The notes beneath the pieces were generated by a model. That model saw nothing but the letters and a program-made list of their open reading frames with translations, did no database searches and was not told the origin of the DNA. Below are positions 1 to 64,000 of a stretch of DNA of 64,000 nucleotides, one piece after another. Location of the stretch: positions 124,001 through 188,000 of the forward strand of contig NZ_AQWM01000001.1 of the NCBI RefSeq assembly GCF_000376105.1. Direction: 5' to 3'. The translations under genes and the position numbers were made by a program. The stretch is from Asticcacaulis benevestitus DSM 16100 = ATCC BAA-896. Lineage in GTDB: Bacteria > Pseudomonadota > Alphaproteobacteria > Caulobacterales > Caulobacteraceae. Numbering within the stretch: position 1 is the first letter of the stretch; each line of letters begins with the position of its first letter.

Positions 1-797
1 GCGGAAACCGCGTGCTCATAAGCCTTGCCCCGCCACACAATCTCCATCTTCGCCCACGGCTGGCTGGTGAGTTCGCGCCGCGCTTTCTCCGCCGCCGCGC
101 GCAGCAGTTGATGCAGAGCGTCTTCCTCGCCGAGCTTGAGTTTCCAGTCGTCGGTGAATGTATTGCGCATAGCGCGGATCAGCAGGTCGTTGAAATCCTC
201 GCCACCCAGCCGAGCGTCGCCGGTCGAGGCGCGGACCTCGATGACGCCTTCGAAGATTTCCAGGATCGAGACGTCGAACGTGCCGCCGCCGAGATCGAAC
301 ACCAGAAACTGAGATTCGTCCTCCAGCAGATGAATGCCGTAGGCGAGAGCGGCTGCGGTCGGTTCGTTCAGCAGGCGCTCGACCTTGAGGCCGGCCAGTT
401 CTCCCGCCCGGCGAGTGGCCTTGCGCTGTTTGTCGTTGAAATAGGCGGGGACAGTGATCACGGCCTCGGCCACCGGTTCGCCCAGATAAGCCTCGGCATC
501 GGCCTTGAGACTGCGCAGGACCAGCGCCGACAGTTCCTCAGGAGAGAACTCGCGCCGACCAAGCGTTGTCATCCGCCGTGACCCCATATAGCGCTTGAAG
601 GCGCTGGTGGTCAGCTTAGGGTGCGTCGATTGCCGCTCACGCGCGGGTAGTCCGACCAGCAGGTCGCCATTGTCGTCCAGACCAACAGCCGAGGGCGTCA
701 GGTTATGCCCCAGGCTGTTCGGAATCAATTCCGCCTTGCTGTCACGAAAAACGCCGACGGCGGAGTTCGTCGTGCCCAGGTCGATGCCGATAATCAT
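1..797 (-). CDS. hscC: Hsp70-family chaperone, HscC-like (3' end outside window)
   Basis: Reading the minus strand from an ATG at 797 gives MIIGIDLGTTNSAVGVF, the phosphate-1 loop of the Hsp70 ATPase domain. Further on are a DLGGGTFDVS phosphate-2 motif and ARLGGEDFN. The first 265 codons are present; the rest of the ATPase domain and the substrate-binding domain lie beyond the left edge. The N-terminus starts directly at the nucleotide-binding strand, without the short leader of many DnaK proteins, and resembles HscC. Hsp70 proteins bind and release unfolded peptides in an ATP-driven cycle. The RidA gene ends only 24 bases upstream on the same strand, so both are probably one transcript. Assignment to Hsp70 is certain; HscC rather than another DnaK paralogue is likely. 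Confidence 0.85.
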   Translation of the reverse strand, partial: MIIGIDLGTTNSAVGVFRDSKAELIPNSLGHNLTPSAVGLDDNGDLLVGLPARERQSTHPKLTTSAFKRYMGSRRMTTLGRREFSPEELSALVLRSLKADAEAYLGEPVAEAVITVPAYFNDKQRKATRRAGELAGLKVERLLNEPTAAALAYGIHLLEDESQFLVFDLGGGTFDVSILEIFEGVIEVRASTGDARLGGEDFNDLLIRAMRNTFTDDWKLKLGEEDALHQLLRAAAEKARRELTSQPWAKMEIVWRGKAYEHAVS

Positions 798-821
798 AGT
801 ATGTCCCCCCTCAGACCGTTT

Positions 822-1292
822 TTAGCGACGATCCGACACTTCGATCAGGGCATCGATCTCGACGGCGAAGCCGAGCGGGATCTTGTACATGCCCACGGCC
901 GAGCGGGCGTGCTTGCCGGCGTCGCCGAGCGCGGCCACCATCAGGTCGGAGCAGCCGTTGATGACCTGCGGGATATTGTAGAATTCCGGGCCGGCCTGGA
1001 CGAAGGCGTTGAGCTTGATAACGCGGACGACGTTGTCAAGATCGCCGTCGGCGGCGGCCTTCATCTGGGCCAGCAGGTTGATGGCGCACAGGCGCGCAGC
1101 TTCCACGCCCTGTTCCAGCGTGACATCGACGCCAAGCGTGCCCTTGATTCCGCCATTCGCGTCATTCGAGAGCTGGCCGGAGATATGAACGTGATTCCCG
1201 GTGCGGACGAACGGCACGTAATTGGCCACCGGCGCGGTGGGGACGGGCAGGGTTAACCCGAGGGCGCGCAGACGATCTTCGGTTTGTGACAT
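822..1292 (-). CDS. RidA/YjgF/UK114-family protein
   Basis: A 156-residue RidA-type protein. The fold signature is visible in the segment VHISGQL near residue 35, the central VVRVIKLNAFV strand and the C-terminal GFAVEIDALIEV. Members deaminate reactive enamine/imine intermediates released by PLP enzymes, or act as chaperone-like trimers in the cytoplasm; this longer, diverged subgroup is less well characterised than enteric RidA. The reading frame is open up to 1415, but the ATG at 1292, preceded by AAAGGATTCCTC, fits the family N-terminus (MSQTEDRL). It precedes the HscC-like gene by 24 bases on the same strand. Confidence 0.85.
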   Translation of the reverse strand: MSQTEDRLRALGLTLPVPTAPVANYVPFVRTGNHVHISGQLSNDANGGIKGTLGVDVTLEQGVEAARLCAINLLAQMKAAADGDLDNVVRVIKLNAFVQAGPEFYNIPQVINGCSDLMVAALGDAGKHARSAVGMYKIPLGFAVEIDALIEVSDRR

Positions 1293-1557
1293 GAGGAATC
1301 CTTTATGTGGTAAGAGTATGCAGCCGCTCAAAGGTGGCCAGTTGGCGGAGGTTATAGCTGATTTGCGTTCATGACTTCCATCCCCATTTTTACCTTTTGT
1401 TACCTTCCCCTTCATCGGACCTTAAGAGAGTCCCTATAGATTGAGGCTCGAAAAGCCGAGGGCCGCGCAAGCGGGCGATTCGGTGCAAAAAATAAGATGA
1501 TGTGGGGCTGAGGGTCTTCAATATTGAAGGTTTCCGGCGGGGCTCAAAGGTTTTGGA
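1293..1557. promoter_or_regulatory. Divergent promoter region between ridA-like gene and divK
   Basis: These 265 bases separate two divergent genes and must hold both promoters. A GANTC site (GATTC, 1477-1481), the CcrM methylation target in Caulobacterales, lies about 80 bases before divK. No clear -35/-10 pair or full CtrA box was recognised by eye. Confidence 0.4.
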
Positions 1558-1926
1558 ATGATACAGAAGAAAGTCCTTATTGTTGAGGACAACGAACTGA
1601 ACATGAAGCTCTTTCATGACCTGCTCGATGCGCAGGGCTATGAAACCTTCCAGACCGGCGAGGGATTGTCGGCGTTGACTCTTGCCCGCGAACACCGTCC
1701 TGACCTCATTCTCATGGATATCCAGCTTCCCGAAATCTCCGGCCTGGAAGTCACCAAGTGGCTGAAAGAGGACGATGAACTGTCGCACATTCCAGTGGTG
1801 GCCGTGACGGCCTTCGCCATGAAGGGCGACGAGGAACGCATCCGCGAAGGCGGCTGTGAGGCCTATATTTCGAAGCCGATCTCCGTCACCCATTTCCTGG
1901 ATACCGTGCGCCGTTATCTCGGTTAA
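1558..1926 (+). CDS. divK: Single-domain response regulator DivK
   Basis: A 122-residue stand-alone receiver. The acidic pair E10-D11, phosphoacceptor D54 ([11 protein letters not shown]), the conserved T in [21 protein letters not shown] and the K in ISKPIS are all in place. The sequence is nearly collinear with Caulobacter DivK, which is phosphorylated by DivJ and dephosphorylated by PleC, then binds DivL and related kinases to lower CtrA activity and set cell polarity. One extra residue near the N-terminus shifts the Asp to 54 from the usual 53. pleD starts 15 bases downstream, the same pairing as in Caulobacter. Confidence 0.97.
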
Positions 1927-1941
1927 GGCTGAGGGGGCAAG

Positions 1942-3321
1942 ATGACCGCGCGCGTCCTGATCGTCGATGACATCGCCGCCAATGTGCGCCTGCTTCAGGC
2001 CAAGCTGGAGGCCGACTATTACGAGGTGCTGACCGCGCAGGACGGCCGCACCGCCATTGCCAAGGCGGCCAGCGAGCAGCCCGATATCATTCTGCTCGAC
2101 GTCATGATGCCGGAAATCGACGGCTACGAGGTCTGCCGTCAGCTCAAGAATAATCCCGCTACCCAGCATATCCCGATCATCCTGATCACGGCACTCGATG
2201 GCCGTGATGACCGCTTGTCGGGCCTGGAGGCCGGCGCCGACGATTTCCTTACCAAGCCGGTCGATGATGTGATTCTGATGGCGCGTTTGCAGGCGCTGGT
2301 GCGTCTCAAGCAGATGGTCGATGACCTGCGCCAGCGCGAAGCCTCAAGCCGCCGCGCCGGTCTGGTCGATAACGATCTCCTGCAACGGCAGATTTCCGCC
2401 ACCGGCAATGTGTTGATTCTCGATGACAATCCGCGCCAGGCCGAACGCCTGATGCTGCAACTGGGCGAAGACCACCGCTGCGCCTACGAAACCGATCCGG
2501 TGAACGCCATGAAGATCGCCGGCGGGCGTGTCGATCTGGTGGTACTGAACCTGACCGCCAAGGCGTTCGATCCCCTGCGCTGGGTGGCGCAACTGCGTAC
2601 CAACGAAGCGACGCGCCAGCGCCCCGTCCTCGCCATCATCAATGCCGATGAGCGCAAGATCATGTTCAAGGCGCTGGAACTGGGTGTCAATGACGTGGTG
2701 CCGCGCCCGGTCGACATGCAGGAACTGCGTGCCCGCGCCAAGACCCAGATCCGGCGCAAGCGCTATGGCGATTTTTTACGCAATTCACTCGATCGCTCGC
2801 TCGAAATGGCCGTCACGGATCCGCTGACCGGCCTGAACAACCGCCGCTTCCTCGATCACCAACTCAGCATGGCCATGGCGCGCCATACCACGTCGAAGGA
2901 TGCTGAGGCCGATATCGTGTCTCTGCTGATGCTCGATATCGACTTCTTCAAGCGTGTCAACGACACCTACGGCCACGATGCCGGCGATGAGGTGATCCGT
3001 GAATTTGCCCGCCGTCTCAGCCTGAATGTCCGCGCCATCGACATGCCGTGCCGCTTCGGTGGTGAGGAATTCGTGGTGCTGATGCCGGGCACCGATCAGG
3101 CCGATGCCGCTCATATCGCCGAGCGTGTGCGCTCTCAGGTGGCCGATACACCGTTTGTGCTGGCCGATGGCCGTGAGCTGGACGTCACAGTCTCCGTGGG
3201 GGTTGCGACCTCGCGCGGCATGGGGGATGCGCCCGAAAGCCTGCTTAAGCGTGCCGACGAAGGCGTCTACGAGGCCAAGCAATCCGGACGTAATCGCGTG
3301 ATTGTCCGGTCGGCGGCGTAA
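1942..3321 (+). CDS. pleD: Diguanylate cyclase response regulator PleD
   Basis: A 459-residue protein with the PleD layout REC-REC-GGDEF. The first receiver (about 1-120) has phosphoacceptor D53 in LLDVMMPEIDG. The second receiver (about 150-280) is degenerate: the phosphoacceptor position reads VLNLTA, so it is probably the dimerisation adaptor. The cyclase active site is GGEEF at 373-377, preceded by an intact inhibitory I-site RxxD (R364-D367) at the canonical five-residue spacing. It makes c-di-GMP at the stalked pole during the swarmer-to-stalked transition. Co-transcribed with divK in all likelihood. Confidence 0.97.
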   Translation: MTARVLIVDDIAANVRLLQAKLEADYYEVLTAQDGRTAIAKAASEQPDIILLDVMMPEIDGYEVCRQLKNNPATQHIPIILITALDGRDDRLSGLEAGADDFLTKPVDDVILMARLQALVRLKQMVDDLRQREASSRRAGLVDNDLLQRQISATGNVLILDDNPRQAERLMLQLGEDHRCAYETDPVNAMKIAGGRVDLVVLNLTAKAFDPLRWVAQLRTNEATRQRPVLAIINADERKIMFKALELGVNDVVPRPVDMQELRARAKTQIRRKRYGDFLRNSLDRSLEMAVTDPLTGLNNRRFLDHQLSMAMARHTTSKDAEADIVSLLMLDIDFFKRVNDTYGHDAGDEVIREFARRLSLNVRAIDMPCRFGGEEFVVLMPGTDQADAAHIAERVRSQVADTPFVLADGRELDVTVSVGVATSRGMGDAPESLLKRADEGVYEAKQSGRNRVIVRSAA

Positions 3322-3324
3322 AAT

Positions 3325-3771
3325 TTAGGGTTTGCCGTCCGCTTTTTTAACGTAAACCTGCCGCTCGTTTTTCGAGTTGATCCATTCGTAAGAATCTTCA
3401 GAAACAACCCATCTGCTCACGGGTACGTCTGAGCCAAGATTGTAAAATATAATTTCATTACCTATACGCTTCTGCGTTGCGTAGGAAATGAGACCAGCAG
3501 AATGGTAATAGCTGCTGTCTATCTCGCCCGTTACCGTATCGATGGTGACGACAGATACACCTTCCTCATCAACACTCCCGTCCGAATTGAGAAATGTGTG
3601 CGTATTGATAGCCAATTTGTTGCCTGTTGCGACATGAAAGCAGCGGGTGTCTTTTTGACCGCTTTCAAAAGTAGCCTGCCAACAATGGCCATCAAGGCCT
3701 TTGAAATGAGTAGCTAAATCAACAGTGGAAGCCTGCGCCATCGTGGCCAGCAGAAGCATCGAAGTTAACAT
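3325..3771 (-). CDS. Secreted hypothetical protein
   Basis: A 148-residue protein starting at the ATG at 3771 behind a GGGGGA ribosome site. The N-terminus MLTSMLLLATMAQAS is a short Sec signal peptide with a plausible cut after AQA. The mature part is rich in alternating hydrophobic and polar residues (many beta strands), with two cysteines in GHCWQATFESGQKDTRCFHV that could form a disulfide; a lipocalin-like barrel is possible but not shown. No family was recognised. It lies convergent to pleD, four bases from its stop, and separates pleD from rpmG. GC is lower than in neighbours, suggesting late acquisition. Confidence 0.7.
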   Translation of the reverse strand: MLTSMLLLATMAQASTVDLATHFKGLDGHCWQATFESGQKDTRCFHVATGNKLAINTHTFLNSDGSVDEEGVSVVTIDTVTGEIDSSYYHSAGLISYATQKRIGNEIIFYNLGSDVPVSRWVVSEDSYEWINSKNERQVYVKKADGKP

Positions 3772-3870
3772 GTCATATCCCCCAAAAGTGTATCCAAGCA
3801 AATAATACGGTATACGAAATTGTGCGAGAAATAATTTATGTTTGCATAGCCTTCGGTATTCTTGAGACGT

Positions 3871-3912
3871 AAAAAAGCCGCGCCGAGTATAGGGGGAACT
3901 CAGACGCGGCTT
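3871..3912 (-). terminator. Rho-independent terminator after rpmG
   Basis: Arms AAGCCGCG (3875-3882) and CGCGGCTT (3905-3912) flank a 22-base loop. On the minus strand the stem is followed by a run of Ts (3876-3871). It lies about 55 bases downstream of the rpmG stop. Confidence 0.8.
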
Positions 3913-3967
3913 CCTTTAAGGTCCTTCGGCGGGGGGGATGCCAAAGGACAATCTCAAGAGGGCTTGA

Positions 3968-4135
3968 TTACTTAATCTTGCCTTCTTTGAATTCGACGTG
4001 CTTGCGCACGACCGGATCGTACTTCTTCAGCACCATCTTTTCGGTCTTCGTGCGGGCGTTCTTCTTCGTCACGTAGAAGAAGCCGGTGTCAGCCGTCGAG
4101 TTCAGACGGATCTTAATGGAGGCTGGCTTTGCCAT
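3968..4135 (-). CDS. rpmG: 50S ribosomal protein L33
   Basis: A 55-residue basic protein translated from 4135: [20 protein letters not shown], then [20 protein letters not shown] and ending KEGKIK. This is the complete L33 family, zinc-free type (no CxxC pairs). L33 sits near the E site of the 50S subunit. The gene is followed by a terminator and faces pleD, as in other Caulobacterales where rpmG is near divK-pleD. Confidence 0.95.
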
Positions 4136-4348
4136 GACGTAAAGTCCTTAAGGTACGGGTGCGGACCAAAACATCAGTCATGGAGCGCAAATAAACGAGA
4201 GGGGCGGAAAATACTCAGGAACGGCGGGAAGTCAAGGACCGATCCGGCATAAAAAGCGTTTTTTCGCTGTAAGACGGGCATAGACGCATTTTTGCCCCGA
4301 AGGTCAAGCTATCTGCAACCTTCTACACGGATTTCGGGACAAAACGCC

Positions 4349-4918
4349 ATGACGCACCACCTCGCCGCCGCATTTATCTTCTCCGGACTGATTCTGGCGG
4401 CGCCCGCCCTGGCGGCAGAGCCGAAGGCGCCCTATCAGGTCGCGGAAGCGCTCAAGCTTCATGCCGACGCCGGCAAGAGCAACACGGCGTCGTCCGATTC
4501 GCTGACCGATATCACCCGCGTTGATCTGGTCGTGCGCCTGTCCTGCGCCGAGGCCAATTGCGATACGGCGTCGTTCGGCCTGTCGATGGATGGTGTGGCC
4601 AATGAGGCGGCCGCCCTGACCTTTGAGGTCGGGGGGGATGGCCGCCTGCAATCCACCCTGACCAAGGTGACGGGCAGCGGGCAGGACCGGGGGCAGACCT
4701 TCAAGGTGGCCCTGAAGCCCGATGAGAGCTTTGACCTGCGCATCCACTGGACCCGCAGCGATCGCGTCACCTTCTATCTTTATGGCCGCGATCCGGCCAC
4801 AGGCTTCGACAGGATGGAAAGCCGCGATGTGCAGCTTTCGGAAGGTGTCAAACAGTTGTCGATGCGCGTCTCCGGCGGCGATCTGACCCTGCTCAAGCAG
4901 AGCTACAGCTTCCGTTGA
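4349..4918 (+). CDS. Secreted hypothetical protein
   Basis: A 189-residue protein with a clear Sec signal (MTHHLAAAFIFSGLILAAPALA, cut before AEP). An ATG at 4349 is used because it begins the signal peptide; the frame is open 57 bases further upstream. The mature region alternates short hydrophobic strands, with a cysteine pair in SCAEANC that may form a disulfide. No family recognised. It is convergent with rnr, whose stop is 42 bases away, and divergent from rpmG. Probably periplasmic or outer-membrane associated. Confidence 0.7.
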   Translation: MTHHLAAAFIFSGLILAAPALAAEPKAPYQVAEALKLHADAGKSNTASSDSLTDITRVDLVVRLSCAEANCDTASFGLSMDGVANEAAALTFEVGGDGRLQSTLTKVTGSGQDRGQTFKVALKPDESFDLRIHWTRSDRVTFYLYGRDPATGFDRMESRDVQLSEGVKQLSMRVSGGDLTLLKQSYSFR

Positions 4919-4959
4919 GAGCTTATGCCGCCCCACAAGGGTGGGACGGCATAGCCAAC

Positions 4960-7356
4960 TTACCGCTTCTTTTTCTTTTTGGCGTTCTTGACGCCTTGCG
5001 GAATGAAACCCTTGGGCCGGCCGCCGGTCTTCGGACCGGGCTTGCCGCTGCGGGGCTGGAAGGCCTGACCGGTGCGGGCACGCACACCCAGACGGGCGCG
5101 CGGCGCGTTCGGATCGGCGGCCTCGGGTTCGCTCAGCATCTTGAAGACCAGCCCGCCGGTGATCGGCATGGCCTCCATCAGTTCGACTTCGATATTCGTG
5201 CCCAGGCGCCAGCGCTGGCCGCTCCGTTCGCCGATCAGGGCGTGCTGCACATCATCATGGACGAAATAGTCATTGCCCAGCGACGACACCGGGATGATGC
5301 CATCAGCGCCGGTCTCGGTCAGCTTCACGAACAGGCCAAAGCGCGTGACGCCGACGATGCGGCCCTGGAAGGTGGCACCGACCTGATCCTGCAGGAAGGC
5401 GGCGATATAGCGCTCGATGGCCTCACGCTCGGCCTTCATCGAGCGGCGCTCCGTCTCGGTGATGTGCTCGGCGGTGTCCTTCAGTGTCTTGATCTCGTAG
5501 TCGGTCAGGCCGTCATCACCCAGCTTGAGGGCGCGGATCAGGCCGCGGTGGACCACAAGGTCGGCATAGCGGCGGATCGGCGAGGTGAAGTGGGCGTAGT
5601 TATCAAGATTAAGCCCGAAGTGGCCGTAGTTCTCCGGCGAATAGTGCGCCTGCATCTGCGTGCGCAGCACCACTTCGTTGATGATTTCGGCGTGCGGACC
5701 GTCCTTCTGGCCATCGAGCAGGGCGTTGAAGCGCTCGGTGCGCGGCGGCTCGCCCTTGGTCCACGGCAGGCCGAGCGTGGCGAGGAAATCGGCCAGATTG
5801 CCGATCTTTTCCAGTGAGGGCGCTTCGTGGACGCGGAAGATCAGCGGCGTCTTGTGTTTTTCCAGCGCTTCGGCGGCCGAGACATTGGCCTGGATCATCA
5901 TCTCTTCGATGAGTTGCATGGCATCTAAGCTGACGCGCGGCTCGATCTTGATGACCTTGCCCTCGGCATCGAGCGTGATCTTGCGCTCAGGCGAATTGAT
6001 ATGCAGGGGCTGGCGGATATTACGGCCGCGCGTCAGGCAGGCGTGCGCCTCCCACAGGGGCTTCAGCAGCGTATCGAGCAGCGGGCCGGTCTTGTCGTCC
6101 GGCGTGCCGTCGATGGCGGCCTGCGCCTGCTCGTAGCTCAGCTTGGCGGCCGAACGCATCAGCCCGCGCACGAAGCTGTGGCTGAGCTTCTTGCCGGCGG
6201 CGTTGAACACCATCCGCACGGCCAGGGTGGCGCGGTTCTCGCCTTCCTGCAAGCTACACAGGCCGGAGGAAAGGACATGCGGCAGCATGGGCTCGACGCG
6301 ATCGGGGAAGTAGGTCGAATTGCCCTTGTCGCGCGCGTCCTTGTCGAGTGAAGACCCCGGCGTCACATAGTGCGCCACGTCGGCGATGGCGACCCAGACG
6401 ACATAACCGCCCGGATTGGCTTCGTCCTCGTCGCGGTGGGCGTAGACGGCGTCGTCGTGGTCCTTGGCGTCGGAGGGATCGATAGTGATGAAGGGCAGGT
6501 CGCGCAGGTCGGTGCGCTTGCCCAGCCCGGGCGCCTTGGCGGACTTCGCCTCAAGCTCGGTGTCGGCGTTGAAGCCGATGGATAAGCCATGGCTGTGGAT
6601 CGACATGATCGAAGCCACCTTTGGCTCGTCCTCCTTGCCGATGACCTCGATCACCTTGGCGGGCTTGGGGCCATAACGCGTGATGCCGCCAACCGGCGCG
6701 GCCACCACCACGTCGCCGTCTTCCAGCGCGTCGAGGCCCTGACCGGTGAGGACGTAGTTTTCCTTGGTCTTGCGATTGACCGATTCCAGCCTGATCTCGC
6801 TGACACCCTTGCGCTGGCGGCTGATCCGCACAACGCCGACCACTTTGGGCGCGCCCTGATCGAGCACCTTGATCAGGTGTGCCACCCAGCCGTCGGAGGT
6901 CTTCTCGAAGCGCGCAAAGATGCGGTCGCCGATGGTCGGCGGCGTCTGGACAACGGACTTTTTAAGCGGCGCCAGGCGCGCCAGCGGTGGCTTGGCCTTG
7001 TCCTTCTTCGTGTCTTCCGGCTTGCCCCACTGCACCCACAGTTCGCCGTCGATATCGCGCTCGACCACTTCGCAGACGCCGGTATCGGGCAGGGCGCCGA
7101 TGGCGCCGAAGGTCTTGCGGCCGCGCTTGTCGAGCTGGCCGGCTTCGGACAGATGCTTCAGACGCTGGCGCAGCAGGCGGCGGTCGTCGCCCTTGAGTCC
7201 GAATTGCTTGGCAAGATCGCCGACATCGAGTTCACGATTGGCGGCCAGCGCGTCCAGCAGGGTCTGGTCGTCGGGCAGGCCCCTGGCGACTTTTACGATG
7301 GGGGAGTTCAGCGGTTTGGCGGCGCGGGGCACGCGGGGGAATTTGCTCATGGCCAT
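4960..7356 (-). CDS. rnr: Ribonuclease R
   Basis: A 798-residue 3'-5' exoribonuclease. Order of parts: N-terminal winged-helix-like region (about 20-90), cold-shock/OB region, RNB catalytic domain with the metal-binding run DPSDAKDHDD beginning at D293, an S1 domain near 630-710 (GRIVGVTRFGLFVKL), and a lysine-rich tail ending KKKKKR. The RNB signature HFTSPIRRYADLVVHR is intact. It degrades structured RNA, rRNA and defective transcripts. Two in-frame ATGs, at 7356 and 7350, are possible starts; neither has a strong ribosome site. Confidence 0.95.
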   Translation of the reverse strand: MAMSKFPRVPRAAKPLNSPIVKVARGLPDDQTLLDALAANRELDVGDLAKQFGLKGDDRRLLRQRLKHLSEAGQLDKRGRKTFGAIGALPDTGVCEVVERDIDGELWVQWGKPEDTKKDKAKPPLARLAPLKKSVVQTPPTIGDRIFARFEKTSDGWVAHLIKVLDQGAPKVVGVVRISRQRKGVSEIRLESVNRKTKENYVLTGQGLDALEDGDVVVAAPVGGITRYGPKPAKVIEVIGKEDEPKVASIMSIHSHGLSIGFNADTELEAKSAKAPGLGKRTDLRDLPFITIDPSDAKDHDDAVYAHRDEDEANPGGYVVWVAIADVAHYVTPGSSLDKDARDKGNSTYFPDRVEPMLPHVLSSGLCSLQEGENRATLAVRMVFNAAGKKLSHSFVRGLMRSAAKLSYEQAQAAIDGTPDDKTGPLLDTLLKPLWEAHACLTRGRNIRQPLHINSPERKITLDAEGKVIKIEPRVSLDAMQLIEEMMIQANVSAAEALEKHKTPLIFRVHEAPSLEKIGNLADFLATLGLPWTKGEPPRTERFNALLDGQKDGPHAEIINEVVLRTQMQAHYSPENYGHFGLNLDNYAHFTSPIRRYADLVVHRGLIRALKLGDDGLTDYEIKTLKDTAEHITETERRSMKAEREAIERYIAAFLQDQVGATFQGRIVGVTRFGLFVKLTETGADGIIPVSSLGNDYFVHDDVQHALIGERSGQRWRLGTNIEVELMEAMPITGGLVFKMLSEPEAADPNAPRARLGVRARTGQAFQPRSGKPGPKTGGRPKGFIPQGVKNAKKKKKR

Positions 7357-7405
7357 AATGTAAGGGAGTCTCGCGTTTGAGACCATCCCCCGAGGCACAA
7401 AATCC

Positions 7406-7876
7406 TTATGAGAAGGCGGAAGGGGCCTGATCGGGCGGCAATTGCATCAGGGTGAACCAGTATTGTTCGATGCGCGCCACGATATCGTCATAGGTTTCGG
7501 TGGTGACCGGCTTGGTGATGTAGCCGTTGGCGTGGCGGTCATAGCTGCCGATTACGTCCTTGTCGGCGCTGGAGCTTGACAGAATAATGACCGGGATGCG
7601 CTTGAAGTCAGGATCGGACTTCACCGTCTGGAGAAAATCCTGACCGTGCATGTGGGGGAGGTTGAGATCGAGCAGGATGATGTCGGGGCGCGGGGCGCCG
7701 GCGTGCTCACCTTCGCGGCGCAGGATGCTCAGGCCTTTTTCACCGGTTTCCGCCACCACGATATCGCTGGCGATATTGGCGCGCCTGAAGGCACGTCGGG
7801 TCAGGACAGCATCACCCCGATTATCCTCGATCAGCAAAACCTGCGGCGGGCGATCTCTGTCGGTGATATGTGTCAT
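7406..7876 (-). CDS. Rcp1-like single-domain response regulator
   Basis: A 156-residue receiver with acidic residues E17-D18, phosphoacceptor D70 (ILLDLNLPHMHG), the SSS switch and K in YITKPV. The motif LLIEDNRGDAVLTRRAF and the extended loop before D70 are typical of the Rcp1 type that partners phytochrome-like kinases. There is no output domain. It is transcribed away from the ETR1-like kinase gene, and closely resembles the receiver on the other side of the kinase (9592), so both are probable partners. Its start lies 27 bases from the CTGTGATCACAG palindrome. Confidence 0.9.
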   Translation of the reverse strand: MTHITDRDRPPQVLLIEDNRGDAVLTRRAFRRANIASDIVVAETGEKGLSILRREGEHAGAPRPDIILLDLNLPHMHGQDFLQTVKSDPDFKRIPVIILSSSSADKDVIGSYDRHANGYITKPVTTETYDDIVARIEQYWFTLMQLPPDQAPSAFS

Positions 7877-7902
7877 GTAGCGGGTCCATAGTAGTCATCC
7901 TG

Positions 7903-7914
7903 CTGTGATCACAG
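7903..7914. promoter_or_regulatory. Palindrome CTGTGATCACAG, candidate operator
   Basis: A perfect 12-base palindrome in the 194-base divergent region between the receiver gene and the ETR1-like kinase gene. Its ten-base core, TGTGATCACA, is identical to the core of the five polyamine-island palindromes; only the outermost pair differs (C/G instead of T/A). Function is inferred. Confidence 0.45.
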
Positions 7915-8070
7915 GTTCGGCTAATTTGTCCCTTTCCGCAAGCGGTTTCCTTCGAAGGGGCCGTTGTTACTACACCCAATCGCCTGTCTGGTGTTTCGTT
8001 TGCTTTTTGACTCAATTCGCGCTTGTTAAGGGCAAAACGGACTCACCTTTGCCGGGAAGGACGACACGAC

Positions 8071-9570
8071 GTGGATCACGATATGAACGTCAACCAATTT
8101 ATGCCGCATGGCTACTGCTTTCTGTGGCAGCCCGGTATTTTGTGGCTCCATGTCCTGTCAGATCTGGGGATTGTTCTGGCCTATTTCGGCATTCCCCTGG
8201 CGCTGATCTATTTTATCAGGAAGCGCAAGGATCTGCCGTTTCAGATGGTGTTCGTGCTGTTCGGCGCCTTCATCCTGCTGTGCGGCTTCTCGCACCTTCT
8301 TAATATATGGGTGCTGTGGCATCCGGACTATTACTTCGAAGGTGTTATCAAGGCGCTGACCGCCGTGGCCTCGATCGCCACCCTGGTCACCATTGTGCGC
8401 ATGATGCCGAAAGCCTTGGCCCTGCCGAGCCCGAAGCAACTGGCCGACGCCAACGCCAGGCTGGAGGACCTTCATCGGCAAAGCGAGGAGAACAACCGTG
8501 CCGCCATGGGCGCGGTGGTCGATAACGTCCTCGATGGTGTGATCACGATCGATGAGAATGACCGCATTCAGAGCTTCAACGCCGCCTGCGAGAGCATTTT
8601 CGGCTATAGCGCCGAGGAAGTGCAGGACAAGCCGATCAGCCTTTTGATGCCCGACCCGACCTATACCGAACACGACCGATACATCGGCGAATATCTGAAT
8701 ACCGACACCACTGGCCGCGAGGTCAAGGCGCGGCGCAAGGACGGCACGGAATTCCCGGCCGATCTGTCGGTCAGCGCCTTCGAAATTGACGGCAAGCAGC
8801 ACTATACCGGCATCGTGCGCGACATCACCAAGGCCAAGCTGGCCGAGGACAGCCGCCAGAGGCTGTTGCGCCGCCTGACCGATTCCAACACCGAACTGGA
8901 GCGCTTCGCCTATGTCGCCTCGCATGACATGCAGGAGCCCCTGCGCATGGTGCTCAATTTCAGCCAGATCGTTGCCAAGGACTATGCCGACAAGCTCGAT
9001 GACGACGGCAAGGAATATCTCAAGATCATCGGCGATTCGGCGATGCGGATGCGCGACATGGTGCAGGATCTGCTCGAATATGCCCGCGTCGATAAGGAAG
9101 GCTTCCGCTGTTCCGATGTCGATATGCGCACCGAACTGGTGCATGTGCTCGATAACCTGCGCGCCCTGACCCGGGAGAGCCTGGCGGTCATCACCTATGA
9201 CACCCTGCCGCGGCTCAAGGGCAATGGCGTGCAACTGATGCGCCTGATGCAGAACCTCGTCACCAACGCCATCAAGTATCAAAAGCCGCGCCGTCTGCCG
9301 GTCATCCATATCGGTGTGGCGGACGACGGGGATATGTGGAGGTTTTCGGTGAAGGATAACGGTATGGGCATTGATGAGGCCTTTGTCGGCCAGATTTTCG
9401 AGCCCTTCCGTCGGCTGCATAGCTGGGACGGCATCCAGGGCACGGGGCTGGGCCTCGCGGTCTGCCGCAAGATCGTAGAGAACCACGGCGGCCGCATCTG
9501 GGTGGAATCCGAGCAGGGTGTCGGTTCCACCTTTTTCTTTATGATCCCGAAAGACCTTAAGAGCGTATAA
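8071..9570 (+). CDS. Membrane histidine kinase with ethylene-receptor-like (ETR1-type) sensor domain and PAS domain
   Basis: A 499-residue kinase. Three transmembrane helices (about 25-110) match the ethylene-binding domain of plant ETR1: D31, Y38, I41, P42, and C71-x3-H75 in LLCGFSHLLNIW, equal to ETR1 D25, Y32, I35, P36 and the copper ligands C65/H69. A PAS domain (about 150-265), a HisKA domain with H285 in ASHDMQEPLR, and an HATPase with NAIKYQ and GTGLGL follow. There is no GAF domain and no attached receiver. A GTG at 8071 has a GGAAGGA ribosome site 9 bases ahead; an ATG at 8083 is the alternative. Flanked by two Rcp1-like receivers. Ethylene or another small ligand as signal is inference from the conserved copper site. 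Confidence 0.9.
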   Translation: MDHDMNVNQFMPHGYCFLWQPGILWLHVLSDLGIVLAYFGIPLALIYFIRKRKDLPFQMVFVLFGAFILLCGFSHLLNIWVLWHPDYYFEGVIKALTAVASIATLVTIVRMMPKALALPSPKQLADANARLEDLHRQSEENNRAAMGAVVDNVLDGVITIDENDRIQSFNAACESIFGYSAEEVQDKPISLLMPDPTYTEHDRYIGEYLNTDTTGREVKARRKDGTEFPADLSVSAFEIDGKQHYTGIVRDITKAKLAEDSRQRLLRRLTDSNTELERFAYVASHDMQEPLRMVLNFSQIVAKDYADKLDDDGKEYLKIIGDSAMRMRDMVQDLLEYARVDKEGFRCSDVDMRTELVHVLDNLRALTRESLAVITYDTLPRLKGNGVQLMRLMQNLVTNAIKYQKPRRLPVIHIGVADDGDMWRFSVKDNGMGIDEAFVGQIFEPFRRLHSWDGIQGTGLGLAVCRKIVENHGGRIWVESEQGVGSTFFFMIPKDLKSV

Positions 9571-9591
9571 TCTTTCATAGGAGTGCAAAAC

Positions 9592-10047
9592 ATGGTCAAT
9601 CTGCTTATCCGCGAAGGGCGCGCAGCGGAAATCATGCTGGTGGAAGATAATCGCGGCGATGCCCTGCTGGCCTCACGCGCCTTTCGCCAGGCCGAGATCG
9701 ACAACAACCTGACCGTAGCGGAAACGGCCGAGACGGCCCTGTCGATGCTCAGGCGCGAGGGGGATTACGCCGGGATGCGCCTGCCGGATATCATCCTGCT
9801 CGATCTCAACCTGCCAAAGATGAGCGGCAAGGAACTGCTTAGCCTTATCAAGAACGACGAGGGCTTGCGCCATATTCCGGTGATCATCCTGTCCAGTTCG
9901 GCCGCCGAGCTGGATATTGCCGGCAGCTATGGTCTTCACGCCAACGCCTATATCGTCAAGCCGCTCAATCTGCAGAATTTCACCGACGTCGTGCGCTCGA
10001 TCGAGCAGTTCTTCTTCATGCTGGCCGTTTTGCCGGGGGCGGATTGA
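9592..10047 (+). CDS. Rcp1-like single-domain response regulator
   Basis: A 151-residue receiver with E18-D19, phosphoacceptor D71 (ILLDLNLPKMSG), SSS switch and K in YIVKPL. It begins 21 bases after the ETR1-like kinase with a TAGGAG ribosome site, so both are one operon. Its sequence is close to the receiver at 7406 (for example the shared EDNRGDA and LRREG stretches), suggesting a duplication around the kinase. With no output domain it likely works by phosphotransfer or protein binding. Confidence 0.92.
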   Translation: MVNLLIREGRAAEIMLVEDNRGDALLASRAFRQAEIDNNLTVAETAETALSMLRREGDYAGMRLPDIILLDLNLPKMSGKELLSLIKNDEGLRHIPVIILSSSAAELDIAGSYGLHANAYIVKPLNLQNFTDVVRSIEQFFFMLAVLPGAD

Positions 10048-10336
10048 CGTAAGGTAACATAATTACTTTCATTTCCCTGTATTCAGCCGGCGATAACTTG
10101 CCTGCGGCTAATTTGTGACAGGCGTGCAAAATAAGTTGCCCCTTAACGTTGCGGAAATATTGCCATCTCGCCAGTAACATAACACTGTCGTGCTTGTGAC
10201 GGTGTTCTTCATGCCGTCGCACGACTTAAGGCTGGACCGTAACGGTCACGGCATTACTTATTGCATCGCAATATGTGTCCGGCCGGACGGCAGGCTTGGG
10301 TTGCCGCCATAACAAAAATAAAACTCGCAGGGTCCA
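10048..10336. other. Intergenic region before the GDSL autotransporter
   Basis: 289 bases without a credible gene. It contains AT-rich segments (around 10050-10075) that could hold the promoter of the downstream esterase, and a short GC-rich dyad CCGGCCGG near 10280. No terminator for the upstream receiver gene was recognised. Confidence 0.4.
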
Positions 10337-12196
10337 ATGAAACACACGCTCACTCTGGCGCTTCTGGCGTCCATGGTTTCCATGCTGCCGTTCGCAGCCC
10401 ACGCCCAGTCCTATGACCGTCTGGTCAGCTTCGGCGACTCGCTCAGCGACCCCGGCAACCTGTTCACCGCCACCGGCCAGCCGCCCGCCCCCTATAATCG
10501 CCGTTTCACCAATGATCTGGTGTGGAACGAATATCTTGCTGGCAGCGGCCTCAACTTCTTCGGCTCGCCCGCAACCATCAACAGCGGCAATGTCTATTCC
10601 GGCTGGGGCGGGGCGCGGTCCGATTCCGCCGCCAACTCCAGCGGCCCCATCCCCGGCACGCCGACCCAGATCGGCGCCTATCTGGCGCGCGGCGGCACCT
10701 TTGGGGCCAATGACGTCGTCTCATTATGGGCCGGCGCCAACGATATCTTCCAGGCGCTGCCAACCGCTGCGGCTAATCCCGCGACCGCCTCGGCCTATAT
10801 GACGGGCATCGCCAGCACGGCGGCCGGCAATGTCAGCAGCCAGGTTGGGCAACTGGCCACCGCCGGCGCAAAGACCATCGTCGTCATGAACCTGCCAGAT
10901 CTCGGTTCGACGCCGCAGTTCAACACCAGCATCACCACATCGGGCCTGACCACCTACACCACGGGCGTCTTTAACACCGCGCTCGACACCGGCCTCAACG
11001 CGGCGGCAGCGGCACACAGTGACACCAATATCGTCGAGGTCGATATCCGTTCGGCCTTCAGCGCCATCGTCGCCGATCCGCAAGGCTTCGGGTTCAGCAA
11101 TGTCACCCAGGCCTGCATCACTGTGACGGCCTGCGTCACCGGATCGCAGGAAACCCGCAACAGCTATCTGTTCTGGGACGGCGTCCACCCGACGGCGGCT
11201 GGTCATCAACTGGTGGCCAACCTGGCCGCGCAATATCTTTACACACCCACCCTGACCCGCGGTGTCGGGATGCTGGCCGAGCAGGGCTACACCACCCGCC
11301 GTGCGATTCAGGCCGAGATGGGCTCGCTGCTGCATCGCGCCACCGGCGAGGGCTATTTCGTCCAGATCGTCGGGGCGCAAGGATCGCGTGACACCTCGCT
11401 CGCCATGCAGGACGGCATCGGCGGCGATGACGCCAGCTCTGACGTCAAGGCCTATGATTACAGCCTGGCCGGCGTTCGCGCGGGCGCCGTGCAGTCGATC
11501 GGCAGCGCCACCACTTTTGGCTTTGGCGTCACTGCCCTGACCGGTGATTCCAAGGGCTTCCTCGTCACCGCCAAGCCGACCGATCTGAGCTTTGATCTGG
11601 GCCTTGACTGGCGTCCCGGCCGTTATTTCATTACCGCGACAGCGGGCGCCGGCATCACCAGTTTCAGCGATTATGAACGCCATACGCTGATCAACGCCTT
11701 CCGCGAGACGGTCAATCATGTCGATACCGCCGCCTATTCGGCGCAAGTCCAGACCGGCTTCGATCATGCCATGGGCGATTGGACGGTCACGCCGGTAGCG
11801 CGTCTGTCCTATGCCAGCGCTACGATGAAGGGCTTCAAGGAGCGCGGCACGGTGGCGGCGGTCGGCTTTGAGGACCGCAAGGTGTCGGCGCTGTCTGGCG
11901 CGGTCGAACTCCAGGCCAGTGGCAAGCTCAGCGAAAATGTCTCCTTGAGCGGTGTGCTGGGTTATGAGGCCGTGCTGAGCGGCGATCAGGAAGACCTGCG
12001 CGGCAAGCTGATCAACAATACGGCGCAGGCCTTTGCCACCAAAATGGGCGATGTCGGCAGCCCCGGCGTACTGGTCGGCATTGGTCTGGAGCGCAGGATG
12101 GGCGGCTATGCGCTGTCGGCGCAATATCGCGGCACCTATGGCTCTGACAGCCAGCAGGACCAGACCGCGCTGATTTCTCTGAATAAAGCGTTTTAG
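10337..12196 (+). CDS. GDSL-family autotransporter esterase/lipase
   Basis: A 619-residue outer-membrane protein resembling EstA. A Sec signal (cut after AHA, residue 23) is followed by a GDSL/SGNH hydrolase passenger: block I FGDSLSD with nucleophile S35, block III GAND, and block V WDGVHPTAAGH with the catalytic Asp and His. From about residue 330 a beta-barrel autotransporter domain runs to the C-terminal aromatic residue (LNKAF), the BAM recognition end. The passenger is expected to be displayed at the cell surface and hydrolyse esters. It stands alone and ends just before a GC-rich hairpin. Confidence 0.92.
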   Translation: MKHTLTLALLASMVSMLPFAAHAQSYDRLVSFGDSLSDPGNLFTATGQPPAPYNRRFTNDLVWNEYLAGSGLNFFGSPATINSGNVYSGWGGARSDSAANSSGPIPGTPTQIGAYLARGGTFGANDVVSLWAGANDIFQALPTAAANPATASAYMTGIASTAAGNVSSQVGQLATAGAKTIVVMNLPDLGSTPQFNTSITTSGLTTYTTGVFNTALDTGLNAAAAAHSDTNIVEVDIRSAFSAIVADPQGFGFSNVTQACITVTACVTGSQETRNSYLFWDGVHPTAAGHQLVANLAAQYLYTPTLTRGVGMLAEQGYTTRRAIQAEMGSLLHRATGEGYFVQIVGAQGSRDTSLAMQDGIGGDDASSDVKAYDYSLAGVRAGAVQSIGSATTFGFGVTALTGDSKGFLVTAKPTDLSFDLGLDWRPGRYFITATAGAGITSFSDYERHTLINAFRETVNHVDTAAYSAQVQTGFDHAMGDWTVTPVARLSYASATMKGFKERGTVAAVGFEDRKVSALSGAVELQASGKLSENVSLSGVLGYEAVLSGDQEDLRGKLINNTAQAFATKMGDVGSPGVLVGIGLERRMGGYALSAQYRGTYGSDSQQDQTALISLNKAF

Positions 12197-12214
12197 GGAA
12201 AACGAGTCCTTATA

Positions 12215-12236
12215 CCTCCCCGGTTTACCGGGGAGG
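12215..12236. terminator. GC-rich hairpin between convergent genes
   Basis: Perfect ten-base arms CCTCCCCGGT and ACCGGGGAGG separated by two bases, 18 bases after the autotransporter stop. No T-run follows, so it may be a transcript-stabilising or bidirectional stop structure, or a small repeat element. Confidence 0.5.
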
Positions 12237-12314
12237 GGGACCGACGCGCCAGCGCTCAAGCAGCGAGGCGATAGCGCAACATTTGCAGGCGCGTTGGTGG
12301 TGGGGCTTCTTACT

Positions 12315-13013
12315 TTAAGACGAACTGATCAAGCCGGCGGCGATATTGATCGTCAGGGCCAGAACCGTGGCGTTGAAGAGATAGGCCGTTACGCAGTGGA
12401 TCAGGCCAATGCGACGCATATTGGTGGTGGCGAAATCGACGTCCGCTGTCTGGCCCGATGTGCCGATAACAAAGGCGAAATAGAGAAAATCCATATAGTG
12501 CGGTGCCTTGGTGCCGGGAAAGATCAGCGACGGCTCGCCCTTGTTGCGCGGAAGTTCGGCATAATAGCCGTGGGCGTAATGGAAGGCGAAGGCGATGTGG
12601 ATATAGGTCCAGGCGGTGATCAGGGTCAGGCCGGAGAGGGCGACATGCCAGGCTTTTGCCGCGTCGCTGACGTTCTGCGTGGTCGCCAGTTCGCCGATGA
12701 TAGCGACGAAACTCAAAATAGCCGCCAGAATCGACAGCAGGAGAATCACCCCTTCGCCATCGTCATAAAGGTGGGCGTGGCTTTCGAGGCTGGCGCGATC
12801 GGCGGTCAGCATGGCCTGAAGCGCAAGGGCGATGTAGGGAACCGTGAAACAGTTCCACGCGATCAGGGCGCTGGTGATGCCGTTGAGGTGCGTGAAACCA
12901 AGGCAAAAACCCAATACCGCAAGGCCAGTCAGCAGTGAAAAGACAAGTTGGGGTTTGTGGCGCAGATATCGGATAACGGTGAGATTTAAAAAGCCGGTCT
13001 TGCGGGACGTCAT
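12315..13013 (-). CDS. DUF1345 family integral membrane protein
   Basis: A 232-residue protein with about five to six hydrophobic helices. The C-terminal part carries the DUF1345 signature DFLYFAFVIGTSGQTADV. The family is of unknown function and sits in the inner membrane. No strong ribosome site precedes the ATG at 13013. It is divergent from the SRPBCC gene and convergent with the autotransporter. Confidence 0.85.
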   Translation of the reverse strand: MTSRKTGFLNLTVIRYLRHKPQLVFSLLTGLAVLGFCLGFTHLNGITSALIAWNCFTVPYIALALQAMLTADRASLESHAHLYDDGEGVILLLSILAAILSFVAIIGELATTQNVSDAAKAWHVALSGLTLITAWTYIHIAFAFHYAHGYYAELPRNKGEPSLIFPGTKAPHYMDFLYFAFVIGTSGQTADVDFATTNMRRIGLIHCVTAYLFNATVLALTINIAAGLISSS

Positions 13014-13109
13014 AGTTATGTAAAACTCTTGTCAGTTGTGTGACCTATGTTAGGCTCTTTGATCTGCCGCTTGTCAATTTTGCAATGGGGGAGCAACGAG
13101 GTTTCGCGT

Positions 13110-13562
13110 ATGACGATCGCTTTCGAACACGGTATTGAACTGCCGCAACCGCCGCATCAGGTTTTTGCCCTCCTGGCCGACTATTCCAAGGTGCCGTTGT
13201 GGCTCAAGCGGTGCGAAGGCGTGGCCAAGGCGAGTTCGGGCCCTAACAAGGTGGGCGACAAACTGCGCTATGCCTATTGCGAGAGTGGCCGCCACGGATT
13301 GATGGACGGCGTGATCACCGCCTATGACCAGGATCGTCACATGGCTTACCGCTATTTCGACAAGATGATGGCGGTGGTAGTCGAGTTCCACATGGAGCCT
13401 TCCGGCGAGGGCACGCGGCTGACCCACCTGATAGACATCACCCCGCATAGCTTCATGGCCAAACTGATGTCGCCGGTGTTCAAAATGAAGCTGCCGAAGC
13501 AGACCATCCAGACGACGGAAAATATTCGCGACTTGCTGGCGAAGGAAGCGGTCAGTCTATAG
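13110..13562 (+). CDS. SRPBCC-family (START-like) protein
   Basis: A 150-residue polyketide-cyclase/START-like fold: the N-terminal strand and helix FALLADYSKVPLWLKRCEGV, a central KVGDKLRYAY strand and a long C-terminal helix TIQTTENIRDLLAKEA. Such proteins bind hydrophobic ligands in a cavity; the ligand is unknown. The ATG at 13110 has a GAGG site 9 bases ahead. Its stop codon overlaps that of the convergent nitronate monooxygenase by six bases. Confidence 0.8.
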   Translation: MTIAFEHGIELPQPPHQVFALLADYSKVPLWLKRCEGVAKASSGPNKVGDKLRYAYCESGRHGLMDGVITAYDQDRHMAYRYFDKMMAVVVEFHMEPSGEGTRLTHLIDITPHSFMAKLMSPVFKMKLPKQTIQTTENIRDLLAKEAVSL

Positions 13563-14513
13563 ATCGTATAGCTTCGCCCTGGCGGCAAAGGCTTTATGAG
13601 CGGCGGAGAACTCCGCCTTCAGGCGGCTGACGAGGTCGGCGACCGGCAGCACCTCGTGGATCGAGCCGACGCCCTGGCCGGCTGACCAGATCGTCTTCCA
13701 GGCCTTGGCCTCGCTGTTCAGTTCTTCGGCCATGTCGATCTTGTGGTGCGGGTCCTTGGCCGCCGCCGGATCGAGGCCGTTGGCAATAAGCGAGGGTGTC
13801 AGGAAGTTGGCGTTGATGCCCGAAATAGCATCGGTATAGGTGATGTCCTTGGCCGTGCTCTCGATCAGCATTTCGCGGTAGCCCTCGACAGCGCGGGCCT
13901 CGGTGGTGGCGATAAAACGCGTGCCCATATAGCCAAGGTCGGCGCCTGCCATCAGGCCCGCCGCCACGTCGCCGCCGGTTGATTGCGCACCGGAAAGCAG
14001 GATGGTTCCGCTGAAGAACTCGCGGATTTCATTGATCAGGGCGAACGGGTGCTGATTGCCGGCATGGCCGCCGGCGCCGGCCGAGACTAGGATCAGGCCA
14101 TCGACACCGGCCTCCATCGCCTTGCGGGCATGGCGGGCATTGATAATGTCATGGAAGACCACGCCGCCGTAAGAATGGACGGCATCGACGATATCCTTGA
14201 CCGCGCCAAGCGAGGTGATGACCAACGGCACCTTGTGCTGGACGGTGATCTGGATATCGGCCATCAGGCGCGTATTGGTGTTGTGAACGATCAGGTTGAC
14301 GCCGAAAGCGGCATCTTCGGGGCCTAAGCTGCCCTTGATCTCATCCAGCCATTCCGCATAGCCCTCCGACGTGCGCTGGTTGAGGGCGGGGAAGGTGCCG
14401 ATCATGCCGGCCTTGCAGGTGGCGATGACGATCTCCGGGCCTGAAACCAGAAACATCGGTGCTGCGACCGCCGGAAAGCGCAGGTTCTTGGAGAGCGAAG
14501 CGGGAATGGCCAT
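13557..14513 (-). CDS. Nitronate monooxygenase (NMO, 2-nitropropane dioxygenase family)
   Basis: A 318-residue FMN-dependent TIM-barrel enzyme. Visible family motifs are the N-terminal PAVAAPMFLVSGPEIV, the GGVVFHDI strand, SAGAGGHAGNQHPFALINEI (catalytic-His region) and GADLGYMGTRFIAT (phosphate-binding). It oxidises alkyl nitronates such as propionate-3-nitronate with O2, a detoxification step. The ATG at 14513 is preceded by GAGGAAAC. Convergent with the SRPBCC gene. Confidence 0.9.
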   Translation of the reverse strand: MAIPASLSKNLRFPAVAAPMFLVSGPEIVIATCKAGMIGTFPALNQRTSEGYAEWLDEIKGSLGPEDAAFGVNLIVHNTNTRLMADIQITVQHKVPLVITSLGAVKDIVDAVHSYGGVVFHDIINARHARKAMEAGVDGLILVSAGAGGHAGNQHPFALINEIREFFSGTILLSGAQSTGGDVAAGLMAGADLGYMGTRFIATTEARAVEGYREMLIESTAKDITYTDAISGINANFLTPSLIANGLDPAAAKDPHHKIDMAEELNSEAKAWKTIWSAGQGVGSIHEVLPVADLVSRLKAEFSAAHKAFAARAKLYDL

Positions 14514-14695
14514 GATGTTTCCTCTTATATTAGCTCGAGCGCCGCATGGCTTACGCGCAAACGTGCGCGGCGCGCGGTCGCGCTTGCCAAAACGCGGTCG
14601 GCATTTTGGAGATAACATTTGCAGAAATTGACGTTCGCGTAAAGTTCAAAATCCATATCTCTTGCTTATTTGGCGGTCGCGTCTATATCCAGCTC

Positions 14696-15157
14696 ATGAG
14701 CCATTATACCGATAACCTGACCCAATTAGGTGGCGGCAATGCCGTCGCCAGCGATCCCGCCCTGGCCGTGCTGGAGCGCGTGCCCAATCCGCATAGCGAT
14801 GTCGACTATGTCGCGCGTTTCACGGCGCCGGAATTCACCTCGCTGTGCCCGGTAACCGGCCAGCCGGATTTCGCCCATCTGGTGATTGATTATGTGCCGG
14901 GCGAATGGCTGGTCGAGTCGAAATCGCTGAAGCTGTTCCTGACCAGCTTTCGTAATCACGGCGCCTTCCATGAGGATTGCACCATCTATATCGCCAAGCG
15001 CCTGAAAGAGTTGCTCGACCCGCGCTGGCTGCGCATTGGCGGCTTCTGGTATCCGCGCGGTGGCATTCCGATCGATGTTTTCTGGCAAACAGGTGAAGCG
15101 CCCAAGGGCGTCTATGTGCCGGACTTCGGCGTGCCCAGCTATCGTGGCCGGGGCTAA
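14696..15157 (+). CDS. queF: NADPH-dependent 7-cyano-7-deazaguanine reductase QueF
   Basis: A 153-residue unimodular QueF. Nucleophile C51 lies in [13 protein letters not shown] with D58 downstream, and the NADPH/QueF motif [10 protein letters not shown] follows, then HEDC. It reduces preQ0 to preQ1 in queuosine synthesis for wobble position 34 of tRNAs. No other queuosine gene is nearby. The start ATG at 14696 gives the usual N-terminus; the ribosome site is weak. Confidence 0.95.
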
Positions 15158-15163
15158 GCGCAG

Positions 15164-15388
15164 GTGAGGGGCTTTGGCAAATGGTGGTTTAGGGGCGTGG
15201 TGATCATTGGCATCACGCACGCCATTATTTTGCTGCCTGCCTTGATGCTTGTACTACTTTCGCAAACCAAAGTTCTCGACTTTGCTGGCGGCGCCGTTGT
15301 GAACATAAAATGGCTGACCTTGCTCGCCCTGTCACCAATGTTAGGGTGCGTTGCTGAGGTCTGGAGGCGGCTCAGCCGGAAGCGATGA
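15164..15388 (+). CDS. Small membrane protein, hypothetical
   Basis: A 74-residue frame starting at GTG, 7 bases after queF, encoding two hydrophobic segments (about 11-33 and 47-62) and a basic C-terminus RRLSRKR. The tight spacing suggests co-transcription with queF. No family recognised; the GTG start and short length leave doubt. Confidence 0.5.
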   Translation: MRGFGKWWFRGVVIIGITHAIILLPALMLVLLSQTKVLDFAGGAVVNIKWLTLLALSPMLGCVAEVWRRLSRKR

Positions 15389-15399
15389 CAACCCCAGGC

Positions 15400-15714
15400 T
15401 TAAGTCTGGCAGGGCTGTAAGCGCCGTTCCCAAACCTGTTCAAGATCGATATCGAAATAACCATGGGCTATACGATTGCGCATCCCACGCATGTTGCGCC
15501 AGGGAATGTCTGGGTGCTCTTCGGTAAACTCAGGAAACTCCTTCATCGCTCGCGTCGCCGCTTCGCCTATAATGACGAGGTTCATGATCACGGCCTGCTG
15601 CGTGCGTTTATCCGCTACAAAGCCGGCCTTATCCATGCCAGAAATATAGTCAGAAGCCTGCTTTACGCCCTCCTGCATATGGCGCAGATAGTCTTGAAGC
15701 TTCTCAGCCATCAT
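15400..15714 (-). CDS. hepT: HepT-like ribonuclease toxin, C-terminus probably frameshifted
   Basis: A 104-residue DUF86/HepT protein, the HEPN-fold toxin of the MntA-HepT pair. The catalytic R-x4-H-x-Y motif is intact (R79, H84, Y86 in RNRIAHGYF). The last residues after VWE read RRLQPCQT, whereas a one-base insertion at about 15430 would continue VWETALTALPDL, the usual HepT ending. The active site is unaffected, but the final helix is altered. The start overlaps the MntA stop by ATGA, a translational coupling. Confidence 0.85.
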   Translation of the reverse strand: MMAEKLQDYLRHMQEGVKQASDYISGMDKAGFVADKRTQQAVIMNLVIIGEAATRAMKEFPEFTEEHPDIPWRNMRGMRNRIAHGYFDIDLEQVWERRLQPCQT

Positions 15715-16001
15715 ATGGCGCGGGCCTCAGCAAGCACCTGAGCGCGGAAAGACGGGGGGATGTCGCCGGGTGTCAGCAGATCGACAGGCACACCAAGCAT
15801 TTCCTGAAGCTCATCCTGCACCCCCCCCAGATCAAAGAGAGTCGTGTTCGGCAAGGTGTCAACCACCAGATCAAGGTCGCTGCCGTCTTTGTCGCTGCCA
15901 TGTAAGGTAGAACCAAAGACACGCGGGTTCGAGGCTCTGAAACGTGTCGTCAGGGAGCGTATAGCATCACGATGGATGTTCAGGGCAACAGAGGGCTTCA
16001 T
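15711..16001 (-). CDS. mntA: MntA-type minimal nucleotidyltransferase antitoxin
   Basis: A 96-residue minimal nucleotidyltransferase. The signature GS-x10-DxD is complete (G30, S31, D42, D44 in FGSTLHGSDKDGSDLDL). In characterised pairs MntA adds AMP to the HepT tyrosine and silences it. It precedes hepT and overlaps it by four bases. GC is slightly lower than in the flanking genes, consistent with a mobile toxin-antitoxin module. Confidence 0.9.
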   Translation of the reverse strand: MKPSVALNIHRDAIRSLTTRFRASNPRVFGSTLHGSDKDGSDLDLVVDTLPNTTLFDLGGVQDELQEMLGVPVDLLTPGDIPPSFRAQVLAEARAI

Positions 16002-16038
16002 GAGTTTAGCTTAGCCTATATTCAAGAAAAAGGCCAAC

Positions 16039-16659
16039 TCAGCCCTCCCACCAGCTAACCCGTGCCTCATAATCCGGGCGCTCGCGTTCCAGCGGCGCTT
16101 CGGTGGGGGTGCCGAGGAAGATCCAGCCGGCGACATTTTCGCCCGCGGTCAGGCCGAGCAGCGCCTTGGCGTCGTCGTCATAGGAATACCAGTCCGTGAT
16201 CCAGTTGGCGCCATAGCCTAAGGCGCCGGCGGCGATCAGCAGGTTCTGGCAGACCGCGGCGGCGGAAAGCTGCTGTTCCCACAGAGGTTTTTTATACGGA
16301 AACACCGGACTGGAAATCACCAGCAGGGCTTCCGGTGGGATCGACAGCTTTTGCAGCGCGCCCACGGCCTTGCGATCATCGCGGCTCTCGGCCAGTGTTT
16401 TCAGTTTTTCCACCAGCTTTGCCTTACTCTCCGGCGTGAAGCGCACAATGCGCCACGGCCCAAGCTTGCCGTGGTCGGGCACGCGGAAGCCAATTTTGAT
16501 CAACAGATCGATCTCGTCTTCCGAAGGGGCTGGCAGGTCGAGCGTCGGGGCCGGGGCGCTGCGGCGGTGAAACAGTACATCGAGCACCTCGGCCGATTTT
16601 TTTTGCGCTACGGGCTGGCCGAATGCGATCGGCGTCTGGTCAAAGTCGGGCAAGGACAT
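16039..16659 (-). CDS. Nitroreductase family protein (YdjA-like)
   Basis: A 206-residue FMN-dependent nitroreductase. Family features are the N-terminal FHRRSAPAP (phosphate-binding Arg/Ser), RVPDHGKLGPWRIVRF, the long helix AAAVCQNLLIAAGALGYGANWITDW and the C-terminal GWIFLGTPTE. These enzymes reduce nitro groups or quinones with NAD(P)H. The frame runs upstream to 16854, but the ATG at 16659 matches family length and sits in the divergent gap with the NUDIX gene. Confidence 0.9.
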   Translation of the reverse strand: MSLPDFDQTPIAFGQPVAQKKSAEVLDVLFHRRSAPAPTLDLPAPSEDEIDLLIKIGFRVPDHGKLGPWRIVRFTPESKAKLVEKLKTLAESRDDRKAVGALQKLSIPPEALLVISSPVFPYKKPLWEQQLSAAAVCQNLLIAAGALGYGANWITDWYSYDDDAKALLGLTAGENVAGWIFLGTPTEAPLERERPDYEARVSWWEG

Positions 16660-16705
16660 GCTATGGCTCACGGTGAAGAATCTCTCGTCAGCATATAGGT
16701 GAGCC

Positions 16706-17338
16706 GTGGCCGATAAAACACCCAACCTGCCCTCATGGGATAATGAAACGCGCGCCGCTGCCCGCAAGGACTGGCAAAGCCTGACCTCGCAAACGGTTTT
16801 CGAGAACCCGTGGATCAGGATCGAGAGCCACGATGTCATCGCGCCCACCGGCAATCCCGCGCATTACGGCCTGGTCAAGTTCGCCAACCGCGCCATCGCC
16901 GTCCTGCCGCTGCACGATGACGGCACGGTGTCGCTGGTCGGGCAGTCGCGCTTTGCGGTCGGCACCTATAGCTGGGAATTGCCCGAAGGCGGCGGCCCGA
17001 TGAACGAAGACCCGCGCCAAGCCGCCATCCGCGAACTGCGCGAGGAAACGGGTATGGAGGCGGCGGAGCTGCGCGAAATCCTCGGCTTCGATATGTCGAA
17101 TTCGGTGACCGATGAGGTGGCGGTGATCTATCTCGCCACCGGCCTGACGCCGGGTGAAAAGGAACCCGACGAGACCGAGGCCTTCGACTATGCCCGCGTG
17201 CCGTTCCGCGATCTGCTGGAGGCGGTGATAAAAGGGCAGGTTCGCGATGGCTTAACCGTTGTCAGTGTATTGCGGGTACACCATATGGCGGTCACAGGCG
17301 AATTGCTCCCGCATTTGCGAGATGCTATACTCGGCTAG
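16706..17338 (+). CDS. NUDIX hydrolase, ADP-ribose pyrophosphatase-like
   Basis: A 210-residue protein with an intact Nudix box starting at GGGPMNEDPRQAAIRELREE and ending TGM, following the G-x5-E-x7-RE-x2-EE pattern. Length and the N-terminal strand-rich domain match the NudF/ADP-ribose pyrophosphatase type rather than MutT. GTG start with AGGTGAG directly upstream. cysE starts 21 bases later, so the two are probably one operon. Confidence 0.88.
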   Translation: MADKTPNLPSWDNETRAAARKDWQSLTSQTVFENPWIRIESHDVIAPTGNPAHYGLVKFANRAIAVLPLHDDGTVSLVGQSRFAVGTYSWELPEGGGPMNEDPRQAAIRELREETGMEAAELREILGFDMSNSVTDEVAVIYLATGLTPGEKEPDETEAFDYARVPFRDLLEAVIKGQVRDGLTVVSVLRVHHMAVTGELLPHLRDAILG

Positions 17339-17359
17339 AAATTATTGAAGGCTTTACGC

Positions 17360-18187
17360 ATGGCTCAGGTTTTCGAGGTCATCCATCCTGACGACAGACG
17401 TATCTGGCTCAACCTGCGCCAGGAAGCGGCTGATGCCCTGGCGGCGGAACCGGGCCTGGCCTCGATGCTCCATTCCACCATCCTGTCGCACGATGATCTA
17501 GCCAGCGCGCTGTCCTATCATATCGCGCGCAAGCTGGGCGATGACACCATCCGCGGCATGACCTTGCGCGAAATCGTGCGCAAGGCCTATCTGACCGAAC
17601 CGCAACTGGTCGAGTATGCCGAGGCTGACCTGCAAGCCATCTATGAGCGCGATCCCGCCGCGCGTGGCTATCTTCAGGCCTTCATGTTCTTCAAGGGCTA
17701 TCTGTCTTTGCAGATTTACCGCGTGTCGCACCGCCTGTGGCAGGAGGGGCGCGTCACCATGGCGCACTTCCTCCAGAGCCGTGTGTCCGAACTGTTCCAG
17801 ATCGACATCAATCCGGCCGCACGTATCGGCAAGGGCGTCTTCCTCGATCACGGCACGGGCATCGTCATCGGCGAAACCGCCGTGGTGGGCGATGACTGCT
17901 CGATCCTGCAGGGCGTGACCCTGGGTGGCACCGGCGCTGAGCGCGGCGATCGTCACCCCAAGGTCGGCAAGGGCGTGCTTCTGGGCGCTGGCGCCAATGT
18001 CCTCGGCAATATCACCATCGGCGATTACGCCAAGATTGCCTCGGGCTCCGTGGTGCTCAAGCCTGTGCCGGCCCATTGCACGGCCGCCGGCGTGCCGGCC
18101 AAGCTGATCAATTGCAAGACCTGCGAAGATCCGGCGCGCCAGATGGACCATACCATGCCGGATATCGATCTCGACTATTCGATTTAA
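17360..18187 (+). CDS. cysE: Serine O-acetyltransferase
   Basis: A 275-residue CysE. The N-terminal helical domain (about 1-145) carries the trimer-of-dimers region, and the left-handed beta-helix follows with hexapeptide repeats (IGKGVFLDHGTGIVIGETAVVG) and catalytic His residues in DHGTG and GDRHPKVG. It makes O-acetylserine for cysteine synthesis. The C-terminal extension ends DIDLDYSI, the terminal Ile tail that docks into the CysK active site. Start ATG 17360 follows GAAGG. Confidence 0.95.
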   Translation: MAQVFEVIHPDDRRIWLNLRQEAADALAAEPGLASMLHSTILSHDDLASALSYHIARKLGDDTIRGMTLREIVRKAYLTEPQLVEYAEADLQAIYERDPAARGYLQAFMFFKGYLSLQIYRVSHRLWQEGRVTMAHFLQSRVSELFQIDINPAARIGKGVFLDHGTGIVIGETAVVGDDCSILQGVTLGGTGAERGDRHPKVGKGVLLGAGANVLGNITIGDYAKIASGSVVLKPVPAHCTAAGVPAKLINCKTCEDPARQMDHTMPDIDLDYSI

Positions 18188-18367
18188 ACGCAGAATGTGG
18201 ATAAGCGCGGTTAAGGGTTTGCACCTGCGCGCCTAAGCGCCTATGGCGTTGATCACACACAAAGTTTATCCCCGCGCCCGATAAAATGTGCTTTAGTTAC
18301 AGCCTTGCATCGGGGGCGCTGCACCACTGGATAGACCTCCGCCACATCTACCCTACGAGGCTTAGCC

Positions 18368-18568
18368 ATGACCCCCGCCGAAATCACCAAGGTTCAGGAT
18401 TATCTCTTCAAGACCTTCCAGACCAAGGGCCTTGAAATCAAACCGCGCAAGCAAAAGGATTCCGCCGAAGTCTATATCGGCGAGGATTTCATCGGCGTCG
18501 TCTATGTCGACGAGGATGAAGAAGGTTCCTATCTCTTTGAAATGGCCATCCTCAAGGAAGACCTCTAA
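18368..18568 (+). CDS. DUF3126 family protein
   Basis: A 66-residue acidic protein, MTPAEITKVQDYLFKTFQ at the start and VYVDEDEEGSYLFEMAIL near the end; this is the short alphaproteobacterial DUF3126 family of unknown function. The stop codon is the first base of a perfect palindromic terminator shared with the convergent gene. Confidence 0.9.
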   Translation: MTPAEITKVQDYLFKTFQTKGLEIKPRKQKDSAEVYIGEDFIGVVYVDEDEEGSYLFEMAILKEDL

Positions 18569-18613
18569 ACATGAAAAAAGCCCGGTGAGCGATCACCGGG
18601 CTTTTTTCATGTT
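18568..18613. terminator. Bidirectional rho-independent terminator
   Basis: A perfect 46-base inverted repeat (21-base arms around the loop GCGA): an A-run, GCCCGGTGA, loop, TCACCGGGC, T-run. It serves DUF3126 on the plus strand and the convergent membrane protein on the minus strand, touching both stop codons. Confidence 0.92.
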
Positions 18614-19182
18614 TACATCTCGGCGTAAGGATCGTCGTTCTTCTTGCGGCGGCGCTTGACCACCGGCTCGACATCGGGCGGTGTCGGCGTGGCGGCGCGT
18701 TCGTACTCCGCCTTGGCCTTGCGCACCTTCGATTCGGCGCGGCGGACCTTGTGCAGTTTGAATTCCTCACCCAGCGAACTGACAATCTGCGAAAACATCG
18801 GCAGATACTGCGGGAAGCGCGAGGCCATGAAGCCGGCGACGATCGCGGCCACCGTGGCCAGCACCGGCGATACGCCCGAGAGATTGTCGATCAGGTTGGA
18901 GATGCTGCCGACGGTCGAGCGGCTGAAGGCCTCGTCGATCAGCGACTGGCGTCTCTTTGCCTTGTTATGGGGCAGGGACTTGATCACCAGGTAAATAACG
19001 ATTGGCAGCAGGAAAACGCCGCCGAGCGCCAAGGGACCCCACAGGTCACCCAACAGCTTCACCGCCAGACTATAGAGGCCAATGCTGACCCAGATGAGGC
19101 CGATGATGGCGCTGGCCAGCAGCAGCACAAGTCCGATCAATGAGGATTTGAGGTTTTCAAGCTGGTTGGAGAAATTGAACAT
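18613..19182 (-). CDS. Holin-superfamily-like membrane protein, hypothetical
   Basis: A 189-residue protein with two adjacent transmembrane helices (about 14-45 and 52-70), a third hydrophobic stretch (about 105-125), and a long charged C-terminal tail (KVRRAESKVRKAKAEYERAA, then KRRRKKNDD). The paired helices resemble the phage-holin III/DUF1469 group seen in many alphaproteobacteria, though no signature residue proves it. Start ATG 19182 with GGAAG upstream. Confidence 0.6.
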   Translation of the reverse strand: MFNFSNQLENLKSSLIGLVLLLASAIIGLIWVSIGLYSLAVKLLGDLWGPLALGGVFLLPIVIYLVIKSLPHNKAKRRQSLIDEAFSRSTVGSISNLIDNLSGVSPVLATVAAIVAGFMASRFPQYLPMFSQIVSSLGEEFKLHKVRRAESKVRKAKAEYERAATPTPPDVEPVVKRRRKKNDDPYAEM

Positions 19183-19318
19183 AAGGCTTCCGGCTGAGTC
19201 TGAAATGGCTTCCAAATTAATGCCACAAACCTATAAGGGAACAATATGAATAAAGCACGCATTCTTGTCCCGACAGGGCCGTGTTAGGCACAGTTTATAA
19301 CCACGAACAGGGCGAAAA

Positions 19319-19609
19319 ATGAGCTTTCAAGGACTTTGGCTTCAAGGGCTTTGGCATTCGGCGAAAGTGGTCAGCGCGGGCCTCTACTGGCTGTTGTCGC
19401 TGGCCTTCCTGTGGGGCGGTTTCGTGCAGATGGGCTATCCCGGCATGGCCGGTGAGGTCTGCATCGCTTTTGTCATCTGCCTGTTTCTGTTGCGTTTCAT
19501 TCTGGTCAAACGGTTTGTGGCCGCCAGCGTTTTCAACGTGGCGGCCACCGTGGTCTTCTTTATCTTTATCGCCATCCTTCAGGCCAAGGGCATGACAGGC
19601 GTGGCCTAA
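19319..19609 (+). CDS. Small integral membrane protein, hypothetical
   Basis: A 96-residue protein with three hydrophobic segments (about 18-38, 45-62 and 68-88) and very few charged residues. No family recognised. Its stop overlaps that of the convergent aminotransferase by four bases. Confidence 0.65.
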   Translation: MSFQGLWLQGLWHSAKVVSAGLYWLLSLAFLWGGFVQMGYPGMAGEVCIAFVICLFLLRFILVKRFVAASVFNVAATVVFFIFIAILQAKGMTGVA

Positions 19610-20916
19610 GCGGTTTCTTTCAAAGCCGCGCGGATGGTCTCGACCATCTGGTCGATATGCGCTTTTTCGAGAATGAGTGGTGGTGACAGGGCGATGATGT
19701 CGCCGGTGACGCGGATCAGTAGCCCCTTGTCGAAACAGCGGTCGAACACCTCCAGCGCGCGCGCGGTCGGCGCACCCGGACGCGATTCCAACTCTATGCC
19801 GCCGATTAGACCGAGGTTGCGGATATCGATGACGTGCGGCGCGTCACGTAAGGCATGCACGGCCTCTTGCCAGTAGGGTGCCATGGTGTTGGCGCGATTG
19901 AAGAGATCTTCTTCGGCATAGACCTCGAGCGTGGCGATGCCTGCGGCGCAGGCCAGCGGATGGCCGGAATAGGTATAGCCGTGGAACAGCTCGATCGGCG
20001 CATCCGCCGTCTGCATGAAGGTGTCGTAGATGCGGTTGGAGACCGCGACCGCGCCCATGGGCACGCAGGCATTGGTGATGCCCTTGGCCATGCACAGTAT
20101 ATCGGGCGTGACGCCGAAATAGTCGGCGCCGAAGGCAGCGCCCAAGCGGCCGAAACCGGTGATGACCTCATCGAAGATCAGCAGGATATCGTGCTTGTCG
20201 CACAAGCTCCGCAGGCGCTGGAGATAGCCCTTCGGCGGCACCAGCACGCCGGTGGAGCCGGCCACGGGCTCAACGATGACGGCTGCGATGGTGGAGGCGT
20301 CATGCAGCGCCACCAGACGCTCCAGAGTATCGGCGAGGTCGGCGCCGTGCTCGGGGATGCCTTTGGAGAAAGCGTTGAGCTCCGGATCATGGGTATGGGG
20401 CAGGTGGTCGACGCCGGTCAGGAGCGAGCCGAAATACATGCGGTTGCGCACAATGCCGCCGACCGAGATGCCGCCGAAGCCTGTGCCATGATAGGCGCGC
20501 TCACGGCCGATCAGGCGGGTTTTCGAGGCGTGGCCGCGCGTGCGTTGGTAGGCTAGGGCGATCTTCAGCGCCGTATCGGCCGATTCCGAGCCGGAATTGG
20601 TGTAGAAGATCTTCTTCAGGTCGCCGGGCATGATGCCGGCCAGCTTGTGCGCGAACTCGAAGGCCAGCGGATGCGCCATGTTGAAGGTAGGCGCGAAATC
20701 CATGATCGCTGCCTGCTTCTGGATCGCTTCGGTGATCTTCGCCCGACCATGACCCGCATTGACGCACCACAGGCCAGCGGTGGCGTCGAGGATCTGGCGG
20801 CCATCGACATCGGTATAATGCATGTCTTTTGCGCTGGTCAGCAGCTTAGGCTTTGCCTTGAAGGCGCGGTTTGGCGTAAAAGGCATCCAGAAATTATCGA
20901 GCGTGGGCGTGGTCAT
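19606..20916 (-). CDS. Omega-amino acid:pyruvate aminotransferase (class III)
   Basis: A 436-residue class III PLP enzyme. Motifs are LWCVNAGHGR (substrate loop), YTNSGSESADTALKIA (PLP phosphate), IFDEVITGFGR (cofactor Asp) and Schiff-base K278 in CMAKGITN. The best match by eye is the beta-alanine/omega-amino acid--pyruvate transaminase group (MPFTPNRAFK start). Here it likely removes amino groups from GABA, beta-alanine or similar polyamine products. It is divergent from the GntR regulator with operator site A between them. Confidence 0.88.
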   Translation of the reverse strand: MTTPTLDNFWMPFTPNRAFKAKPKLLTSAKDMHYTDVDGRQILDATAGLWCVNAGHGRAKITEAIQKQAAIMDFAPTFNMAHPLAFEFAHKLAGIMPGDLKKIFYTNSGSESADTALKIALAYQRTRGHASKTRLIGRERAYHGTGFGGISVGGIVRNRMYFGSLLTGVDHLPHTHDPELNAFSKGIPEHGADLADTLERLVALHDASTIAAVIVEPVAGSTGVLVPPKGYLQRLRSLCDKHDILLIFDEVITGFGRLGAAFGADYFGVTPDILCMAKGITNACVPMGAVAVSNRIYDTFMQTADAPIELFHGYTYSGHPLACAAGIATLEVYAEEDLFNRANTMAPYWQEAVHALRDAPHVIDIRNLGLIGGIELESRPGAPTARALEVFDRCFDKGLLIRVTGDIIALSPPLILEKAHIDQMVETIRAALKETA

Positions 20917-20991
20917 AAGGCGTGTTCCAACTGCGGATTGATGACGAATCTCGCAGGATATGTGCTAGATTAAGATGAACGGTCGCGGCAA

Positions 20992-21003
20992 TTGTGATCA
21001 CAA
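20992..21003. promoter_or_regulatory. Polyamine-island operator, site A (TTGTGATCACAA)
   Basis: Perfect 12-base palindrome between the divergent omega-aminotransferase (start 75 bases away) and the GntR/FCD regulator gene (43 bases away). One of five copies in this island; autoregulation is likely. Confidence 0.8.
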
Positions 21004-21046
21004 AATGCGCGGGCCTGCAAGAGGCGGCCGCAAAAGGTAGAATATA

Positions 21047-21769
21047 ATGGTTGTCGTCAGCCTTGAGAGCCTGTCTGGCGGAGTTTTGAATGAGGCCAAG
21101 ATCCATGATCAGGTCTACGAAGCCCTGTCGGAAGCCTTGATCCAAGGGCAGATCCCGCCGCTCAAGCCGGTTAGTTTGCGCACCCTGGCGCAAAATCTCG
21201 GTGTGTCGCCCATGCCGGTGCGCGAGGCGGTGCGCCGTCTGATCGCGGAAAAGGCGCTGGAGCTCCAGCCGTCGAACAAGCGTCTGCGGGTGCCGGATCT
21301 GACCGAAAAACGCCTCATGCAACTGATGAAGGCGCGCCAGTGGGTCGAGCCCGAACTGGCCTTTCTGGCCACGCCGAGCGTGACGCGCGATGTGATCAGA
21401 CGCCTGCGCGAGGACGATCAGGCGGTGATGTCGGCGCTCGCCAAGGGCGATGTGTCAGCCTATATGCAGGCCAATCAGGACTTCCATTTCTCTATCTACA
21501 AACTGGCCGACGCCGACCTGTTTTACAACATGGCGCGCACCTTGTGGCTCCAGGTCGGCCCCTTCATGCGTGTCGTGTTCGGCCGCATGGGCACAGTGCA
21601 TCTGCCGAAGGACCACCACCAGGACATGATCCGCGCGCTGGAAGAGGGCGATGCCGAGGCGGTGCGCAGCTCGATGGCGGCGGATATTCACGAAGGCATG
21701 GAGCTGATGCTGGAGGCCATCAAGGCGCAGGTCGCGCCGGAGCCAAAGCGGAGACGGCGGGGGGGCTAG
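21047..21769 (+). CDS. GntR-family transcriptional regulator (FCD domain)
   Basis: A 240-residue regulator with an N-terminal winged helix (ALIQGQIPPLKPVSLRTLAQ, then NLGVSPMPVREAVRRLIAEKAL) and a C-terminal all-helical FCD ligand domain. Metal-type FCD residues are present in NQDFHFSIYKLAD and DHHQDMIRALEEGD. FadR-subfamily members bind TGGTnnnACCA- or TTGTGATCACAA-like palindromes as dimers. As the only specific regulator in the island, with a palindrome in its own promoter, it probably represses the polyamine genes until a polyamine-derived ligand binds. Confidence 0.92.
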   Translation: MVVVSLESLSGGVLNEAKIHDQVYEALSEALIQGQIPPLKPVSLRTLAQNLGVSPMPVREAVRRLIAEKALELQPSNKRLRVPDLTEKRLMQLMKARQWVEPELAFLATPSVTRDVIRRLREDDQAVMSALAKGDVSAYMQANQDFHFSIYKLADADLFYNMARTLWLQVGPFMRVVFGRMGTVHLPKDHHQDMIRALEEGDAEAVRSSMAADIHEGMELMLEAIKAQVAPEPKRRRRGG

Positions 21770-22230
21770 TTTTCAAGATGCGGATGAGCGAGCATTGCGG
21801 TTAGATCAAAAGGCGGTAGCCATTTGCTTATCGCTCTTTCTGATGGTGGGACACCGACGGCTTCCAATGTCTGCTCAAGATATAATATGCAGCGCTCACG
21901 ATCTTCTGTGTCGCTGAGATCAAACCACGCATAGGTGTCTGAAATCTGTTCTTTGAGATAGGTTTTCGATGGTTTTTTAGGCAGCTCTACTTGTAATTTG
22001 CTGATCAGATCGTTGATTAGCTTTTCCGCAGCAGGCTGATGCTCTTCCGGTAAATAACCCACATACATGTCGTCAGGCGCAAATTTAGTTTTCGCCTTAA
22101 GATGCATTAAACGCACGTCTAAGTCCGCAGGGAGCGTCAACGCATCGTCGTTCATTGCGTTTCCTCTTGCAGAGCAAGCAGACAACGCCACAATCGTCGC
22201 TATTGCAATCAAGATATGTCTGCGTTGCAT
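21766..22230 (-). CDS. Lipoprotein, DUF4844-like
   Basis: A 154-residue protein with a lipobox LSAC (C19) after a short hydrophobic signal. The remainder is charged and helical, with a DLSDTEDRERCILYLEQTLE segment and a final EN. The YLEQTLEAVGV region resembles DUF4844 proteins, an assignment from memory and tentative. Lower GC than neighbours and inserted between the regulator and puuC genes; no obvious link to polyamines. Confidence 0.6.
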   Translation of the reverse strand: MQRRHILIAIATIVALSACSARGNAMNDDALTLPADLDVRLMHLKAKTKFAPDDMYVGYLPEEHQPAAEKLINDLISKLQVELPKKPSKTYLKEQISDTYAWFDLSDTEDRERCILYLEQTLEAVGVPPSERAISKWLPPFDLTAMLAHPHLEN

Positions 22231-22310
22231 AGTGATCCCGTTTACGTGATGGACTCTTATTTTACCTTACCAGCAGAAGCGGAGACGTTTAAAGTCAAAT
22301 TTGCAAGTGC

Positions 22311-22340
22311 TTGACACCGACCGTGACGGCGGTGTCTAAT
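22311..22340 (+). promoter_or_regulatory. Predicted sigma70-type promoter for the puuC operon
   Basis: TTGACA (22311-22316) and TCTAAT (22335-22340) with an 18-base spacer, 32 bases before puuC. The operator palindrome begins at the last base of the -10 element, the usual layout for repression. Confidence 0.65.
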
Positions 22341-22351
22341 TGTGATCACAA
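22340..22351. promoter_or_regulatory. Polyamine-island operator, site B (TTGTGATCACAA)
   Basis: Perfect copy, overlapping the end of the predicted -10 element and the likely transcription start of the puuC-gabD-aminotransferase-puuA-potF operon. Confidence 0.85.
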
Positions 22352-22371
22352 ATTGCATTTGAGGCCTTCCC

Positions 22372-23889
22372 ATGCCTGTTTCCGCTCTGCAAACCCCAGC
22401 CGACACACTTGAAGGCGTATTGGCCTCGATAAGAGCGCTCACCCTGCCGGACAAGGCCGTGATCGAAGGCATGGAAGTGTTGTCGGCATCGGGGCGAACC
22501 TTCGACAATTTTTCTTCACGCGACGGCAAGCTGATCAACAAGATTGCCGCCTGCGATCGCGCCGATGTCGATGCCGCCGTTCATTCGGCGCGGCAGGCTT
22601 TCGAGGATGGCCGCTGGCGCGCTTTGGCGCCGAAGGTACGCAAGAAAATCCTGCACAGGCTGGCCGATCTGATGACCGGGCACGCCGAGAACCTTTCCCT
22701 GCTGGAAAGCCTCGATACCGGTAAGCCGATTTCGGACGCGCGCAATGTCGATATCCCGCTGGCGATCAACAGCACGCGCTACTATGCCGAGGCGCTCGAC
22801 AAGGTCTATGGCGAGGTGGCGCCGTCGCCGGAAGACCGGCTGAGCTACGTCGTCCATGAACCGCTGGGCGTCATAGGCGCCATCGTGCCGTGGAACTTCC
22901 CGCTGCATATGGCGATGTGGAAGGTGGCGCCGGCTTTGGCTATGGGCAATTCCGTGGTGCTGAAACCGGCGGAAAACTCGTCCATGACCGCGCTCTATAC
23001 GGCGCAACTGGCGCTGGAAGCCGGTGTGCCGGCGGGTGTCTGGAATGTCATTCCCGGGCTTGGCGGCGAGGCGGGTGACGCCCTGTCGCGCCATATGGAC
23101 GTCGACATGATCACCTTCACCGGCTCCGGCCCGATCGGGCGGCAACTGATGCGCGCCTCGGCTGACAGCAATCTCAAGCGCGTGTCGCTCGAACTCGGCG
23201 GCAAGTCACCGCAGATCGTTTTCGCAGATTCGGACGATCTCGATGGCGCGGCGGCCAATGCCGCCTGGGGCGTGTTCTACAATCAGGGACAGGTCTGCAC
23301 CGCCGCCTCGCGCCTGCTGGTCGAGGAGACGATCAAGGACGCTTTCGTCGCCAAGGTTATCGCCGTGGCGAAAACCATCCGGGTGGGCGATCCGTTCGAT
23401 CCGAAAACCCAGTTCGGCGCCATGATCTCGGAGCGCCAGATGAACACGGCGCTCGACTACATTGAGAAGGGGCAGGCCGAGGGTGGCAAGCTGCTGCTCG
23501 GCGGGGAGCGTGTGCGCAGCGAGTCCGGCGGTTATTACGTCGCGCCTTCGCTGCTCGATATCGCGCAGGACAATATTCTGGCGCAGGAAGAGGTCTTCGG
23601 GCCGGTGCTGTCGGTGCTGACCTTCAATGATGAGCAGGACGCCTATCGCATCGCCAACAACACCATCTACGGGCTGGCTTCGGGCGTCTGGACCTCGAAC
23701 ATCGGCAAGGCGATGCGCGCCGCCAAGGCGCTGAAAGCCGGTCTGGTGTGGGTCAACGGCTGGGACGCCTGCGACATCACCTCGCCGTTCGGGGGCGTCA
23801 AGCAGTCGGGCTTCGGACGCGATCGTTCGCTCCATGCCCTCTATAAATATGCCGATCTCAAGGCGGTTTCCATCAGCTTCAAGGCGTAG
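22372..23889 (+). CDS. puuC: Gamma-glutamyl-gamma-aminobutyraldehyde dehydrogenase (PuuC-like)
   Basis: A 505-residue NAD(P)-dependent aldehyde dehydrogenase. Catalytic C309 is in NQGQVCTAASRL and the general base E274 in SLELGGKSPQIVF; the Rossmann motif FTGSGPIGRQLM is present. Extended N-terminus and length match PuuC, which oxidises gamma-glutamyl-gamma-aminobutyraldehyde to gamma-glutamyl-GABA. First gene of a five-gene operon; gabD follows after 4 bases. A different aldehyde substrate cannot be excluded. Confidence 0.9.
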   Translation: MPVSALQTPADTLEGVLASIRALTLPDKAVIEGMEVLSASGRTFDNFSSRDGKLINKIAACDRADVDAAVHSARQAFEDGRWRALAPKVRKKILHRLADLMTGHAENLSLLESLDTGKPISDARNVDIPLAINSTRYYAEALDKVYGEVAPSPEDRLSYVVHEPLGVIGAIVPWNFPLHMAMWKVAPALAMGNSVVLKPAENSSMTALYTAQLALEAGVPAGVWNVIPGLGGEAGDALSRHMDVDMITFTGSGPIGRQLMRASADSNLKRVSLELGGKSPQIVFADSDDLDGAAANAAWGVFYNQGQVCTAASRLLVEETIKDAFVAKVIAVAKTIRVGDPFDPKTQFGAMISERQMNTALDYIEKGQAEGGKLLLGGERVRSESGGYYVAPSLLDIAQDNILAQEEVFGPVLSVLTFNDEQDAYRIANNTIYGLASGVWTSNIGKAMRAAKALKAGLVWVNGWDACDITSPFGGVKQSGFGRDRSLHALYKYADLKAVSISFKA

Positions 23890-23893
23890 CGTC

Positions 23894-25345
23894 ATGCAAC
23901 TTTCCCCCTCGCAAAAAGCCCTGCTCGACGGGCTGGTCTTTTTTGAAGCCAGCCCGGACCGCTTTCCCGTGCTCAATCCGGCTGATGGCTCCACGCTCTG
24001 TTATGTGCAGGCGCAAGGCGCGCCAGAAACCACCGCCGCCATCGGTGCCGCTGACAAGGCCTTCGCCGCGTGGTCCGGCCTGACCGCCAAGGCGCGCTCG
24101 ATCGTCCTGAAAAAATGGAACGATCTGGTGGTGGCCCATAGCGAAGACATGGCGATGCTGGTGACGCTTGAGCAGGGACGTCCGATCCGCGAAACGCGCG
24201 GCGAGGTGGCTTATGGTGCCTCGTTCATTGAGTGGTTTGCCGAAGAGGCCAAGCGCGCCTATGGCCGCACCATCCCGGCCACCATGCCCGGCAAGCACCT
24301 GCAAACCATCAAGCAGCCGGTGGGGGTTTGCGCCGCCATCACGCCATGGAACTTCCCGATCTCGATGATCACGCGCAAGGTGTCACCGGCCCTGGCCGCC
24401 GGGTGCGCCGTGGTGATCAAGCCGTCGGAAGAGACGCCGTTGTCGGCGCTGGCGCTTTATGCCCTGGCGCTCAAGGCCGGCCTGCCCGAGGGCGTCATCA
24501 GCATCATCACCTCGGTGAAAGCGAAAGAGGTCGGCGAGATCATGACCTCCGACACGCGCATCAAGAAGCTGAGCTTCACGGGCTCGACCCCCGTCGGCAA
24601 GCTGCTCTATGCGGCTTGCGCGCCCACCATGAAGAAGGTGTCGATGGAACTGGGCGGCAACGCGCCCTTCATCGTGTTCGATGATGCCATTCTGGAAGAT
24701 GCCATCGAGGGTGTGCTGGCGTCGAAGTACCGCAATTCCGGCCAGACCTGCGTTTGCGCCAACCGGATTCTGGTGCAGGCCGGCATCTATGACCGCTTCG
24801 CCGCGGCGCTGGTGGAGCGCGTGAAGGCCATGAAACTGGAGGCGGGCTGGCGGGAAGAGTCGCAGCTTGGGCCGCTGATCAACGCCAAGGCCATCGAGAA
24901 GGTCGAGCACTTGGTCAATGATGCCGTGAAGCACGGCGCCCGTGTCGAGACCGGCGGCCATGTCGATGCGCAAGGCGCGCTGTTCTATCAGGCGTCGGTG
25001 CTGACCAACGTCACCGCCGACATGGAGATCTTCTCGACCGAAATCTTCGGTCCGGTGGCGCCGCTGTTCAGGTTCAGCGATGAGGCCGAGGCGGTTCAAC
25101 TGGCCAACGACACGCCGTTTGGTCTGGCGGCCTATGCCTATACGCGCGATATCGGCCGCGCCATGCGCGTGGCGGCGAAGCTGCAATACGGCATGGTCGG
25201 CATGAATGATGGTGTGATCTCGACCGAGGTGACGCCGTTCGGCGGCATCAAGGAATCGGGCATCGGCCGTGAAGGCGCGATCGAGGGCATGGAGGAGTAT
25301 CTCAGCGTGAAGTACATCTCCTATGGCGGACTGGGTGCGATTTGA
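23894..25345 (+). CDS. gabD: NAD(P)-dependent succinate-semialdehyde dehydrogenase (GabD-like)
   Basis: A 483-residue aldehyde dehydrogenase with catalytic C286 in NSGQTCVCANRILVQ and base in SMELGGNAPFIVF. The second Cys two residues after the nucleophile (CVC) is typical of redox-sensitive GabD. It converts succinate semialdehyde, the transamination product of GABA, to succinate. The ATG at 23894 is chosen because the preceding frame overlaps puuC. Confidence 0.92.
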   Translation: MQLSPSQKALLDGLVFFEASPDRFPVLNPADGSTLCYVQAQGAPETTAAIGAADKAFAAWSGLTAKARSIVLKKWNDLVVAHSEDMAMLVTLEQGRPIRETRGEVAYGASFIEWFAEEAKRAYGRTIPATMPGKHLQTIKQPVGVCAAITPWNFPISMITRKVSPALAAGCAVVIKPSEETPLSALALYALALKAGLPEGVISIITSVKAKEVGEIMTSDTRIKKLSFTGSTPVGKLLYAACAPTMKKVSMELGGNAPFIVFDDAILEDAIEGVLASKYRNSGQTCVCANRILVQAGIYDRFAAALVERVKAMKLEAGWREESQLGPLINAKAIEKVEHLVNDAVKHGARVETGGHVDAQGALFYQASVLTNVTADMEIFSTEIFGPVAPLFRFSDEAEAVQLANDTPFGLAAYAYTRDIGRAMRVAAKLQYGMVGMNDGVISTEVTPFGGIKESGIGREGAIEGMEEYLSVKYISYGGLGAI

Positions 25346-26676
25346 CCGATCTCAAGACCTTCCTGTCGCAGCAGCGCGCCATCTTTACCGTTGCACATCC
25401 GAAATCTCAGGCGCTGGCGGGGAAGGCATCCGCCTGGCGCAGTGGTGTGCCTATGCACTGGATGCGCGACTGGGCGACACCGTTTCCGATCTATGTGCAG
25501 TCGGCGAAACAAGCGACCCTGACCGATGTCGATGGCCACGCTTACGATGATTTTTGCCTGGGCGATACACCGTCGATGTTTGGTCATGCCCGTCTCGAAC
25601 TCGTGGCGGCCATAGCGAAGCAAGCCGGCGAGGGCGTCGGCTTCATGCTGCCAACCCCGCTGGCTAATGAGGTCGGTGACCTGCTGCGCGAGCGTTTCCA
25701 CATGGCGCAATGGCAGGTGGCGACCACCGCGTCCGACGCCAACCGCGCCGTCATCCGTTGGGCGCGCGCCCTTACGAAACGCGACAAAATTCTGGTGTTT
25801 GACGGCTGCTATCACGGCATGGTCGATGATTGTTTTGTCGCTCTGAAAGACGGTGTGGCCAGCAATAAGACTGGTCTGATCGGTCAGGTGATTGATCAGG
25901 CGCGGACCACGAAAGTGATTCCATTCAATGACGTACAGGCGCTGGCTAAAGCGCTGTCTGAAGGCGATGTCGCCGCCGTTCTGGCGGAGCCGGTAATGAC
26001 CAATTGCGGCATGATCCAGCCGATCGACGGTTTCAACGAAACCCTGCGCGAACTTTGTACACAGTATGGCTCAATCTTGATTCTGGATGAAACCCATACG
26101 CTTTCCTCCGGCCCATCGGGCTATGCCGGCGCGCACAACCTCAAGCCGGACATGTTTGTGGTCGGCAAGGCCATAGCCGGCGGCATTCCGGCGGCCGTCT
26201 GGGGCGTGACGTCGGAGATCGCCGCACGCATGGACGCCGCGCAACAAGAGATCGGGGCCGGCCAGTCCGGCATCGGCACCACGCTTTCGGGCAATGCTTT
26301 GGTCATCGCGGCGATCAAGACCATGCTGACCGAGGTCATGACCCCCACGGCCTATGACTATATGCTCAAAGGCGCGACCTATCTGGTCGAAGGCCTGCGC
26401 ACCGTTATCGCGCACCATAAGCTGCCGTGGTGCGTGGTCCATGTCGGCGCGCGGGCGGAACTGATCTTCGCGCCCGAAGCGCCGCAAAACGCCGAAGCGA
26501 TGCGCGATCATCTCGATCACGATCTCTTGGAAGCTTTCCATCTCTATCTGATCAATCGCGGCGTGCTGATTGCGCCCTTCCACAATATGATGCTTATCTC
26601 TCCCCAAACCGGATTCGACGCGATCGATCGTCTGGTGGCGGCGGTGGATGCCTTCTCACAGGAACTGAACTCATGA
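25342..26676 (+). CDS. Class III aminotransferase, glutamate-1-semialdehyde-aminomutase-like fold
   Basis: A 444-residue PLP enzyme. The sequence LDETHTL (cofactor Asp), FDGCYHGMVDD and Schiff-base K276 in VVGKAIAGG resemble the HemL-like branch, but chain length and polyamine context argue for a transaminase, perhaps acting on GABA or aminobutyraldehyde-type substrates. It starts with TTG, overlapping the gabD stop as TTGA, and its end overlaps the next ATG as ATGA, so translation of the three genes is coupled. Confidence 0.85.
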   Translation: MTDLKTFLSQQRAIFTVAHPKSQALAGKASAWRSGVPMHWMRDWATPFPIYVQSAKQATLTDVDGHAYDDFCLGDTPSMFGHARLELVAAIAKQAGEGVGFMLPTPLANEVGDLLRERFHMAQWQVATTASDANRAVIRWARALTKRDKILVFDGCYHGMVDDCFVALKDGVASNKTGLIGQVIDQARTTKVIPFNDVQALAKALSEGDVAAVLAEPVMTNCGMIQPIDGFNETLRELCTQYGSILILDETHTLSSGPSGYAGAHNLKPDMFVVGKAIAGGIPAAVWGVTSEIAARMDAAQQEIGAGQSGIGTTLSGNALVIAAIKTMLTEVMTPTAYDYMLKGATYLVEGLRTVIAHHKLPWCVVHVGARAELIFAPEAPQNAEAMRDHLDHDLLEAFHLYLINRGVLIAPFHNMMLISPQTGFDAIDRLVAAVDAFSQELNS

Positions 26677-28115
26677 GCACTTTCGGCAAATCAAGCGGTC
26701 CGGCCAAGGCGAAGTCAGAGCGTGGCCTGCCGCCATCGCCGCGCGTGGCGACGGTTGAAGAGGCGAGAGCCTTTCTCGACGCCAATCCTCATATCGTTTA
26801 TTTCGAGATACTCTTCACCTCGATGACCGGCGTGCCGCGCGGCAAGCGCCTGCGCCGTCATGAACTTTTGCCGATCTATGAGTATGGCCGTTTCCTGCCG
26901 GGCTCGATCCTCGTCGTCGATACGCTGGGTGCCGATTGCGAAGAGACCGGCCTCGTCTGGGAAGATGGCGACGCCGACCGCGTGGCGCGTCCGGTGCCTG
27001 GCACGCTGGTGCCGGCGCCCTGGCTGGGCGATGATGTCGGTCAGGTCATGCTATCGCTCTATGAACTGGATGGCACGCCCAACGATCTCGATCCGCGACA
27101 TGTGCTGCAAGGCGTGCTCGACCGCTATGCGAAGGATGGCCTGACCCCTGTCGTGGCGTGCGAACTGGAATATTATCTTGTCGATATCGAGCGTGGTCAC
27201 GATGGCCAACTGATGCCGGCGACCTCGTTCAACACCGGCGAAACCCCTAAGGGTATTCAGGTCTACGGCCTGCCGGAGATCGAGGCCCACGGCGCCTTTT
27301 TCCGCCAACTTTGGGAAACCGCCGATGCTCAGAATATCCCGCTCGAAGGGGCGATTTCGGAATTTGCACCGGGCCAGGTCGAACTGACCCTCAAGCACAA
27401 GCCTGATGCCCTACGCGCCGCCGATGACGCTGTGATGTACAAGCGCCTGGCCAAGGGCGTGGCGCTCAGCCTTGGCATAGAAGCCACCTTCATGGCCAAG
27501 CCGTGGTCGGATCGCGCCGGTTCGGGCTTCCACGTCCATATCTCGGTGGCCGACAAGGACGGAAATAATTTGTGCGCCTCGGAAGACCCGCAGGGCTCGA
27601 AGCTTTTGCACAACATGATCGGCGGCATGAAGGATCATCTAGCCGATGTCATGGGTATTCTCGCGCCGGGCGCCAATAGCTACAAGCGCTTCAAGGCCAA
27701 TTCCTACGCGCCGGTCGGCCTGACCTGGGGCGTCAATAACCGCACGGTGTCCCTGCGCGTGACCGCTGGTCCGGCCCACACCCGCCATGTTGAGCATCGC
27801 GTGGCTGGCGCTGATGCCAATCCCTATCTCGTGCTGGCGGCGATCCTGGCCTGCGCCCACCACGGCATTACGCACAAGACCAATCCCGGCCCGGCTGTGG
27901 TCGGCAATGGTTATGCGGCGGCGGCTGAGAGCGGTGCTATCCTGCCGACAAACTGGTTCGCGGCTGTGGATTATCTCGACAAGTCGAAGGTTTTACGCGA
28001 CTATCTCGGCGAGCGCTTCGTCGACATGTACGTCAAGGTCAAGCGGACCGAACAGGCGCGCTTCTTCGAGGAAATTACCGAGCTGGACTACGACTGGTAC
28101 TTGCGAAACGCTTAA
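26673..28115 (+). CDS. puuA: Glutamine synthetase family protein, gamma-glutamylpolyamine synthetase-like (PuuA-type)
   Basis: A 480-residue GS-fold ligase. Recognisable are the beta-grasp N-domain (GVPRGKRLRRHEL), CELEYYLVDIE metal site, GAISEFAPGQVELTL, HVHISV ATP/metal motif, and NNRTVSLRV. It lacks the adenylylation-site arrangement of GlnA and groups with PuuA-type enzymes, which join glutamate to putrescine or another amine with ATP. A second paralogue is at 38724. Starts at ATGA overlap with the aminotransferase. Which of the two paralogues takes putrescine is unknown. Confidence 0.9.
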   Translation: MSTFGKSSGPAKAKSERGLPPSPRVATVEEARAFLDANPHIVYFEILFTSMTGVPRGKRLRRHELLPIYEYGRFLPGSILVVDTLGADCEETGLVWEDGDADRVARPVPGTLVPAPWLGDDVGQVMLSLYELDGTPNDLDPRHVLQGVLDRYAKDGLTPVVACELEYYLVDIERGHDGQLMPATSFNTGETPKGIQVYGLPEIEAHGAFFRQLWETADAQNIPLEGAISEFAPGQVELTLKHKPDALRAADDAVMYKRLAKGVALSLGIEATFMAKPWSDRAGSGFHVHISVADKDGNNLCASEDPQGSKLLHNMIGGMKDHLADVMGILAPGANSYKRFKANSYAPVGLTWGVNNRTVSLRVTAGPAHTRHVEHRVAGADANPYLVLAAILACAHHGITHKTNPGPAVVGNGYAAAAESGAILPTNWFAAVDYLDKSKVLRDYLGERFVDMYVKVKRTEQARFFEEITELDYDWYLRNA

Positions 28116-28133
28116 CCGCCAAGGGAGACGTGT

Positions 28134-29201
28134 ATGCTGTCAAAGAGGTCTTTGCTGAGGTCATTGCTGGCCGGAACAGGGGCCGCGGCGGCGGGCATGA
28201 GTTTCACGGGCGGGGTTTCGGCCCAAGCCCAGCGCTTGCGTTTCTACAATTGGGATACCTATATCGGCGCCACGACCCTGGCCGACTTCAAGGCCGTTGC
28301 CGGCGTCGAAGTCGAGATGTCGCTGTTCGCCAGTAATGACGAGTTGTTCTCGCGTATCGCCGGAAATGGTGCGGCTTACGATGTCATCGTGCCGTCGAGC
28401 GACTATATCACGCGCATGGTCGAGCGCGGCTTGCTGACCACGCTCGATCACAGCCGCCTGCCCAACCTCGCCAATATGTCGGCGTCCTTCCGCGATCCGT
28501 CCTACGATCCGGGCTGTGCGCACAGCGTGCCCTATACCTGGCTGGTGCTGGGGCTTGGCTTTCGCAAATCGCGTATGAAGGGCTATGTGCCGCCCAATTC
28601 GTGGAAATGGGTCTTCGGGTCTGATCGCTACAGCATGGCGTGGCTGAGCGAGCCGGCCGATATGATGCGGCTCGGTGCCAAATATCTCGGTTTCAATCCC
28701 AATGCCCTGACGCTCAAGGAGATCGGGAAGGTCGAGAAACTGCTGACAAAGCAGGCGAAGCACGTGAAGGCCTTCCATCAGGATGACGGCCAGGACATGC
28801 TGCTGGCCAAAGAGGTCGATATTGTTATCGAATATAATGGCGATATCGCGCAGGCGATGACCGAGGACAGTGATCTTGATTTTCTGGTGCCGAAGGAGGG
28901 CAGTTTAAGAACCGCCGATGGCTGGGCCATCCCGAAGAACGCCACCAATCCGGACGCCGCCTATCGGTTCCTCAACTATATGATGGACGCCCAAGTGGGG
29001 GCGGATATCAGCCAGACCATCCTCTATCCGACGCCGAACGAAGCCGCGCGGTCGCGCACCAGGGACGCCTATCGCAACAATCAGGCGATCTTTCCGCAAG
29101 GCGGCCTGTCGTTAAGCGACTTTGCGCGCTGGCCGGGTGCTGCAACGCAGCAAGCTTTCGAGGAAGCCTTCGCGCGGGTTCGGCTGGCGGCCGGGCGCTA
29201 A
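28134..29201 (+). CDS. potF: Polyamine ABC transporter periplasmic binding protein (PotF-like, copy 1)
   Basis: A 355-residue solute-binding protein with an N-terminal signal (MLSKRSLLRSLLAGTGAAAA, probable cut at VSAQA). PotF/PotD motifs: LRFYNWDTYIG, DVIVPSSDYITRM, VPYTWLVLGLGFRKS, DIVIEYNGDIAQAM and YPTPNEAA. It lacks a lipobox cysteine, so should be free in the periplasm. Last gene of the puuC operon. About two-thirds of positions look shared with the next gene, indicating tandem duplication. Confidence 0.93.
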   Translation: MLSKRSLLRSLLAGTGAAAAGMSFTGGVSAQAQRLRFYNWDTYIGATTLADFKAVAGVEVEMSLFASNDELFSRIAGNGAAYDVIVPSSDYITRMVERGLLTTLDHSRLPNLANMSASFRDPSYDPGCAHSVPYTWLVLGLGFRKSRMKGYVPPNSWKWVFGSDRYSMAWLSEPADMMRLGAKYLGFNPNALTLKEIGKVEKLLTKQAKHVKAFHQDDGQDMLLAKEVDIVIEYNGDIAQAMTEDSDLDFLVPKEGSLRTADGWAIPKNATNPDAAYRFLNYMMDAQVGADISQTILYPTPNEAARSRTRDAYRNNQAIFPQGGLSLSDFARWPGAATQQAFEEAFARVRLAAGR

Positions 29202-29281
29202 TCTGCTGCAATGCGGTGATGTGTGATCGCCGTGCGCGTCATTTGAGAGACTTAAGTGACATATTCTTAACAATTGTTCAC

Positions 29282-29293
29282 TTGTGATCACAT
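29282..29293. promoter_or_regulatory. Polyamine-island operator, site C (TTGTGATCACAT)
   Basis: One mismatch from the perfect palindrome; 117 bases before the second binding-protein gene, with a TTGACA hexamer (29301-29306) just downstream that may be its -35. It splits the two tandem potF copies into separate transcription units. Confidence 0.75.
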
Positions 29294-29409
29294 TTGGGGA
29301 TTGACAGCCGTCGCGTCCCGTATTCCTCTCAAGGTCCGGGGTTTCCCACCACACCATATATCGCCCTCAAGCAACGACGTGACAGGGCAAGCAAACTGGA
29401 GACTGGCTT

Positions 29410-30516
29410 ATGAGTTCAAGAACTTCAAGACGCTCGCTTTTGACAGCGCTGGGTGCTGCCGCCGTGGGGATCAGCTTTGGCGCCGCCGGCTGCTCGAAGC
29501 CCGGTGAAAAGGCCGGTGGGGCCTCTGCGGAAGAGCCGACACTGAACTTTTACAACTGGGACACCTATATCGGTGAAACCACCCTGGCCGACTTCAAGGG
29601 CGCCAGTGGCATCGATGTCAAGATGACTCTCTTCGCCACCAATGACGAATTGTTCGCCAAGATGAAGACCGGCAATTCCGGCTACGACGTCATCGTGCCG
29701 TCGAACGATTTCGTGACGCGCCTGTCGGAATCTGGCCTGCTGCTGCCGCTCGATCACGCCAAGCTGCCGAACCTCAAGAACATCGATCCGGCCTTCATGA
29801 ACCCCGATTACGACCCGGGCCGCAAATGGTCGGTGCCCTATACCTGGCTGGTGCTTGGCATCGGCTATCGCAAGTCGAAGATGAAGGATATGGGCGGCGG
29901 GAACAAGATCCCCGACTCGTGGAAATGGGTGTTCGATTCAGACCTCTACAAGGGCAAGATTGCTCTCCTGTCAGAAGCCGGCGACCTGATGCGCCTGGGC
30001 GCCAAGTATCAGGGCCATTCGGTCAACGGCATTACGCCGGAGATTATCGCCAGCGTCGAGAAGATGCTGACCAAGCAGAAGCCCAATGTCCACGCCTTCC
30101 ACAGCGACGACGGACAGGACATGTTGCTGTCCAAGGAAGTTGATATCGTCATCGAATATAATGGCGACATCGCTCAGGTTATGACCGAGGATAAAGACCT
30201 TGATTTCGTTATCCCGAAGGAAGGCAGCCAGCTCAATTCGGACACTTGGTGCATCCCTAAGGACGCCCCACGGCCTGACAACGCGCACAAGTTCATCAAC
30301 TACATGATGGACGCCCAGGCGGGCGCTGAAATCTACAAGACGATCCTTTACCCGACGCCGAACGCCGCCGCCAAGGCGCTGATGCCGGACAGCTACAAGA
30401 ACAATCCGGTCATCTTCCCGCCGGCTGATCTCCTGGCCAAGTGCGAATACGCCAAGTTCGATCAGAAAACGGCTTCCGAGTTTGAAGAAGCCGTGACGCG
30501 CATGCGCGCCAGCTAA
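29410..30516 (+). CDS. potF: Polyamine ABC transporter binding lipoprotein (PotF-like, copy 2)
   Basis: A 368-residue paralogue of the preceding gene. The leader has a twin-arginine-like SRRSLL and a lipobox AAGC (C28), so it is probably Tat-exported and lipid-anchored. Binding-site regions match copy 1: LNFYNWDTYIGETTLADFKG, DVIVPSNDFVTRL, SVPYTWLVLGIGYRKS, DIVIEYNGDIAQVM. It binds putrescine or spermidine for the PotHIG importer downstream. A terminator hairpin follows the gene. Confidence 0.93.
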   Translation: MSSRTSRRSLLTALGAAAVGISFGAAGCSKPGEKAGGASAEEPTLNFYNWDTYIGETTLADFKGASGIDVKMTLFATNDELFAKMKTGNSGYDVIVPSNDFVTRLSESGLLLPLDHAKLPNLKNIDPAFMNPDYDPGRKWSVPYTWLVLGIGYRKSKMKDMGGGNKIPDSWKWVFDSDLYKGKIALLSEAGDLMRLGAKYQGHSVNGITPEIIASVEKMLTKQKPNVHAFHSDDGQDMLLSKEVDIVIEYNGDIAQVMTEDKDLDFVIPKEGSQLNSDTWCIPKDAPRPDNAHKFINYMMDAQAGAEIYKTILYPTPNAAAKALMPDSYKNNPVIFPPADLLAKCEYAKFDQKTASEFEEAVTRMRAS

Positions 30517-30523
30517 GAAACAG

Positions 30524-30556
30524 GTGCGTCCCGAGTGATCGGGGCGCACTTTTTTT
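30524..30556 (+). terminator. Rho-independent terminator/attenuator between potF copy 2 and potH
   Basis: Arms GTGCGTCCCGA and TCGGGGCGCAC (one mismatch) with a GTGA loop, followed by seven Ts, in a 61-base gap. It would let the binding protein be made in excess over the permeases. Confidence 0.85.
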
Positions 30557-30577
30557 GTTCAGTATTGAGGGGATAAG

Positions 30578-31474
30578 ATGGAACAGAGTTGGCGACAGGC
30601 GAAAACTATTTTCGTGACCATGATCAGCGCGCCGCTGTTCTGGCTTGTCTTCTTTTTCTTTATCCCGCTGGGCATTGTGTGGCTCTACAGCTTCGGTGAA
30701 AACCGTGGCCTGATCGATATCGCCTTTACCGGCACCTGGTCCAACTATGCTCACGCCCTGGATGATCCCTATCCGGGCATTTTCTGGAAATCGATCTGGA
30801 TCGCCGGACTTACGACCTTTCTTTGCCTTGTCATCGGCTTCCCGGTGGCCCTGGCCATCACCTTTGCGCCCGACAAGGCGAAATCCTGGCTGCTTCTGGC
30901 GGTGATGCTGCCGTTCTGGACCAATCTGCTGATCCGCACCTACGCCCTGATCGCCGTTCTGCGTACCGAGGGCTATGTCAACATGACCTACCATTGGCTG
31001 TTCGACATGACCAACAAGGTGGCGGGTGGCGCGCTGGGTGACTTCACGCCGCTGGCCTTGCTGCACAACAATTTTTCCGTCGTTTTCGGTCTGGTCTTCG
31101 TCAATCTGCCGTTCATGATCCTGCCGCTTTATTCGACGCTCGACCGCATGGATCGCTCGCTGCTTGAGGCCTCGCTTGATCTCGGCGCCGGTCACATCAG
31201 CACCCTTTTCAATGTTGTGGTGCCGCTGGCGGGGGCAGGCATCATGTCGGGTATCCTGATCACCTTCATTCCGGCGCTTGGCTCCTATCTGACGCCTGAC
31301 CTGCTCGGCGGGCCGGATTCGCAGATGATCGCCAACATCATCGAGAGCCAGTTCAAACGCGCCAACAACTGGCCGTTCGGCGCTGCACTCAGTTTCATCC
31401 TGGTCTATCTGACCTTTATCGGCATCGCCTTGCAGGGTCTTATTGAACGCAAGGACAAGGGGAGGGCCGCCTGA
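30578..31474 (+). CDS. potH: Polyamine ABC transporter permease PotH-like
   Basis: A 298-residue inner-membrane permease with six predicted transmembrane helices and the ABC permease EAA loop EASLDLGAGHISTLFNVVVP. It is homologous to PotB/PotH. It follows a GAGGGGA ribosome site, and its TGA overlaps the ATG of the next permease. Confidence 0.93.
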   Translation: MEQSWRQAKTIFVTMISAPLFWLVFFFFIPLGIVWLYSFGENRGLIDIAFTGTWSNYAHALDDPYPGIFWKSIWIAGLTTFLCLVIGFPVALAITFAPDKAKSWLLLAVMLPFWTNLLIRTYALIAVLRTEGYVNMTYHWLFDMTNKVAGGALGDFTPLALLHNNFSVVFGLVFVNLPFMILPLYSTLDRMDRSLLEASLDLGAGHISTLFNVVVPLAGAGIMSGILITFIPALGSYLTPDLLGGPDSQMIANIIESQFKRANNWPFGAALSFILVYLTFIGIALQGLIERKDKGRAA

Positions 31475-32349
31475 TGACCTCGACCACCGCCGCTAAAGTA
31501 CGAAAGATACCGCCCGGACCGCTTGAATATCTGCGCCGCTGGCCGCTGCAGGCCTGGCTGGTACTCGTCGGCATCTTCCTCTACGCCCCGCTCGTCAGCC
31601 TGATGGCGTTCAGTTTCAACGATTCCAAGCGCAATATCGTCTGGCAGGGCTTCACGCTGAAATACTACGTGAAGGCGCTGAACAACGACAGCCTGATCAC
31701 CGCCTTCGGCAATTCGATGACAATTGCGCTATGCTCGACCGTCATCTCGGTGGTTATCGGCGCTATGGCCGCGATCGTTTTGTGGCGTTTCCGCTTCGTC
31801 GGCAAGACGGCCTTCAATGCCGGCCTGGCCATCCCGATCGTCGTGCCGGAAATCTGCATGGGCGTGGGGATGCTGGTCTTTTTCGCCAAGGTATTGCCAT
31901 GGCCGCATAACCTGCCGTGGCCGCTCGATCTCGGCAATATCATTATCGCCCACGTTTCCTTCTCCTTCCCGTTTGTCGCCGTCGTGGTGCGGGCGCGTCT
32001 GGCATCGTTCAACCGCGAACTGGAAGAAGCCGCCAAGGACCTCGGCGCCTCGGAATTCCGCGCCCTGATGGATGTGGTGGTGCCGCATATTCAGCCGTCG
32101 CTGATCGCCGGTGGCCTGCTGGCCTTTACCCTGTCGCTCGATGATTTCGTTATCACCTTCTTCACGGCAGGACCGGACACCATCACCTTCCCGGTCAAGG
32201 TCTATTCCATGGTGCGTTTCTCGGTCACGCCCGAGGTCAACGCCGCCTCGACCATCCTCATCGTGATTACCGTCCTGCTCACCTTCCTCGCGCTTAAATT
32301 CCAGGGCTCAGGCGCCCTGACCGCCGGTCACGGCGCAGACGATAAATAG
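31474..32349 (+). CDS. potI: Polyamine ABC transporter permease PotI-like
   Basis: A 291-residue permease with six helices and an EAA loop EEAAKDLGASEFRALMDVVVP. The segment SLDDFVITFFTAGPDTITFPVKVYS is typical of PotC/PotI. It pairs with PotH to form the channel, and overlaps it by one base (TGATG). Confidence 0.93.
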   Translation: MTSTTAAKVRKIPPGPLEYLRRWPLQAWLVLVGIFLYAPLVSLMAFSFNDSKRNIVWQGFTLKYYVKALNNDSLITAFGNSMTIALCSTVISVVIGAMAAIVLWRFRFVGKTAFNAGLAIPIVVPEICMGVGMLVFFAKVLPWPHNLPWPLDLGNIIIAHVSFSFPFVAVVVRARLASFNRELEEAAKDLGASEFRALMDVVVPHIQPSLIAGGLLAFTLSLDDFVITFFTAGPDTITFPVKVYSMVRFSVTPEVNAASTILIVITVLLTFLALKFQGSGALTAGHGADDK

Positions 32350-32356
32350 GGGTCCC

Positions 32357-33487
32357 ATGTCCGCTCAACCGATCATCAGCTTTCAGAATGTCAGCAAACG
32401 CTTCGGCAAGACGACCGCCGTCGACGATGTGTCCCTGACCATCCATGAGGGCGAATTCTTTTCGCTGCTTGGGCCTTCGGGCTGTGGCAAGACGACGCTC
32501 CTGCGCATGTTGGCCGGCTTTGAAATGCCGACCGAAGGGCATATTCTGATCGATGGCAAGGATGTCAGCCTGACGCCGCCGAACCAGCGCCCGGTCAATA
32601 TGGTGTTCCAGTCCTATGCTGTCTTTCCGCACATGACCGTACTCGACAATGTCGCTTACGGCCTGAAAATGGACGGGGTAGGGGCATCCGAACGCCGTGA
32701 CCGCGCCGAGGAAGCGCTAGGCCTCGTGCAACTGGCCGGCTTTGGCGCGCGCAAGCCCGATCAGTTGTCTGGCGGTCAACGCCAGCGCGTCGCTCTGGCG
32801 CGGGCGCTGGTGAAGAAGCCTCGCGTCCTGCTGCTTGATGAGCCCCTGTCGGCGCTCGACGCCAAGCTGCGCGACGCCATGCGGTCGGAACTGACCAGCC
32901 TGCAACAGAAGGTCGGCATCACCTTCATTATGGTGACGCACGATCAGGACGAGGCTCTGGCCATGGCGACGCGCTGCGCTGTCATGAACCGCGGCCTGCT
33001 GCAACAGGTGGCGACGCCGTCTGACCTGTACGAATTCCCCAATTCGCGCTTCGTGGCCGATTTCATTGGCAGCGTGAACATGTTCGAGGGCACGCTCGAT
33101 GTCGACGAGCCCGATCATGCCATCGTCAACACGACCGAGGCCGGACCGGTCTATCTCGATCACGGCGTCACCGGCGCCACGGGCACAACCGTCTGGGCGG
33201 CCGTGCGTCCGGAAAAAATCGAGATGCACAAGCGCACCGAAACACCGCCCCAAAATCTCCCTCCAAAGGTCGATGATGCGCCGGAAGGCTATAATGTCAT
33301 CGCCGGCGTGGTGAAGCACATGGTCTATCTCGGGTCTGAGACCAATTACGAGGTCGAGATTGCGGGGGGCAAGCTGATCAAGGTGGTGCGCCCCAACCTG
33401 ACGCGCTGGGATCAGGAAGATTTTGAACTCGGTGAACAGGTCTGGGTCAGTTTCCACGCCTGCTCGCCGGCGGTTTTGCTGAGCTGA
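32357..33487 (+). CDS. potG: Polyamine ABC transporter ATP-binding protein PotG-like
   Basis: A 376-residue ABC ATPase: Walker A GPSGCGKTT, Q-loop, signature LSGGQRQRVALARAL, Walker B VLLLDEPLSALD and H-loop VTHDQDEAL, then a C-terminal TOBE domain (about 290-370). It energises the PotHI channel. The puuD ATG overlaps its stop (ATGA). Confidence 0.95.
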   Translation: MSAQPIISFQNVSKRFGKTTAVDDVSLTIHEGEFFSLLGPSGCGKTTLLRMLAGFEMPTEGHILIDGKDVSLTPPNQRPVNMVFQSYAVFPHMTVLDNVAYGLKMDGVGASERRDRAEEALGLVQLAGFGARKPDQLSGGQRQRVALARALVKKPRVLLLDEPLSALDAKLRDAMRSELTSLQQKVGITFIMVTHDQDEALAMATRCAVMNRGLLQQVATPSDLYEFPNSRFVADFIGSVNMFEGTLDVDEPDHAIVNTTEAGPVYLDHGVTGATGTTVWAAVRPEKIEMHKRTETPPQNLPPKVDDAPEGYNVIAGVVKHMVYLGSETNYEVEIAGGKLIKVVRPNLTRWDQEDFELGEQVWVSFHACSPAVLLS

Positions 33488-34236
33488 TGAAGCCCATTGT
33501 CGGCATTATGGCGTGCAATCGCATGGTCGGGGTGGAAAACGCTCACGCGGTGATGGAGCGCTATGTCCGTGCGGCCGTGACCTATGGTGATTGCCATGCC
33601 CTGCTGATCCCGCCCATGGCCGACGGCTTTTCGTCGGGTGCCTTGACGGCACGGCTGGACGGTCTGATGCTGACGGGTTCGCCGTCCAATCTCCAGCCGG
33701 AGCTTTATGGCCAGGAAGACGGCGCCGGGCCGTTCGATGAAGGCCGCGATACCGTGTCGCTCGGAATGATCGAATGTATGGTGACCATGGGCAAGCCGGT
33801 GTTCGGTATTTGCCGCGGCTTTCAGGAGATCAATGTCGTTCTCGGCGGTTCTTTGCGTCGTGATGTCGGTTATGGCGCTGAAAACGGGGCCAATGGCATC
33901 AGCCACCATGCGCCGGACGGCACGGCCTTTGATCAGCAGTTCGAGCATGTCCATGAGGTCGAGCTGATAGAGGGCGGCGTGCTCGAAGGCGTCTACGGCC
34001 GTGATCACTTGCGCGTCAATTCCGTGCACTATCAGGGCGTTGATCGGCTGGGCGAAGGGTTGATAGTCGAGGCGGTTGCACCCGATGGACTGATCGAGGC
34101 GTTCAGCGCCAATATCGCCGGCTGTCAGGTTCTGGGGGTGCAATGGCATCCGGAATGGCAGGCGGACCGGCATCCGGAAAGCCAGGCCTATTTTCACATG
34201 ATGGGGCAGGCCCTGCGCGGTATGCCTCTGCGCTGA
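33487..34236 (+). CDS. puuD: Gamma-glutamyl-gamma-aminobutyrate hydrolase (PuuD-like)
   Basis: A 249-residue class I glutamine amidotransferase-like hydrolase (peptidase C26). The triad is visible: C109 in FGICRGFQEIN, H221 and E223 in GVQWHPEWQ. It splits gamma-glutamyl-GABA to glutamate and GABA, completing the Puu route. Last gene of the potF2-potHIG-puuD unit. Confidence 0.93.
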   Translation: MKPIVGIMACNRMVGVENAHAVMERYVRAAVTYGDCHALLIPPMADGFSSGALTARLDGLMLTGSPSNLQPELYGQEDGAGPFDEGRDTVSLGMIECMVTMGKPVFGICRGFQEINVVLGGSLRRDVGYGAENGANGISHHAPDGTAFDQQFEHVHEVELIEGGVLEGVYGRDHLRVNSVHYQGVDRLGEGLIVEAVAPDGLIEAFSANIAGCQVLGVQWHPEWQADRHPESQAYFHMMGQALRGMPLR

Positions 34237-34257
34237 TCGCGCTTTGTTAACGCAAAA

Positions 34258-34269
34258 TTGTGATCACAA
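34258..34269. promoter_or_regulatory. Polyamine-island operator, site D (TTGTGATCACAA)
   Basis: Perfect copy, extended to ATTGTGATCACAAT (34257-34270), 22 bases after puuD and 99 before the SpuC-like gene. A TTGACT hexamer directly downstream (34273-34278) may be the -35. Confidence 0.82.
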
Positions 34270-34367
34270 TATTTGACTTTTGCCGTAATTTCGATGAAAT
34301 AGGCGGCAATCATATCGCCATCGCTGCCGCTTTAAGGCTGAGCGAGCCCGCTTCGAGGAATTTTCGC

Positions 34368-35774
34368 ATGAACGCTCCCGCAAAACCGCCTGTGCGCAAT
34401 TATGACATGAACGAGTTGAAGAAGCTCGACATGGCGCACCATCTGCCGGCGCAATCCGATTACAAGCTCCAGCATGAACTGGGCGGCTCGCGCATCATCA
34501 CCCGCGCCGACGGCGTTTTCATCACCGACGCCGAGGGCAAGTCCCTGCTCGACGGCATGGCTGGCCTGTGGTGCGTCAATGTCGGCTACGGCCGCGAGGA
34601 ACTGGCCCGCGTCGCCTATGAGCAAATGCTAGAACTGCCCTACTACAACACCTTCTTCAAGACGGCGACGCCGCCGCCGGTCAAGCTGGCGGCCAAGATC
34701 GCCGAGAAGATGGCTCTGTCGAACCCCGATCTGACGCATGTCTTCTTCAACAGTTCCGGCTCCGAGGCCAACGACACCATCTTCCGTCTCGTGCGTTATT
34801 ACTGGGAGCTCAAAGGCGAGCCGGAACGCACCGTCTTTATCTCGCGCAAGAACGCCTATCACGGCTCGACCGTCGCCGGCGCCTCGCTCGGCGGCATGAC
34901 CTTCATGCACGCCCAGGGCGGCCTGCCGATTCCCGGCATCGAACACGTCGAGCAGCCTTACCACTTCGGCGAAGGCTTTGGTGAAGATGAGGAAGCCTTC
35001 GCCACCCGCGTCGCCAATTCGATCGAGGAACGTATCCTGGCCGTCGGGCCGGAAAAGGTAGCCGCCTTTATCGGTGAGCCGGTGCAGGGCGCCGGTGGGG
35101 TTATCATTCCGCCGGCCTCCTATTGGCCGAAGGTCGAGGCCATCTGCCGCAAATATGGCATCCTGCTGATCTGTGATGAGGTCATCTGCGGTTTTGGCCG
35201 TCTCGGCCATTGGTTCGGCCATCAGCATTATGGCATCAAGCCGGATCTGATCGCCATGGCCAAGGGCATGTCGTCGGGCTATCTGCCGATTTCGGCTGTT
35301 GGCGTGTCGAAGAAGATCGTCGATGTGTTGCTGGAAAAGGGCGGTGATTTCGTCCATGGCTATACCTATTCCGGCCACCCGACCTGTGCCGCCGTATCCC
35401 TGGCCAATATCGGGATCATGGAGAACGAAGGCCTGATCGAGCGCACGCGCGACGTGACAGGCCCCTATCTCGCCAAGGCTTTGAAGCGCCTGGATTCGCA
35501 TCCGCTGGTGGGCGAAGCCCGGTCGCTCGGCCTGATCGGCGCCGTAGAGATCGTGTCTGAAAAGGGGACGAACAAACGCTTCAAGGGCGCGGAGGGTACC
35601 GCCGGTCCGATCGTGCGCGACCTGTGTATCAAGAATGGGCTGATGGTGCGTGGTATCCGCGATTCCATCGTCATGTGTCCGCCGCTGATCATCACCGAGG
35701 CTGAGATCGACCAGATTGTCGATACCATCGAAAAGTCGCTTAACGAAGCCGAACCGGTCCTGCGCGCTTTATGA
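34368..35774 (+). CDS. spuC: Putrescine/polyamine--pyruvate aminotransferase (SpuC-like)
   Basis: A 468-residue class III aminotransferase. Motifs include MAGLWCVNVGYGREELA, FFNSSGSEANDT, LICDEVICGFGRLG and Schiff-base K299 in IAMAKGMSSGYLP. The start (MNAPAKPP, then LKKLDMAHHLPAQSD) and length match SpuC, which transaminates putrescine to aminobutyraldehyde, an alternative to glutamylation. GAGGAA ribosome site. It has its own operator. Confidence 0.92.
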   Translation: MNAPAKPPVRNYDMNELKKLDMAHHLPAQSDYKLQHELGGSRIITRADGVFITDAEGKSLLDGMAGLWCVNVGYGREELARVAYEQMLELPYYNTFFKTATPPPVKLAAKIAEKMALSNPDLTHVFFNSSGSEANDTIFRLVRYYWELKGEPERTVFISRKNAYHGSTVAGASLGGMTFMHAQGGLPIPGIEHVEQPYHFGEGFGEDEEAFATRVANSIEERILAVGPEKVAAFIGEPVQGAGGVIIPPASYWPKVEAICRKYGILLICDEVICGFGRLGHWFGHQHYGIKPDLIAMAKGMSSGYLPISAVGVSKKIVDVLLEKGGDFVHGYTYSGHPTCAAVSLANIGIMENEGLIERTRDVTGPYLAKALKRLDSHPLVGEARSLGLIGAVEIVSEKGTNKRFKGAEGTAGPIVRDLCIKNGLMVRGIRDSIVMCPPLIITEAEIDQIVDTIEKSLNEAEPVLRAL

Positions 35775-36118
35775 TGCGTGTCGCAGGGCTCGCCGTCGCC
35801 GGTCTGCTGCTCGCCGGCAGCGCGTCGGCGCAGGATGTTTTTTTCGGCACTCTGGAAAAGGACGGCGGCAAGCTGATCCTGTCGCGTTGCGATCTTGGCG
35901 ACACCCGTTATGAACTGCGCGATGATTCCGAAGATGACGCGCCGGTGGCTGACTGGCTGAAACGCGATACCGTCAAGCCGACGCAGGCCTCGGTCTTTGG
36001 ATCCGTCGAGGAAGAGGGCGACACCTATATCCTGATCGTCATGGCCATCGATGACGTCAAGCCGGGTGTCAATTGTCACCTCAGCGATGCGTTGGATCAG
36101 ATGACGCTTCAGAGATAG
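35771..36118 (+). CDS. Small secreted protein, hypothetical
   Basis: A 115-residue protein with a Sec signal (MMRVAGLAVAGLLLAGSASAQ). The mature part is acidic with two cysteines (LSRCDLGD and VNCHLSD). Unknown family. It starts ATGATG inside the end of spuC, so translation is coupled; a role in periplasmic polyamine handling is possible but unproven. Confidence 0.65.
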   Translation: MMRVAGLAVAGLLLAGSASAQDVFFGTLEKDGGKLILSRCDLGDTRYELRDDSEDDAPVADWLKRDTVKPTQASVFGSVEEEGDTYILIVMAIDDVKPGVNCHLSDALDQMTLQR

Positions 36119-36125
36119 GTCCGTC

Positions 36126-37148
36126 TCAGGGCTTTTGCACGATGACGCCGTACCAGCCGAGCCCAGCATAGGTCTCGTAACCCGGTGTGCGATGATAGGC
36201 GATCATGGTGCCTGAGGCTTCGGTATAATGCCCGAAGGCGCGGCCTTCGCTGCGCAGGGCTATGCGGTCCTGCAGAATGCCGCGGCCATCGGAAGCCGCA
36301 ATGATCAGGCCTTGCGCATCGACCAGCAGGGCGCGGGTGAGCTTGCGCTCATCTTCGGAAAGGCGCACCCCTTCGGCGATGGCGCGCGCCTGGGGCTGCC
36401 AGTCGAAATGCACGCCCAGAACACCGAGCAATTCGCCAGACGCATCGCCATGCGCGCGCACACCGGTGGCATAGGTGGCGACCTGCGCGCCATTGAGCAG
36501 GGGCTCCGTCGAGATATCAGCAACGGCGAACTCATTGCCGCTGGCCAGTTTGCGGGCACGCGTGAACCAGGCGCTTGAGGCGACATTGGCGCCCTTAGCG
36601 CTGTAGAGGTCCGGTCGGCCATTGGCGATAATGTTGCCGTTCAGATCGCACAGCCACAAATCGAGATAAACCGTATAGGCGTCGAGAATAACGCCGAGGC
36701 GGCGCGACGCATGGCCATGACGCGCGTGATCGGCGGCGGCCTCGACCATGGCGGCGTCGGTCGCCCACCAGCGCACATCACACGTGCGCTCATAGAGATT
36801 GCGGTCGATCAGTTCGATGGCGTTGCGCGCCAGATCGACCATCCGCGCGCCCTGGTTCTGGCGCGCCATGTCTTCGGTCAGGCGCTCCAGCGATGCGATT
36901 TCTTTTCCCAGATCCGTGGCCATGATGTTGGTGATGGTCTCGACCTGTGTGGATATAAGGCGCACCTCGTCGGCGACCACCGCGAAACCGGCACCCATCT
37001 CGCCAGCGCGCTTGGCTTCGATCAGGGCGTTGAGCGCCAGAATGCGCAACATGCCCGTAACACCCTTGATATCGCGTAGGCTTTCCGACGTCACCGACTT
37101 CGCCTTAGCCGTGTGCTCTATAATATCGCGAACGCTGACCGTTTGCAT
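36126..37148 (-). CDS. Soluble chemoreceptor-like protein with inverted architecture (MCP signalling tip plus Cache-like domain)
   Basis: A 340-residue protein with no transmembrane segment. The highly conserved MCP hairpin tip is near the N-terminus (residues 40-63, NALIEAKRAGEMGAGFAVV then ADEVR), followed by a short coiled coil and then a C-terminal region (about 110-340) like a Cache/PAS sensor (LWLCDLNGNIIANG, LLGVLGVHFDW, ALLVDAQGLIIAASD). Long methylation helices are missing. Usual MCPs have the sensor first. The ATG at 37148 has GGGAGA. It sits inside the polyamine island, so it may sense polyamines or their products. Confidence 0.75.
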   Translation of the reverse strand: MQTVSVRDIIEHTAKAKSVTSESLRDIKGVTGMLRILALNALIEAKRAGEMGAGFAVVADEVRLISTQVETITNIMATDLGKEIASLERLTEDMARQNQGARMVDLARNAIELIDRNLYERTCDVRWWATDAAMVEAAADHARHGHASRRLGVILDAYTVYLDLWLCDLNGNIIANGRPDLYSAKGANVASSAWFTRARKLASGNEFAVADISTEPLLNGAQVATYATGVRAHGDASGELLGVLGVHFDWQPQARAIAEGVRLSEDERKLTRALLVDAQGLIIAASDGRGILQDRIALRSEGRAFGHYTEASGTMIAYHRTPGYETYAGLGWYGVIVQKP

Positions 37149-37306
37149 GACGTCTCCCAGGCCGGTAGATAATACCGTTTTTGGATGCCGCAATTCAGTT
37201 AATGGCGTCTAAACCTTGCCTCAAATGTAACGCAATATGTCGAAATGTGTCGGTGATTTGATCTCATGGGCAACTATTGGGCCAATTGGTTTCAACTGGT
37301 CTTATC

Positions 37307-38581
37307 TTACAGACGGTCGCGTAAGGCGTAATAGCTGAGGCCGGCGACGAGGGCCGGCCAGCGCAACAGGCGGCCGCCGAAGAAGGCCGGTGTGGGCAGG
37401 CGGCTCAACAGGCTGACATCATGGTCATCGCCGGTGATGGCGCGCGCCAGCAGACGGCCGAAATAGGGCGCCAGCACCACGCCCTGTCCGCTGTAGCCGG
37501 CGGAGGCGTAGACATTGGGTGCCAGATTGCGCACGAAGGGCGCTCGGCTCATGGTGATGGCCAGGGTGCCGCCCCAGCCGTGCGAGATTTTGGCCTCGCC
37601 AAGCTGAGGGTAAACCTTCAGCATATTGTTGCGCACGAAGGCCTTGATGTCTTTCGGGAACCAAGGCGTGTAGTTTTCGCCTCCGCCAAACAACAGCCGG
37701 TTATCGGGCGTCTTGCGCCAGTAATTGACGACGAAGCGCGAATCCGCCGCGGCGTAATCGTTCGGCAGGATGGCGGGATCATCGAGCGGTTCGGTGGTCA
37801 GGATGAAGTTGTTGATCGGCATGACGTGGCTGTCGATCTCTTCCGACAGGCCTTCCATATAGCCATTGCCGCAGATCAGCAGGCGTTGACAGGTGACGGT
37901 GGCGCCGTTGTCGAGATGCAGATGGATGCCCTTGGCTATTTTGCGGTAACTTATGACGTGGCTATTCTCGAACAGCCGGGCGTTGAGATCTGTCGCGGCG
38001 CGCGCGAGCCCTTGCGCCAGTTTGAGCGGATGAAGATGGCCGCCCCCGCGATCGAGCGTGCCGCCGTAATAGACGTCGGTGCCGAGTTCGTCGGCCACCT
38101 GCGCCTTGTCGAGCAGGGTGACCTTGTCGTAGCCGTATCTGGCGACAAAATCGACATAAGCCCGATCATCGGCTTCATAGGCAGGCTTGTGCCAGGCATG
38201 GACGAGGCCGTGCTTGAGGTCGCAGTCTATGCCGTGGGTGCGGATGAGATCATACAGGCTGGTCTTGGCATCTTCCGACATGTCCCAGAGCTGGCGCGCC
38301 TGATCTGCGCCGAAGAGGGCTTCCAGACGTTCCGGATCGACGCGCTGGCCGGTGTGGATCTGCCCGCCGTTGCGACCAGAGGCGCCGGAGCCTATCTGCG
38401 CCGAGTCGAGCACGGTGACGTCGATCTTCTTGCCAGCCAGTTCGATGGCGGCGCCAAGCCCGGTGTAGCCACCGCCGATGATGCAGACATCGGTGTGATG
38501 CGCGCCGCTAAGCGCGGGGTAGGCGGGGGCGCTCGCCGTAGCGGCGTACCAGGAATCGTAAGGATGACCGGTGTTTTTCAT
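37307..38581 (-). CDS. puuB: Gamma-glutamylputrescine oxidase (PuuB-like FAD oxidoreductase)
   Basis: A 424-residue DAO-type flavoenzyme with the FAD Rossmann motif DVCIIGGGYTGLGAAIELA near residue 31 and the DAO signature GSGASGRNGGQ. The C-terminal YSGQGVVLAPYFGRLLA is typical of PuuB/ordL. It oxidises gamma-glutamylputrescine to the aldehyde, releasing NH3 and H2O2. It is downstream of puuA on the same strand, separated by a repeat-rich spacer. Confidence 0.9.
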   Translation of the reverse strand: MKNTGHPYDSWYAATASAPAYPALSGAHHTDVCIIGGGYTGLGAAIELAGKKIDVTVLDSAQIGSGASGRNGGQIHTGQRVDPERLEALFGADQARQLWDMSEDAKTSLYDLIRTHGIDCDLKHGLVHAWHKPAYEADDRAYVDFVARYGYDKVTLLDKAQVADELGTDVYYGGTLDRGGGHLHPLKLAQGLARAATDLNARLFENSHVISYRKIAKGIHLHLDNGATVTCQRLLICGNGYMEGLSEEIDSHVMPINNFILTTEPLDDPAILPNDYAAADSRFVVNYWRKTPDNRLLFGGGENYTPWFPKDIKAFVRNNMLKVYPQLGEAKISHGWGGTLAITMSRAPFVRNLAPNVYASAGYSGQGVVLAPYFGRLLARAITGDDHDVSLLSRLPTPAFFGGRLLRWPALVAGLSYYALRDRL

Positions 38582-38613
38582 GAAAGTTTCGGCGCTTGGT
38601 TCAGCCGTTTTTG

Positions 38614-38714
38614 CCCCTCACCCCAGCCCTCTCCCCGCAGGCAGGGAGAGGGGGCAGTATGGCGCTGTATGCCCCCTCTCTCCCGTTTTAACGGGGAGAG
38701 GGCTGGGGTGAGGG
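38614..38714. repeat. Nested inverted repeat (REP-like) between puuA and puuB
   Basis: Outer arms CCCTCACCCCAGCCCTCTCC at 38615 onward and its complement ending at 38714; inner arms GGGAGAGGGGGCA and TGCCCCCTCTCTCCC enclose a short loop. The motif is of the type dispersed in many proteobacterial genomes. It may stabilise upstream mRNA or lower puuB expression. Confidence 0.75.
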
Positions 38715-38723
38715 ACTTCTTAC

Positions 38724-40142
38724 TTACACGTTCAGCAGCAGGAATTCGCGTTCCCACGGGCTGATCGTCTGCATAAAGGTCTCGTACTCGTGCAGCTTGA
38801 CGCGCGAATAGGCGCTGACAAATTGCGGGCCGAGAATGTCGATGATGGGCTGAGAACGCTCCAGCTTGATAATGGCCTGTACGAGCGAATAGGGCAGGTC
38901 GCCCTGTGGTAAGGTGGCGGCGTCCTTATCGACCGGATCGGCGGGGGTCATCTTGTCGACCATGCCGAGATAGCCGGAGGCGAGCACAGCGGCGATAGCC
39001 AGATACGGATTGGCATCGGACGACGGTATCCGGTTTTCAAGGCGGCGGTTGGCGGGGTTGGAGGGCGGTACGCGCAGGCCCGCCGTACGGTTGTCATAGC
39101 CCCATTGTGTATTGACTGGCGCGCCGGAGCCCTTGGCGAGGCGGCGATAGGAGTTGACGTAAGGCGCCAGCAGCGAGGTGATGGCCGGCATGTATTTCTG
39201 CTGGCCGGCGATGAAGTTGAAGAAGGCCGGGGTCGGCTCACCCGTTTCCGGATTGGAAAACAGGTTCTGCCCGGTTTTGGCATCGACGATCGACTGGTGG
39301 ATGTGCATGGCCGATCCGGGCTCATTGGCCATCGGCTTGGCCATGAAGGTGGCGTAGATATCGTGCTCCAGCGAGGTTTCCTTGATGGTGCGCTTGAACA
39401 TCAGGACCTGATCCGCCAGTTCGAGCGGATCGCCGTGCAGCAGGTTGATTTCCATCTGCGCCACGCCCGATTCGTGGATCAGGGTATCGATTTCAAGGCC
39501 CTGGCTTTCGGAATATTCGTACATGTCCTCGAAAAGGGCATCAAACTCGTTGACCGCCGAGATCGAATAGCCCTGACGGCCGGTTTCCGGACGGCCGGAG
39601 CGACCGATCGGCGGCTTGAGCGGATAGTCGGGGTCGATGTTCTTCTCGACCAGATAGAATTCCAGTTCCGGCGCGATCACCGGCTTCCAGCCCTTGGCCT
39701 CATAGAAGCCGAGCACGCGGCGCAGCACCTGGCGCGGGCTTTCCTCGACCGGACGGCCATCGGGATGGAAGGCGTCGTGTATCACCTGCGCGGTCGGGTC
39801 ATGCGCCCAGGGCACGGCGGCGAGGGTGGCGAAATCGGGCTTCAGGAAGATGTCGGTGTCGGATTGCACGGTGCCGACCACGCCTTCGAGATCGGGGTAG
39901 TCGCCGGTGATGGTCTGATAGAAAACCGCCAGCGGCAGGTTCATGTAGGGGGTGTTGAGGAACTTCTTCGACGGCATGATCTTGCCGCGCGCCACGCCGG
40001 CGAGATCGGGCACCATGCACTCGATTTCCTCGATATTCTGGCTGGCCAGCCAGGCGCGCGCCTCCTCCAAATCTTTCGCGCCGCGCTTGGCAAACGTCAC
40101 CTTACGTTTGCTCTTGGACTTCATGTAGTTGTCGTGTGACAT
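38724..40142 (-). CDS. puuA: Gamma-glutamylputrescine synthetase (PuuA-like)
   Basis: A 472-residue GS-family ligase. Motifs are VARGKIMPSKKF, IAPELEFYLVEKN, ESGVAQMEINL, AMHIHQSI and DNRTAGLRVPPSN. The ending TISPWEREFLLLNV is characteristic of PuuA, more so than the paralogue at 26673. It catalyses ATP-dependent gamma-glutamylation of putrescine, the first Puu step. Operator site E lies 129 bases before its start, and puuB follows. Confidence 0.93.
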   Translation of the reverse strand: MSHDNYMKSKSKRKVTFAKRGAKDLEEARAWLASQNIEEIECMVPDLAGVARGKIMPSKKFLNTPYMNLPLAVFYQTITGDYPDLEGVVGTVQSDTDIFLKPDFATLAAVPWAHDPTAQVIHDAFHPDGRPVEESPRQVLRRVLGFYEAKGWKPVIAPELEFYLVEKNIDPDYPLKPPIGRSGRPETGRQGYSISAVNEFDALFEDMYEYSESQGLEIDTLIHESGVAQMEINLLHGDPLELADQVLMFKRTIKETSLEHDIYATFMAKPMANEPGSAMHIHQSIVDAKTGQNLFSNPETGEPTPAFFNFIAGQQKYMPAITSLLAPYVNSYRRLAKGSGAPVNTQWGYDNRTAGLRVPPSNPANRRLENRIPSSDANPYLAIAAVLASGYLGMVDKMTPADPVDKDAATLPQGDLPYSLVQAIIKLERSQPIIDILGPQFVSAYSRVKLHEYETFMQTISPWEREFLLLNV

Positions 40143-40270
40143 GTTGAATCGTCTTTATGGCTTATTGGTCATATGGATCAGACACCAGCCAGAACGCTTT
40201 TGGAAATGACAAAAGCGCGACGAGGTCCACGGCCAGGAGTTTTAAGCGGCCGCCGGGGTATTCTGATGAA

Positions 40271-40282
40271 TTGTGATCACAA
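40271..40282. promoter_or_regulatory. Polyamine-island operator, site E (TTGTGATCACAA)
   Basis: Perfect copy, extended to ATTGTGATCACAAT (40270-40283), in the 232-base divergent region between puuA and the RNA methyltransferase gene. It most likely serves puuA. Confidence 0.8.
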
Positions 40283-40374
40283 TATGCGGGTTTTCAGGCC
40301 TTGGCAAGCGCCTGTTTCGCGAGTCGCCCGCGATCCGGCTTGCCTGCCTGCGATGCGGGCGTTAGGGGAGACGG

Positions 40375-41136
40375 ATGATCACTGAGATATCGGACCCGCA
40401 TGATGAACGTCTGGCACTTTACCGCGATGTGAAGGACCGCGACCTGACCGGCCGTGGGGGACTTTTCATGGCCGAGGGCAAGGTGGTGCTGGAGCGCCTG
40501 TTTTCGTCGCCCCTGGCGCAGACCGTCAGTGTCCTGACAACGCCGGAACGTCTGAAAGGCTTGGCGCATTTGCCTGAGGCCCCGGTCTATGTCGTGGCAC
40601 AAGAGCTGATGGATGACCTGGCGGGCTTTCCTATCCATCGCGGCTATCTGGCGCTGGGGCGTTACGCGCCGCCGAAGTCGCTGAGCGAAATACTGGCGGG
40701 CGAACGTGTGCGGGTTTTGGTGCTGTCCGGCATCGCCAATACCGACAATATGGGCGGGCTGATGCGCAATGCGGCGGCTTTTGGCGTCGATGCGGTGATC
40801 CTTGATGCCACCTGCTGCGACGCCCTTTACCGCAAGGCGATCCGTGTGAGTGTTGGCGGTGTGTTGCAAATGCCGCATTATCGCGTCGACAATCTGGTGG
40901 AAACCCTGCGTGCGCGGGACCTGACGCCCTATGCGCTTAGCCCCGCAGGCAGGCTGACGCTGGATGAGGTCAGGCCCGCCGCCCGATCCGCCATGCTGTT
41001 TGGCGCCGAGGGACCGGGATTGTCCGCCGAGGTCATGGCCGCCTGCACGACGGTGCGTATCGAGATGAGCGGCGGCTTCGACAGCCTGAACGTGGCCACG
41101 ACCTCAGGTATCGTGCTCTATCAGTTCTGCCGTTAA
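40375..41136 (+). CDS. TrmH/SpoU-family RNA 2'-O-methyltransferase
   Basis: A 253-residue SPOUT enzyme. Motif 1 is [16 protein letters not shown], motif 2 [10 protein letters not shown], motif 3 [17 protein letters not shown]. An N-terminal RNA-binding domain (about 1-90) precedes. It methylates ribose in rRNA or tRNA with SAM; the target base is not evident. Its stop overlaps the convergent pncB stop. Confidence 0.9.
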
Positions 41137-42434
41137 ACGCTCACAGGCGTCACCGTGCGTCCAGCCTCGCCGAAGATGCGCAGATAACGCGCAATCTCGG
41201 CAGGTGCGCCGGTGGCTTTGGCCGGATTATCTGACAGCTTGACCGCCGGCCGGCCATCGGCCTCGGTCACCTTGCAGACCAGAGAAATCGGATCAAGGCC
41301 ATGATCCGTGAAAGGCGCGCAGTCGCGGAAATCGTTGGTCAGATTGGTGCCCCAGCCAAAACTCAGGCGCACACGGCCGTCGAAATGACGGTAGGTCGAT
41401 TCGATGCTGTCAACGTCCATGCCGTCGGAAAAGATCAGCAATTTTTCGCGCGGATCGACGCCCTTCGAGTGCCACCATTGGATAATCTGTTCGCCGCCGG
41501 CGATCGGCGGGGCGCTGTCCGGCCGGAAGCCGGTCCATGCCGCCAGCCAGTCCGGCGCGCGTTCAAGAAAGGCGGTGGTGCCGAAGGCATCGGGCAGGGC
41601 GATCCGCAGATTGCCGTCGTAGTGCGCCTGCCAGTCTTCCAGCACGCGATAGGGCGCCGAAGCCACGCCAGCGTCATCATCGGCCAGCGCTGCCAGCACC
41701 ATCGGCAGTTCGTGCGCATTAGTGCCGATGGCTTCGAGGTCGTTGTCCATGGCCAGCAGAACATTGGAGGTGCCGATAAAGCGCTTGCCTAAGCCCTCTT
41801 TCAGCGCCTCGACACACCACCGCTGCCAGAGGAAGGAATGGCGCCGGCGGGTGCCAAAATCGGACACAACGAGATCGGGCAGGGCGCTTAAGCGCTCGAC
41901 CTTGCCCCACAGTTTCGCCTTGGCGCGGGCATAGAGCACATCGAGTGCGAACCGGCCCTGACCGCGCATGACGGCGCGGGAGCGCAACTCGTTGATAATG
42001 GTGAGCGCCGGGATTTCCCACAGGGTGGTGTGCGTCCACGTGCCATGGAAGTGCAGGTCATACTGGCCATCGACCTTGCGCAGCTCGTAATCCGGCAGAC
42101 GAAAGTCCTTCAGCCAGGTGATGAAGTCCGGGCTGAACATCTGGGTCTTGCCGTAGAAGGTGTTACCGGCCAGCCAGATCAGTTCCTTAGGTGCAAAGCG
42201 CAAGGTTCGGGTATGATCGAGCTGGGCGCGCAGTTCATCTTCGTCGATATCGTCGGCAATGCGAACGCTGCTGCGATTGACCAGGCCAAACGTCACCGGC
42301 ACCTCTGGGTAGAGGTGCCGGATCATCTGCAACATCAGAAGTTTGTAGAAATCGGTATCGAGCAGGCTGCGCACGATCGGATCGAGCCGCCAGTTATGGT
42401 CATAGGTGCGTGAGGCGATATCCGTGACGGCCAT
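41133..42434 (-). CDS. pncB: Nicotinate phosphoribosyltransferase
   Basis: A 433-residue Pnc[21 protein letters not shown] near the N-terminus, the loop [24 protein letters not shown] and [10 protein letters not shown]. It converts nicotinate and PRPP to nicotinate mononucleotide for NAD salvage. Third gene of a tight unit with the DUF2188 gene and phosphomannomutase (gaps of 3 and 2 bases). Confidence 0.95.
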
Positions 42435-42437
42435 GGA

Positions 42438-42674
42438 TCAGCCTTCGACCGAGGTCTCCGGGCGATCGCCACCATGCGCCAGTTCTTCATGCCAGACACC
42501 GTTGGTGTCTTCGTAAGAAATGCCGGTGTCGCTGCCCGGCGCGGTTTGTTCGCGGGCGACCTTGCGGGCAGCGGCCAGTGCGAGATCATGGCTGGCGAAG
42601 GTTTCGGAGTAGGTGCCGTCGGCCTGATAGGCCCAGCCGCCATCGTGCTGAAGCACCTTGTAAATGACCTTCAT
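42438..42674 (-). CDS. DUF2188 family protein
   Basis: A 78-residue protein. VLQHDGGWAYQADGTYSETF and DLALAAARKVAREQ match the DUF2188 fold (a short beta hairpin plus helix, treating its body as a repeat of W/G motifs). Function unknown. Squeezed between phosphomannomutase and pncB with 2-3 base gaps, so co-transcribed. Confidence 0.85.
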   Translation of the reverse strand: MKVIYKVLQHDGGWAYQADGTYSETFASHDLALAAARKVAREQTAPGSDTGISYEDTNGVWHEELAHGGDRPETSVEG

Positions 42675-42676
42675 CC

Positions 42677-44179
42677 CTAGATCTCCTGATTGTAATCCGT
42701 GATTTCCGGATATTTGGCCAGGCGCGGCTTCACTTCCTTGCGGAACAGGTCGCGCATATCGTCTTCGGAGCGCAGGGATTCAACGACGACGACCAGTTCC
42801 GGCTTGTTGCTGGAGGCGCGGACCAGAACCCACGAGCCGTCTTCGAGGTGGACGCGGGCGCCATTGACCGTAATGACCTCGGTCACCTTGCGGCCGAGGA
42901 TCGAACCGCCAGCGGCCAGCAGGTCTTCGTATTCCTTGACGATGCGTTCCAGCACTTCGTACTTCACTTCATCGCCGCAGTGCGGGCTCATGGTCAGCGA
43001 GGTATAGGCCACCGGCAGGGCGTTTTTCAGCTCGGAAAGCTTCTTGCCCGGGTTGCGGTCGAGCATGGCCAGGATCGCTTCGGCAGCCTTGAGGCCATCG
43101 TCGTAACCGCGGCCGATCGGCTCGGCGAGGAAGAAGTGGCCCGACTTTTCGAAGCCGGCCAGCGCCTTCAGTTCGGCGGTCTTGCGCTTGATGTAGGAGT
43201 GACCCGTCTTCCAGTAGACGGTGGTGGCGCCGTTCTTTTTCAGAATCTCATCGGTGGCGTAGAGGCCGGTCGATTTGACGTCGACCACGAAGGTAGCGTT
43301 CTTGTAGATGTCCGACAGGTCGCGCGCCAGCATCAGGCCGATCTTGTCGGCGAAGATTTCATTGCCCTCGTCATCGACCACGCCGCAGCGGTCGCCGTCG
43401 CCATCGAAGCCCAGCGCCAGATCGGCGCCGTGTTCTTTCACGGCCTTGGCCATGTCGAGCAGCATTTCGTGGTCTTCAGGGTTCGGGTTATACTTCGGGA
43501 ACGTCGAGTCGAGATTGGTGTCGAGTTCGATGACCTCGGCGCCCATGGCGCGCAGGGTTTGCGGCGCGAAGGCGCCGGCCGTGCCGTTACCGCAGGCGCA
43601 GACGACCTTCAGCTTGCGCTTCAGTTGCAGCTTCGACGAGATATCGTCCATGTAGCGCTGCTGTACGCCCTGAACCTGCTTGAGGCTGCCGCCCGGACGC
43701 TCGACACCGAGGCCGCCCAGGACGATTTCCTTAAGGCGGGTCATTTCTTCCGGGCCGAAGGTGAGCGGCGCCTGGCAGCCCATTTTCACGCCGGTCCAGC
43801 CGTTATCATTGTGCGAAGCCGTGACCATGGCGACGCAGGCCGCGTCCTGATCGAACTGGGCGAAATAGGCGATGGGCGAGAGGCAGAGACCGATATCGAT
43901 CACCTCGATGCCGGCCTGCATCAGGCCGAGGATCAGGGCGTTCTTGATGTTGGTTGAATAGGAGCGGAAATCGTGGCCGGTGACGAGCTTCGGCGTGACG
44001 CCGCGCTCATAGATGTAGGTGCCAAGACCCAGGCCCAGCGCCTGAATGCCGAGCAGGTTGATTTCCTTGCCGAAGATCCATCGTGCGTCATATTCGCGGA
44101 AACCGGTCGCCTTGACGAGCGGGATGGTCTCAAAATCGTAGCTGTTTTCGGGAATGGCGGCTTTCGGCAGCATGGTCAT
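42677..44179 (-). CDS. Phosphomannomutase/phosphoglucomutase (alpha-D-phosphohexomutase)
   Basis: A 500-residue four-domain phosphohexomutase. Active Ser loop TASHNDNGW, metal loop GFDGDGDRCGVVDDEG, sugar loop near KSGHFFLAEPIGRGYDD, and C-terminal phosphate loop RASSNKPELVVVVES. It interconverts mannose or glucose 6- and 1-phosphates for polysaccharide precursors. galU lies upstream on the same strand, 105 bases away, so the pair supplies nucleotide sugars. Confidence 0.93.
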   Translation of the reverse strand: MTMLPKAAIPENSYDFETIPLVKATGFREYDARWIFGKEINLLGIQALGLGLGTYIYERGVTPKLVTGHDFRSYSTNIKNALILGLMQAGIEVIDIGLCLSPIAYFAQFDQDAACVAMVTASHNDNGWTGVKMGCQAPLTFGPEEMTRLKEIVLGGLGVERPGGSLKQVQGVQQRYMDDISSKLQLKRKLKVVCACGNGTAGAFAPQTLRAMGAEVIELDTNLDSTFPKYNPNPEDHEMLLDMAKAVKEHGADLALGFDGDGDRCGVVDDEGNEIFADKIGLMLARDLSDIYKNATFVVDVKSTGLYATDEILKKNGATTVYWKTGHSYIKRKTAELKALAGFEKSGHFFLAEPIGRGYDDGLKAAEAILAMLDRNPGKKLSELKNALPVAYTSLTMSPHCGDEVKYEVLERIVKEYEDLLAAGGSILGRKVTEVITVNGARVHLEDGSWVLVRASSNKPELVVVVESLRSEDDMRDLFRKEVKPRLAKYPEITDYNQEI

Positions 44180-44284
44180 TCAGGCAGTCCTCAGAGGGTT
44201 TGGCATGGGGAATGAACCCCTATGCCATGTAAAAATATAAAGATGCAAAGCGATGTTTGAGGCTCTAGGTCGAGCCGGCAAGCT

Positions 44285-45160
44285 TTACTGGAAAAAAGGC
44301 AGAAGCGCTTCACGCGCAGCCGCGCCGAGTTCGGGGTTTTTCAGCGCGAGGGCTACATTGGCGCGCAGCAGGCCGATCTTGTCACCGCAGTCATAGGTGA
44401 CGCCGTCATATTCGAGCGCATGGAAATCCTGGCTTTCCATCAGGCGGAACATCGAATCGGTGAGCTGGATTTCGTTGCCGGCACCTTTTTCCTGATCGGC
44501 GAGCAGCGCGAAGATTTCCGGCTGCAGGATATAGCGACCTGAGACGATCAGGTTGGAAGGCGCGGCGCCCTTCGAGGGCTTTTCGACCATGCCGGTCATC
44601 TTGTTGAGGCGGCCGTTCTGGTTTTCCAGAGCGACCACACCATACTGATGCGTCTGGTCGTGCGGCACGGCTTCGACGACAATGATATTGCCACCGACCT
44701 GATCATGGGCGTCGATCGCCTGTTTCAAGGCCGGGACCTCAGCGTCCATCACCATATCAGGCAGGATGACGGCGAAGGGCTCGTCACCGACGATATCACG
44801 GGCGCACCAGACGGCGTGACCAAGACCCAGCGGTTGCATCTGGCGTACGAAGCTCATCTCGCCGGGCTTAGGCAGTTCGGCCAGCAGCTCATTGAGGATG
44901 GCGATTTTGTTCTTGGCGGCGAGTTGAGCTTCCAGTTCGATCTGGTGATCGAAATAGTCCTCGATGGCGCCCTTGGCGCGGCCGGTGACGAAAATAAAGT
45001 GCTCGATGCCCGCGGCGCGCGCCTCGGCGACCACATAGGAGAGAATAGGGCGATCAACGACATTGAGCAGTTCCTTGGGAACCACCTTGGTACCGGGCAA
45101 GACCCGGGTGCCGAGACCGGCGACCGGGACGACCGCTTTACGAACGCGCTTTTGTGACAC
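44285..45160 (-). CDS. galU: UTP--glucose-1-phosphate uridylyltransferase
   Basis: A 291-residue GalU: N-terminal KAVVPVAGLGTRVLPGTKVV (nucleotide-binding loop), PDMVMDAE, MVEKPSKGAAPSNL and GDKIGLLRANVALAL. It makes UDP-glucose from glucose 1-phosphate, the product of the adjacent mutase. Confidence 0.95.
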   Translation of the reverse strand: MSQKRVRKAVVPVAGLGTRVLPGTKVVPKELLNVVDRPILSYVVAEARAAGIEHFIFVTGRAKGAIEDYFDHQIELEAQLAAKNKIAILNELLAELPKPGEMSFVRQMQPLGLGHAVWCARDIVGDEPFAVILPDMVMDAEVPALKQAIDAHDQVGGNIIVVEAVPHDQTHQYGVVALENQNGRLNKMTGMVEKPSKGAAPSNLIVSGRYILQPEIFALLADQEKGAGNEIQLTDSMFRLMESQDFHALEYDGVTYDCGDKIGLLRANVALALKNPELGAAAREALLPFFQ

Positions 45161-45520
45161 ATGAACCTCGAAGCAAGTGAAGCCAACCCCTTTTCAGGTG
45201 TTTCGCTTCAGGTGATAACCAGCGCCCCGTCCCCGGTGGCACGTTAGTGTGCAGTTGCACAAAAAAGCAACAGCCCTCTGATACATTTCACCTATATCAT
45301 GATTATTTAAGAGCTGTGAATGGGCTAAAAATTAGTCGATCCGTCTGAAATTTTGCACATAAATCGTGAATCTTGCGTGATTGGCTCCTGGCTCGCGCCG
45401 TGAATAATAAAATTTGTTGTCTTTAATTAGGGGCGCCGGGCTTTAGCCCTTGCAAGGCCATCCGTTGTATTATTTATGAATAAAAAACAGGCTTTTCGGG
45501 CCATATTTGGGAGCAGACCT
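45161..45520. promoter_or_regulatory. Divergent intergenic region galU / alpha-galactosidase
   Basis: About 360 AT-rich bases by local standards. They include a GANTC site (GAATC near 45369) and a 12-base dyad GGGCTTTAGCCC (45438-45449). It must hold both promoters; no gene was recognised. Confidence 0.45.
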
Positions 45521-46738
45521 ATGGAATTCATGACAAAATGGCGCGGCGGGCTGATCGCCGCCCTGCTGATCACCCCAGCCTTGATGGTAGGGCACGCCTC
45601 AGCCCACGAAACGCTCGGCCTTGACGCGCCGAAGCCGCAGATCGCTCTGACGCCGCCCATGGGATGGAATTCGTGGAACAAATTCGCCTGCAATATTGAT
45701 GAGGCCAGGATTCGCGCCGTCGCCGATGCCATGGCGGCTTCCGGCATGAAGGACGCTGGCTACCAGTATATCGTTATCGACGATTGCTGGCAGAAGGACC
45801 GCGCCGCCGATGGCACCATTCAGGCCGATCCGGAGCGTTTTCCCTCCGGCATCAAGCATCTGGCCGATTATGTTCATGCGAAGGGCTTGAAATTCGGTCT
45901 CTATTCCGATGCCGGCGCCAAGACCTGCGGTGGCCGTCCGGGTTCGGCGGGTTATGAATTTCAGGATGCCCGCACATGGGCGTCTTGGGGCGTTGACTAT
46001 GTCAAGTATGACTGGTGCTACACCGGCACGCGCAATGCCGAGGCTGCCTATACCCTTATGGCCAAAGCCCTGCGCGCTTCCGGCCGCGATATCGTGTTCT
46101 CGATCTGTGAGTGGGGCGATAACAAGCCGGCGGAATGGGCGGCGGGGCCAGGCCATCTGTGGCGTACCACCGGCGATATCCGCGATTCCTGGGACAAGGA
46201 CGAAGGCTACAGCCACGGCTTCCTGTGGATCCTCGACCACAACGCCGACCTGTGGAAGAACTCGGGGCCTAACCAGTGGAACGATCCGGACATGCTTGAA
46301 GTCGGTAACGGAGGCATGACAGACGTGGAATACCGGTCGCACTTCTCATTGTGGGCCATGCTGGCAGCGCCCCTGATCGCCGGTAACGACCTCTCGACCA
46401 TGGACAAGGCGACGCTAGATGTCCTGACCAATAAGGACGTCATAGCCGTCGATCAGGATAAATTGGGGCAGCAAGGGCGTCGCGTCAGCAAGAATGGCGA
46501 TCTTGAGGTCTGGGTGCGTCCGCTGACCGGTGGTGATCGCGCAGTGGTGCTGTTCAATCGTGGCGCGGAAGCCAAAACCATGTCGGTCGATTGGGAAGGC
46601 CTGCAACTGCCGGCGGGCATGAAGGCAACGGTCAAGGACCTGTGGTCGAAACAGGTGACGAAGGGCGTCAAGGGCGGTTACAGCGCCGAGGTCGCGCCAC
46701 ACGGCGTGGTCATGATCCGCGTCACGCCAATGGTCTAA
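45521..46738 (+). CDS. Alpha-galactosidase, glycoside hydrolase family 27
   Basis: A 405-residue secreted GH27 enzyme. A Sec signal (about 4-27, ending GHASA) is followed by a TIM barrel beginning LTPPMGWNSWNKF. Nucleophile D164 is in YVKYDWC and acid/base D257 in NDPDMLEVG. A C-terminal beta-sandwich ends the chain. It removes terminal alpha-galactose in the periplasm or outside. The ATG at 45521 has GGGAG; an earlier ATG at 45476 would add 15 residues. Confidence 0.93.
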   Translation: MEFMTKWRGGLIAALLITPALMVGHASAHETLGLDAPKPQIALTPPMGWNSWNKFACNIDEARIRAVADAMAASGMKDAGYQYIVIDDCWQKDRAADGTIQADPERFPSGIKHLADYVHAKGLKFGLYSDAGAKTCGGRPGSAGYEFQDARTWASWGVDYVKYDWCYTGTRNAEAAYTLMAKALRASGRDIVFSICEWGDNKPAEWAAGPGHLWRTTGDIRDSWDKDEGYSHGFLWILDHNADLWKNSGPNQWNDPDMLEVGNGGMTDVEYRSHFSLWAMLAAPLIAGNDLSTMDKATLDVLTNKDVIAVDQDKLGQQGRRVSKNGDLEVWVRPLTGGDRAVVLFNRGAEAKTMSVDWEGLQLPAGMKATVKDLWSKQVTKGVKGGYSAEVAPHGVVMIRVTPMV

Positions 46739-46744
46739 GGGGGC

Positions 46745-46785
46745 TGCTTCGCCCTTAACCCTTTCAGGGGGGAGGGGCGAAGCGC
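46745..46785. terminator. Hairpin after alpha-galactosidase
   Basis: Complementary arms GCTTCGCCC and GGGCGAAGC around an inner C/G-rich loop directly after the stop. There is no T-run on the plus strand; a structural 3' end is likely. Confidence 0.45.
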
Positions 46786-46956
46786 TGGACACGATGGTAA
46801 GGGCTTTTTCTTACCTTGAGTGTTGCAAGGCTCACCCGGATAAAATTGTTTATCTGTGTCTGTTTCATTCCCAGGCATAGGCATGGGGTTCATGAGCGGG
46901 GATAAATCCCGTTGCGTCCGGTTGCGTGGCAGGGGTATTGCCGCTAAAGCACGGCC

Positions 46957-48585
46957 ATGCTCCGTATCACCGAACTGAAGTTGCCGCTCGATCATGCGCC
47001 CGCGGCCTTGCCCGCGGCCATCTGTCAACGCCTGAACATTGCGCCTGAAGACCTGATGGCGTTTGAGATCGTGCGCCGGGCCCACGATGCGCGGAAGAAG
47101 TCGGGGATCCTGCTGATCTATTCGGTGGACGTGACGCTGAAGAACGAAGCCGACGTTCTGGCGCGTATGACCCATGAGCCAAGCGTGCGGATCACGCCGG
47201 ATACTGAGTATCGCTTTATCGGCACAACGCTTGCCAACAACGGCAAACATCGCCCGGTGGTGATCGGCGCAGGCCCCTGCGGTATCTTCACCGCGCTAAT
47301 CCTGGCGCAGATGGGGCTCAAGCCGATCATCCTTGATCGTGGCAAGGTGGTCCGCGAACGTACCAAGGACACCTGGGGGCTGTGGCGTCGTGGCGAGCTT
47401 GAGCCGGAATCCAACGTCCAGTTTGGCGAAGGCGGCGCAGGCACCTTTTCCGACGGCAAGCTCTACAGCCAGATCAAAGACCCGCGGCATCTCAGCCGCA
47501 AGGTGCTGACCGAGTTCGTCAAGGCTGGCGCCCCGCCGGAAATCCTGACCGAGGCGCATCCGCATATCGGCACCTTCCGACTGGTCACTATGGTTGAGCA
47601 CATGCGCCGGACCATCGAAGCCTTGGGGGGCGAATATCGCTGGCAGACTCGTGTCACCGATATTGACGTCCATGTCGCATCCGATCGCATACGCAGCGTG
47701 CGCGGACTTCATCTCCATGGGGGCGGCTATCTCGAAGCCGATCAGGTCGTTCTGGCGGTGGGTCATAGCGCCCGCGATACGTTTGAGATGCTCCATGAAC
47801 GCGGCGTCTTCATCGAGGCCAAGCCGTTTTCCATCGGCGTCCGTATTGAGCATCCGCAGTCCTGGATCGACCAGGCGCGCTTTGGATCTTGCGCCGGTCA
47901 CCCCGATCTCGGCGCGGCGGCCTACACCCTGTCGCACCATTGCGCCAATGGCCGCACGGTCTACAGCTTCTGCATGTGCCCTGGCGGGCGCGTGGTGGCG
48001 GCGGCCTCGGAACCTGGCCGCGTCGTCACCAATGGCATGAGCCAGTATTCGCGTAAGGAGTTCAACGCCAATGCCGGCTTTGTGGTCGGCATCGACCCGG
48101 AACGCGATTATCCTGGCCACCCGCTGGCCGGTGTTGAATTGCAGCGCCGACTGGAATCGCTGGCCTTTGTGGCTGGCGGTTCGGACTACAAGGCGCCGGG
48201 TCAGAAGGTCGGAGATTTCCTCAAAGGCCAGGCCTCGACCGAATTCGGCGAGGTTCTGCCGTCGTATAAGCCGGGCGTTCACCTGACGGATCTCAGCGCC
48301 TGTCTGCCTGACTTCGCCATCGCAGCCATGCGCGAAGCCCTGCCGATCTTCGGCCGCCAGATCAAGCGTTACGACCATCCGGACGCCATGATGACCGGCG
48401 TTGAGACGCGCACCTCATCCCCCATCCGCATCACGCGCGGTAAGGATATGCAGAGCCTGAATACGCAGGGGCTATATCCGGCGGGCGAAGGCGCTGGCTA
48501 TGCCGGCGGCATCCTGTCGGCGGCCATTGACGGCATCAAGATCGCCGAGGCTGTGGCGCAGGAATGGGTGGAGGTTGCTCCCTAA
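46957..48585 (+). CDS. FAD-dependent oxidoreductase (COG2509-type)
   Basis: A 542-residue flavoprotein with an N-terminal extension of about 90 residues, FAD motif VVIGAGPCGIFTALILAQ, VQFGEGGAGTFSDGKLYSQ and the C-terminal GLYPAGEGAGYAGGILSAA. These uncharacterised dehydrogenases are widespread. The unusual N-terminal region (about 1-80) resembles a ferredoxin-like fold. Convergent with fdhD. Confidence 0.87.
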   Translation: MLRITELKLPLDHAPAALPAAICQRLNIAPEDLMAFEIVRRAHDARKKSGILLIYSVDVTLKNEADVLARMTHEPSVRITPDTEYRFIGTTLANNGKHRPVVIGAGPCGIFTALILAQMGLKPIILDRGKVVRERTKDTWGLWRRGELEPESNVQFGEGGAGTFSDGKLYSQIKDPRHLSRKVLTEFVKAGAPPEILTEAHPHIGTFRLVTMVEHMRRTIEALGGEYRWQTRVTDIDVHVASDRIRSVRGLHLHGGGYLEADQVVLAVGHSARDTFEMLHERGVFIEAKPFSIGVRIEHPQSWIDQARFGSCAGHPDLGAAAYTLSHHCANGRTVYSFCMCPGGRVVAAASEPGRVVTNGMSQYSRKEFNANAGFVVGIDPERDYPGHPLAGVELQRRLESLAFVAGGSDYKAPGQKVGDFLKGQASTEFGEVLPSYKPGVHLTDLSACLPDFAIAAMREALPIFGRQIKRYDHPDAMMTGVETRTSSPIRITRGKDMQSLNTQGLYPAGEGAGYAGGILSAAIDGIKIAEAVAQEWVEVAP

Positions 48586-48597
48586 AGGCCGAGCGCT

Positions 48598-49406
48598 CTA
48601 AAAGACGATGCGCTCGTGTCGTGTGAAGACCTCAAAACCATTGTGGCGGGCCACGGCCACGACGGTCAGGCCAGCCTCTTCGGCGGTGCGCAGCGCCAGC
48701 GCGGTCGGGGCGGAAATGGCGATGAGGACCGGCGCGCCCATGGCCACGGCCTTCTGCACCATCTCGACCGACACGCGGCTGGTCAGCACGATCGCACCGC
48801 GGGTGGGATCTGTGGCCTGGCGCGACACAGCGCCTGCCAGTTTGTCGAGCGCATTGTGCCGCCCCACGTCTTCGCGGGTCGCGATCAGCCCGGCTTCTGG
48901 CGTCCAGAAGCCGGCGGCGTGGACCGCGCGCGTTTGCTGGCCCAGCGGTTGCTGGCTTTCAAGGCTCTCGACGGCACTCATAATGTCCGCCACCGATAAT
49001 CGTAACTCGGAAGGGGGCAGTTCGCCCCGCAGACGCAGAACGTCTTCGAGGCTTTCAATCCCGCATAGGCCGCAACCCGTCGGACCGGTGCGGCTGCGGC
49101 GCCGCGCCGTCAGCCTCCGGCTTTTGTCCGGCGTCAGCCATATGCGCGCTTCGATGCCATCCGGGCCTGAAACGATATCCAGGCGCTGGATATCCGCCGG
49201 CTCGGAAATCAGACCCTCATTCAGGCTGAAGCCATAGGCGAAATCCTCCAGATCAGCCGGCGTTGCCATCATCACCGCTTCGGTCGAGGCATCATAGACA
49301 AGGGCGACGGGCACCTCTTCGGCTATGTCGCGGCGGCCGTGGCTGGCGGTTTCGGACCAGAGGATATGGGCGACGGAGGTTGCAGGCGGCGGCAGGGTAT
49401 CGGGCA

Positions 49407-49407
<1 letters not shown>
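48598..49407 (-). CDS. fdhD: Formate dehydrogenase accessory sulfurtransferase FdhD
   Basis: A 269-residue FdhD. The sulfur-shuttle CxxC pair is in TGCGLCGIESL, with the VGRHNALDKL and SRVSVEMVQKA motifs behind it. It transfers sulfur from IscS to the molybdenum cofactor. The start at 49407 shares a base with the stop of the molybdoenzyme gene upstream (TGATG), so the two are coupled. Confidence 0.95.
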
Positions 49408-51686
<2,279 letters not shown>

Positions 51687-51790
51687 GACGACTCCTCACT
51701 CTGCCGTGCGAGACTACGCCGAACCAACAGGCGTTTCCACCTGTCCTGTGGTATTAAATTGCGTCAAATGCATCCTGTGAGGATTACGCC

Positions 51791-54127
51791 TTAAATCGTG
51801 ACGCTGATCTGATAGGTTTTACCGGCCACAATGTCGCGGATCACCTTGCCCGTCACGACCTCACCATCAACGTTCAGGGCCGGTGTGCCACGGCTGATTT
51901 CGACCTCGAACGTCGCGCCGCGGAAGTGTCGCGTGACGCGGGCGGAGGCCCAGCTTGCCGGCAGTTGCGGCGCGATGCGCAGGCCTTCGCGGGAGCCTTT
52001 CAGACCGAACAGGCCTTCTATGAGGCTGCGGTAGAGCCAGGAGGCCGTGCCGGTGTTGAACAGGTGCGACGAGCGGCCGGAGGCTTCCGGATTTTGGCGA
52101 TGGGCACCGCGATAATAGTTGGGCACGAACACCGGCATCTGGCCACGTCGCAGGTAGTCCTCATCGTCCGGTCCGGTCAGCATTTTACGCATTAATTCAA
52201 AGGCTTTTTCGGCTTCATTTACCTGATACAATGAATAAATATAGAAGACGGCGGCGTGATTATAGACCGAGCCGTTTTCGGCCACGCCGGGGAATTTCTG
52301 CGTCAGACGACCGACATCCTCACGCATGTGCGTATAGGCCGGCGCGATCATCTCGACGCCATAGGGCGTTTCCATCTGGTCTTCGACCGCCGTCACCATG
52401 CGCTTCTGCTTGTCGCCGTCGGCTGCCCCACTCATCAGGGCAAAGCTCTGCGGGTTGAGATAGATACGGCCCTCGACATCGCTTTTGATGCCGAACTTCA
52501 CATCATCATCGGTGATGCCGCGCCCGTACCAGTCACCATCCCACAGGTGGGTGTTCATGGCGTCATTGAAGGCTTGCGAGGCCCTGGCGAAAGCGGAGCC
52601 ATCACGGCCGTCGCGCTCCAGGATCTGTGACCACAGGCGAAGCGAGTGGGCGGTGGCAAGCGTGAGCCAGCCGGAGACACCCTTGCCCTTCCAGCCGACC
52701 ATGTTCATCGGGTCGTTCCAGTCGCCCTGATCGATGAAGTTCAGACCGCGATAATCAATCGCTTGAATCAACCATTGATTGGCGGCGGAGATGCGATCGC
52801 GCACGCTCCGAGCCGTCTGGGTTTCCTTATCGGTCACCAACTCATCGAGCACGGCATAGTCGTCGGTTTCATCGAGATAGGCTTCGAGGAACAGGGCCAG
52901 CCAGACACTGTGATCGGTGTGCGGCACCTGATTGATGTATTTCAGCTCGGCGCCGTCATAGAGCGTAATGCCGTCAGGCATCGAGCCATTGGCGTGTTGT
53001 TGCGACAGGGCTTTCAAAAGCGTTTTGCGCGCGGTCTTCGGACTGACATAGGCGCTGCCCATGGCGTCCTGCAGGAAGTTACGCGTTTGCGGATCGGTGC
53101 TCAGGCGGTTGGTGTCGCCATGATAATAGACCTGGCGCGGCAGCCAGGTATTGACGAAGGCATTCAGGTGCGGATCGCTTGAATCAATATTGATGGACTT
53201 GGCGCCGGCCGCCATATAGGCGACATATTCAGCACGTGCTGTGGCGAAGCCGTCTTGCGACAGATAGCGGGTTTTAAGGCGTGTGATCTCGGTGTCGTCA
53301 AAGGCCGGTCCGAAGAGGAAGCGGTGTGTGACGCTTTCGCCCTTGTTCAGTTCATGATCGAATTGCAGGGCGGCGATCGGGTTTTCATAGAGCGCCACGC
53401 CATCGCCCATCTGTTCGGCCATGATGGCGTCGGGCTTGTGCAGGCCGCCTTCGCCTTCAAAGCGCGCCTGACGGGTTTCAAAGGCCAGCGGCGTTTGTTC
53501 GCTGAGCAGAAACACCTTGTCCTTGAGGCTCTTGTTTTTGAAGTAGTCCTCGATCTTCTGATAGGCGGTCACGCAGTCGGCGACGATGCCCTGATGGCCG
53601 GCGTGATAGTTTGCCGACTGGTTCATCCAGCTCATCAGGCCGATGGGGAAGGCGGGGTAAAAACTGACATTGCGATGGCGTGCACCGCTGTTGATTAACC
53701 GCACTTCCCATAGTTCGCAGGCGTCATCGACCGTCAGGGTCAGCGTCAGTTCGATACGCAGGCCCGGGCGATCGACGGTCCAGTGCAGACGGGTGGGCGT
53801 CACCTCGAAGGCGAATGCCTCGACGGGCGCGCGCACCGGCTCGTAGGGGGCCGAAAACAGCGCGCCGGTTTCGCGGTCCTTGACGTAAAAGAAGCGGCCG
53901 GGGTGATGGGCATAGGTGCCCTGTTCCGGCAGCATGAAGTGCTTGGCCTCCATGATCTGGGCGCGGGCGTATTTCGACGGTTCCGGCTGCATGAACTGCG
54001 CCGTGGCGTAACCGCGCGCTGTCATATGGATCATCATATGCGGGTTCCACAGGAAGCCGGCGGCCAGCGGCATGGCGGTGGGGCTGCTGAGGATGCAGCG
54101 GTCGGCGTCGAAATCGATCAGGCTCAC
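51791..54127 (-). CDS. Glycoside hydrolase family 94 protein (disaccharide phosphorylase-like)
   Basis: A 778-residue GH94/GT36-type enzyme. N-terminal beta-sandwich (about 1-270), helical linker, then an (alpha/alpha)6 barrel with the catalytic Asp in DQGDWNDPMNMVGWKGKG and the downstream SSHLFNTGTASWLYR. Such enzymes phosphorolyse beta-linked disaccharides such as cellobiose or laminaribiose. No signal peptide: cytoplasmic. The start overlaps the transporter stop by ATGA, so imported sugar is its likely substrate. Confidence 0.9.
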   Translation of the reverse strand: MSLIDFDADRCILSSPTAMPLAAGFLWNPHMMIHMTARGYATAQFMQPEPSKYARAQIMEAKHFMLPEQGTYAHHPGRFFYVKDRETGALFSAPYEPVRAPVEAFAFEVTPTRLHWTVDRPGLRIELTLTLTVDDACELWEVRLINSGARHRNVSFYPAFPIGLMSWMNQSANYHAGHQGIVADCVTAYQKIEDYFKNKSLKDKVFLLSEQTPLAFETRQARFEGEGGLHKPDAIMAEQMGDGVALYENPIAALQFDHELNKGESVTHRFLFGPAFDDTEITRLKTRYLSQDGFATARAEYVAYMAAGAKSINIDSSDPHLNAFVNTWLPRQVYYHGDTNRLSTDPQTRNFLQDAMGSAYVSPKTARKTLLKALSQQHANGSMPDGITLYDGAELKYINQVPHTDHSVWLALFLEAYLDETDDYAVLDELVTDKETQTARSVRDRISAANQWLIQAIDYRGLNFIDQGDWNDPMNMVGWKGKGVSGWLTLATAHSLRLWSQILERDGRDGSAFARASQAFNDAMNTHLWDGDWYGRGITDDDVKFGIKSDVEGRIYLNPQSFALMSGAADGDKQKRMVTAVEDQMETPYGVEMIAPAYTHMREDVGRLTQKFPGVAENGSVYNHAAVFYIYSLYQVNEAEKAFELMRKMLTGPDDEDYLRRGQMPVFVPNYYRGAHRQNPEASGRSSHLFNTGTASWLYRSLIEGLFGLKGSREGLRIAPQLPASWASARVTRHFRGATFEVEISRGTPALNVDGEVVTGKVIRDIVAGKTYQISVTI

Positions 54128-55497
54128 AGTTTGGACTTTCGTTCGCTAAGCGCCGCCTGAATTTCTGCCAGGCGGGAATCGTTGAGATTGTAGAAGCACA
54201 TGATGACAGCAGCGAGAAGGGCCAGGGCGCCGGGCACCACGCTGATCAATAGCACGATACCGGTCTGCGAGGCGCCGCTCTGCGCTTGGTTGGCGACATA
54301 ACCGAGGCCTGCCAGTACGCTGGCGATGACGAAGGAGGCCAGCGCTCCGCCAAGCTTCTGCGAGAAGGTGGCGGCGGCGAAGGTCATGGCGGTGGCGCGG
54401 CGGCCGGTCTTGTATTCGTTATAGTCGGCGCAATCGGCATACATGGAAAAGGTGAGGGGCGACTTGGGCCCCAGGCACAGGCCGATGGCGATTTGCAGGG
54501 CGTACATCAGGCCTATCTGGTCTTTCGGGATAAAGAAAAACAGCGATGACAAAATGCCGACGAGTATCATCAGGATGATCAGCAGGCGGCGCTTGTCGAT
54601 GAACCGCGTGAGAAGGGGCGTGACCAGCGATCCGGCCGCCAGCGCAAAGCCATAGACGGTCAGGAAACTGGCGACCAGTTCGGGTTTGCCGACATAGTAT
54701 TTGATGTAATAGGCGCTGGCGCCCATGCGCGTCGAGATCGTGATCATGATGACAAGCGCCAGCACGAACATGATCAGCCAAGGGCCGTTTTTCACCAGGT
54801 CGCCAATGTCTTTCAGCGGGCTGACCTGCACCTCGGCGACGGGCTCGATGCGTTCGCGCGCGGTCAGGAACAGGACGAAAAAGATCAGGCAGGCGACCAC
54901 GCCATAGAGCGCCAGGGTCAGTTGCCAGCCGATAACCTCATTACCGTTGCCATACTGCGCGGTTAGCCACTTGACCAGTTTGGGCGTCATGAAGGTGACG
55001 AAAGTGCCGCCGAGAAAGCCGCCGACGAAGCGGAAGCTGTTGATCTGGGTTCGGGCCTGCGGATTGTTGGTCAGCACGCCGGACAGCGCGCCATAGGGGA
55101 TATTGACCACCGAATAGAGCGCCATCATGAGCCCAAAGGTCAGGTAGGCGTAGATCAGCTTACCGCCCTCGGCCAGATCAGGCGTCGTGAAGGTGGCGAC
55201 GGCCGATAGCGCCAGCGGCACACCGCCCCATACCAGCCAGGGGCGAAACCGGCCCCATTTGGTGCGCGTCCGGTCGGACACTGCGCCCATGATCGGATCG
55301 ACGCAGGCATCGACCAGCTTGGTGGTCAAAAGCATGGTGCCGGCCGCGGCGGCGCTCAGTCCGAAACTGTCGGTATAGAAGATCAGCAGAAACGCGCTGA
55401 TGGTTGTCCAGTAGAGGTTGAAGCCGAAATCACCGAAGCCGTAGGTGATTTTCTCCAGCCAGCCCGGTTGTGTCGCCGTGCGCGTCGCGTTTGTCAT
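54124..55497 (-). CDS. Glycoside-pentoside-hexuronide (GPH) family cation:sugar symporter
   Basis: A 457-residue MFS-type transporter with about 12 helices. The GPH motif DPIMGAVSDRTRTKWGRFRPW (about 71-91) is intact. It imports an oligosaccharide with Na+ or H+. Upstream of and coupled to the GH94 gene. The start ATG 55497 is preceded by GGGAAGA. Confidence 0.92.
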   Translation of the reverse strand: MTNATRTATQPGWLEKITYGFGDFGFNLYWTTISAFLLIFYTDSFGLSAAAAGTMLLTTKLVDACVDPIMGAVSDRTRTKWGRFRPWLVWGGVPLALSAVATFTTPDLAEGGKLIYAYLTFGLMMALYSVVNIPYGALSGVLTNNPQARTQINSFRFVGGFLGGTFVTFMTPKLVKWLTAQYGNGNEVIGWQLTLALYGVVACLIFFVLFLTARERIEPVAEVQVSPLKDIGDLVKNGPWLIMFVLALVIMITISTRMGASAYYIKYYVGKPELVASFLTVYGFALAAGSLVTPLLTRFIDKRRLLIILMILVGILSSLFFFIPKDQIGLMYALQIAIGLCLGPKSPLTFSMYADCADYNEYKTGRRATAMTFAAATFSQKLGGALASFVIASVLAGLGYVANQAQSGASQTGIVLLISVVPGALALLAAVIMCFYNLNDSRLAEIQAALSERKSKL

Positions 55498-55657
55498 TCT
55501 TCCCAACTTTTATAATCTTTGGTAGGTCAGGTTTAGCACAGGGGAAAGCGCTGTCACCTCATGAATTGGGCTTGAAACGTGCTCAAACGCCGCGCAGGCG
55601 TGACGCATTGGCGTCGGCGGGCTATTGCCCTTGCCAAATCCGCAAAGGACTTGGAGG

Positions 55658-56680
55658 TCAGTGTCTAAATTGGGCGCTCATTTCCTTGACAGTCTGCAAT
55701 TCACGCATACCGAAGGCGGTGGAGGGCTCTATCTGGCTGGCCTCATGCCATTCGTTGAACGACACAATCAGAATCCAGTCCGGATTGGCGGCAATGGCGG
55801 CTTTCCACTGACGACGGAACGGTCCGCCGTCCTCGCGCTTCACGGTGGGGCGCCGGCCGGGGCGGTCCTTTTGCTGGCGGTCGTCGAAACCTGGCAGGAT
55901 GGTGGCGGTGGTCACTTTGGCGCCGGCCTGCGCTTTCACCCAATTCCTGTAAAACGCTGGTCGCCACAGGGCAGGTATCCAGTGGTGATCGGCGGTTTCG
56001 AACTGCATCGAATAGATGTGCAGGCCGTCAAATGCGCTCTTGCGTGTGCTGATTTCCTTCAGCGTGTTGGCGGTGCCGACAAAGCTGATGGCGTTGGGCA
56101 CCTGTTGATCCATCAGGCGGCGCGCTTTTGCCCAGCCATTGAGCCCGATCACCTGCATCAGCCGGTCGAAGAACATGATGACGGGCTTGTCGTCGAGCCT
56201 GAGCAGCGCCGGATGGCGACCATATTGCTTTTGCAGGTAGAGAACATCGTCGGCGACCTTTTCGGCGTTTTCCGCCTGTTCGACATAGGCGCAGACCTTG
56301 AGGCCGTGGGCCTCGGCGGCTTTGAGCAGTAGGGGAAACTGCTGATCAGTGCGATCATTCTGCCCCCACCAGGAGGCGATCAGGCCGGTGATGCCGGCGG
56401 CCTTCATCTGCGCCATCTGACGGTCGATTATCGCCGGATCGAGACTGTCGTAAGGACCACCCACCGGATAGTGTGGCGCATCCTCGATGCGTTCATGCGC
56501 TGGATCGGGGTTGAGCCAATGAATATCTGCGCCGGAACGCGCTCTGGTGCCGTACCAGCCGTAATAGAAGGCCAGCACTTCACGCTGGGCGCGGGTTTGC
56601 GCCAGGGCGCGCCATGGCCAAAGAGCCGTGGCGACAAAGCCGGTCAGCAGGTGACGACGAGACGGTTTAACCAAGGCCAT
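55658..56680 (-). CDS. GH99-like glycoside hydrolase (endo-alpha-mannosidase family), Tat-exported
   Basis: A 340-residue protein with a Tat leader (SRRHLLTGFVAT, cut near ALAQT). Family marks: EVLAFYYGWYG, DSLDPAIIDRQMAQMKAAGI, GLIASWWG, and the carboxyl-terminal catalytic region SFNEWHEASQIEPS. GH99 enzymes hydrolyse alpha-1,2-linked mannosides in mannan or related glycans. It is part of the GPH/GH94 carbohydrate locus. The start ATG at 56680 overlaps the preceding gene by 14 bases. Confidence 0.85.
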   Translation of the reverse strand: MALVKPSRRHLLTGFVATALWPWRALAQTRAQREVLAFYYGWYGTRARSGADIHWLNPDPAHERIEDAPHYPVGGPYDSLDPAIIDRQMAQMKAAGITGLIASWWGQNDRTDQQFPLLLKAAEAHGLKVCAYVEQAENAEKVADDVLYLQKQYGRHPALLRLDDKPVIMFFDRLMQVIGLNGWAKARRLMDQQVPNAISFVGTANTLKEISTRKSAFDGLHIYSMQFETADHHWIPALWRPAFYRNWVKAQAGAKVTTATILPGFDDRQQKDRPGRRPTVKREDGGPFRRQWKAAIAANPDWILIVSFNEWHEASQIEPSTAFGMRELQTVKEMSAQFRH

Positions 56681-57422
56681 GCCCCTGTGTGAGCGTGAAA
56701 ACGATAAAGATGACGGCGGCCAGAACGAGGGCAAGCGGCTTGCGCTCCATGACAGCAACCTTCGCCGGCGGATGTAAGGCGCGTAGCGGAATGATCAGCA
56801 GAGGCAGGCTGGCGACGCCGATCTCCATGATGGTGTCGTGCAGGTTCTGACCCATGCCGCCACGATAGGTCAGGGCCGCGGCCACCGTGGCCAGTGTGGC
56901 GGCGCACCAGGTGATGCGGGCGACGTGGCGCGCGGTCTTTTGCGGCCACAGATTCAGAAGTGCGCGTGAGGTGAGACGTATCGTGAGCAAATACAGCAGC
57001 ACGCCAATAAGGCCGCCGACCAGCCGCCACCACAAAGACGGTTCGCCGATAAAATTGTGTCCGGCGAAATAAAGGTCGCCTTTGGCTGTGGCCATTGCCT
57101 GGACCAGATAGCCCCCCTCCCAGAAATAGCTGAAAGCGGTAATGAGTATGAAAAACAGTCGCCAGGGCGTGGTGGTCACCCGTCGTGACAGGATAAGCGC
57201 CAAGGTGCCCAAGGCTAGATTGGCCAAGGGACCGGCCGGATCAATCCATGGCGAAGGCGTGTCGCAATGGAAAAGCGAAGAGCTTAGTTGTGTAATGCGT
57301 CCACCGAGGGTCAGGCAGGCGCCGCCATGGCCGAGACCTTCGTGCACGAAGGTGACCGTAAGTGCGGCCATCGTGGCGATGGCCGCTATGGTAAGGCCAT
57401 CATTCTTCTCCGGGTTCGTCAT
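56667..57422 (-). CDS. Integral membrane protein with HEGLGH motif (putative M50-like)
   Basis: A 251-residue protein with about six hydrophobic helices. Near the N-terminus, inside the first helix, lies VHEGLGHGG (H27, E28, H32): an H-E-x3-H pattern rather than the standard HExxH of site-2 proteases. A second possible metal site is PAGPLANL (about 62-70), comparable to the M50 NPDG region. Function unknown. It overlaps both neighbours, forming an operon with 57400 and the GH99-like gene. Confidence 0.6.
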   Translation of the reverse strand: MTNPEKNDGLTIAAIATMAALTVTFVHEGLGHGGACLTLGGRITQLSSSLFHCDTPSPWIDPAGPLANLALGTLALILSRRVTTTPWRLFFILITAFSYFWEGGYLVQAMATAKGDLYFAGHNFIGEPSLWWRLVGGLIGVLLYLLTIRLTSRALLNLWPQKTARHVARITWCAATLATVAAALTYRGGMGQNLHDTIMEIGVASLPLLIIPLRALHPPAKVAVMERKPLALVLAAVIFIVFTLTQGHGLG

Positions 57423-57843
57423 GGTTCTGTGCCCCCTTGGCTTGCACCTTCTTACGGATTTCCTTGAGCTTTTGTCCCTGTCGCATGGAGAGCGTGCCGT
57501 TCATTGCGCCCTTGTCTGGATCGGCGAAGGCACGGCCATAGGTTTTGACCCGCTCGCTGACGCCTTCGATAAATTCGTTTTCCCACTCCGAGAGAGCGAC
57601 ACCCTGTTCGGCGGCCTCGCGTCTGGCCTTTTCCAGGGCTCGGATCGTGGCGGCCTGCAGGGCCTTCTTTTGCGCCTTGATCTGATCGAGGGGCGAGGGC
57701 GGTTTGGCGCTAAAGGCAGCCTTCTTCGTCAAACCTGCCTGGGCCTGCATCGGCTTGCGCGTTTGCAGCCCTGCCTTACTTTGCAGCGGCTTTGATCGGG
57801 TCATGCCGGTTTTGGACGGCGTTTTAAAAGCCATCTGCATCAT
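57400..57843 (-). CDS. Basic hypothetical protein
   Basis: A 147-residue protein, lysine-rich at the N-terminus (several K-P/K-A stretches), then helical with ALSEWENEFIEGVSERVKTYG and GTLSMRQGQKLKEIRKKVQ. No family was recognised. The 3' end overlaps the next gene by 23 bases. Several in-frame ATGs (57843, 57840, 57834) are possible starts. Confidence 0.6.
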   Translation of the reverse strand: MMQMAFKTPSKTGMTRSKPLQSKAGLQTRKPMQAQAGLTKKAAFSAKPPSPLDQIKAQKKALQAATIRALEKARREAAEQGVALSEWENEFIEGVSERVKTYGRAFADPDKGAMNGTLSMRQGQKLKEIRKKVQAKGAQNHDEPGEE

Positions 57844-57852
57844 CCGCGCATG

Positions 57853-57891
57853 AAAAAGCCATCCTCATGCGGTTCAGCATGGGGATGGCTT
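57853..57891 (-). terminator. Rho-independent terminator after DUF2312 gene
   Basis: On the minus strand, arms AAGCCATCC and GGATGGCTT with an inner CATGC/GCATG pair, then a T-run. It lies about 75 bases after the DUF2312 stop. Confidence 0.75.
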
Positions 57892-57931
57892 GATACGTCG
57901 TCAACTGGCTTTGTTTGCGCCTCAGGTGTAT

Positions 57932-57956
57932 CCAAAAAGTGGCGACCACTTTTTGG
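57932..57956. repeat. Perfect palindromic repeat
   Basis: Arms CCAAAAAGTGG and CCACTTTTTGG around a three-base loop CGA. This type of palindrome recurs in alphaproteobacterial intergenic DNA and is probably a repeat or terminator element. Confidence 0.65.
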
Positions 57957-57966
57957 CATGAGGCTT

Positions 57967-58245
57967 TTAGCGGTCGCCGATCGCGGTCAGGTACAGATCG
58001 AGGATGGTTTCTTCCTCATCTCGCTTGACCTTGTCCTTCTTGCGCAGGGAAACGACCTTGCGCAGGATCTTGACGTCGAAGCCTTCGCCCTTGGCTTCGT
58101 CATAGACTTCCTTGATGTCGCCCATGATGCCGGCCTTGTCTTCTTCAAGGCGCTCGATACGCTCTATGATGGTACGCAGGCGGGTCTGAGCGGCGCCGGA
58201 AATGACGTCGTCGGCGGAAAAGGAGAGGGGGGCGTCATCGGCCAT
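57967..58245 (-). CDS. DUF2312 (UPF0335) family protein
   Basis: A 92-residue protein. The core [20 protein letters not shown], then [20 protein letters not shown] and [12 protein letters not shown] are characteristic. It is an alphaproteobacterial family of unknown function with a coiled-coil region. It is followed by a terminator. Confidence 0.92.
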
Positions 58246-58372
58246 GGGGGATATCCTGTGAAACTGTTGGCTTAACCATAGCGCTTGCGAATCAGCTTCT
58301 CAACGTCTGCCTTGAGGATAAGTCGGCCTAGGCTGTGGATTAAAGTGACACGCAAGGCTCCGTCCGAACACG

Positions 58373-58404
58373 AAAAAACGCTTAAAGCATAAGCCTTAAG
58401 CGTT
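58373..58404 (-). terminator. Rho-independent terminator after rpmJ
   Basis: Arms AACGCTTAA and TTAAGCGTT with a short loop; on the minus strand a T-run follows (58378-58373). Confidence 0.8.
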
Positions 58405-58449
58405 GTTCGATGTGTCATGTCAAAGCCACGATAGTGGCCTCAAACAAGC

Positions 58450-58575
58450 TTAGCCTTGCTTCGCCTTGAAGCGCGGATCGGTCTTGTTGATGACATAGAC
58501 GACGCCCTTGCGACGCACGATCTTACAATCGCGGTGACGACCCTTGAGCGACTTGAGCGAGCTGCGGACTTTCAT
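58450..58575 (-). CDS. rpmJ: 50S ribosomal protein L36
   Basis: A 41-residue basic protein, [20 protein letters not shown] then [20 protein letters not shown] and G. This is the complete zinc-poor (C-minus) type of L36, found in alphaproteobacteria. ATG 58575, terminator downstream. Confidence 0.95.
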
Positions 58576-58838
58576 TGGTTTTCACCTGATCTTTAAAATG
58601 ACGGTTAAAGCGAACACAGGGCAACCAGAACCGGACGCACGCATGGGTCAACTTCGTTAGAGGGCGGGTATCTAGGGGAGAGGCAGAATATTGTCAATGA
58701 CGATTTGGCCGGTTTGCGGCCGATTGCGGCATTTTCTCGTTTTACACAGGTGATTGACGGGAAAGTGAGGCCTTTAAGGGCTTGGAAAGACGAACGCAAT
58801 GAGGTTTAGTCCATCTATAGTCTACAAAGGTGCCTACC

Positions 58839-60164
58839 ATGCGGTTACGTTATGCCAGTCTGTTCGTTGTCTTGAGCGCCTGCACCACGGCGGTGCCGCA
58901 GCCGGAAAATGTAACGCAAACGCCCGTGCCGCCGGCAGCGTCCTCGGCCGCGTCTTCGGCCAGTGAAGCCGTAATTCCCGCCAGCCCGGCCACGGCGCCC
59001 CTGCCGGCCAACGCCACGTTCGATGACTGGAAGCAGAGCTTTATTGCCAAGGCGACCGCCAAAGGCTTCGATCCCTTGTTCGTGGCGCAGGTTCTGAGCA
59101 ATGTGACTCCGCAGGCCAGTGTCACCTCATCCGATTCGCAGCAGCCGGAGTTTTCCAAGCCGGCCAGTTCCTACATGCGCGCCTCGGTCTCGGCTTCTCG
59201 GGCTCAGGCGGCGCGCGCCAGGCTCGACGCCAACGCCAACGTCGGCGAAATCGTCAGCGCCTATGGCGTACCGTCGGAACTGATCGGCGGCATCTGGACC
59301 ATGGAAAGCGATCTGGGCCGCGTGCAGGGCAAGATAGATGTGGTGTCGGCCCTGGCGACCCTGGCCTATAATGGCCGCCGTCGTGACTGGGCCGAAAGCG
59401 AACTGATCGCCTGCCTGACCATCCTGCGCGATTCCGGCATCAGCCGCGACACCTTGAAAGGCTCGTGGGCCGGCGCTATGGGGCAGACGCAGTTCCTGCC
59501 CGACAATTACCTGCGCCTTGGCGTCGACGGCGATCATGACGGCAAGGTCGATATCTGGAATTCCGATTCCGACGCGCTGGCCTCATCGGCGAACCTGCTC
59601 GCCAAGGCGGGCTGGATGCCGGGACAGGAGTGGGCCGTCGAGATCATGCTGCCGGTGGGCTTTGACTATTACCTCGCCGAAACCGCCAGCAAGACGCCGC
59701 TGGAATGGGCGGCGCTCGGCGTCAAGCGCGCCGATGGCGGTTACTGGAAACCTGCCGAAACCGGCGAACAGGCCAAGATCCTGCTGCCTTCGGGCGCGAA
59801 GGGCCCGGCCTTCCTCGCCTTACCCAATCATTATGTCATCCGCAAATACAACAACTCGACCTCCTACGCTTTGGCGGTGGGGCTGATCGCCGACAGCATC
59901 GCCGGTCGTCCGCCGCTAGTGACACCGTGGCCGGTTGAGCCGCCACTTAGCCTTGATCAACGCCTCAAGACGCAAGCCGCGTTGAAAGCGGCGGGCTTTG
60001 ATCCGGGCACGATCGACGGCGTGATCGGTGTCGGCACCCGTCAGGCTATTCGTGACTGGCAGCGCGCCAACCAACTGACGGCGGATGGTTATCTGAGCTT
60101 TGATCTCGCCAACCAGTTCGTCGTGTCGCAAGGCGGCACGCCGGCGGAGCGTCCGGCGACATAA
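58839..60164 (+). CDS. Lytic murein transglycosylase (MltB-like) lipoprotein with peptidoglycan-binding domain
   Basis: A 441-residue protein with a lipobox LSAC (C15) after a short signal. The MltB/SLT catalytic domain runs about 70-360 with catalytic Glu in GIWTMESDLGRVQG, and GAMGQTQFLPDNYL and VDGDHDGKVDIW motifs. A PGB_1 domain follows (about 370-435: TQAALKAAGFDPGTIDGVIG). Probably outer-membrane anchored, cleaving peptidoglycan to 1,6-anhydro products. Start ATG with AAAGG. Confidence 0.93.
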   Translation: MRLRYASLFVVLSACTTAVPQPENVTQTPVPPAASSAASSASEAVIPASPATAPLPANATFDDWKQSFIAKATAKGFDPLFVAQVLSNVTPQASVTSSDSQQPEFSKPASSYMRASVSASRAQAARARLDANANVGEIVSAYGVPSELIGGIWTMESDLGRVQGKIDVVSALATLAYNGRRRDWAESELIACLTILRDSGISRDTLKGSWAGAMGQTQFLPDNYLRLGVDGDHDGKVDIWNSDSDALASSANLLAKAGWMPGQEWAVEIMLPVGFDYYLAETASKTPLEWAALGVKRADGGYWKPAETGEQAKILLPSGAKGPAFLALPNHYVIRKYNNSTSYALAVGLIADSIAGRPPLVTPWPVEPPLSLDQRLKTQAALKAAGFDPGTIDGVIGVGTRQAIRDWQRANQLTADGYLSFDLANQFVVSQGGTPAERPAT

Positions 60165-60294
60165 CTGCGCGTAAAACATGCCTTTCTCTGCAAAAAGGTA
60201 AAAAAGAAGGGTTAATGCCGTCGGTTCGAAACTCGTAATTAATCATTAACGCCGAAGGTAGCCTCAGAAGTTTGAGTCGCTGGGTGTGGTCTAA

Positions 60295-61167
60295 ATGTTT
60301 CAAATCATCGGTATTGTCTGTCTGTTCGCCATGGTGTTCGGCAGCTACATCATTTCCGGCGGCAATATGGCGCCGATCCTGCACGCCCTGCCGCACGAAA
60401 TGATGGCCATTGGCGGCGCTGCCGTCGGCGCCACGCTGATCTCCAACAGCCTGACCACGCTCAAGGGCATGGGGAGCGGCATGGGCAAGGTGTTCGGCGG
60501 GCCGAAGTGGAAGGCCAGCGACTACCGCGACCTTCTGTCGCTTCTTTTTCTGTTGACCAAGACCATGAAGTCAAAAGGGGTCATCGCGCTCGAAAGCCAC
60601 ATCGAAAAGCCGCACGATTCGACGATTTTCAACCGTTTCCCCAAGATCGTGAAAGATCACTTCGCCACCGACTTCATCTGCGATACCCTGCGCATGATGA
60701 CCATGAACCTCGAAGATCCGCACCAGGTCGAGGATGCCATGGAAAAACAACTGGAAAAGCACCACCATGAGGCCCTGCATCCGGCGCACGCCATGGCCGG
60801 CCTGTCCGACGCCTTGCCGGCATTGGGTATCGTGGCCGCCGTTCTGGGCGTCGTGAAAACCATGGGGTCGATTACCGAACCGCCGGAAATTCTGGGTGAA
60901 ATGATCGGCGGCGCGCTCGTCGGTACCTTCCTCGGTATTTTGCTATCCTATGGTCTGGTCGGGCCTTTCGCGGCGCGGATGAGCGGTGTCATCGAAGAAG
61001 ACGCCGCCTTCTACAAAATTATTCAGGCCGTTCTTATCGCCCACCTCCATGGCAACGCGGCTCAGATCTCGGTCGAAATCGGCCGGGGCAATATTCCCTC
61101 GACCATGCAGCCGAGCTTCCTGGAGATGGAAGAGGCGCTCAACAACATTCCGGCCGAAGCGGCCTGA
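60295..61167 (+). CDS. motA: Flagellar motor stator protein MotA
   Basis: A 290-residue protein with four membrane helices, a large cytoplasmic loop (about 60-160) and the conserved VLGVVKTMGSITEPPEILG segment. The prolines in helix 3-4 that couple proton flow are there. It pairs with MotB to make the stator; no motB is next to it. The upstream sequence has TTAATCATTAAC (60241-60252), resembling CtrA half sites. Confidence 0.95.
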   Translation: MFQIIGIVCLFAMVFGSYIISGGNMAPILHALPHEMMAIGGAAVGATLISNSLTTLKGMGSGMGKVFGGPKWKASDYRDLLSLLFLLTKTMKSKGVIALESHIEKPHDSTIFNRFPKIVKDHFATDFICDTLRMMTMNLEDPHQVEDAMEKQLEKHHHEALHPAHAMAGLSDALPALGIVAAVLGVVKTMGSITEPPEILGEMIGGALVGTFLGILLSYGLVGPFAARMSGVIEEDAAFYKIIQAVLIAHLHGNAAQISVEIGRGNIPSTMQPSFLEMEEALNNIPAEAA

Positions 61168-61504
61168 TAACAGACTTGATTCGCAAAAGCGGCCGGCATT
61201 AACCACGCCGGCTGCTTTTTTGCATATTAAAAGACGATACGGGCATGTCTCATGCCGTTGGAGATACGTGGATTTCTATCGTGCCGATCACGATTTTTTG
61301 GCCACTTCCCCGTTAACCATCGTTAAAATGGCCGTTTTGCGCAGGAAATACCTCCTTTTAGATGAATTTGGCCGTTTTAGTCACCGAAGCGATCACAGTT
61401 TTGTGAAATAAGGTCTTGCGGGACTCGCGCAAAATCGGTATGAAAAGGCTCGGGCCTAGGTATCAGTTCCTGGCGCTCTAATGTTAGATATAGGATCTGA
61501 TACT
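61168..61504. promoter_or_regulatory. Intergenic region motA to lipoprotein 1
   Basis: 337 bases. It begins with a hairpin GCGGCCGGC/GCCGGCTGC plus T-run (61189-61221), the motA terminator. TTAACCATCGTTAA (61313-61326) has a perfect CtrA half-site octamer TTAACCAT and a second TTAA six bases from the first. It likely holds the promoter of the small lipoprotein gene. Confidence 0.5.
61189..61221 (+). terminator. Rho-independent terminator after motA
   Basis: Arms GCGGCCGGC and GCCGGCTGC (one mismatched pair) around a nine-base loop, followed by six Ts; 21 bases beyond the motA stop. Confidence 0.8.
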
Positions 61505-61738
61505 ATGACCTCCAAGATCATCCGTACCGCTCTGGTCGCTGCTGTCGCTGTCGCAGCTCTGTCGGTTGCCGCTTGCCAAAAGCCAGCCGCCACTGAAGAA
61601 GGTGCTACCTCGGAAATGGCGCCTGCCGAAGCCACCACGGAATCGGCTGCTGATTCGGCTGCTGCCGTTGACGCCGCTGTCGCCGCTTCGCCTGCCGCTG
61701 CCGAAGCTTCGGTGGCTGCTCCGGCTGCTGCTCACTAA
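61505..61738 (+). CDS. Small Ala/Ser-rich lipoprotein, copy 1
   Basis: A 77-residue protein. The signal MTSKIIRTALVAAVAVAALS ends in lipobox VAAC (C24), followed by a mature part of nearly only A, S, E, P, T and V. It resembles entericidin-type small lipoproteins. ATG 61505 is chosen for the signal. The next gene shares the leader, so they are tandem duplicates. Confidence 0.75.
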   Translation: MTSKIIRTALVAAVAVAALSVAACQKPAATEEGATSEMAPAEATTESAADSAAAVDAAVAASPAAAEASVAAPAAAH

Positions 61739-61830
61739 TCACGAAATTTGACGGGGGCGGTTTTACCGCCTCGGTCAATAGGTTCAGGAATGGTCCTGCG
61801 CCTTAAAACTTAATCAAAAGGAATAGATCC

Positions 61831-62016
61831 ATGACCTCCAAGATCGTCCGTATCGCTCTGATCGCTGCCGTTGCCACCGCCGCTCTGTCGGTTGCCGCTT
61901 GCACCCCGAAGGCCACGACTGATGAAGCTGCTGCTTCGTCGGAAGTCGCTTCGGAAGCCGTCGTTGAGTCGGCTGCTGCTTCGGAAGTTGCTTCGGAAGC
62001 TGCTTCGTCGATGTAA
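61831..62016 (+). CDS. Small Ala/Ser-rich lipoprotein, copy 2
   Basis: A 61-residue paralogue of copy 1, with near-identical leader MTSKIVRIALIAAVATAALS and lipobox VAAC. The mature part is an acidic, repetitive SEVASEA-type tract. It is followed by a terminator. Confidence 0.75.
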   Translation: MTSKIVRIALIAAVATAALSVAACTPKATTDEAAASSEVASEAVVESAAASEVASEAASSM

Positions 62017-62044
62017 TGATTTGCCTTCGGGCATTGATTTGAAG

Positions 62045-62077
62045 AGAGGGTTGTCGCAAGACGGCCCTCTTTTTTTA
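62045..62077 (+). terminator. Rho-independent terminator after lipoprotein 2
   Basis: Arms AGAGGG and CCCTCT around a 14-base loop, then seven Ts. Confidence 0.75.
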
Positions 62078-62091
62078 TTTGCGTGAGACCG

Positions 62092-63879
62092 ATGTCCACT
62101 AATGATCCCGAGCTTTATTTCGCCGAGGATGGCGCGCCGCGTTCCGGACTGTTCGGTGATATCTATTATTCCCTGCAAGACGGCCTGAGTGAATCGCGCG
62201 CCGTTTTCCTGGGCGGTTGCCATATGCCCGATGTCTGGCAAGGCAAAAGCGACTTCTCACTGCTGGAACTTGGCTTTGGCACCGGTCTCAACATCGCTGC
62301 GGTGATGCAGCTCTGGGCGCAGACACGCGCGCCGGGTGCGCATCTGCATATCTTCTCGGTCGAAGGCTTCCTGATGAGCGCCGAGGATGCCGGCAAGGCG
62401 CTGGCGAACTGGCCGGAACTGGGGGATTTCACGCAAGGCTTATTGGCGCAATGGCCGAAACAACGGCGCGGTTTTCATTATATGGATTTCCCGCAGTGGG
62501 GCGTCAGCCTGACGCTTGGCCTGATGGAGGTTCGCGACGCTCTGATGCAATGGCAAGGCGGCGCCGATGCGGCTTTTCTCGATGGCTTCTCGCCGGCGCT
62601 CAATCCCGGCATGTGGGGCGAAGATGTGCTGGCTTTGATCGCCACGAAAGTGCGGCCGGGCGCGCGGCTGGCCACTTTTACCGTGGCGGGCTTTGTCAGG
62701 CGCGGCTTGCAGGCGGCCGGCTTCGAGATTGAGAAGCATCCGGGCTTCGGACGCAAGCGCGAACGTCTGGAGGCGGTTTTCGCGGGGGAGGTGGTCACGA
62801 GGCCTGAGCGCCCGCGTAAACTGGCGATTATCGGCGCAGGCATTGCTGGTTGTGCACTGGTGCATCAGGCGCGTGGACTGGGGCTGCAGATTGATTTTTA
62901 TGACAGCGATGGAGTCGGCGCCGGGGCTTCGGGCAATACGGCGGCTTTGGTGACACCGCGCCTGGATGCCGGCGATAACGAGATCTCCGCCCTGTTCGCC
63001 GATGCCTTTGCCTATGCCGGTCAGCTTTACCGCCGCCTGTGCCCTGAGGCGATCATTGGCGAAGGCGTCCTGCAATGCGAAGCCACGCCACGCGATGCTT
63101 CACGCTTTGAACGTATTGCCGGGCAGGCGGCTTTCGCGCCGGAAGATATCGAGCTGTTTGACGCGGGGGAGGCGGCTGATGTGCCGCAGGCGAAGGGACT
63201 GACCCTCAACACCGCCCTTTGGCTGCGACCACAGCCGGTGCTGGAGGCCTTGCTGGGAGGCGAGGCGACCATCATCGCAAAGATTACGGGATTTCAGGCA
63301 AGGCCTGAAGGCGGCTACAGCCTGGTAAGCGACGAAGGCGCTAACCTCGGCCCTTATGATGCGGTCATCTTTGCCTGTGGCGAAGGTGTTTTCGATATGG
63401 ACTATGCCGCGCGTTACGATCTCAAGCCCGTGCGGGGACAGGTGGAGTGCGTCGCCGATATTGCGCCGCTGGAAAGCGCGCTGAGCTGGGGCGGTTACGC
63501 CATACCGCTCGACGGCGGCTTTCTCTTTGGTGCGACGCACGAACGCGACGATCGCGGCACAGAGGTGCGCGAAGCCGACCGCGCCCGCAATCTTGATAGC
63601 CTCGCCAAGGCCATGCCAGAGCGGGGCGCGAGAATCGCGTCTGGCCCGTTTCAATCGCGCGCTTCCATCCGCGTGATGACGCGCGATTACCTGCCGGTAG
63701 TGGGAACGGTTGGCGAGGGCGTGTATGTGATGACCGGACTGGCGGCGCGCGGTTTCTGTCTCGCACCCTTGCTGGCCAAGGCTTTGCTGGCCGGGATTAT
63801 CGATGTGCCATCCGTATTGCCCGTGGTCGCGGAAAGTTTACTCAGTCCGCAACGGCTGGAGCGTGTATCGAGCGTATAA
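62092..63879 (+). CDS. mnmC: Bifunctional tRNA (mnm5s2U34)-methyltransferase/FAD-dependent cmnm5s2U34 oxidoreductase MnmC
   Basis: A 595-residue two-domain enzyme. The N-terminal MnmD methyltransferase (about 1-235) has the SAM motif LLELGFGTGLN and catalytic DGFSPALNP. The C-terminal DAO-type FAD domain starts at KLAIIGAGIAGCALVHQA (about 243) and ends TGLAARGFCLAPLLAKAL. It modifies wobble uridine 34 in tRNAs. ATG 62092 with GTGAGA; an earlier GTG (62083) is possible. Confidence 0.93.
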   Translation: MSTNDPELYFAEDGAPRSGLFGDIYYSLQDGLSESRAVFLGGCHMPDVWQGKSDFSLLELGFGTGLNIAAVMQLWAQTRAPGAHLHIFSVEGFLMSAEDAGKALANWPELGDFTQGLLAQWPKQRRGFHYMDFPQWGVSLTLGLMEVRDALMQWQGGADAAFLDGFSPALNPGMWGEDVLALIATKVRPGARLATFTVAGFVRRGLQAAGFEIEKHPGFGRKRERLEAVFAGEVVTRPERPRKLAIIGAGIAGCALVHQARGLGLQIDFYDSDGVGAGASGNTAALVTPRLDAGDNEISALFADAFAYAGQLYRRLCPEAIIGEGVLQCEATPRDASRFERIAGQAAFAPEDIELFDAGEAADVPQAKGLTLNTALWLRPQPVLEALLGGEATIIAKITGFQARPEGGYSLVSDEGANLGPYDAVIFACGEGVFDMDYAARYDLKPVRGQVECVADIAPLESALSWGGYAIPLDGGFLFGATHERDDRGTEVREADRARNLDSLAKAMPERGARIASGPFQSRASIRVMTRDYLPVVGTVGEGVYVMTGLAARGFCLAPLLAKALLAGIIDVPSVLPVVAESLLSPQRLERVSSV

Positions 63880-63959
63880 GTCACAGCCACGATCTGACAA
63901 ATGCGTTCATCGGCCGTTCAGATTGCGGCGCGTACTTCTGTAAGTCTTGAGGTGCTGTC

Positions 63960-64000
63960 ATGAAAAAATTTACCACTATCGCCTGTTTGATCGCTGTCGG
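63960..64000 (+). CDS. Start of a secreted protein (cut by window end)
   Basis: ATG at 63960 with GAGG eight bases upstream; only MKKFTTIACLIAV is visible, a typical signal-peptide start. The remainder lies outside the window. Confidence 0.6.
   Translation, partial: MKKFTTIACLIAV

Follow-up and report, generated by a model that had tools for sequence, protein, structure and literature searches.

Whether ethylene is perceived by a stalked member of the Caulobacterales is the question raised by a sensor histidine kinase gene of Asticcacaulis benevestitus DSM 16100. The gene lies between those for two stand-alone receivers, R1 and R2, in the window, the 64,000-nucleotide stretch of DNA that was analyzed here (Table 1). 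A sequence-only reading had likened the N-terminal membrane domain of the kinase to the ethylene-binding domain (EBD) of plant and cyanobacterial receptors. On the evidence presented below, the module formed by the kinase and its receivers is probably a bacterial ethylene receptor two-component system. The direct basis of this reading is sequence, predicted fold, conservation and gene linkage; from these we infer the copper, the ethylene, the phosphotransfer and the output of the window system.

Table 1. Features of the module and its neighbors, in positions of the window.
Feature	Position	Strand	Basis or remark
RNase R	4960-7398	-	Pfam
R1, stand-alone Rcp1-like receiver, divergently transcribed	7406..7876	-	156 aa; Response_reg 64.1 bits
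Divergent intergenic region R1/kinase	7877..8070	.	counterpart within the diverged stretch of G014/G114
Sensor histidine kinase, EBD-PAS-HisKA-HATPase	8071..9570	+	499 aa, GTG start; Pfam
ETR1-type EBD, residues 23-118	8137..8424	+	Pfam ETR1_N PF25487
Codons C71 to H75; C71 and H75 predicted Cu(I) ligands, helix 2	8281..8295	+	sequence; predicted helix 58-83
PAS domain, FixL-like	8512..8832	+	Pfam; alignment to FixL chains
HisKA + HATPase_c kinase core, phospho-acceptor H285	8896..9552	+	Pfam
R2, stand-alone receiver resembling R1	9592..10047	+	151 aa; Response_reg 60.5 bits
GDSL-esterase autotransporter	10337..12196	+	Pfam
DUF1345 protein	12315-13013	-	Pfam

The genes around the module offer little guidance to its function. 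Pfam scans of the three neighbors (RNase R, the esterase autotransporter and the DUF1345 protein) revealed no clue to ethylene or copper. Six of the 11 fetched Asticcacaulis stretches (L087, L091, L122, L093, L103 and L089) have the autotransporter close to the module. The linkage to RNase R was dropped as a functional clue because it lies beside the module in just 5 of the 11.

The Predicted Ethylene-Binding Domain

The membrane domain matches the Pfam profile ETR1_N with 133.1 bits (E = 4.3e-39, cut-off 27), and no match was obtained in any of 14 control genomes. When aligned with the Arabidopsis ETR1 sequence, the window EBD shares 40% identity over 119 columns (78.6 bits), and K94 is aligned with ETR1 K91. 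A chance resemblance to ETR1 is ruled out by the profile score, and by the 78.6 bits of the pairwise alignment compared with at most 26.2 bits for 200 copies shuffled without composition adjustment. Numbered from the start at 8071, the residues D31, Y38, I41, P42, I68, C71 and H75 are all present, and we take these to correspond to the seven on which AtETR1 depends. Ethylene binding in AtETR1 requires seven residues (PMC11819568). Six of those in the window kinase had already been named in the sequence-only reading and are found where it placed them; I68 completes the set. Alignments A1 and A5 show no variation at C71 or H75.

Two AlphaFold models, one of the whole kinase (mean pLDDT 83.7 for the whole protein, 26 sequences) and one of the EBD only (mean pLDDT 86.8, 55 sequences), predict helices at residues 21-51, 58-83 and 87-116. 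The residues D31 to P42 are placed in helix 1, C71 and H75 in helix 2, and K94 in helix 3. A Cys/His pair outside helix 2 had been named beforehand as grounds for abandoning the proposal, and on this point both models favor it. Because no solved homologue of the EBD was matched by sequence at E 1 or by fold at E 0.001, the fold is taken entirely from AlphaFold. At the level of sequence and predicted structure, the window kinase has the features of bacterial ethylene receptors, namely the profile match, the seven residues, the helices and a linked receiver.

The PAS Domain and Kinase Core

The GTG start of the kinase at 8071 is matched by several orthologues that open with M-x-H-D at the same spot. 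As the sequence-only reading had described, the membrane domain is followed by PAS, HisKA and HATPase domains, and the Pfam scan (E 0.001) bore out the absence of a GAF domain from the kinase. A hybrid or GAF-bearing receptor is ruled out, since no such domain appeared in that scan. The kinase motifs are intact, with H285, N399, G459 and G461 almost invariant in the kinase-core alignment (A4). Among the PDB matches of the kinase core, an unnamed histidine kinase ranks first and is followed by bacteriophytochrome kinases. The window genome contains a single ETR1_N domain.

The PAS domain introduces a second candidate for the sensor. Haem domains of the FixL or DosP type account for 13 of its 14 PDB matches, with the chains labeled yddU and heme PAS sensor assigned to DosP. 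The haem His and the distal Arg of FixL, to which we assign the proximal and distal roles usual in FixL-type PAS domains, both have aligned counterparts in the window PAS. It could be, then, that sensing falls mainly to the PAS domain, as a FixL-like haem protein responding to oxygen, and that the membrane domain serves chiefly for anchoring, which would account for the loss of the pocket in two relatives, G014 and G119, that retain the module. The FixL-aligned His is present in 8 of the 11 Asticcacaulis modules. However, it is replaced in the other three (L092, L094 and L103), with another His nearby, the loop after the His is five residues shorter than that of FixL, and the pocket is whole in the nine modules other than those of G014 and G119. 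Because of the shorter loop and the three modules without the aligned His, haem is only a lead, and a main function in haem-based oxygen sensing was demoted to a rival that we regard as very doubtful.

The Two Receivers

Response_reg is the sole Pfam domain in each receiver. R1 and R2 share 54% identity across R1 residues 8-148, and among solved structures R1 is best matched by 5te9, RcpA and Rcp1, so the earlier description of the flanking receivers as mutually alike and Rcp1-like holds. R2 may be counted as Rcp1-type through its likeness to R1. An acidic pair, the phospho-Asp, a Ser and a Lys are kept in all 21 aligned receivers (11 R1 and 10 R2). R2 begins 21 bp past the kinase stop and is probably co-transcribed with the kinase; its start is better read as the ATG at 9592, which is preceded by AGGAG, than as the GTG at 9583. 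In a tree of 38 receivers, in which the window R2 was entered twice and 13 of 34 forks are open, the R1s form one group (support 100/99) and the R2s another (98/94), and therefore the split between them predates the radiation of the genus Asticcacaulis.

The arrangement of the two genes allows that R2 is the sole partner of the kinase, whereas R1 serves another kinase and is a neighbor by history. R1 has its own transcript, and the R1 group also includes two other receivers of the window genome (L158 and L164) along with that of L206. Against this, the R2 group likewise contains another receiver of the window genome (L168). A divergent R1 adjoins the kinase in all 11 Asticcacaulis modules, compared with 10 of 11 for a downstream R2; the exception, G052, has a short R2-like N-terminal peptide (judged by eye) and then another gene. 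In L206, a MAG of the Acetobacteraceae whose contig ends inside the EBD gene, an R1-like receiver is likewise divergent from that gene. An R2-only partnership deserves some weight but is unlikely.

Occurrence and Conservation

ETR1_N was found in 11 of 25 Asticcacaulis genomes, the other 14 giving no match at E 0.001, and in 36 of the 199 genomes of the family sample, 28 of 385 in the class sample and 29 of 398 in the phylum sample. A single-sequence scan of named genomes by patterns found no relative. All seven residues are present in 9 of the 11 Asticcacaulis modules and in 33 of 36 family loci, where Cys and His together are kept in 34. For the class and phylum samples the residue counts cover only those ETR1_N matches that came with a locus: the seven residues occur in 20 of 29 class loci and 15 of 27 phylum loci, and Cys plus His in 24 of 29 (28 aligned) and 23 of 27 (26 aligned), respectively. 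Among 80 loci chosen from 141, all seven residues are found in 60 and Cys plus His in all 80, a figure that is no independent evidence because one of the two patterns used for choosing contains the Cys. The other 25 family loci carry the EBD on other proteins, and no receiver scoring above 28 bits against R1 or R2 was detected in the fetched stretches, some of which end at contig ends. An Rcp1-like receiver lies downstream in 5 of 20 class and phylum loci (L251, L258, L260, L263 and L266).

Separate from these modules, five of eight short EBD frames (L241, L243, L247, L255 and L258) are proteins in their own right, of 138-165 residues, and their genes touch or overlap a histidine kinase gene with a hydrophobic N-terminus (by eye); the remaining three (L186, L217 and L252) depart from this pattern. 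At these stand-alone loci, Pfam covered two EBDs and three kinases. The preceding gene encodes SCO1/SenC (132-148 bits) in four of the five, L255 being the exception, and four of the five loci have a downstream Rcp1-like receiver. Proteins of the SCO1/SenC family deliver copper. The linkage is thus a hint of copper that comes from other loci; among the matches listed in the EBD literature, none names SenC.

Homology yields a pocket and not its ligand, and the EBD might bind Cu(I) but sense copper itself, the redox state, or another gas or alkene. The SCO1/SenC linkage of the related stand-alone EBDs would also fit copper sensing. However, the ethylene-binding residues that are not metal ligands are kept alongside the ligands in the 9 modules with an intact pocket, and both SynEtr1 of Synechocystis and AzoEtr1 of Azospirillum brasilense Sp7 bind ethylene, as was demonstrated experimentally for AzoEtr1 (PMC11819568). 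Sensing of a signal other than ethylene is consequently judged rather improbable, and ethylene remains the preferred ligand.

Relatives Without the Pocket

G014 and G119 (loci L121 and L122) keep the kinase and the receivers, with a sensor that lacks the Tyr, Ile, Pro, Cys and His of the site. The positions of C71 and H75 are Ala in both; in the two sensors, Y38 is replaced by Ala or Cys, I41 by Leu or Met, P42 by Gly or Ala and I68 by Ser or Met, while D31 is kept and the K94 position is Arg. This position, that of ETR1 Lys91, is therefore still basic in G014 and G119, and it has been linked to receptor output (PMC11819568). Although the PAS domain and kinase core of both are 67-79% identical to those of the window, their sensors are only 47% (G014) and 31% (G119) identical to it, and ETR1_N still scores 59 and 57 bits on them. 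Assembly error is an unlikely source of the pocket-free sensor, since two separate genomes, each listed as 100% complete, carry one. A profile built from the two pocket-free sensors matches as many genomes as ETR1_N does, 36 of 199. A wider Caulobacteraceae family of pocket-free sensors is ruled out, as the profile's own two members alone exceed 200 bits and the next match has 132. The module can do without ethylene, given that it persists in G014 and G119 although their pocket is gone. In these two, the sensor either responds to a different cue or cedes its role to the PAS domain.

The origin of one of these sensors can be examined by comparison with a close sister of G014, G114 (L088), whose sensor is intact. 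The two are 95% identical in the PAS domain and 99% in the kinase core, but 47% in the sensor. Between approximately 6700 and 7310 of L088, DNA identity per 60 columns is 0.30-0.70, compared with mostly 0.83-0.98 on either side. This low-identity stretch of about 600 bp consists of the R1-kinase gap and the sensor-coding part, and it ends at the sensor/PAS border. Because there are other dips, to 0.58 at 8870, in the gap that follows R2, and to 0.75-0.80 at a few places, only its coding part is firm.

Synonymous divergence follows the same boundary. Between G114 and G014, dS is 0.98 for the sensor and 0.34 for the PAS-kinase part (pS 0.548 and 0.274), and Fisher's test, which assumes 0.7-0.9 synonymous sites per codon, gives approximate p values of 1e-5 to 8e-7 for this contrast. 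The corresponding pairs of dS are 1.40 and 0.82 for window/G014, 2.33 and 2.22 for G014/G119, and 0.99 and 2.11 for G114/G119; single values are noisy, because the latter two pairs are near saturation and G114/G119 runs in the opposite direction. The sensors of G114 and G014 are as distant as those separated by deeper splits, whereas their kinases are not. The G014/G114 PAS-kinase part has a dN of only 0.025 against its dS of 0.34, which indicates that the pocket-free kinase is still under selection.

The trees likewise disagree, with G014 joined to G119 in the sensor tree (100/99) and to G114 in the PAS-kinase tree (98/97). The sensor data reject the pairing of G114 with G014 (p 0.007), but they are compatible with the five sensors of the window group forming a clade (p 0.119). 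The difference between G014 and G114 therefore looks like a sensor exchange by recombination, to judge from these sequences. G119 is not the immediate donor, since the two pocket-free sensors are only 43% identical.

Fast decay in place would be an alternative to exchange. Both pocket-free sensors are long branches, the PAS-kinase data reject the grouping of G014 with G119 only at p 0.047, and no close donor is in hand, given the 43% identity and the saturated synonymous divergence between the pocket-free sensors. However, the sensors of G114 and G014 also differ more at synonymous sites, an effect that protein decay would not produce. Moreover, sensor and PAS-kinase dS show little contrast in the pairs window/G137 (0.17 and 0.19) and window/G114 (0.90 and 0.72), and the sensor-tree grouping and rejection given above also argue against it. 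Decay in place is therefore unlikely. Somewhat favored instead, if by a modest degree, is the view that the Asticcacaulis EBD is an exchangeable cassette. On this view, recombination substituted a copper-free version at the same site, purifying selection continued to act on the kinase, both receivers were kept and the kinase ran on a ligand-free sensor.

Proposed Mechanism

In an ethylene receptor system of this kind, the three-helix membrane domain would hold Cu(I) through C71 and H75, and ethylene would bind to the copper. The PAS domain may relay the resulting change to the kinase core and so alter the flow of phosphate from H285 to the single-domain receivers R1 and R2. Since both receivers lack an output domain, the response would probably be exerted by protein contacts; by analogy with AzoEtr1 and SynEtr1, it may concern attachment or motility rather than direct control of genes.

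Relation to Known Ethylene Receptors

Plant ETR1 shares the three-helix copper/ethylene domain with the window kinase, which lacks the GAF domain of ETR1. The pair Cys4 and Cys6 at the ETR1 N-terminus has no counterpart either, as the first 70 residues of the window kinase contain one Cys (C16). In addition, plants signal mainly through a kinase-independent route (PMC11819568). SynEtr1 (slr1212) is also an EBD histidine kinase that signals via a receiver (PMC11819568; PMC7700396). In contrast to the window kinase, it carries a light-sensing GAF domain (PMC7700396), and it acts through slr1213, a response regulator that switches on the transcription of a small RNA (PMC11819568). Phytochrome pairs of the Cph1-Rcp1 type have a similar kinase core (the bacteriophytochrome kinases) and receivers similar to R1 (RcpA and Rcp1), but their input is a phytochrome where the window kinase has an EBD.

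Among the closest parallels is the plasmid-borne AzoEtr1, which has the same seven residues and Lys (D35, Y42, I45, P46, I72, C75, H79 and K98), scores 132 bits on ETR1_N compared with 133 for the window kinase, and shares its order of EBD, PAS, HisKA and HATPase. One single-domain receiver, AzoRRetr1, lies just downstream, compared with two receivers in the window (PMC11819568). Because AzoEtr1 has this layout and a downstream receiver, the layout in the window is not new. The likeness between the two kinases is concentrated in the EBD, and no relatives of R1 or R2 were found in the AzoEtr1 stretch (L291) at E 1e-5. The authors of the 2025 work on AzoEtr1 regard it as the first such receptor to be described from a proteobacterium (PMC11819568). 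The statement of the sequence-only reading that no receptor has been characterized in the Caulobacterales stands within the literature searched: none was found among publications naming Caulobacter or Asticcacaulis, as judged by titles in a search to which subscription journals were mostly external. The outputs attached to EBDs in bacteria are diverse (PMC7700396), and for this reason a new EBD combination is to be expected. The kinase and receivers of the window are unlike those of AzoEtr1. What is new here, and most informative, is the existence of pocket-free relatives of an otherwise conserved module.

Implications

The putative receptor in the window belongs to a different alphaproteobacterial family from that of AzoEtr1, and it has a different kinase and Rcp1-like receivers. 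The SCO1 neighbors of the stand-alone EBDs suggest how some bacteria may load metal into EBD proteins. Receptors with the substitutions C75A and D35A did not restore biofilm formation in A. brasilense (PMC11819568). While these changes disable AzoEtr1, natural relatives of the window kinase without both copper ligands keep the rest of the module, and they provide for a clean test of ethylene signaling and of a receptor without its metal. If the cassette reading is true, G014 and G114 would be a natural pair with which to address the role of ethylene beyond the cyanobacteria and Azospirillum.

Variation in the module and related gene sets

The downstream receiver R2 has no counterpart in the module stretch of one Asticcacaulis genome (L103, genome G052), where a short peptide resembling the R2 N-terminus is followed by an unrelated gene. 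In the second ethylene-binding domain (EBD) copy of genome G551 (L059), glycine replaces the copper-ligand cysteine, and the remaining six binding residues are retained. The nearest relatives of the PAS domain of the window kinase are haem PAS domains of the FixL/DosP type; the haem histidine and arginine of those domains both align with it, and its loop is shorter by five residues.

Features in the window and fetched loci
Locus	Positions	Feature
Window	8512-8832	PAS domain of kinase
Window	10337-12196	GDSL-esterase autotransporter
L103	8461-8540	Short peptide resembling R2 N-terminus
L258	6788-9985	SCO1/SenC, stand-alone ethylene-binding protein, kinase, Rcp1-like receiver, in that order
L243	4346-7102	Same order
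L247	4352-7120	Same order
L241	4364-7782	Same order
L255	7693-10156	Stand-alone ethylene-binding protein, gene overlapping kinase gene

In four fetched loci (L258, L243, L247 and L241), SCO1/SenC immediately precedes the stand-alone ethylene-binding gene, with the kinase and receiver after it. These sets are possibly split ethylene receptors with a dedicated copper supply. Among the genes beside the stand-alone gene of L255, SCO1 was not found.

Of the 11 fetched Asticcacaulis stretches, 6 have a GDSL-esterase autotransporter close to the module, and this proximity perhaps reflects a functional tie to the cell surface.

In L134-L143, an Asticcacaulis kinase core related to that of the module is joined to other inputs, namely PAS-PAS, long N-termini that are not EBDs, or a receiver. 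Therefore, sensor change on this type of core seems common in Asticcacaulis.
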